IMG/VR virus record: IMGVR_UViG_3300025508_000107
Location: 1 to 29,661 of that record
Direction: 5' to 3' (one strand)
Source of the DNA: a virus
Length of the DNA: 29,661 bases
Part shown: one piece after another, positions 1 through 29,661 of the stretch
How the letters are laid out: each line of letters begins with the position of its first letter
How positions within the stretch are numbered: position 1 is the first letter of the stretch
Notes under the pieces: model-generated
Databases searched by the model: none
What the model saw: the letters and a program-made list of their open reading frames with translations, nothing else
What the model was told of the DNA's origin: nothing
Program-made: the position numbers and the translations under genes

Positions 1-3000
1 TTGAATTGTACACTTTGCGCTTCTAAAGTCTGCAATTGGGAATGTGTGAATAGCGACTTGAGTAATGGCTGCGGTAGAGGTTACAGTAGTATCAACGCCA
101 TACTCTTCTACTTGGAAGGAAGCTTTTGGTACAGTAACTCCTATACCAAGATTACCATTTGCTAAAAGCACCATCTTTTTACCATTAGTGCCAAAATTCC
201 AGTAGAAGCCATTTAATGCGTTAAACCACATATTTTCGCCACCACCAGATCCATCTAATCCTATACCAGCATCATTATATGTTCCACCATTATCATAGAA
301 TTTAAGTCTGTATGCTGCCTCAACGCTAGGATCTCCAAATCCATTAGTTATATAAGTAGTGCCAGAAACTTGTAATTTATGCGTTGGAGAATCTGTTCCG
401 ATACCAACATTGCCTACATCTTTAATAACCATTCTTGGAGTATTAACACCAGCGCCTGAACCTTTCGTGAAGAATCTTAGAGTGCCGCCTTCTAATAGAT
501 TGTTCGGGGCATAAGGAGCTTGTACAACATCAATACCAGCAACTTGTTTATGGGCATCACCTTGGGCTCCAGTTCTATTCCAGTATATTCCACCAATTTG
601 GTCGTTGTCTGTAGTTGTTTGAGATTCGAGCATAATGAAAGAACCATTTGCTCCTCCATTTACAGTTAAAAATTTACCATTTGAATCTGGCTTAAAGAAA
701 CTACCTGTATTAATATGGTTCGTAGGGTTGGTTGTGCCAATGCCAACATTACCTTGATAGTCAACTCGCATTCTTTCTGCTAAAGAAGTACCTGCCGCTC
801 CTGCAGTAGTATCTGCATTATTTGTATAAACTACAAACGCACCAGAGCCTTCCTTTTCCTGCGTGTCCGCATTGTTATTCTGACCAACCTCGGCCCCGAT
901 CCTTACTTGAGGAGTTTCGTTACTATTGTCATCTTCAAAGCTAAAATCAATAAAAGATTTCTGCTGTGCGAGGTCAGCGCCAGTATCATGGTGAAGCGTT
1001 AATAAAGTAGCATCTCCAGTATTTACCACCGTAGAAATAACAGGGCCTACATTAGCGGTGCCTGATAGATGGAGGTCTTTAAAGCGGTTGTTAGTATTTC
1101 CTAAGTCAAGAAGATTATCACTAATTGCATTGGTTGAGGTGTTCCAAGGTGTAATCTGGTTTGCATCACCCACAAAACGTAAACCAGTATCTCCACTTCC
1201 AATGGTTAATCTATCGCTAGTAGTACCAATACTACCTACGGTTCCGCCGTCTTTGCGGAGCTGTACGATGTCACCGTCGGTGGATAACCTGTTAAAAATA
1301 GCCGCTGTATTTGCCTGGCGCGTACTCCAGAGATATCCGTCAGATAAACCAGAGCCAGTAGCTGATGCACTGTTACCTGCATAGAATGTAGAACCTACAA
1401 ATAATGAACCAGCGCTGTCTATGCGTGCTGCTTCTGAGCCGCCATTATTAAAAGTAATTACATCAGAACCCGGAAAATTAATTGAAGTATTAGTGTCATT
1501 CTGACCTGCAATGAATGATGCATAAGCACCTGCTGATAGGTAAAGGTCTTTGAAGCGTTCGGTGTTTCGCCCTAAACTGCAAACGCCGTCTGTTTGAACG
1601 CCACTGCCGTCTGTTGGGTCTATCCGATTAGTTGCGCCTGTTAGTCCTGCTCCGTTGGTTCGTGGGTCAAGAATAATAGTGGAAACTAAATTTGAGCGAG
1701 ACTCAATACTACCTACGACGTTGCCGTTAAATCTAAACTCTGCAATAGTTCCATTGCTGTCCATACGATTAATGAAAAGACCTGCGTTACCTGACCTAGC
1801 CATTTGTATATGGTCGGGAGCAACCATTACACCCTCGGCACCTCCAGCGCCGTTAGCAGCTAAACTAGTATCAGTAGTACCCACCAACAGGTTGCCAGAG
1901 GAGTCGAGCCTCATACTTTCTATGTCGTTAGTCTTAAAAACTAAAGGATACGCGCCAGTTCCTGTTAATCGGTGTTCTGAACTACCCGAATGAGTCTGCA
2001 AAATAAGGTTTGAAGATAAACCAGTGTCTTCTAGTTTAAGTGTAGGAAATGTTGCTCTTGAAATGTGTAGCGCATCACTAGGCGAATCAGTACCAATACC
2101 AACACGGCTATTGGCCATATCAACATGAATCGTATCATCAACCTGAACAGATCTATTAGAAGAATTACCTACAAATATCTTACCTTCATCAAGATTAGGA
2201 GTAGCATTAGCTCTACCCGCACCGGTAATGTCAATAGAACCAGTTGATGGATGAACCTTGGTAATCTTTGCTATCTGTTGAACTAGAGATGCAGAACCGC
2301 TTGGAGGTACATCAGTCATTTCCCCTGGAATAGTTGATACATATAATGGAGAACCTTCAGTCCAACCATTTATATTGGTTGTCAAGTTACTCATAATACC
2401 AAAACTGTAAATATCAACTGGCACATTAATAGATACAGTTTCAGCGGCAACACCAAATGCCGGCATTAGAGAAGCATCATTAGCATCGGCTTTAGAAACA
2501 ACTGTTGTATTACCACTAATACCGGTGATAGTAACAACATCTCCTTTAGATAATGCTTCTCCGGCTTGTGCTTTAAATAAGACAGAACCTCTTAAATCTC
2601 CAATAAATTCAGTAGCTTCTACATCCAATCCATCAGCAAGTACAATACCATCGCTTGTACTTTCAAATATTTCTGTTCCACCAATTTGAAACTGAAGATT
2701 ACCTGTACCAGTATCATTTATGATAGATTTTAAACCATCATGATAAATTTCAAGATCATCATCATCGCCTAATAGAATCTTTTGATTATCAGCAAGATCT
2801 AGGTCTGCTGTAACTGTAACATTTGATTTATATGCAGCAATTTGAATTAAGTCACCAGCACTAACAGCAACACTAAATACAACACTCGAACCATTTGTTG
2901 CAGTAAAATCAGTTCCGTAATCCAATAAAATACCATTTAGATATACTTGTACTTGAGGGAGGTTAGTTCCTGATCCTGTGTTATAATCTAATGTGTTACT

Positions 3001-3258
3001 ATTTTGATCAGCGCCAGAAAAGGTTGTTTGATTTGCTACTTGGGCTGTATATTCAAACATTTCAAATGATGAATATATTGATCCTGGATCTCCACTCCCA
3101 ATTTCTATAACAGTGTCAACACCGCCAATAGATTTCTTCATATACGCTTTACCGTCGGCGGTATTAAGCGCTAATTCACCAAGATTTAGATTTGCTGGAA
3201 GGGGTATCGCACCTGATACTGCGGAGCGTCTTATACGAATGTCTGTTTGTCTGGCCAA
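1..3258 (-). CDS. Large tail fibre, TTG start, 3' end beyond window
   Basis: The frame is open from TTG at 3258 to the left edge: exactly 1086 codons with no stop seen. TTG is chosen because AGGAG lies 9 bases upstream and the reading ARQTDIRIRRSAVSGAIPLP then NLGELALNTADGKAYMKK is a usual fibre N-terminus. An Ig-like piece follows (VQVYLNGILLDYGTDFTATN), then DDDLEIYHDG near residue 166, SPLYVSTIPGEMTD and GAGRANATPNLDEGKIFVGN near 345. VGIGT-type motifs occur near residues 386, 835, 950 and 1033, and RFKDLYLSAGA/RFKDLHLSGTA lie between. The window ends at RSAKCTIQ, which looks like the start of another fibre domain. The central block is GC-richer than the rest. It is probably a host-range fibre; whether it ends in an S74 domain cannot be seen. 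Confidence 0.85.
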   Translation of the reverse strand, partial: MARQTDIRIRRSAVSGAIPLPANLNLGELALNTADGKAYMKKSIGGVDTVIEIGSGDPGSIYSSFEMFEYTAQVANQTTFSGADQNSNTLDYNTGSGTNLPQVQVYLNGILLDYGTDFTATNGSSVVFSVAVSAGDLIQIAAYKSNVTVTADLDLADNQKILLGDDDDLEIYHDGLKSIINDTGTGNLQFQIGGTEIFESTSDGIVLADGLDVEATEFIGDLRGSVLFKAQAGEALSKGDVVTITGISGNTTVVSKADANDASLMPAFGVAAETVSINVPVDIYSFGIMSNLTTNINGWTEGSPLYVSTIPGEMTDVPPSGSASLVQQIAKITKVHPSTGSIDITGAGRANATPNLDEGKIFVGNSSNRSVQVDDTIHVDMANSRVGIGTDSPSDALHISRATFPTLKLEDTGLSSNLILQTHSGSSEHRLTGTGAYPLVFKTNDIESMRLDSSGNLLVGTTDTSLAANGAGGAEGVMVAPDHIQMARSGNAGLFINRMDSNGTIAEFRFNGNVVGSIESRSNLVSTIILDPRTNGAGLTGATNRIDPTDGSGVQTDGVCSLGRNTERFKDLYLSAGAYASFIAGQNDTNTSINFPGSDVITFNNGGSEAARIDSAGSLFVGSTFYAGNSASATGSGLSDGYLWSTRQANTAAIFNRLSTDGDIVQLRKDGGTVGSIGTTSDRLTIGSGDTGLRFVGDANQITPWNTSTNAISDNLLDLGNTNNRFKDLHLSGTANVGPVISTVVNTGDATLLTLHHDTGADLAQQKSFIDFSFEDDNSNETPQVRIGAEVGQNNNADTQEKEGSGAFVVYTNNADTTAGAAGTSLAERMRVDYQGNVGIGTTNPTNHINTGSFFKPDSNGKFLTVNGGANGSFIMLESQTTTDNDQIGGIYWNRTGAQGDAHKQVAGIDVVQAPYAPNNLLEGGTLRFFTKGSGAGVNTPRMVIKDVGNVGIGTDSPTHKLQVSGTTYITNGFGDPSVEAAYRLKFYDNGGTYNDAGIGLDGSGGGENMWFNALNGFYWNFGTNGKKMVLLANGNLGIGVTVPKASFQVEEYGVDTTVTSTAAITQVAIHTFPIADFRSAKCTIQ

Positions 3259-3280
3259 TTTTGGCTTCTCCTGTTATCAA

Positions 3281-3307
3281 TCTCTATATAGAGAATTTTA
3301 TAAAATT
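3281..3307. repeat. Two adjoining perfect 14-bp palindromes
   Basis: TCTCTATATAGAGA (3281..3294) and AATTTTATAAAATT (3294..3307) share one base and are both perfect. They lie in the loop of the long stem, in the untranslated leader. They could fold as small hairpins in RNA or bind a dimeric protein in DNA. Confidence 0.75.
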
Positions 3308-3329
3308 AAAAAACTTGTATTTACAAGCT
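3302..3329 (-). terminator. Terminator-like hairpin after the 569-residue gene
   Basis: Read on the minus strand, AGCTTGT-AAAT-ACAAGTT forms a 7-bp stem (one G-U) and runs into TTTTTTAATTTT. It could end or weaken transcripts arriving from upstream. The late start near 3333 lies just before it, where it would instead be a 5' end hairpin. The stem is AT-rich and short. Confidence 0.5.
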
Positions 3330-3338
3330 ATATAGTTC

Positions 3339-3346
3339 TATTTATA
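3339..3346 (-). promoter_or_regulatory. T4-type late promoter match before the last fibre gene
   Basis: Exact TATAAATA on the minus strand at the inner edge of the upstream arm of an inverted repeat. The predicted start near 3333 lies downstream of that arm, so transcripts from here lack it. The leader to the TTG at 3258 is about 75 bases. Confidence 0.7.
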
Positions 3347-3368
3347 ACAGGAGAAACCTTAGATCAGA

Positions 3369-5078
3369 TTAGTATGTGCCACCATCAATAATAGCAGAAG
3401 CAATTGGTACACCAGATGCATTAAATTGCATAACATCACCAAGTGTTCCGGTAACAAAGGCAAGAGCAGTACCCGCAGTATTAGCAATAAATACTCCGTT
3501 TCCAGTAAAGCTAGATAAACCAGTACCGCCATGAGTAACTGCAAGGTCGGTGCCAAGTGTTAATGAGCCAGATACATCTAAATTGCCATTTAGATCTAAG
3601 TCTGCATTAACTTCAACTTCATTAGTATTTGAATCGAGTACTAACTTACCAGATGTTGTGGTAATTGTTTGATCATCAGCAATAGCAATTGTAATATTGC
3701 CAAGAGCTGCACCAGTACCATATACATCACCAAATTGAGCATCACCCCATGGTGTAGTAAAGTTTTCATCAGATGAGTTTGCTTCTGCTGAATCATCTGG
3801 CTTAAATACAAACCTTTGTGATTGTATATCAAAACCAAAGAAACCATCAACAACTGCAGTACCATTACCCCACTTAAAGTTAATACCACGATCAATACCA
3901 TCTGAAGTAACAACTGTTGTGTTATCAGCCAACATTAGAACTGGATCGTCTAGAGTAATAACGCTAGAGTTAACAGAAGTTGTTGTACCATTAACAGTTA
4001 GGTTACCACCAACAATAAGATTATTACCAATTTCTACATCATTGGTAAGTGCAACAGTAATTGTATCACCAGTAACAGAAGTTTCAATTTGATTTGTAGT
4101 ACCAAGTATAGAAAGAGTATCTGTTAGTAGTGAAACGCCATCATCAGTACCAGAATCTGCAGCAATATTAAGAACAGTAGCAATAGTGGTTGTACTTGCC
4201 GCTGTTAATCTACCTTGTTGGTCAACTGTAAACGCCGGTATTGTAGTTGCTGATCCATAAGATCCAGGAGTAACCGATGTATCATCAAGATCAATATTTA
4301 CGTTATTTGCAGTAACTTGAGTAGTAATACCAGTAAGACCGCTAAAGTCTAGAGTTTCTGATAATAAAGCAATTCCATCTGAGCCAGAATCACCTGTAAT
4401 ATTTAATGTTGTTGCTAATGCTGCTGTTCCAGCTGCTGTTAATCTACCCTGTTGGTCAACTGTAAACGTTGGTATCTGAGTTGTAGAACCATAAGATCCT
4501 GGGGTAACTATTGTATCATCAAGATCAATACTAAGACTATTACCAGATGCTGCTGTGGTAATACCAGTATCACCAGTAAAAGTAATTGTTTCGCTGTCTA
4601 GATCAATTGCGCCGGTTCCAGTATCGCCAGCAAAATCTAAGTCTTGAGCAGTTACAACACTGTCAATATAAGTCTTAGCAGCTAATGCTGTAAGTAGTTG
4701 AGAGTTAGAAGCACCAGCAAGAGTTGTAGATGTAGAAATACTTGTAACAACTTGACCAGTGCCACCCGATACTTCAAGAGCAAGAGATCCAATGTTTAAA
4801 TCTGTTACATGCTTATTAGCATCAACTATAAGAGCTGAGTTTGCTGTTGTAGTACCATGAACATGATCAAGTAGATCAGTAAAGTATTTACCACCAATAA
4901 TACCTATACCAGTAGCAACTCCACCGGCTTCATTTCCAGTACCAATGTATAATCTATCGCCATTATTTGCTTGTGTACCAGCTACATAAGAGTATGCTAA
5001 TTCGCCAGTTTTAATATTACTAGGAGCAGCAGTTGTTGCGCCCGTAGTTAAGATTTTAATTCTTGTTAAATTGGCCAC
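3369..5078 (-). CDS. Fibre-like structural protein with tandem 78-residue repeats
   Basis: A 569-residue beta-repeat protein, probably a tail fibre or fibre-tip component. It starts at GTG 5078 with AGGAGG 9 bases upstream. The N-terminus (MANLTRIKILTTGATTAAPS, then IKTGELAYSY and GDRLYIGTG) is an attachment-like module. The middle has about two and a half tandem repeats with SYGS...FTVDQQGRLTAA. Next is a GNLTVNGTTTSVNSS module followed by GINFKWGNGTAVVDGFFGFD, common in marine T4-like fibres. The end has DLDLNGNLDVSGSLTLGTDL, a VTHGGTGLSSFTGNGVF segment (typical of fibre ends) and the tail IIDGGTY. It lies between two fibre-related genes. The receptor role is inferred from motifs and context. 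Confidence 0.8.
   Translation of the reverse strand: MANLTRIKILTTGATTAAPSNIKTGELAYSYVAGTQANNGDRLYIGTGNEAGGVATGIGIIGGKYFTDLLDHVHGTTTANSALIVDANKHVTDLNIGSLALEVSGGTGQVVTSISTSTTLAGASNSQLLTALAAKTYIDSVVTAQDLDFAGDTGTGAIDLDSETITFTGDTGITTAASGNSLSIDLDDTIVTPGSYGSTTQIPTFTVDQQGRLTAAGTAALATTLNITGDSGSDGIALLSETLDFSGLTGITTQVTANNVNIDLDDTSVTPGSYGSATTIPAFTVDQQGRLTAASTTTIATVLNIAADSGTDDGVSLLTDTLSILGTTNQIETSVTGDTITVALTNDVEIGNNLIVGGNLTVNGTTTSVNSSVITLDDPVLMLADNTTVVTSDGIDRGINFKWGNGTAVVDGFFGFDIQSQRFVFKPDDSAEANSSDENFTTPWGDAQFGDVYGTGAALGNITIAIADDQTITTTSGKLVLDSNTNEVEVNADLDLNGNLDVSGSLTLGTDLAVTHGGTGLSSFTGNGVFIANTAGTALAFVTGTLGDVMQFNASGVPIASAIIDGGTY
4040..4630 (-). repeat. About 2.5 tandem 78-residue repeats in the 569-residue fibre protein
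   Basis: The period is 234 bases: the matching strings GCTGTTAATCTACC (plus strand) start at 4201 and 4435. The two full copies share DLDDTxVTPGSYGS and FTVDQQGRLTAA; the third is shortened to its first part (GTDDGVSLLTDTLS). DNA similarity of the two full copies is high around 4201..4295 and 4435..4530. Confidence 0.78.
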
Positions 5079-5323
5079 TAATATGTGCCTCCTATTATAT
5101 TCAGATTTTCATTTTCAATCTGAGTTGTAACTTTATATTCTCCGGCAGTGGCGTCATAAATCATCATAACTCCATCACTTTGTCCTGACGCGTTTACATC
5201 TGCTAAATCACCAAGACGTAATTCACCGGCTTGGATTTTTACAGTAGTGGCTACAATTTCTTGTTGAGTTTGAGCCTTGCCTTTTAATTTGCCTGTAGTT
5301 CTAACTTTAGCTTTTATGCTCAT
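5078..5323 (-). CDS. Small fibre-associated protein ending in IIGGTY
   Basis: An 81-residue protein of unknown function. The basic N-terminus (MSIKAKVRTTGKLKGKAQTQ) is followed by VKIQAGELRLGDLADVN and MMIYDATAGEYKV. The GEL...Y pattern also occurs at the N-terminus of the two following fibre genes (IKTGELAYSY, LNLGELALNT). The C-terminus ENLNIIGGTY resembles that of the next gene (SAIIDGGTY). ATG at 5323 overlaps the upstream stop (TAATG). Its stop TAG overlaps the GTG start of the next gene (TAGTG). It may be a short attachment or linker piece of the fibre set; this is inference. Confidence 0.68.
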   Translation of the reverse strand: MSIKAKVRTTGKLKGKAQTQQEIVATTVKIQAGELRLGDLADVNASGQSDGVMMIYDATAGEYKVTTQIENENLNIIGGTY

Positions 5324-5664
5324 TAACTTGCCCTTGTCACTCCTGGTCTAACTTCTAACTGGCCTTCTACTATTCGAGTAACTTCGCCAGTAACTGTTTT
5401 AGTAATTTCTACATCATAGACATAACGACCAGCTTTCATACCATTAGTAGTAATAGCTGATAATTCTATTTTTACAGTACCTCCAATCGCATTATACAAT
5501 GAGGCTGTAAAACTAGTTGATGTTGAAGACGTGTAAGTTTTTCTTATTTGGCCTTCAACTGTATATCCAGCAAGATCTAAAGCATCTCCACTTGAATCAG
5601 TAACATCGATTTCAACTGAAAAGGTAGTACCTTGATCAACTGATAAATTAGAATATATCGCCAT
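5323..5664 (-). CDS. Small beta-sandwich virion protein
   Basis: A 113-residue protein I can only describe. The pattern SVDQGTTFSVEIDVTDSSGD, then LAGYTVEGQIRKTYTSST, GTVKIELSA, GMKAGRYVYDVEITKTVTGE and RIVEGQLEVRPGVTR is that of a small immunoglobulin-like or baseplate-upper-protein-like beta sandwich, common next to phage fibre genes. It has no signal peptide or membrane segment. ATG at 5664 has a strong AAAGGAAAGGA site and its own late-promoter match. The stop overlaps the next start by one base (TAATG). A fibre adaptor or collar role is inferred from its location. Confidence 0.75.
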   Translation of the reverse strand: MAIYSNLSVDQGTTFSVEIDVTDSSGDALDLAGYTVEGQIRKTYTSSTSTSFTASLYNAIGGTVKIELSAITTNGMKAGRYVYDVEITKTVTGEVTRIVEGQLEVRPGVTRAS

Positions 5665-5681
5665 TCTATATTTCCTTTCCT

Positions 5682-5993
5682 TTAGTTATTTATATCTTTT
5701 AAGTTTTCGATCTCAGATCTAAGTAATTTATTTTCTTCTTTAAGTTCTTTAATTGCTTCAATAAAGAGAGCAGATAGTTGGTTATAGTCTACAACCTTAT
5801 GAGTCTCGCCTTCTGTGTTTAAAGTTTCGGTATCTTTAACAGCTGAAGGTAATACATCTTCAACGTTTTGAGCAATTACACCAGCAGATTCTTTACCATC
5901 TTTAATCCATTCGAACGTAACACCATCCAATTGACATACTTTATCAAGCGCATTTTCTACTGTCTTGATATTTTCTTTTAATTTAATATCTGA
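5682..5993 (-). other. Peptidase S74 intramolecular chaperone domain of the giant fibre
   Basis: Residues 2494-2596 begin with SDIKLKENI, matching the S-D-x-(R/K)-L-K-x-x-I signature that holds the catalytic Ser-Lys pair of endosialidase-type chaperones. GVTFEWIKDGK, AGVIAQNVEDVLPSAV, VDYNQLSALFIEAIKELK and a coiled coil follow, all in the expected order. After trimer folding, cleavage just before Ser2494 would release about 103 residues. Confidence 0.88.
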
Positions 5994-8900
5994 AGAAGTT
6001 GAAGTAGAGTATGCAATAATATCAGCGTCTGCGTGGAATGTTCCACCTTCCGACATCCTAAAGTCTTCACTGTTGTTTGTACTAGTACCTAGATAAAAAC
6101 TTATTTGGTCAGGGCCTGACGAATACGGGACGAAGCGTATATATTGGTCTGTATTACCTACATAAATATTATCCGTTGTGCTGTTTATTCTTTGATCGTC
6201 CATCAAACTAATGGTTAGCGTGTCATAGTCTGTATTACCAACAAATTTTATCCCCTCGGCCTGATTTAGATAGAGGGTATCTGTTGGGCCATCTGCTGTC
6301 ATAATGCCAACATCCTCAACCGATATATAGCTAAATGCATTTTGATTAACATCAGCACTAGCAGAAATGCCATCAAGTTTATTATGATGAGCAACTGACA
6401 TCACACCTGCCGCAGTACTTGAGGCCTCAAATATTTCAGTATTATTACCAGTACTAGAATTAATACCAACAATAGCAGTACTTGTTGTAACACTTAGGTT
6501 AGTACCAGGAGCGCTAATAGTCAGATCATCACCACTTGGAGTTAGAGTAACAATACCACCAGGAACATACTGTATATCATCAGAACCTGTGCCTGATCCT
6601 CCAGCCGCTAGTCTATGAATTACGTTAGCGCCATTATCAACAAAGCTGTGAGAATATGTTGTATCACTATCAGTAGCTGAAATAGTAAGCGATGCATCAG
6701 TACCTCTTGTTACTGCTACGTTAGCTCCACCGGTAAGTAAAATATATTGTGGGCTTTCAGTACTGCCATCTAATCTTAAGTATGGATCATTATTGCTAAG
6801 AACATTTTGTACACATTTAAATGTATATCTTTCATCAGTATTATCAGACGCAGGAATTGTAACAGTTTTTGTCTGTACTCCAGTTACATGACCTCTTGTA
6901 TTTGATGTAACACCACTAACTGCTGTGAATGTTCCGCCATAAGTAGGAGCAGCTGTGGTTGTTGTATTAGTACGTGCAGTATCTTTATGAGCAAATGTTA
7001 GATCAAATGGGTCAGCGTCTGAGCCTGGAGTGATATCAGACCAGTTAATATCAATATCATTACCTTCAACAAACTTCCATTCTTTACCATGACTAATAGT
7101 TACTTCAGTACCATCGCCGTCTTCAACTTGGAAAGTTGTTAACTGATTAGTATCGGTATTATCTGAAGCAGGAATTGTAACAGTTTTTGTTTGTACTCCA
7201 GTTATGTGACCTTGAGAATTTGATGTAACAGCAGAAATTGCTGTGAATGTTGCGCCATAAGCAGGAGCAGCTGTGGTTGTTGTATTAGTTCTGGCTATAT
7301 CACTATGGTTAAGAGTAATAGTTTCATTAGTACTTTGGTCAGTTGTAAAATTGCCTCCAAGAGTATTAATTGCAGTACCACCACTTATAGTAATAGTTGC
7401 ATTATTTGGAACCGAACCAGCGGGCAATGTAAATGGCTTAGTAATTACTTGAGTTACATGGCCTTGAGCATTTACATCAACACCCGATACTACAGAGAAC
7501 TGACCACTATGTGCAAGTGTTGTGCCGTCGGCCGTTGTATCTGTATGTGATACATTGGAATGATTAATTTGTAATCTATGGCTCTCACCAGTTTCAACAG
7601 TAACAAAGTCAGTAGCAATTGCTGTTCCACCATCAATAGCCAATGTTTCATTTCGAGTTATTGTTACAGCACTGTTACTATCATCACGAATTACAAAGCT
7701 TGTTTGGTCAGCATTATCAGGGGCATATGACATATTGTGATACGCCATTGCTGTATCACCAATAGATTGCTGCCATCTATTACTTGACTCATTCCACTTT
7801 AAGAATGCGTTGGTGTATGATCCACGTTCTACTTCAATACCAGCATCTTCAGTTGGAGCCTGATTCGGATAATCAGAGTTAACAACCATAAAGTTATCAG
7901 CAATATTAAGATTAGCAGTATTAACTGAAGTTGTTGTACCAGTAATAGTTAAATTACCTCTGATTCTTAGATCTAGATCATTACCACCATCGCCTATATA
8001 AGCAACGCCTTGTAAAGGATTTAATCCAGCAAGCCTTGCTCTTAGATTAGAATCGTTAACGTTAATGTCTGTATTTGTGTCTGTACCGGTAATAGTAATT
8101 CTATCTAAAGATTCACTTCCAGTAACTGTTACAGTACCACCACCAACAACTTGAACAAGATCTGACGTACCATCATTTAATCTTATATATGGATTGGCAC
8201 CATCACCCTGAACATCTAAAGTTGCTGTTCTTTGTGATGAGATATAACCTGGATTAACAAAAGCAACAGTAATGTTATCGCCACTTCTAGTAGTAGTAAT
8301 ATTACTTCCACCAGTAATGTTTACAGTATTTCCAGATGTTACAGCCGAAGTTGTCGAACCATCGCCGATATTCCATGATCCATAATTATCAAATCTTCCA
8401 TCTAGATCTCTAGTTCCAACTGCAGTAAGATGTCCTCTTGTATCAACTGTGACAGATTCAATTACTATACCATTATCATCACCGCCATATGTTCCATTTA
8501 ATGCGGTTGCTGGATGACCATAAGATACAGTATTATTTGTAGAACTATAAGTGGTTGTTAAGAATCCATCATCAGCAAAGTTAACAATTCCATTAACATT
8601 AATATCAGCTCTCTTAGTTCCTTCAGTATAAAGATCCCAGCCATCCCATCCAAGATTAGCAAGAGTAAGATTTCTTGTAGCAACTGTTGCATTAGCATCA
8701 GTAACATGACCAAGAGTATTGGTTGTAATATTAAAGTCTAAATCAGAAATTACTGTAGCACCAGTTAATAGGCCAGTATCGATATTAATATCATCACCAG
8801 GATATGTTGGTGGAGTGTAAACATATGATTCAGTTGCTGATGAAATAGCAGTAATATGACCAAATGTATCAAGAGTAATATCTTGAATATAGGTTCTTCC

Positions 8901-11900
8901 ACTGTTATTTACAGAAGCAGCACTTGAAGTATCTGCGTGAGATACGCTAAAAGTACTAGCAGCTGACTGATTAGCTGACCAGTTAGTATCACCGCCCAGA
9001 GATATACCACTACCAGCGGTAACTGTTGTTGCTCCATTACCTATTGAAACAGTTCCTGTGGAAGCAGTTGCTCCAGTAACGTGACCAAAGGTATCAAACG
9101 TAAAAGCAAGATCTTGTATAAACGTATTACCACTATTATCTTGACTAAGGTTACCTACACTTGAAGTATCTTGGTGAGATATTGTAATACCACTTTCGGT
9201 TCCAACTAATGAACCAGAGATATCAATACCACTACCTTCAATAAGATCAATCGCATCACCAGGAAATACATCATCAACTTTTACATCATTTACTTTAATT
9301 TCAAATGATGGATTAGTTGCTTGATATCTTGTATCAAAATCAGCAGATGTTACACCAGTTACATGACCTTGAGCATTAGTAATAATTGACTTAATATATT
9401 GACCATCTTGTGTACCTGTTATACCATATGTTCCTGCAGTACCATGATTGTCATGATCAATATTAATAGTATCTGTTCCAGGCGTTGAAGTCAAAGTGAT
9501 TGAATCTAAACCTCTAAGATTTAAAGTATCAGCATTTGAATCGGCTACAACGTCATTGGCTGGAGTTGCATCAATTGTAAATGTCTTAAACATTCTCAAA
9601 GCAGATGCAGCAACAGAACCTCTATCACTGTTTGTAATAGTTATAATATTATCGCCACTACCTACTGTAGTAATACCAGTGCCTTGAGTAAGATTTAATG
9701 TATCTGAATTAGTATCTGCTGTAGCACTAGTACCACTTGAAGGAGCTACAGTTTTAAATATATTTTGCGCTGAACCTTTATCAGTGTTAATATAATTAGT
9801 TACAATTGTAGCTCCTGTTTTAACAGAACTTTCACTTAGTCCCGATCCGGCACTAAAGGTCAAATTATCATTAGGGCCAAAATCAACACCTTCAATTTGA
9901 GGAGTTGCAAGTGTAGCTGTTGATAGGATTAATGATCCATCAGCTTCCCATTGTCCATAAGTACCATCGCCATTATCATGACCATAGTTATATACAATAC
10001 TATGCGCACCGGTTACTCCATCAGCCAGGCCGGTTGGACTTGTGAGTGGTCCAACTTCTAAACCAAACCCACCAGTAGCAGGTTCAGCTTCTAAGTTGTT
10101 ACCAGCAAGAACTAAAGTATCTTCAACAGTTAAGGTTTCAGTATTTAAAACTGTTTGTGTACCTTCAACCTGTAAGTTTCCACCAACATATAAATTCTTA
10201 CCAATCGAAGCGCCACCTGCTACAATCAATGCTCCATCTGTTGCACTACTTACTGATGATTGAGTAGTATTTGTTATTGAAGTTATGCCATCAATAGTTA
10301 CTGATGAATTAAGATCTGTATGTCCATCAACACGGCCAGTGCCTTTAGCAACAAAGTTGCCTGAAGTTGCTGTTACATTAAACTTAGTTGCTCCTACTTC
10401 AAAGTTTCCATCAACATCTAATGTACCATCAATCTGTGTATTACCATTAGAAGCAGTAACATTAAACTTATCTGCTCCAGCACTACCAATTCTAAAGTCG
10501 CCATTACCACCTAGAGTTCCTGCAATTTCAGTATTACCTGAAGTAGCAGTTATAGTAACTTTACCAGTAGCAAAGTCACCACCACCAACTCTAAAGTTAT
10601 TATCAAATCCACCAGTTCCATCAACTTCAAGATTACCATCAATTTGTGTATTACCAGAAGCAGCAACAACATCAAACTTAGATGCACCTGCTGATCCAAC
10701 CCTAAAGTCACCATCAACTCCAGTTGCGCCATCTACTTCTAATGTACCATCGATTTGTGTATTACCAGAAGCAGCAACAACATTAAACTTATTTGTGCCA
10801 ACTCTTAAGTCACCATCAACACCTAGTGTTGAATCAAGCTCAGTGGTTCCTGTTACAGATAGACTATCGCCAATGCCAACATTTCCAGATGTTCCAAGAG
10901 TAGATAGCGATGTATGATCAGAAACTCCAAGAGTTCCGCCAATAGCAGTATTAACATTAACTACTAAATCATTTTCAACTGTAAGATTATTATTAAATGT
11001 AGCATTAGTGTTTGATGCTGTTAAGAATGTTTGATTAGCTCCAGACTTTAATACTAATTGATGAAGCGCAGTAGATGTAAATCTACCAAACTCATCCCCA
11101 GCTTCTTTAAGAATAATATCATCACCAGCGGCATCTAGTACAATATCACCACCAGCATCTATTGTAAATGCCCCTGAAGTTACATTAAATGCATTTGCTC
11201 CAGCTGAAATTTCATATTGTGATGCATCGAAGACACCTTCAATTTCGTTAATAGCACCTACTAAGAAATTAGCATTTGTATTTAATGTAACAGAACCCGC
11301 AGTATGAATGTCATCGTAGATTTCATTAATAGAATCTACAATTGAAGTTTTGTCTGCGGTTTTGAGATCGGACATTTCTCTTCTGTCACCACCAGATCCG
11401 GCATTACCAGCATTAAATAGATCAGCTTCGATTTCGTTAATAGCGCCTTGAATAAACTTATTAGTCGTTGTAAGAGTTGTAAGCGATCCAGCAGTTAAAA
11501 TATCGTCTTGTGTATTTCTAATTGCAGTAGTAAGATCAATTCCAGTATATGGGGTATCTCCAATCTCGGCATCAAGAACTCTAACAGCAGCCGAAAGATT
11601 AGTAGAGTCAGCAGCATCGACAGGGCCACCAGTTCCAAACAACATATTACCAATTTGAGTCTCATGTTCTCTTAATGAATCTCTTACGTTTTGAGCGCCT
11701 GTTGTTAACTCATAGTCTGAGTTTTCGCCTCTTAAAAATGTTTCGATTTCGTTAATCGCAGCAACAACGTTATTAGCATTTGTGCCCATAACATAACCAG
11801 TTCTTTGAGTTGTATCATCTCTTAAAACATTTTCTAATTCGTTAATTGCAGAAACAGCATCAGTTGTTACATTAGTATCTAAGACTGTATGGTTACCAAG

Positions 11901-13472
11901 TTCAGTTCTTAGTTCTTCAATAGCTTCTTTAAAGAAGTCAGCAGATAATCCAGTAAACGATACACCAGTACCATTAACAAATAACTCTTTATGTAATTCA
12001 TTAATAGAATCTACAATCGAAGATTTATCTGTGGTTAATAGACTTGCTCTTGTTCTTTTAGTTCCACCTTCGCCATTAAATAGATCTTCTTCTAATTCGT
12101 TAATCGCTTCTGTTAAATCAGTTGACGTTGTGTGTAGATCAAGATCACCAACTTCTGTATGTAATTGATTAAGTGCGCCAGTAATTGTATCTGAACCAGA
12201 ATCAATAGAAGTAATATTTTCGTTACCAATTTGATCTTCATGTTCTCTTACTGCTGCTGTTAGGTTTGAAGCAGATGTTCCTAAATTAATAGCGGTAACA
12301 TCTCCAACTTCATCGTGTAATTGATCGAGGGCGCCAGTAATAGTATCGTTAACGGCATCAATACCAGTAATATCAACATTACCAATTTGATCTTCGTGTT
12401 CTCTAATAGCAGTTTCTACAGTTGAAGCTGTTGTACCCATTGCTATAGAAGTAATTGTTCCAAGTTCAGCATCGTGTTCATTAATTGCTAGAACTAAGTC
12501 ATTAGCAGCAGTTGTTAAACTTTCAACAGTACCAATGTCATCTTGTAATTCGTTAATTGCAGCAACAAGATCTAAAGAAAAAACTTTAATTTGCTCTGCG
12601 CTAGAAGCTGGAGTAGTTAATTGTATGTATGTTCCATAAGTGTTATCAACTACAACCAAGGGTCCATGATTAGTTCCAGTAATTGTATCGTTACTACCCA
12701 ATGCTCTAATTAAAGTTGAAGCACTAAACGTACCATTATATGTTTTAACTCTTATAACACCATCAGATACAGAATGTAAAGTACCATACCAAGTAGAATT
12801 AGATTCAACAAGTGCCTGTGTGGCTTGAGTATCACCTTGATAAATTGTAACACCTTCTGTATAATTTGTAAGAGTAGGTGATCCAGTTTGAGTAATAGTC
12901 GCTTTAATATTTACTGAGTGGAATCCATTAGGACCCATTCCTTGAGTAAGTTCAGTACCACCGTTATAAACTCTAGCAATAGCAACAGGGTATGATTCAA
13001 TTACGATTCGAATTATTTTTGCAGCTGCTACTGTATCAGGAGAAGAAGCTCCAACTTTAAGATCAGCTGTTGTACTGAATGTACCAGAAGAATCTCTTAC
13101 CAGAATTTTATCAGTAGTTGCTGATACAATATAGCCTTGCCAGCTTGGCGTTCCACTTGTTCCTTGATAAATAACAGCATCTTGTACATATGACGCGTCA
13201 AGAGAAGAAACAGATTCTAGAATAATATAACCAGCAGTATTATCAATAGTATGAGCTGGACTAGTCTCAAATCTACTAGTTTTAGCTGGAGACGAAGTAT
13301 CAGGACCAGCAAAAAGAGTTTGGCCTGCTGAAGCTGAATAGACATATGTCTTATCAGCCATTAGCGCATTGAGTTGTTCGTTATCACCTAAGTGTAACGA
13401 AATCTCGTTTGACTTCTGTCTAAGTTTCTCTAATGTGTCCGTTTTATAAATTCTAGTTTCTTTGTTAGCCAT
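5682..13472 (-). CDS. Giant tail fibre with C-terminal S74 chaperone domain
   Basis: A 2596-residue fibre taking up about a quarter of the window. Residues 1-45 are charged and helical (MANKETRIYKTDTLEKLRQK), probably the virion attachment end. Residues about 50-295 are beta repeats with IYQGT/IYQGDT motifs. Residues about 300-750 carry some 17 copies of an AINELE-type helical repeat. Residues about 880-1045 hold five FRVG...KFNV...SGNTQIDG repeats. Residues about 1335-2210 hold eight GHVT-type beta repeats. Two copies of a GNLxVxGTxT module are interspersed. The end (residues 2494-2596) is an intramolecular chaperone of the endosialidase (peptidase S74) type, ending in a helix EENKLLRSEIENL. 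The fibre is expected to be trimeric and self-cleaving. The start ATG overlaps the upstream stop. A long side-fibre role is likely; its receptor is unknown. Confidence 0.88.
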   Translation of the reverse strand: MANKETRIYKTDTLEKLRQKSNEISLHLGDNEQLNALMADKTYVYSASAGQTLFAGPDTSSPAKTSRFETSPAHTIDNTAGYIILESVSSLDASYVQDAVIYQGTSGTPSWQGYIVSATTDKILVRDSSGTFSTTADLKVGASSPDTVAAAKIIRIVIESYPVAIARVYNGGTELTQGMGPNGFHSVNIKATITQTGSPTLTNYTEGVTIYQGDTQATQALVESNSTWYGTLHSVSDGVIRVKTYNGTFSASTLIRALGSNDTITGTNHGPLVVVDNTYGTYIQLTTPASSAEQIKVFSLDLVAAINELQDDIGTVESLTTAANDLVLAINEHDAELGTITSIAMGTTASTVETAIREHEDQIGNVDITGIDAVNDTITGALDQLHDEVGDVTAINLGTSASNLTAAVREHEDQIGNENITSIDSGSDTITGALNQLHTEVGDLDLHTTSTDLTEAINELEEDLFNGEGGTKRTRASLLTTDKSSIVDSINELHKELFVNGTGVSFTGLSADFFKEAIEELRTELGNHTVLDTNVTTDAVSAINELENVLRDDTTQRTGYVMGTNANNVVAAINEIETFLRGENSDYELTTGAQNVRDSLREHETQIGNMLFGTGGPVDAADSTNLSAAVRVLDAEIGDTPYTGIDLTTAIRNTQDDILTAGSLTTLTTTNKFIQGAINEIEADLFNAGNAGSGGDRREMSDLKTADKTSIVDSINEIYDDIHTAGSVTLNTNANFLVGAINEIEGVFDASQYEISAGANAFNVTSGAFTIDAGGDIVLDAAGDDIILKEAGDEFGRFTSTALHQLVLKSGANQTFLTASNTNATFNNNLTVENDLVVNVNTAIGGTLGVSDHTSLSTLGTSGNVGIGDSLSVTGTTELDSTLGVDGDLRVGTNKFNVVAASGNTQIDGTLEVDGATGVDGDFRVGSAGASKFDVVAASGNTQIDGNLEVDGTGGFDNNFRVGGGDFATGKVTITATSGNTEIAGTLGGNGDFRIGSAGADKFNVTASNGNTQIDGTLDVDGNFEVGATKFNVTATSGNFVAKGTGRVDGHTDLNSSVTIDGITSITNTTQSSVSSATDGALIVAGGASIGKNLYVGGNLQVEGTQTVLNTETLTVEDTLVLAGNNLEAEPATGGFGLEVGPLTSPTGLADGVTGAHSIVYNYGHDNGDGTYGQWEADGSLILSTATLATPQIEGVDFGPNDNLTFSAGSGLSESSVKTGATIVTNYINTDKGSAQNIFKTVAPSSGTSATADTNSDTLNLTQGTGITTVGSGDNIITITNSDRGSVAASALRMFKTFTIDATPANDVVADSNADTLNLRGLDSITLTSTPGTDTINIDHDNHGTAGTYGITGTQDGQYIKSIITNAQGHVTGVTSADFDTRYQATNPSFEIKVNDVKVDDVFPGDAIDLIEGSGIDISGSLVGTESGITISHQDTSSVGNLSQDNSGNTFIQDLAFTFDTFGHVTGATASTGTVSIGNGATTVTAGSGISLGGDTNWSANQSAASTFSVSHADTSSAASVNNSGRTYIQDITLDTFGHITAISSATESYVYTPPTYPGDDINIDTGLLTGATVISDLDFNITTNTLGHVTDANATVATRNLTLANLGWDGWDLYTEGTKRADINVNGIVNFADDGFLTTTYSSTNNTVSYGHPATALNGTYGGDDNGIVIESVTVDTRGHLTAVGTRDLDGRFDNYGSWNIGDGSTTSAVTSGNTVNITGGSNITTTRSGDNITVAFVNPGYISSQRTATLDVQGDGANPYIRLNDGTSDLVQVVGGGTVTVTGSESLDRITITGTDTNTDINVNDSNLRARLAGLNPLQGVAYIGDGGNDLDLRIRGNLTITGTTTSVNTANLNIADNFMVVNSDYPNQAPTEDAGIEVERGSYTNAFLKWNESSNRWQQSIGDTAMAYHNMSYAPDNADQTSFVIRDDSNSAVTITRNETLAIDGGTAIATDFVTVETGESHRLQINHSNVSHTDTTADGTTLAHSGQFSVVSGVDVNAQGHVTQVITKPFTLPAGSVPNNATITISGGTAINTLGGNFTTDQSTNETITLNHSDIARTNTTTTAAPAYGATFTAISAVTSNSQGHITGVQTKTVTIPASDNTDTNQLTTFQVEDGDGTEVTISHGKEWKFVEGNDIDINWSDITPGSDADPFDLTFAHKDTARTNTTTTAAPTYGGTFTAVSGVTSNTRGHVTGVQTKTVTIPASDNTDERYTFKCVQNVLSNNDPYLRLDGSTESPQYILLTGGANVAVTRGTDASLTISATDSDTTYSHSFVDNGANVIHRLAAGGSGTGSDDIQYVPGGIVTLTPSGDDLTISAPGTNLSVTTSTAIVGINSSTGNNTEIFEASSTAAGVMSVAHHNKLDGISASADVNQNAFSYISVEDVGIMTADGPTDTLYLNQAEGIKFVGNTDYDTLTISLMDDQRINSTTDNIYVGNTDQYIRFVPYSSGPDQISFYLGTSTNNSEDFRMSEGGTFHADADIIAYSTSTSSDIKLKENIKTVENALDKVCQLDGVTFEWIKDGKESAGVIAQNVEDVLPSAVKDTETLNTEGETHKVVDYNQLSALFIEAIKELKEENKLLRSEIENLKDINN
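5687..5694 (-). promoter_or_regulatory. T4-type late promoter match upstream of the 113-residue gene
   Basis: Exact TATAAATA on the minus strand, formed by the last codons of the giant fibre (KDINN-stop). The predicted start near 5681 falls just after that stop. It leaves a 17-base leader with AAAGGAAAGGAAAT before the ATG at 5664. It would uncouple the small downstream genes from the giant message. Confidence 0.65.
6840..9465 (-). repeat. Eight GHVT-type beta repeats in the giant fibre
   Basis: Each unit runs from an SHxDT-like strand through a TFT or YIQDI strand to (N/T)xxGH(V/I/L)TxV. Examples are DTFGHVTGAT, DTFGHITAIS, NAQGHVTQVI, NSQGHITGVQ and NTRGHVTGVQ. The two most alike form a direct DNA repeat at about 6831..6993 and 7149..7311 (period 318). 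Confidence 0.75.
10331..10830 (-). repeat. Five FRVG-KFNV-SGNTQIDG repeats in the giant fibre
   Basis: Tandem units of about 28-37 residues, each with an (F/L)RVG or FEVG strand, a KFNV/KFDV strand and SGNTQIDG or a variant. DNA identity between some units is high (for example around 10640..10680 and 10760..10790), so unit number may change by recombination. Confidence 0.75.
11226..12575 (-). repeat. About 17 AINELE-type helical repeats in the giant fibre
   Basis: Protein-level repeats with a mean spacing of about 26 residues. Examples in order are AINELQDDIG, AIREHEDQIGN, ALDQLHDEVGD, AVREHEDQIGN, AINELEEDLF, SINELHKELF, AIEELRTELGN, AINEIETFLRG, SLREHETQIGN and AINEIEGVFD. Each looks like a short coiled-coil segment between small loops, suited to a long segmented trimeric rod. 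Confidence 0.8.
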
Positions 13473-13702
13473 TATTTTCCACCAATTAGTTTCTGTAGCA
13501 TTTTCTTAATTTCAGCAACATCGCTCTTTAGATTATCTATATCTTTACTCTGTTGCATATCAAGTTTTTGTTTATTTTCATTTGCTTTAATCTGAGTTCT
13601 TCTAGATAGATAAGCATCGTTATTAGTATTTATAATAGCTTTAGTAGCGGTATCTCGCTCGAGGCCAGGATTATCTTTTACTTTTACTTTTTTATTAGCC
13701 AT
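13472..13702 (-). CDS. Small coiled-coil protein preceding the giant fibre
   Basis: A 76-residue, highly charged protein of no known function. The N-terminus is basic (MANKKVKVKDNPGLERDTAT). The middle has INTNNDAYLSRRTQIKANEN, and the C-terminal 30 residues form a heptad helix (LKSDVAEIKKMLQKLIGG). ATG at 13702 follows AGGAAAT, 11 bases after the upstream stop. Its TAA overlaps the ATG of the giant fibre by one base (TAATG), so the two are probably translated together. I recall similar small proteins at this position in T4-like cyanophages. A role as an assembly helper or trimer seed for the fibre is a guess. A TATAAATA match lies inside it. Confidence 0.75.
   Translation of the reverse strand: MANKKVKVKDNPGLERDTATKAIINTNNDAYLSRRTQIKANENKQKLDMQQSKDIDNLKSDVAEIKKMLQKLIGGK
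13627..13634 (-). promoter_or_regulatory. TATAAATA match inside the 76-residue gene
   Basis: Exact late-promoter consensus on the minus strand, within the codons for AIINT. It lies 155 bases before the giant fibre ATG and could give that gene a separate transcript. It is the only one of the six matches away from a gene junction, so chance is more likely here. Confidence 0.3.
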
Positions 13703-13713
13703 AATATTTCCTA

Positions 13714-16700
13714 TTAAGTAGCAGCAATTGCTCTAAAGTCTTTAACAGTTGGTGGTGTTGATGAATTTTGAGATCTTAAAATAATCTTAAATGCCATAGA
13801 ACCAAAACTACCTGTAGGATCAATTGAATATTTAACTTCGTTATAAACACTATTATTATCATTTGTTGGAATTGCATCAACTGGTAAAGCAGCAATCCAA
13901 TCTAATCCATTAAAATCAATATCAGAACCGGAAGGTAGGGTTTTATAATATAGATCTATATTGGTACCCGATGGTCTATTTACTGAAAGAAACATATCAA
14001 TAACATCAGCTTCTTCAGCTAAATCGATTTTCTTAGTTATATATTTAGAAAGTTCCGAACCACCATAAGCATTCGTTTCTGCTACAGTTCCATTGCTACC
14101 AATTTTGTTTTGAACAGTAATAACTGATAATCTATTAGCATCGAGGACTGGAGTAAGGTGATCATTATCACTTGTAAGAACTGCTTTCAGCGTAAACGTT
14201 TTAGTTCCGCCAACTTCGTTAGCAGTTGAAGATACAACTCTTGGTGTTGGGAAGAACTGATTCATATTAGGTAATATTTCAATTATATCTTTTACAGCAT
14301 ATGGAGTTTCAGAACCATCAATTGACTTCTGTGAAGTTGCTGTTAAGTAGTATCTAATATCAGTACCTGGAAGAATTACTTGAGCCGCTTGTAAATGACA
14401 TACATCGTAATGTCTATTTTCAGTAGCTGTAATATTTACTCCACCGCCTGATCCACTTGTATCTGCAGTATCACTATTGTTTGCTGTGATTGTATATGAA
14501 TCATGAGTAATATTACTAATAGTATGAGTACCATTAATATTAGTATTATCAATTCCATTAAACGTTGATACACCAGCAATAATAACAGAAGACGATGCTC
14601 CATGCATACCATGATTTTTATGTCTTACTGTAATTACGCCAGATCCACTTGTTGTTGATAACGCATCGGGTTTTAACGATTTAACTTCAATAGTATCATT
14701 TACAAATGTTACTTCTTTATTAGTACTAAACTGCGCTCGATTAATAGTAAACTTAAGATCTCTGCTTTGATCTGGAGTCCAAGTAGAAGCATTCTGTGAA
14801 GTAAAGAACGACCCACCATGTGGTTGCTTATTAATTCTGTAATTAGTATTTGTTACATCAAAGCCTCCCATTTCAGCGACCCAACACTCGTACTCATCAC
14901 AATCAGCTTGAATAACAATAGCGTATTCTTGATCTTGCATTAGATACACTGGAGTTTCAAAAGTAAATCTAGTTGCAGTTGTTGCAGTTGCTGATGTATT
15001 TACATTACCAGGATATAATTCAACTTCACTTCCTGGAACAACAATTTGAGTAGGAGTTCCATTTTCAGTTGCAACAATACTAATTGATACTGGAATTTGA
15101 ACATCATCCCCAGTCTTTATTGTATACTTGCTTTTAAAGAATAAGTCAATTGAAGTTGCATATATACCACCAGACTTTTCAATCAATATACTTTGTGCTA
15201 AAGGATCTGACCAGGTAGTTGCTGTTCTACTAAACGTTTCACTAATAGTTCTATTATCATTTAATCTAGAAGTTTCTAATCTAGGAACCTTAGTGTTGGT
15301 AACAGTTCTTTGCGTTGATTCTATAAGACCTTGAGCATGAAACATAGTTTCAGCTGAAGTTCCTTCTGCTTGCTTATCATTAGCAGTAGAGTCTGATAAT
15401 CTAAATTCCTTAGTACCAGTTTTAAATTTAATAGAAGCATTTCGTGGAATAATAAATGATCCAGTAATAGCACCTGTATTATCAGTAGTTAAAACTCCTG
15501 AAGATCCACCTGGGTGCGAAGTTGCTCCAGAATAGTTAATTACATTTGAAGTATTAGACCATTCTTGATATGCTTCTTCTCTACAAAACGCTGTAACATT
15601 AATATCATTAAAGAATGCATATACTTTAGTTTTAGGTTTCATTTGTGATGCTTTAAAGTATACCTTTCTAGATCTCATAAATGGTACAAAGTTAACTTCA
15701 ACAATTCTATTACCAGCTTCTCGTGTTACAGTATCAAACGCTACGTCAGTTCTTAAACCAGATCTAGACTGATTTGAAGTAGCAGTAGTAGTTGTTAATG
15801 TTGTTGTACCAATTTGTCCACCACCACCAAAGGGTCTAAATCCTCTTCCAGTAAAGTCCCACCAATCACCTCCGCGAACTCTTCTAGTAGTAGAAGAAAC
15901 TTCAGTCTCTAATTGTCGACCCGTCCAGTTGGTTTCCCATTCATTCCAAACTGTTCCTAAGATTCCATCTTCTTCAGCTCTTTGAACAAATTGATCATAT
16001 TGGCCAGTGGCATCAATAATAATGTCTGGTCTTACGTCAGTTTCTTTCCATTCATCTGATTCTGGAGATAGTTGAACTCTACCATTCCAAGTAAATACAT
16101 TGTATGGATTAACATTAATTGCAACAGAAGCATAAGGCTGTTTAGTGTGAATGACCTGACTATATGGTAGTGTCCAATTTGAACCAGTCTTTTGAGCTGT
16201 TCCTGCAATGCTAGGAGAAGTAATAAGATTTACATTTTTTGCTGGACATTCAGGTCTTAAAATACCATTTTCTTTATCAACAGACTCACTACATTCGGGG
16301 TGTGTCATATCAGCGATTGATTGATCTTTAAATGAATCTACAATAATACCATTTTTAAATCTGCTTAAACCAGCTCCATCAACCATATGAACATCAGCAG
16401 CTGATTGCTCAAGTAAAGAAAGTGATGTATAGTATTCTATATTTTTAATTCTTTTATCAAGCTTACCAATATCTTCCATTGTGTAACGCTTGTTGTCTTT
16501 CATTTCTGGAATAATATCAGCTAAGGTAAATCCATAAGGCTTAAGCTTTAATTGATATAGGGTAAGACCATCTTCTTTATCTTCAGGTGGCTGTGGATAT
16601 TCAGATGGAACACCTTTAATTATTTCAAATTCGCCATCGCGTTTAATAATAAGCTTGTCGATTCTAGGAAGATAGTAATTAATATCAGCAACTAATGCAT

Positions 16701-18948
16701 GACCTACTTTAGGAGCTCCAGATAAACTTGCTCCAGCACTAGTAAAGTTGTTAGCAACATCTGATTTTCTTGGTCTAAAGTCTATGCAATCTCTTAATTG
16801 TAAATTGCCAGCTGCTCCAGAAAAACTTGGAATGTTTACATAATCTGCAGTAGGATATGAATCAACACAGAAATAATCTCCAGCTCCATGAATATAATAT
16901 TTAAATGTTACTACCATATCACCAGTTGGTAAAGGTGCAGTACCACCAATTTTAACAATCTTACCTTCATCATAGAAGTTATCTCTTTGACCATTGTCAA
17001 GAGTAAAGTTTGCTGTTTGATCTGTACCACCAAAATCAACAATAGAAACAATTTCAATAATATCAGCTTTGTTTAACTCATAAGAAGCTGCGCTACCATT
17101 GGTAACATTTATTGTTTCTACTTGAGTTGTATTAGTTTTAGTTTTTGGTGCAATTGTCTTTTTAATTGTAGCTACAACATTACAAACAACGCCATCAGAA
17201 ATTCCAATAGCTGATGTATCATATGAAACTCCAGTAGTACCATTACCACCAGCACTTTTATTTCCAAGAACATTAGTTTTAACATCGCCTCCAACGGGAG
17301 CAATAATAATATCATTAACGTCTTCAAATAAACCAACTGAAGTTGTTATTGATAAAGTTCCAGATCCAGTTGTTGCTTGAAATAATCTTTTAATAGAGTA
17401 CGTCGTATCTCGAGTTGGATCTGCTAATGTTTTAATAGCACTTTGTGGTAATTTAAATACTGCTGCGTTATGACCAACATCAAATCTTGTACCATCAGCT
17501 GCTGCAACCAAGTTACCAACAAAACCATATGTCGATTGTGATACGTTATCAACAGCGCTAAATGTGCCGGACGACATTACAATATCGAATAGGTATAGTC
17601 TTACATGATCCGAGAATGATTCCATTCCTCTTACACGAGCAGTACCAACTGAAGCGGCTGCAGCTTTTAAAGTAATTGGAGTAAAGTTTTCTAGATCTGG
17701 AACACCTTGTAATCCAGTTGTATCTAATTTAATATAGTTACCAACATTAATTTGCGTATTAGATTCATTATAGAATCCAGTAGCATCTGATCCTCTAGGC
17801 TTATCAATATCAATGTAAGTTGTTCCAACCTTATGGTTTCTATAACCTTGAACATACGCAGTGGATGGTTCAACACCTAACGCAATTTTATCAGCGCTTC
17901 CACCTTCAGCCGCCGTATATTTACCAAAGTTACCTGCCTCGTCATTTAAGTGTTCTAGAATTTCTAATTCAAATGGCTTAACGACATAATCACCAGACTC
18001 ATCAAAGGTTCTTTGCGCAAGTCTTAACGATAGTCCAGTATCTTCAGTTTTATCAGTTTTATCAACGCCTATAGATCCATTTTGAATTGTTAGTAGCGTG
18101 ATATATTTATCAATTGTTCTACTATCAATATTAATTGGTTGTTTAATTAAAGTTGTTAATATTTGATATCTGTTAGCACCTGGGGCAGAAGTGTTTGGAA
18201 CTCCTTGAGCATTGTCAACTAACGTAGCATCGCTTGCCGAACTTACAAGATTTTCAGCAACTTGCAGTCCAACAATATAAGAAGGATTTGACGTGTACTT
18301 ATCTAAAATAAGAGTAGATGAAGGTACATATGTAAAACATCCAGATATAAAATAAACACCTTCTGTTATAGAAACAGAAGAACCTTGACCTACTGGATCA
18401 GCAATAGTCGAAGCTGATCCAGTGCCTGTATCTGATCCGCCACCAACCATTCCATATTTTACTGGATCTGCATTTGATGTAAATACTTCGCCTGAAGCAA
18501 ACTTTTCTACTGTATTATTTGTACCACCAGATTTTTGATATTTAATATAAAGAGTATCTGGATCTAATCCTTCTGCAACTACTGCTTGTAAAACTGTTGC
18601 TGTTACTTGGTTACCACTATTACCAGTACCAGTAATTGTACTTCCAACAAAGCTTTGTAACCCACCCGAAGTATATGCTACACTACTATAAGTAAATGAA
18701 GCTTCAACTTTGATATAGTCATATTCAATGTTAAGAGATAAGTCTCCATTTACAACTCGTGAACCATCTTTAAAAGCGTATTGTCCATGCCTATCAATCT
18801 GAGCCTGCAAGGCTGATTGCATTTGAGTAAGTTCTCTAGCTTGTACTGCAAATCCAGGACGAAACAAAATCCTATGATAGTTTTTAGCTTCATTGAAGTC
18901 GTCGTAATATGGCGAGACTGAATAGGTTTTTATAGATGTTGTAGTCAT
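13714..18948 (-). CDS. Giant baseplate/tail connector protein with DUF4815-type N-terminus (gp9/gp10 position)
   Basis: A 1744-residue virion protein. The first 85 or so residues match what I know of DUF4815 proteins: YYDDFNEAKNYHRILFRPGF, then AVQARELTQMQSALQAQIDR and GQYAFKDGSRVVNGD. Residues about 95-155 contain a small beta insertion. Around residue 1020 is an odd Gly/aromatic stretch (RGGDWWDFTGRGFRPFGGGG), followed at about 1085 by VNFVPFMRSRKVYFKASQMK and KVYAFFNDINV, a recurrent phage structural pattern. Residues about 1244-1400 form another conserved block (DPLAQSILIEKSGGIYATSI, PVYLMQDQEYAIVI, FFTSQNASTWTPDQSRDLKF). The C-terminus is beta-rich. It follows gp8 where T4 has 9 and 10, so it probably joins baseplate and fibres. 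Its own late promoter precedes it. The exact function is inferred. Confidence 0.8.
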   Translation of the reverse strand: MTTTSIKTYSVSPYYDDFNEAKNYHRILFRPGFAVQARELTQMQSALQAQIDRHGQYAFKDGSRVVNGDLSLNIEYDYIKVEASFTYSSVAYTSGGLQSFVGSTITGTGNSGNQVTATVLQAVVAEGLDPDTLYIKYQKSGGTNNTVEKFASGEVFTSNADPVKYGMVGGGSDTGTGSASTIADPVGQGSSVSITEGVYFISGCFTYVPSSTLILDKYTSNPSYIVGLQVAENLVSSASDATLVDNAQGVPNTSAPGANRYQILTTLIKQPINIDSRTIDKYITLLTIQNGSIGVDKTDKTEDTGLSLRLAQRTFDESGDYVVKPFELEILEHLNDEAGNFGKYTAAEGGSADKIALGVEPSTAYVQGYRNHKVGTTYIDIDKPRGSDATGFYNESNTQINVGNYIKLDTTGLQGVPDLENFTPITLKAAAASVGTARVRGMESFSDHVRLYLFDIVMSSGTFSAVDNVSQSTYGFVGNLVAAADGTRFDVGHNAAVFKLPQSAIKTLADPTRDTTYSIKRLFQATTGSGTLSITTSVGLFEDVNDIIIAPVGGDVKTNVLGNKSAGGNGTTGVSYDTSAIGISDGVVCNVVATIKKTIAPKTKTNTTQVETINVTNGSAASYELNKADIIEIVSIVDFGGTDQTANFTLDNGQRDNFYDEGKIVKIGGTAPLPTGDMVVTFKYYIHGAGDYFCVDSYPTADYVNIPSFSGAAGNLQLRDCIDFRPRKSDVANNFTSAGASLSGAPKVGHALVADINYYLPRIDKLIIKRDGEFEIIKGVPSEYPQPPEDKEDGLTLYQLKLKPYGFTLADIIPEMKDNKRYTMEDIGKLDKRIKNIEYYTSLSLLEQSAADVHMVDGAGLSRFKNGIIVDSFKDQSIADMTHPECSESVDKENGILRPECPAKNVNLITSPSIAGTAQKTGSNWTLPYSQVIHTKQPYASVAINVNPYNVFTWNGRVQLSPESDEWKETDVRPDIIIDATGQYDQFVQRAEEDGILGTVWNEWETNWTGRQLETEVSSTTRRVRGGDWWDFTGRGFRPFGGGGQIGTTTLTTTTATSNQSRSGLRTDVAFDTVTREAGNRIVEVNFVPFMRSRKVYFKASQMKPKTKVYAFFNDINVTAFCREEAYQEWSNTSNVINYSGATSHPGGSSGVLTTDNTGAITGSFIIPRNASIKFKTGTKEFRLSDSTANDKQAEGTSAETMFHAQGLIESTQRTVTNTKVPRLETSRLNDNRTISETFSRTATTWSDPLAQSILIEKSGGIYATSIDLFFKSKYTIKTGDDVQIPVSISIVATENGTPTQIVVPGSEVELYPGNVNTSATATTATRFTFETPVYLMQDQEYAIVIQADCDEYECWVAEMGGFDVTNTNYRINKQPHGGSFFTSQNASTWTPDQSRDLKFTINRAQFSTNKEVTFVNDTIEVKSLKPDALSTTSGSGVITVRHKNHGMHGASSSVIIAGVSTFNGIDNTNINGTHTISNITHDSYTITANNSDTADTSGSGGGVNITATENRHYDVCHLQAAQVILPGTDIRYYLTATSQKSIDGSETPYAVKDIIEILPNMNQFFPTPRVVSSTANEVGGTKTFTLKAVLTSDNDHLTPVLDANRLSVITVQNKIGSNGTVAETNAYGGSELSKYITKKIDLAEEADVIDMFLSVNRPSGTNIDLYYKTLPSGSDIDFNGLDWIAALPVDAIPTNDNNSVYNEVKYSIDPTGSFGSMAFKIILRSQNSSTPPTVKDFRAIAAT

Positions 18949-18969
18949 ATTTTCTCTCTTTTAAACTAA

Positions 18970-18977
18970 TATTTATA
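18970..18977 (-). promoter_or_regulatory. T4-type late promoter match upstream of the 1744-residue gene
   Basis: Exact TATAAATA on the minus strand, starting one base after the gp8 stop TAA. It sits in a palindromic context (18966..18981, CTAATAT-AA-ATATTAG). The predicted start near 18964 leaves a 16-base leader with a GAGAG ribosome site before the ATG at 18948. Confidence 0.65.
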
Positions 18978-20381
18978 TTAGAATTCGATGATGATTTTTA
19001 TATCTTCAATTTGCGAAGCGGTTCTATCAATCGGGTTTCTGTTTTCTAAGAATATAACATCACCACTATGAACGTCAACTTCTGGATTAATTAGGAAATC
19101 ATTAGAAGCTGGTTTTGGTGTTCCTTCAGCTCCTGATGTTGCTCCAGCAACAGTACTTCCAGTAACAAAATTACCATAACCAGTTTTAGAATTTTGTAGA
19201 TAATGCACATAACCAGTTCCACTATCAACTTCAACTACAAACGCTTGTGCTAAGGTTGCGCCACTGCCTTGAGTGATTAGTTCATCAACAGTAAAAGAAG
19301 ATGTTGTTGACGCAAAGCTAAGAGCTGGAGTTGCCTTTAGAGTAGCAGAAGTTGAAATAGTAGCAGTTCCAAAGTTAAATGGATTTTTTACTAATGTGAT
19401 TTGTCTAAAGTCATTACCAGTTGTTAGGTCACCACCACCAGTTCCATCTAGTAATGTATTAACTGCCGAGAAGAAACCACCAAGTTCTTTAACTGGATTT
19501 GTTCCATGACCATTTTCAGGAGAGAGTACAGCCCGAGCCGAAGCATCAGAACCACCTCCACCAGAAATTACAATATGAGCAGTAGAATAATCAGTACCTT
19601 TTGCGGTAACTGTAATTTCTGTTACAGCACCACCAGAAATAGTAGCAGTAGCAGTAGCTCCTGTTCCAGATCCAGTAATATAGACATTAGGAGCTGATGT
19701 ATAACCAGTACCACCCGAGCCAGCTGGTACTTCAATTCTTTCAATACCAGCTGCAGTTGTAGAATCCCTTGAAGCCTTTTGGTTTAAATACTGAGCATAA
19801 TCACCTTCAGATAAAGCAACTTCAGCAGCAGCATCATCAGCAAATGATTCAACATTAATAGTTTTAACAGGCATATAAGAAGTTGTAAGGAATTTTTCTG
19901 CATCGGCGACGGCTACCGTATACATATATTTCCAAATATAACCATCAGATTCCGCTGTTGGAGCAGTCAATGTTTGTGTTGGTTCTTGAGTTGATCCAGT
20001 GCCAGGAGAGTATATAACCTTATATACTTTAAACTCTGATGTAATAACATAGAATGCTTTGTCAAACATATTAGGATCGTTTGAGTCCCATTCAACATAG
20101 CTAGTACCAGTAGTCCAAGTATGTCTTGGAACAACATGAGATACATCTGCAGCATTTAGCTTTTTAAGCGCAAAAATGTTTTCTCTAGCTTCTACAAGAT
20201 CATCAATTGTATCGCTTGGGGTAAATGGTTCAGTATCTGTTGTGTCTGAAACTGAGTATGACCATGCATCTGTTTTACCAATTGCTACGAATACGCTTGA
20301 ACCAGATACCGGTGTGTTAATATCGTCTTTGAAATTCTCTGCATTCAAAGTTCTGAATTTAGAAGTTACTATTGCCGTCAT
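18978..20381 (-). CDS. gp8: Baseplate wedge protein gp8
   Basis: This is a gp8-type wedge subunit. It has 467 residues against 334 in T4. The N-terminus has the family pattern: FVAIGKTDAWSYS, then DLVEARENIFALKKLNAADV, VVPRHTWTTGTSYVEWD, KAFYVITSEFKVYKVIY and ESDGYIWKYMYTVAVADAEK (the DGY-WK-mY segment is typical). The extra length comes from two beta insertions. Residues about 215-290 hold GYTSAP repeats, shared with the gp7-like neighbour. Residues about 360-420 hold a DELITQGSGAT...NFVTGSTVAGATSG domain, also seen in gp53. The C-terminus (VFLENRNPIDRTASQIEDIK) resumes the gp8 pattern. ATG at 20381 follows AGGAAAT, and 12 bases separate it from the upstream stop. Confidence 0.82.
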   Translation of the reverse strand: MTAIVTSKFRTLNAENFKDDINTPVSGSSVFVAIGKTDAWSYSVSDTTDTEPFTPSDTIDDLVEARENIFALKKLNAADVSHVVPRHTWTTGTSYVEWDSNDPNMFDKAFYVITSEFKVYKVIYSPGTGSTQEPTQTLTAPTAESDGYIWKYMYTVAVADAEKFLTTSYMPVKTINVESFADDAAAEVALSEGDYAQYLNQKASRDSTTAAGIERIEVPAGSGGTGYTSAPNVYITGSGTGATATATISGGAVTEITVTAKGTDYSTAHIVISGGGGSDASARAVLSPENGHGTNPVKELGGFFSAVNTLLDGTGGGDLTTGNDFRQITLVKNPFNFGTATISTSATLKATPALSFASTTSSFTVDELITQGSGATLAQAFVVEVDSGTGYVHYLQNSKTGYGNFVTGSTVAGATSGAEGTPKPASNDFLINPEVDVHSGDVIFLENRNPIDRTASQIEDIKIIIEF

Positions 20382-20393
20382 GATTATTTCCTA

Positions 20394-22802
20394 TTAATTT
20401 GTGTGTACAAACGAGTTAACGTTATATTTATTTATATCACTTATCGAAGTACTTTGTAAATCTACACCGCCTAATACCTCTAAAGTTTCATTAAAATCGT
20501 AAAGCATATTATTGTTTAATATGTTTGTTTTTTGACTATAATAGTCATTTTCTGGTTGGGTTCTATATCCAGCTGAAACAACGGTTACTTCATTACCGCC
20601 CATAAATTTATCTGATGCTGGAGTAGTTTCTGTTATATTCCAGTTTTGGCCAGATGTAAGAACGCCCTTTTGTAAAAGCTTGCCATTATATAATTGCCTG
20701 GCTCTGACTGAAGCAACAGTTTGGACAGGGTTTATAACTTTATTAAATTGCGGATCAATACTAGTATGATTTAATTCTAAAATCCTAGTAACCTTTTGCA
20801 CTTTAACTCTATCTTCATTCTTAGCTCTTGAAGCAATATAAACTCCAGGTGTTATAACATAACCAAATCCTGGATTAACAATTTCTGCTGATACTATTTT
20901 AGATGGAACTAATTGTACCTTTGCTGTTGCGTTACCAGCAATAGATATAGTAGGAACTTCAGTATATCCAGAACCAGGATTAATAATATTGATATGTGAC
21001 ACAGAACCATTTTCAATATAAGCAATAGCAGTTGCGCCAATACCATTTCCGCCAGATATAACAACTGTAGGTTGTGATGTGTATCCACTACCAATAGAAT
21101 TCATTTCTATTCTATTAACACTAGTAGGTGCTAATATATATTTACCACTTGCTGTAATATTAGTTTCTAATGGTATGCCAAGATTATCTTTAGATGTTGG
21201 TTGATCAAATAATATTTCTGGTGGTATAGAATATTTTTTAGTTGTATCTGGAACAACATTAATACTAGCAATTTTAGATAAATTTGGATTTCCTGCAACA
21301 TTAGCAAAGGCAGAAGAATAATTAGCTCCAGCATTTGTAACTGTGGCTCCATTAATTCTGCCTTTAGCATCAATAGTACATGTAACAACAGCTTGTGTTA
21401 TTGTTTCACCAGTCCGTTCTACACCATTAATCACAATTGTAGGAGCACTTGTATAACCAAAACCAGTATCTGCTATTTCAACACCAGTTACTGTACCAGC
21501 ATTTACGCCAGACTGTGGTACAACCAATGATAATCTTCCAGATCTATGAATATCTACATATGTAAATGGTAAATACTGTGAAGCAAACATTTCAACAAGT
21601 AACGCAATATCTTCAATACCTATAACACCAGGCTGTAAGTCTGGCATGGAAGATAATGTAAATCTATTTGTTCTTCCATAACCAAAATAGCTTTCACCTG
21701 TTAATTGATTATGTTTAGGACCACCAACATATCTTAATTCTCTTAGGAGTTTTTGATCATCTCCTAGCTCATCACGAGTAGCAAATAACTGAATTAAAAT
21801 TTCAGCAAAGTATTTAAAACCTGCTGGGTGAACTAATCGATTATAGAAGAAATCCCACGATGATAAATTTTGACCAGTACGTATGAGATACGAGAATTTT
21901 TGATATCTTAAACTATCTTGAATTTTAATTGTATCAGACAAGAAACCTTTCTTATCTAAATAGATACCACCCTTTGGAAGAGCTGGATTTACTTCCCAAT
22001 TACCTGATGATGGAATAAGAGTTTCATCCCATGGATATTCGACTTCAACTTCATCATCAAATAAAAGTCTAAAGAAAACTTCAATAGAATCTGATGAACC
22101 ACGAATTTTATAATACTCTGTAATTGCTTTATAAAGATTTCTTTTATTAACTTGAATCGAACGAGGAATAACAGCAGCAATTTCTTTTTGTATAAGTTCT
22201 AGGTATTGAGATGATGTCCTATCAATATCCATAGACTCTTCAATCGTATTAAGAGCATATGAAGCGCCTGGGCCAGCCCAGTATTTAATTGGTGTTACAA
22301 GAGAAGCTTTTTGTGTATTATAAGAATCTAATCCTGTGACAGTGAATGTCTTACCAATAGCAGACCTCGTCGTAGCAAGAGACCCTGGAAGATTATTACC
22401 GTTTGTAATAAAAACATTGTTTTCATCCATTGCAAATGTAACAATAAATCCAGCACTATCAGTTAATGTAAGTACCGAGTTTGCTCCATCATCATCAGTA
22501 AAGAAATGATCGTTTTCATTCTTAGGATCATTAACTCTAAATACTGCTTTACCATCTAATACTATATCAGTGTATGTCTCTGTCTCTTGATATATAAACT
22601 CTTCTAAGTTCATATACGTATAATAAGCTTCTAATAATAGTTGTATACCACCAGAATTTTCTAGTATCTCAGATGGTATTAACTCTTCAGTTCTTAAGTT
22701 TTCTTTTGTTACCGCTTTGGAAGAAGCTCTAGATTCAATATACCCAGGTGAAGATATATCCGAAGAAAAATGAACATTATTAGGGTTATGAGTTCCAGCC
22801 AT
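20394..22802 (-). CDS. Baseplate wedge protein, gp7-like, with GYTSAP repeats
   Basis: This is an 802-residue virion protein in the position of T4 gene 7, between gp6 and gp8; T4 gp7 has 1032 residues. I chose ATG at 22802, one base after the gp6 stop. A GTG at 22874 would extend the frame into gp6, and MAGTHNPNNVHF is a natural start. The N-terminal half holds helical segments (GGIQLLLEAYYTYMNLEEFI, QLLxE-like, IAAVIPRSIQVNKRNLYKAI) and FRLLFDDEVEVEYPW. Residues about 437-657 contain five GxGYTxxPTxxIxG-type beta repeats (for example IGSGYTSQPTVVISGGNG, NPGSGYTEVPTISIAG). The C-terminus includes ARQLYNGKLLQKGVLTSGQN. The assignment to gp7 rests mainly on gene order. A late-promoter match for gp8 lies within its last codons. 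Confidence 0.72.
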   Translation of the reverse strand: MAGTHNPNNVHFSSDISSPGYIESRASSKAVTKENLRTEELIPSEILENSGGIQLLLEAYYTYMNLEEFIYQETETYTDIVLDGKAVFRVNDPKNENDHFFTDDDGANSVLTLTDSAGFIVTFAMDENNVFITNGNNLPGSLATTRSAIGKTFTVTGLDSYNTQKASLVTPIKYWAGPGASYALNTIEESMDIDRTSSQYLELIQKEIAAVIPRSIQVNKRNLYKAITEYYKIRGSSDSIEVFFRLLFDDEVEVEYPWDETLIPSSGNWEVNPALPKGGIYLDKKGFLSDTIKIQDSLRYQKFSYLIRTGQNLSSWDFFYNRLVHPAGFKYFAEILIQLFATRDELGDDQKLLRELRYVGGPKHNQLTGESYFGYGRTNRFTLSSMPDLQPGVIGIEDIALLVEMFASQYLPFTYVDIHRSGRLSLVVPQSGVNAGTVTGVEIADTGFGYTSAPTIVINGVERTGETITQAVVTCTIDAKGRINGATVTNAGANYSSAFANVAGNPNLSKIASINVVPDTTKKYSIPPEILFDQPTSKDNLGIPLETNITASGKYILAPTSVNRIEMNSIGSGYTSQPTVVISGGNGIGATAIAYIENGSVSHINIINPGSGYTEVPTISIAGNATAKVQLVPSKIVSAEIVNPGFGYVITPGVYIASRAKNEDRVKVQKVTRILELNHTSIDPQFNKVINPVQTVASVRARQLYNGKLLQKGVLTSGQNWNITETTPASDKFMGGNEVTVVSAGYRTQPENDYYSQKTNILNNNMLYDFNETLEVLGGVDLQSTSISDINKYNVNSFVHTN
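20429..20436 (-). promoter_or_regulatory. T4-type late promoter match upstream of gp8
   Basis: Exact TATAAATA on the minus strand, inside the codons for the C-terminal DINKYN stretch of the gp7-like gene. The predicted start near 20423 gives a leader of about 42 bases before the gp8 ATG, including AGGAAAT as ribosome site. Confidence 0.55.
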
Positions 22803-22803
22803 C

Positions 22804-24669
22804 TTATCTGAGCCTTGAAGTAGTTGTATAGTTAATCGTACCCGAAGAACCTGATACAGAAATTGTATCGACACTTGGAGTGATTTGTACTCTTAATGGA
22901 TCAATAGCAATTAACTGATCTCTCTTTGGTGCTAAATCTAATGAATCCGGAGTAACTGTAACTCTAATTGTATTATTAGAATCATCATCAGGAACAAAGT
23001 TGTTTAAAATAATTGATCCAGCTGTCACATCAATAAGTCCAGCATCATTAATAACAGTTACATTCTCAGAGTTAATAACTTTGTAAACAATAACCTGTCT
23101 GTCTGTAGATCCACTAATAGGAATATCACCAAAGTATACTTCTTCACCACCATATTTCCACATTGTTGAAGAAATAATAAAGTTAGCAGAAGATCCTGAC
23201 TTAAAGAATGGTGCTGTAAACTGCAAGTTAAAATTGTTATCCTGGCCAGACGCAAGTTTATTGGGAGTAATATTCATAAACATATATGGTCTTACATTAC
23301 TATTTTGAATAGACGGATCAGCATTATCAATCGCTTTAAGTAATTGAGAATGTCTAAATACACCATCAAACTTATTAAGTTCATTAAAGTTATAATCAGA
23401 TATAGTATCTCTCACAACAGCAGTTAATTCAACAGATGATCGATCTGTTAAGTTTGGATTATATTTAAATGCCACGTCTAATTCTAGATATGTAAAATTA
23501 GGATCAACAATAACTGGAGTAATAGATACAACACTCTTACCTTTAAGAATTGTATTGGTAATTTCGGTTTTTTCGTTTTGAGTTAATATCTCGTTAACAA
23601 GTGGTTTAATTGAAATATAAACAGCACCATAATCTGGTGGATTATTATCTTCGCCACCCCATGTAGAGATAGAATTAATATTAGTAAATTCTTTTTGAAT
23701 AATTGCTCTATAATCATCAGAAGTTACAGCTCTATTCTGAGATGTAAATGTTAAAGGCGCGTTAAATCTTATAGATTCGTTTGTTTCTTTTGGTGTGCCG
23801 CCTTGAGCTTTAGATAATGTATTAACTGTAATATTTGCATATCCACTAATGTTATCTACCATTGTAAATACATTAGCACCATTTGAATCTTCACCATTTG
23901 TAAAGACATAGTCAAGAGTTACAATATTATTATTAAGCGGTTTCTTACCTGTAACACCATCGCCGAAATATACCTCAAAGTATTCATTCGAATTTTCTTG
24001 GAGATAAAAAACTCTACTTGATGAATTAACATTAAGTAAAGATTCAAACTGCGTATAGTTATCATAAGATGTAGATTGCTCATTAGCTTGAATAAGAACT
24101 CTTAATGTTGAAGTATCGGCGTCGTCATCAGATATTTGATACTTTTGATTTTCAATATCATTATCAACTCTATATAAAAGCTTCTTACGAGTTCCTTCTA
24201 CAACTATTACATTATCAAATGTAAATGTATTACCATCGTCTGAAATAACAGCAGACTGCTCTTGAAGTACAACATATCTATAATTTCTACCATCAACTTG
24301 AGTGGTTAGCTTAGACCCACGAGGAAGAGTTAGCGTAGATGGAATAACACCAGACTCAGCAGAGACGTCTACTGTAATTGTAATAGTAGCTCGAGGTGCT
24401 AGAACTGAACGAGGTATATAACCTAAGAGCTTAGCACGAGTAACAATGTTACCACGTATCTGAGCTGAATCTAAAAACGCTTCGTTTAAAGCAAAGTGCG
24501 CGGTCATAGCATTATAATGTGTATTATAAGCTAATACATCTAAGAGTGAAGACAAACCCGATCCTTCAAAATCATGACTATTAAAAGCTGTTTGAGTCTT
24601 TAAATAGTTCTTAAGATTCTTTTTAATCTGATCGAAATCAAGTTCGGTTACATTTAAATTAGTTGCCAT
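22804..24669 (-). CDS. gp6: Baseplate wedge protein gp6
   Basis: Gp6 forms the ring that ties the six wedges together and is related to gpJ of P2-like phages. The protein has 621 residues; T4 gp6 has 660. The N-terminus carries the strongest family signature: LDFDQIKKNLKNYLKTQTAF, then DFEGSGLSSLLDVLAYNTHY, NEAFLDSAQIRGNIV and RAKLLGYIPRS. The centre has FEVYFGDGVTGKKP, YDVF-like strands and FTSQNRAVTSDDYRAII, typical of the baseplate J-like fold. The C-terminal part is beta-rich with a TVTPDSLDL strand. ATG at 24669 follows an AAGG about 10 bases upstream, and gp25 ends 6 bases before. The stop TAA at 22804 is followed after one base by the ATG of the next gene. Nothing appears broken. Confidence 0.95.
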   Translation of the reverse strand: MATNLNVTELDFDQIKKNLKNYLKTQTAFNSHDFEGSGLSSLLDVLAYNTHYNAMTAHFALNEAFLDSAQIRGNIVTRAKLLGYIPRSVLAPRATITITVDVSAESGVIPSTLTLPRGSKLTTQVDGRNYRYVVLQEQSAVISDDGNTFTFDNVIVVEGTRKKLLYRVDNDIENQKYQISDDDADTSTLRVLIQANEQSTSYDNYTQFESLLNVNSSSRVFYLQENSNEYFEVYFGDGVTGKKPLNNNIVTLDYVFTNGEDSNGANVFTMVDNISGYANITVNTLSKAQGGTPKETNESIRFNAPLTFTSQNRAVTSDDYRAIIQKEFTNINSISTWGGEDNNPPDYGAVYISIKPLVNEILTQNEKTEITNTILKGKSVVSITPVIVDPNFTYLELDVAFKYNPNLTDRSSVELTAVVRDTISDYNFNELNKFDGVFRHSQLLKAIDNADPSIQNSNVRPYMFMNITPNKLASGQDNNFNLQFTAPFFKSGSSANFIISSTMWKYGGEEVYFGDIPISGSTDRQVIVYKVINSENVTVINDAGLIDVTAGSIILNNFVPDDDSNNTIRVTVTPDSLDLAPKRDQLIAIDPLRVQITPSVDTISVSGSSGTINYTTTSRLR

Positions 24670-24675
24670 ATCTTA

Positions 24676-25149
24676 TTACCTTAAACGTTTTAGTACGATT
24701 TCTACTGTTTCTTGAGAATCGTATTCTTTGATTCTAAATTTAACAAGAATCCTATATGAATTATTATCTACTTCATCAACAATATTAATGAATATAAGTT
24801 CTACTCGTTGTTCACCATCAGTTATAGCTCTTGCTATATTTTCTTTTAAAGCTTGTTTTGTAATTTCATCAGCCGGTTCAAAGAGAAGAGCTCTCATATT
24901 AGCTCCAAGACCAAGAGCAAATGGTTTTTCATAAAAATTAGTTAAGAGTAAATTACGTACAGCATATTTAATAGCTCTATCATCCTTTAATGGTATAATA
25001 TCATTACGTATTGGATGAAGAGTTAAGTTAAGATCAAGATCAGTCCAGGGCTTTAGTCGCGACGCAGACTGTACTCGCTTAAGATCGCCAATAATACCGC
25101 TTGGTTCAAGTATCTGACTGGATTTATCTGATAAATTTGTAGTAGACAT
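24676..25149 (-). CDS. gp25: Baseplate wedge protein and sheath initiator gp25
   Basis: This is a member of the GPW/gp25 family, which docks on the wedge and primes polymerisation of the contractile sheath; TssE is the type VI secretion relative. It has 157 residues against 132 in T4. The N-terminus (about 30 residues, with SSQILEPSGIIGDLKRVQSA) looks like an extension. The family core follows: WTDLDLNLTLHPIRNDIIPL, AIKYAVRNLLLTNFYEKPF, LGANMRALLFEPADEIT, then the beta strand NNSYRILVKFRI and a basic end VLKRLR. It is separated from gp6 by 6 bases, as in the T4 order 25-6. ATG at 25149 is the only good start. The only ribosome-site candidate is GAGG, about 12 bases upstream. Confidence 0.93.
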   Translation of the reverse strand: MSTTNLSDKSSQILEPSGIIGDLKRVQSASRLKPWTDLDLNLTLHPIRNDIIPLKDDRAIKYAVRNLLLTNFYEKPFALGLGANMRALLFEPADEITKQALKENIARAITDGEQRVELIFINIVDEVDNNSYRILVKFRIKEYDSQETVEIVLKRLR

Positions 25150-25154
25150 ATAAC

Positions 25155-25162
25155 TATTTATA
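25155..25162 (-). promoter_or_regulatory. T4-type late promoter match, TATAAATA, at the gp25 start
   Basis: The exact consensus on the minus strand overlaps the stop codon of the upstream gene. If the element occupies about -13 to -6 as in T4, the first transcribed base would be the A of the gp25 ATG (25149). That would make a leaderless message. GAGG just upstream could serve read-through RNA. A chance match in AT-rich DNA is possible. Confidence 0.45.
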
Positions 25163-26087
25163 CCTCTTCGGTAGCAAGATTAGCTTTTCTTCTTACAAGA
25201 TATTGATTGCATGCAGTAGTAAAATCTTCAGCTTGACTAAATCTTGAATTATTATTTTTTACTAAACCATAAGTTTCACTACATATCTGACCTTCTTTTA
25301 TAAAGTCCCATGTCGCATCTGGATATTTAGAACTAAGAGTTTTTTGAGCAAGCCTTAGTTCTTCTTTTGTTCTACTATGTTTCTTATACGTGTTATAGTC
25401 TCCACCTGCGGCTTCTATGACTTCAACAAAAAGTTCTTCCCATGTGCTATTATAAAAAAGTTGATTCTTTTTCTTTGATCCAAATCCACTAAAGATACTT
25501 CCAGCTTTAGGTCCAGCTGCAATATACTTAACGCTATTTCTCATAGCTGTAGATAACAATTTTCTATTTAATTCTTCTAAGTCTTTAACTATTACAGGAG
25601 TAGGTTCAGGAGCAACAGGAGGTTCTTCAGGTACCTTAGGTTCGCTTGGTTCTTCTTTTACTGTACCATCATCTTTAAGTTCCATATTAGGAACCGCTGA
25701 ACATATATCAGATTTAGCTGAAGTTATTAAAGAATCAGAAGTAGTCCCAGCGGGTAGACCTAATTTAGCGACTAAACTAGTTTCATCTAATCCAAGGTTA
25801 CCTAATATACTATCTAGGTCAGGAAGAGCAGATCCAAACTTTGATTTAAGTTCGGCTATCTTACTCGTCACATCAATAGGATTAGTAGTACCAGATAGAT
25901 CGTTTATCTTATCTTGAAGACTTTCAACAGCTGGAAGAGTAGGTTTAAATGTATCTAAGTCAGCTTTCATGGCAGTCAATTTAGATTGCATAGCACCAAG
26001 CTGATCTTTACCTCCAGCTAAGAGACCGTCTAATTCTGCTTGTTTAGCCTTTAAATCATCTAAGGCTTTATTATTACCACAACTCAT
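25158..26087 (-). CDS. Coiled-coil baseplate-region protein of unknown function
   Basis: I do not recognise a characterised family. The 309-residue protein starts MSCGNN. Its first 65 or so residues are heptad-rich and helical (ALDDLKAKQAELDGLLAGGK, QSKLTAMKADLDTF). A Leu/Asp-rich segment with SKIAELKSKFGSALPDLDS follows. Residues about 142-167 are a Pro/Glu linker (EEPSEPKVPEEPPVAPEPTP). The C-terminal third is basic and globular, with NRKLLSTAMRNSVKYIAAGP, STWEELFVEVIEAAGGDYN and a KTLSSKYPDATWDFIKEG stretch. ATG at 26087 follows TAGGAGA, which overlaps the gp5 stop region; spacing to gp5 is 9 bases. Its stop overlaps a late-promoter match before gp25. My memory is that a gene of this kind sits between gp5 and gp25 in marine T4-like phages, so a virion or assembly role is likely but unproven. 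Confidence 0.7.
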   Translation of the reverse strand: MSCGNNKALDDLKAKQAELDGLLAGGKDQLGAMQSKLTAMKADLDTFKPTLPAVESLQDKINDLSGTTNPIDVTSKIAELKSKFGSALPDLDSILGNLGLDETSLVAKLGLPAGTTSDSLITSAKSDICSAVPNMELKDDGTVKEEPSEPKVPEEPPVAPEPTPVIVKDLEELNRKLLSTAMRNSVKYIAAGPKAGSIFSGFGSKKKNQLFYNSTWEELFVEVIEAAGGDYNTYKKHSRTKEELRLAQKTLSSKYPDATWDFIKEGQICSETYGLVKNNNSRFSQAEDFTTACNQYLVRRKANLATEEV

Positions 26088-26096
26088 TTATATCTC

Positions 26097-27473
26097 CTAT
26101 GTTCCACTGATTGGTGCAGTTGTTGGTTGTGTTGCTGGACTTGGACTTGCTGATCCGCCAGTACCTGGAACTTCTGTATGCGTATGAGTATGTAATGTAA
26201 CGTTATTAGATGTAATATTACCAGCAGGTAGATCAATACTTCCTGTAGGTGAATCTAATGTCATAGAAGTAAGAGCATCAATATCCATTGTATCAGCCGA
26301 TGTTGTTTGACTACCAACAACACCGATTATCTGATTAGCATTAACGCTAAGAGTATAATCGGCTAAGGAGGTATGACTAAATGTACCAGCATTCATAACA
26401 GTCTTATTATTCAAAACAGTTGTTGCCATATTATTTGTAATAGCAGAAGTAAAATCATTACCAACAGTTAAGAGCTTATCGTTTATAATATTAGTAGTAG
26501 AGTTATTCATAACACTTAGGTTATCATCCACACCAATATTAGTAGATCGGCTACGGACGATTTCAGCCTCATGATTACCACCAATCTTCTGTTGTAAGGA
26601 ACCTTTGATATTCATAGTCATATCTTTCTCGACCTGAAGATGATAATTACCATAGACCATCTGTCTTAAATCTCCGTCAACAGTCATAGAACAATTACCT
26701 TTAATATGAATATTCTTATTACTAAATACTACTTCATAGTCATCACCGACTATTTTAACCTGTCTTGTACCGTCTGTATAAATCTCTTCATAAGAACCTG
26801 ATGTATGCATACGATGAGTACGTTCATTACCTGGTGTATCGTCAATTTCTGTAACATGACCTGACTCTGACTGATTTACTTTATTATATGGATAATCAGG
26901 TATATGACCATTCATAGGAGGTAATTCATTCCATGGACTCTCAGCATAATATGCGTCAGCCTTATTATCGGATACAGAAGGAATTTTAGGAGGAACCGCA
27001 ATCTGAATATCGGATGGAGAGGAACCTTGAGCTCTTATATCCATCTGATCAGAAGCGGAATACTTAGTCTGGCGACCTGCGAAGTTTATATCTGATTCAT
27101 TCTGATATTCTTGTAAAGGATAATGATCTCCCGTAAAGCCTAATGACTTGGACCGAGGAGAATTTTGAGAAGCGATAGTACCCATGATAATAGGATCTTG
27201 AGCTGATACACCATCTCTAAAGAAACCGACTACCCATGAACCTTCCATTAAACCGTGAGGCGTATCTCCTATACCAGAAGTACCAGATGACGTAGTAGGT
27301 AACATAACTGTAGCCCATGGTAAGTTGTCGACATCTATAGTACCTTTATTCTCTGTATGAAATCCAAAGCATCGTACTTTAACTCTGTTCATTTCTAAAG
27401 GATCAAATCGATCTTCCACTACACCGGTAAACCATGTGAATCCACCACCTATAAACTGATCCATTCTATTCAT
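26097..27473 (-). CDS. gp5: Central baseplate spike gp5, lacking the lysozyme domain
   Basis: This is the needle at the tail tip, 458 residues against 575 for T4 gp5. Residues about 10-130 are the OB-fold (FTWFTGVVEDRFDPLEMNRV, then PWATVMLP, then GSWVVGFFRDG and DPIIMGTI). A linker follows with the VgrG/gp5-like stretch GHVTEIDDTPGNERTHRMH. Residues about 235-420 are strand repeats (VDGDLRQMV, NYHLQVEKDMTMNIKG, NHEAEI) that would form the triple beta-helix. Residues 428-433 are HTHTHT, followed by a Pro/Ser/Thr-rich tail. No glycosidase region lies between OB-fold and helix, so cell-wall lysis must come from elsewhere. The start ATG at 27473 is preceded by GGAAAGGGAG. The gene follows the hub gene and precedes an unknown coiled-coil gene. 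The identification is strong. Confidence 0.9.
   Translation of the reverse strand: MNRMDQFIGGGFTWFTGVVEDRFDPLEMNRVKVRCFGFHTENKGTIDVDNLPWATVMLPTTSSGTSGIGDTPHGLMEGSWVVGFFRDGVSAQDPIIMGTIASQNSPRSKSLGFTGDHYPLQEYQNESDINFAGRQTKYSASDQMDIRAQGSSPSDIQIAVPPKIPSVSDNKADAYYAESPWNELPPMNGHIPDYPYNKVNQSESGHVTEIDDTPGNERTHRMHTSGSYEEIYTDGTRQVKIVGDDYEVVFSNKNIHIKGNCSMTVDGDLRQMVYGNYHLQVEKDMTMNIKGSLQQKIGGNHEAEIVRSRSTNIGVDDNLSVMNNSTTNIINDKLLTVGNDFTSAITNNMATTVLNNKTVMNAGTFSHTSLADYTLSVNANQIIGVVGSQTTSADTMDIDALTSMTLDSPTGSIDLPAGNITSNNVTLHTHTHTEVPGTGGSASPSPATQPTTAPISGT
26175..26192 (-). other. HTHTHT codons: likely metal-binding apex of the gp5 spike
   Basis: Three His-Thr pairs close the predicted beta-helix of gp5 at residues 428-433, before a low-complexity tail. 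In membrane-piercing spikes such as P2 gpV, an HxH motif from each of three chains holds an iron ion at the tip. The motif is seen; the metal is inferred. Confidence 0.55.
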
Positions 27474-27547
27474 TATTACTCCCTTTCCGACTCATTTTTT
27501 CTGCGGAAAAATTTTTTTGATGTGTTTCTGTCAGAACTAAATTCAAC
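27474..27547 (-). other. Spacer between hub and gp5 genes with A/T tract and short hairpin
   Basis: These 74 bases are the longest spacer in the baseplate half, where neighbours otherwise abut or overlap. Read on the minus strand it has an A7T5 tract, then TTTTTC-CGCA-GAAAAA (a 6-bp hairpin with a four-base loop), then the gp5 ribosome site GGAAAGGGAG. No TATAAATA late promoter is present. The hairpin is followed by a T run only on the plus strand, so it is not a convincing terminator for these genes. An ATG at 27495 opens a 9-codon frame that ends inside the gp5 start, without a good ribosome site. Confidence 0.4.
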
Positions 27548-28861
27548 TTAAATATCTCTTTTCTGTATATTATCTAATGACTCTATAAAGGAATCCTTTA
27601 CTAAGAGTAACTTCATACGATACTCGTCTTTAAAGTCATGTAGTATAGAAGATACTATATACTTACCAGATAAGAACAAATCTTTACCTCTCTTATCATC
27701 TCCAGCCTCCACCGATTTAACTACATTAATATCTATAGTCATACCAACAGAGAGATTAAAGTCTCCGTATATCTCAACGTTTAATTCCAAGGTATCCATA
27801 TTCTGTATATAAGCATTCGCTGAAAGTATCTCAGTGTTCGCTGGGGCATGGTAACTAGACCCCCCTGATACGGCCTGGGAGTTAAGACTGATATAAAAGT
27901 TAGTCGAATCACTATGCTCATTGAGTACTCTCTCTTGTATCTGACTACCCTTAGGTAATACTCCATTAGCATTGAGTCTAAGGTCTTTATCACTGTATGA
28001 GTGACTGTGTGTCTCGTATGACTTAGTTGCTATATCTATAGTATGTAATGTAGATGAATAAGCTCCAGCACCTATGTTCATATACTGACTCATATTAAAC
28101 TCAGATGATAACGTTAATACCTTCCGAGCAAGTAACTTATTGTTCTCTTCACTACCAACTATAGTATTAATATTAGGAGCGTACTTATACTCTCTATAGG
28201 ATTCCTTATTAACAATGTTCTCATAAGAATTAAAATGTATACCATCACCAAGAGTCTCATAGAAGAAGAACGGTGTACCATTATCATAGGATCTCCTTAC
28301 TAACCAATTAATAAGGTACATAGGTCTCATACGTGGATATACACCTACTATAGTCTGTTTAGTCTCTGTATTAATAGAAAGATTCTTCTCATCTATAGAC
28401 AACTCATCTGTACAGATATTCTTTATTAACTGTCCTGGTACATTGTTAAACGGCTTAGATATAGTCTTAGACTGACTGATATAGGCATGCTCTGAGACTA
28501 CTCTGAATACATACGTCGCTGTACCTGGACTGAGTTTAGCGTAACTATGTATCTCTGCGATTCTGAATTTGTGCGAGTATTTGTCCTGTTGACCATCTTG
28601 AAGTCGTCTCTTCAGTACTAGGTGTAGTCCCTCCCCACTCACACATTTCACTTTTTCAAGCAGTTGGGCAGCATCTAATATAGATACCTCACCTTGCAAA
28701 CTACCACTATACAGAGACTCTTCTATAGAGAGAGATGCTATAAGATCTTCTATACTATACTCTGTTCCATTACTACAAGTAAGTACTGCTTCTTGTAACT
28801 CGTACGATGATGGTATTATAGCATCTGATCCATTAGCAAGTTTACTATTAGTATTAGACAT
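27548..28861 (-). CDS. Baseplate hub protein, gp27/gpD-like
   Basis: Probably the tail hub protein that forms the trimeric ring carrying the gp5 spike. It has 437 residues; T4 gp27 has 391. The N-terminal third (residues about 15-130) looks like the first hub beta-barrel, with EYSIEDLIASLSIEESLYSG, then an SILDAAQLLEK segment and LVLKRRL. The middle has a stretch typical of phage hub proteins: PRMRPMYLINWLVRRSYDNG followed by TPFFFYET and a beta strand. The C-terminus returns to a barrel with LSVGMTIDINV and GKYIVSSILHDF. It sits directly before the gp5 spike, as T4 27 sits before T4 5, and overlaps gp53 by 8 bases. I assign it from fold-like motifs and position, not close sequence identity. 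A gp48/gp54-type tube-cap role is less likely because of the INWLVRR region. Confidence 0.68.
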   Translation of the reverse strand: MSNTNSKLANGSDAIIPSSYELQEAVLTCSNGTEYSIEDLIASLSIEESLYSGSLQGEVSILDAAQLLEKVKCVSGEGLHLVLKRRLQDGQQDKYSHKFRIAEIHSYAKLSPGTATYVFRVVSEHAYISQSKTISKPFNNVPGQLIKNICTDELSIDEKNLSINTETKQTIVGVYPRMRPMYLINWLVRRSYDNGTPFFFYETLGDGIHFNSYENIVNKESYREYKYAPNINTIVGSEENNKLLARKVLTLSSEFNMSQYMNIGAGAYSSTLHTIDIATKSYETHSHSYSDKDLRLNANGVLPKGSQIQERVLNEHSDSTNFYISLNSQAVSGGSSYHAPANTEILSANAYIQNMDTLELNVEIYGDFNLSVGMTIDINVVKSVEAGDDKRGKDLFLSGKYIVSSILHDFKDEYRMKLLLVKDSFIESLDNIQKRDI

Positions 28862-29661
28862 TGTTTATTATCGCCTCATATTTTTCTACGAAGTCTGTTA
28901 TATACTTTGGATCTATTACTCTTATCTTAGATCGGCCTTCGTTACTTGTAAAGAGTTGATTCCTATTCGTATGATATGAAAGTTCTCCGCTCGGCTGTCC
29001 ACCATTAATGAATGTCCCAACTGTTTGCAATCTCATATCTGGATCGTCTGTCCTATAGTAGTCATGGGGTGCATCGATATACTTATAGACATCATATGTA
29101 TTAACGCTATCGTCTGAATCAGATCCTGTTATAGATTCTGTTGCATTAGATGGTCCTGGAGCTGAAGATCCTATGAATGATCCTACAACAGATTGCAAGA
29201 CGAGTTGATTCATATCTAGATTCTTCTTTACTACAATACCTGTTGCATTCGACGTCGTACCTGTTACTGTTTCTCCTAACTGAAATCGTCCTGCTAAGCT
29301 ATTAGGATATGATGATATCACTCCTGGATCTCCTGTCTCATCTACATAGGGATTCGTTGTAATGACTACCCCCTCAAATTCTTGTGCCATATACGCTTGA
29401 AGCTTTTCTTGACTCATCGGCCATGCAGCAAGTCCGTCATGAAGGAAATCATTAATAACGAAGAACGTCCAATAGAACTGAGTAGTACCATACAAGCGTT
29501 GCGACACAATATCCGGTCTTTCACCATTCTTTATATCATAGAAGCTATACGCATTAAGATCATCAAGGAATGCTTTGAGTGGTCTTGCACTTCTATAGAT
29601 ATCGACTACTGTCTGTTTGATACCATTACGATCAAAATCATAAGGTAGATTAGGAAACTGT
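28854..29661 (-). CDS. gp53: Baseplate wedge protein gp53 (5' end beyond window)
   Basis: This is a T4 gp53-type wedge subunit of the baseplate. The open frame runs to the right edge without a stop, so the start lies outside. A GTG at 29507 sits inside conserved sequence and is not the start. Upstream of it the frame reads PNLPYDFDRNG, then DIYRSARPLKAF, then KNGERPDIVSQRLYGTTQFYW. The last stretch is the family signature (E-RPD-vaq-lYG-----W, followed by a hydrophobic run). At least 268 residues are present against about 196 in T4. The excess comes largely from a beta insertion (about 29115..29300) with LGETVTGTTSNATG and ESITGSDSD motifs. The stop overlaps the start of the hub gene by 8 bases (ATGTCTAA), implying translational coupling. 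In T4, gp53 joins wedges to each other around the hub. The family call is firm; the insertion's role is unknown. Confidence 0.88.
   Translation of the reverse strand, partial: QFPNLPYDFDRNGIKQTVVDIYRSARPLKAFLDDLNAYSFYDIKNGERPDIVSQRLYGTTQFYWTFFVINDFLHDGLAAWPMSQEKLQAYMAQEFEGVVITTNPYVDETGDPGVISSYPNSLAGRFQLGETVTGTTSNATGIVVKKNLDMNQLVLQSVVGSFIGSSAPGPSNATESITGSDSDDSVNTYDVYKYIDAPHDYYRTDDPDMRLQTVGTFINGGQPSGELSYHTNRNQLFTSNEGRSKIRVIDPKYITDFVEKYEAIINNV

Follow-up and report, generated by a model that had tools for sequence, protein, structure and literature searches.

A probable RNA switch gating a tail-fibre gene by transcript start position in an uncultured T4-like marine phage

In the 29,661-nt stretch of viral DNA analysed here (hereafter, the window), translation of a tail-fibre gene is quite likely gated by a cis-acting RNA switch that responds to the position at which the mRNA starts. 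Transcripts entering from upstream would carry the strand 3358-3344, which can pair with 3277-3263 in a 15-bp helix that would bury the Shine-Dalgarno (SD) site, such that ribosomes could not load. RNA begun at the promoter element TATAAATA (predicted +1 near 3333) would lack the upstream strand and leave the SD free between two hairpins, H2 and H3 (Table 1). The use of this promoter, the translational repression and the purpose of the switch we infer from the sequence. Since related viruses keep the pairing, it probably represents a real switch of the kind known from phage T4.

Table 1. Features of the fibre-gene leader and its surroundings, in window coordinates.
Feature	Coordinates	Strand	Evidence and remarks
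Upstream fibre/baseplate-like ORF, 569 aa, GTG start	3369..5078	-	PHROG matches including baseplate wedge subunit; C-terminus kept in relatives
Upstream (anti-SD) arm GGTTTCTCCTGTTAT	3358..3344	-	Folding, duplex energy, covariation
T4-type late promoter element TATAAATA	3346..3339	-	Motif; equivalent position in some 40 related leaders
Predicted +1 of own-promoter RNA	near 3333	-	Inferred from TATAAATA position
Leader hairpin H1, AGCUUGU-AAAU-ACAAGUU	3312..3329	-	Folding, covariation; few nt from predicted own-promoter 5' end
Leader hairpin H2, UCUCU-AUAU-AGAGA, then UUGA	3281..3294	-	Folding, covariation; 8 nt before SD
Downstream arm ATAACAGGAGAAGCC, contains SD AGGAG at 3272..3268	3277..3263	-	Folding, duplex energy
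Hairpin H3, GCCA-AAAU-UGGC, UUG start inside	3254..3265	-	Folding; invariant, so covariation uninformative
Tail-fibre gene, TTG start 3258..3256, exits window, 1086 aa seen	1..3258	-	ORF list, PHROG; TTG-Ala start and N-terminus kept in relatives
Next upstream TATAAATA, likely read-through source; short leader without anti-SD arm	5687..5694	-	Motif scan

The upstream ORF, whose C-terminus reads ...IIDGGTY*, and the TTG-started fibre ORF are separated by a 110-nt spacer on the - strand, with the upstream stop codon (3371..3369) lying 10 nt before the anti-SD arm. Read on this strand, the two arms form 15 consecutive pairs, comprising 12 that are perfect at the DNA level (3355-3344 with 3277-3266), one G-U pair (3356-3265) and two outer G-C pairs; a helix masking the fibre AGGAG had been predicted at exactly this position. 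The predicted overlap of the promoter element with the inner end of the upstream arm was likewise recovered, and amounts to 3 nt. The arms lie 66 nt apart, and the loop between them is a separately conserved leader of two hairpins, H1 and H2, a point that the original prediction missed. The leader of the window recurs in a near-identical contig that comes from a different metagenome, indicating that it is not an assembly artefact. No intrinsic terminator (a G+C-rich stem followed by a T run) was called in 3259-3368, and H1, whose stem is A+T-rich, was rejected as a candidate terminator. Rfam 15 covariance models gave no match to the window at E <= 1.

Folding of the 110-nt spacer gave -34.7 kcal/mol (z = -6.8), a stability equalled by 0 of 200 shuffled sequences; RNA starting at 3333, which lacks the stem, folded at -9.5 kcal/mol (z = -0.8), similar to shuffled sequence. 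The duplex of the arm with the SD region reached -25.2 kcal/mol, and across 9,877 30-nt segments of the coding strand paired with the SD region, energies below -17.8 kcal/mol were obtained only where the segment overlapped the arm. The stem in the window is far beyond chance expectation. The predicted probability that AGGAG is unpaired is ~0 in RNAs entering from upstream, and in the own-promoter RNA the SD is predicted to be only ~25% unpaired.

Relatives of this locus were gathered by the fibre N-terminus, by the C-terminus of the upstream protein and by two DNA patterns, yielding dozens of uncultured phage contigs with the same junction. Because the DNA patterns required parts of the leader layout, some of the constancy around the start was built into the search; most loci recovered solely via the upstream protein show the same layout too. 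Some 40 leaders with TATAAATA at the equivalent place were chosen partly on that motif. The order of elements is constant among the relatives, with TATAAATA 64-91 nt before the start, followed by H1, H2, AGGAG and GCCAAMATTGGC around the TTG start, and with 6-11 nt between the end of H2 and AGGAG in nearly all related leaders. The few relatives that depart from this layout have no such promoter. Isolate phages gave no DNA match to window 2900-3700; judged by the baseplate protein (~39% identity), the nearest cultured kin are three marine T4-like phages, Methylophilales phage Melnitz and the Pelagibacter phages Mosig and HTVC008M, and no such fibre leader is present in those of their tail regions that were scanned.

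Within this layout, the anti-SD arm is an optional, clade-restricted addition, less widely conserved than the promoter and the two leader hairpins, which show strong covariation. Six of the 42 tree leaders with this promoter carry the arm (the window, L013, L009, L094, L131 and L241); these belong to two clades of fibre N-termini that lie well apart, and the starred branches of the tree force at least two gains or losses. The refuting pattern named in the original prediction, relatives in which one arm changes without the other, was partly observed: 36 of 42 orthologous leaders have no upstream arm and retain the SD. In many of the arm-less leaders the upstream stop codon abuts TATAAATA, leaving no space for an arm. 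As a separate observation, the SD of four arm-less leaders (L161, L097, L127 and L123) is still predicted to be paired in read-through RNA, perhaps with codons of the upstream ORF.

The energies of the arm-by-SD duplexes in the five arm-bearing leaders besides the window were -20.3 (L013), -17.6 (L241), -13.4 (L009), -12.7 (L094) and -9.1 (L131) kcal/mol, against -0.2 to -11.2 kcal/mol in the arm-less leaders, and five of the six arms were the top five among 86 promoter-gene pairs. The arm of L131 forms a weak duplex (shuffle p = 0.18), but its predicted full fold still switches. When 5' ends were stepped along the six arm-bearing leaders, the predicted probability of AGGAG being unpaired was ~0.00-0.02 when the start lay at least 20 nt upstream of TATAAATA, rising to 0.2-0.6 when it lay within or downstream of this element. 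Furthermore, opening the region from the SD to the start codon was predicted to cost 2.4 to 11.7 kcal/mol more in the read-through RNA, with the window showing the largest change at the promoter among the six. In all six arm-bearing leaders, the predicted point at which accessibility switches is the promoter.

Covariation of the stem was examined in a set of five arms that were registered by hand and connected through an artificial linker; hand registration was used because MAFFT misaligned the SD region of L009, which was omitted from the set. All 5/5 alignable arms keep pairs 3-10, those over the SD, intact; the remaining differences within these pairs are one-sided and pass through G·U. The compensatory changes that the original prediction anticipated from aligning the spacer were found outside the SD, at pair 11 (G-C to A-U) and pair 14 (A-U to G-C), supporting conservation at the RNA level. 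Sliding the register by 1-3 nt lowered every main covariation measure. Of 500 shuffles, 13-14 reached the observed covariation score or count of doubly changed cells, and 74 reached the count of doubly changed pairs; these statistics are modest because the arms are few (five alignable) and homologous rather than independent. The omitted L009 has lost AAG next to the SD, and its upstream arm has changed to match, to GGCTTCC, which pairs with one bulge. When the arms and SDs were re-paired in all 720 ways, joining every arm to its own SD gave the best total energy, with one tie. That arms cross-pair between relatives is not in itself proof of covariation, since AGGAG is common to all of them and only the flanking pairs 11 and 14 count.

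For marine T4-like cyanophages, a review gives NATAAATA/TATAAATA as the late promoter (PMC2984593). The window contains TATAAATA 6 times against 5.6 expected by chance, with all six occurrences on the coding strand; as this count is at chance level, support for the promoter here comes from its position. Homologues of the late sigma factor gp55 (45-50% identity) were detected in the larger contigs of five relatives, and none was found in the near-identical 37.6-kb contig, which, like the window, is a fragment. The PHROG matches of the window include baseplate wedge, hub/lysozyme and tail-fibre proteins, in addition to some ORFs without an assigned function, all on the - strand. Sigma-70-like sites occur in the window at chance frequency, with no early promoter signal above chance. 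Because the recognisable upstream genes are structural and co-directional, and because another TATAAATA lies 2.3 kb upstream of the fibre promoter, the read-through RNA is probably itself late. In this setting, the early/late timer originally envisaged, in which read-through RNA is silent and late RNA active, is not supported in that form, as it presumes a read-through RNA that is not late. With the upstream genes also structural, the switch most likely serves to tie fibre output to its own promoter, independently of the upstream late operon, thereby decoupling fibre dosage.

Several other explanations of the stem were weighed. Under translational coupling, the stem would block free initiation and ribosomes ending the upstream ORF would open it, such that the fibre is made in proportion to the upstream protein, in keeping with two adjacent, co-directional genes and an upstream stop only 10 nt before the arm. 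We consider this unlikely: a terminating ribosome covers ~15 nt beyond the stop and would reach only the outermost 2-4 of the 15 pairs, leaving the 12-bp inner stem intact, and the fibre start lies 110 nt past the upstream stop. Hairpins near 5' ends often protect mRNA, and both the position of H1 near the predicted own-promoter 5' end and the presence of a long helix at a gene boundary would suit a role in mRNA processing or stability, with the helix acting as an RNase III-type cleavage site or stabilising structure and having no direct part in initiation. Such a role is improbable, given that in every arm-bearing relative the helix is centred on the SD and its 5' arm abuts the promoter, neither of which a cleavage site needs. 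It is highly improbable that the locus is a DNA-level inverted repeat (a protein-binding or recombination site) with incidental RNA pairing, even though fibre genes recombine often and 12 bp of the repeat are perfect. The arms of relatives pair through G·U and, in L009, a bulge, breaking DNA symmetry yet keeping RNA pairing, which favours RNA pairing over a DNA repeat, and there is no divergent + strand gene whose SD would account for the repeat. Chance complementarity of a pyrimidine-rich spacer with a fixed SD, to which any CUCCU run would pair and which would suit the presence of arms in a minority of leaders, is very improbable, as the window pairing is the extreme of the 9,877 segments, five of six arms head the 86 promoter-gene pairs and pairs outside AGGAG co-vary.

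The promoter-gated switch, which we prefer over these explanations, has close parallels in T4. The SD of the T4 lysozyme gene e lies in a helix in long transcripts, and TATAAATA late promoters fall within the region of the 5' strand, such that late RNA lacks this strand; experiments showed a ~100-fold repression in long transcripts that is relieved in late ones (PMC3014915). In a T4 control, a TATAAATA scan over 23 promoter-gene pairs placed e near the top with an SD-opening drop of 10.7 kcal/mol, compared with 11.9 kcal/mol for the window fibre gene, in agreement with the original analogy to gene e. Several other high scorers of the promoter survey, among them T4 116454/116457, G003 27740 and G008 3775, were excluded from support, as they apparently represent divergent gene starts with mirrored SDs, for which complementarity follows trivially; at this spot in the window there is no divergent gene. 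The window differs from e in that the long T4 transcripts are early and the purpose there is to avoid premature lysis, whereas the window gene is a fibre within a structural cluster and its arms, 66 nt apart, surround two conserved hairpins.

Similar arrangements, in which late transcripts lose the sequestering strand or which follow the same hairpin logic, occur in T4 I-TevI, I-TevII, I-TevIII and segB and in mobE of phage Aeh1 (PMC2988022, PMC3014915), but these are mobile endonuclease genes, and the T4 intron ones lie inside early/middle units. According to reviews, the late T4 genes soc, 49, 25 and 26 also have RBS-sequestering RNA structure (PMC3014915, PMC2988022). Two of them, 25 and 26, are tail baseplate genes and reportedly sequestered, providing a precedent for structural genes (PMC3014915, PMC2988022), although none of the four is a tail-fibre gene. 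T4-type sequestered genes have been described as lying on long early/middle transcripts (PMC2988022). In the seg43 leader of Aeromonas phage 25, a stable hairpin lies immediately before an RBS that is itself free, as H2 does in the window, but there is no sequestering arm (PMC2988022). The literature searched, which covered few subscription journals, held no description of a switch of this type for a fibre gene. The mechanism is thus already known (T4 e, soc, 49, I-TevI and reportedly 25 and 26), and the gene and the phage group look new. If true, the T4 logic, in which a ribosome site stays hidden until the late promoter of that gene fires, would reach the fibres with which uncultured marine phages recognise their hosts, in a setting where the competing RNA is probably also late; this would point to control of dosage or assembly order and not of timing.

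The greater novelty of the locus may lie in the conserved leader hairpins. Over 40 leaders, 98-99% of cells in H1 and H2 are paired, and in the three-hairpin structure both sides have changed in 89 cells, compared with 24 in shuffles (0/500 shuffles). Among 65 distinct fibre starts from varied phages (loci L185-L264), 57 have a tetraloop hairpin of at least 4 pairs within 48 nt upstream, with an ANAU loop in 49 of the 65; only 30 of 90 control gene starts have a tetraloop hairpin, and their loops are scattered. The leader hairpins carry a U-A-N-A-U-A tip upstream of fibre ribosome sites. Tentatively, we propose a structured leader, so far undescribed, in the tail-fibre genes of many phages. 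It would consist of a U-A-N-A-U-A-tip hairpin before the ribosome site and, in this group, a second near the mRNA 5' end, and a phage or host factor might read it to set fibre dosage. Under this proposal, some marine T4-like phages would have added the promoter-gated anti-SD arm, making fibre translation dependent solely on the fibre gene's own promoter. Such hairpins could offer a handle for locating fibre genes and possible RNA-binding regulators.

Further observations concern the same elements. The GCCAAAATTGGC palindrome that holds the UUG start (window 3254..3265) is nearly invariant in relatives and could itself limit initiation. In five loci (L121, L129, L142, L160 and L172), the H2-SD-start element precedes a different fibre N-terminus (MANN..VKRTST) and follows a different upstream gene, with no TATAAATA at the usual distance, indicating that H2 travels without the promoter.

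Other candidate loci were also noted. A second gene, whose common N-terminus (FRIKNGLEVG) resembles that of a tail protein, lies near 72291 of G001, the contig of L009, and at 1758 of L152. Its late leader is 41-55 nt long, and the GGAG within it can occupy the loop of a hairpin of the CCGU..ACGG type; the upstream strand pairs too in G001, with a drop of 5.7 kcal/mol. At position 47816 of G003, the contig of L013, a gene beginning MSDLLNFDFGFTAVDENE... shows a predicted SD-opening drop of 10.6 kcal/mol from read-through to own-promoter RNA, and may represent a further switch.
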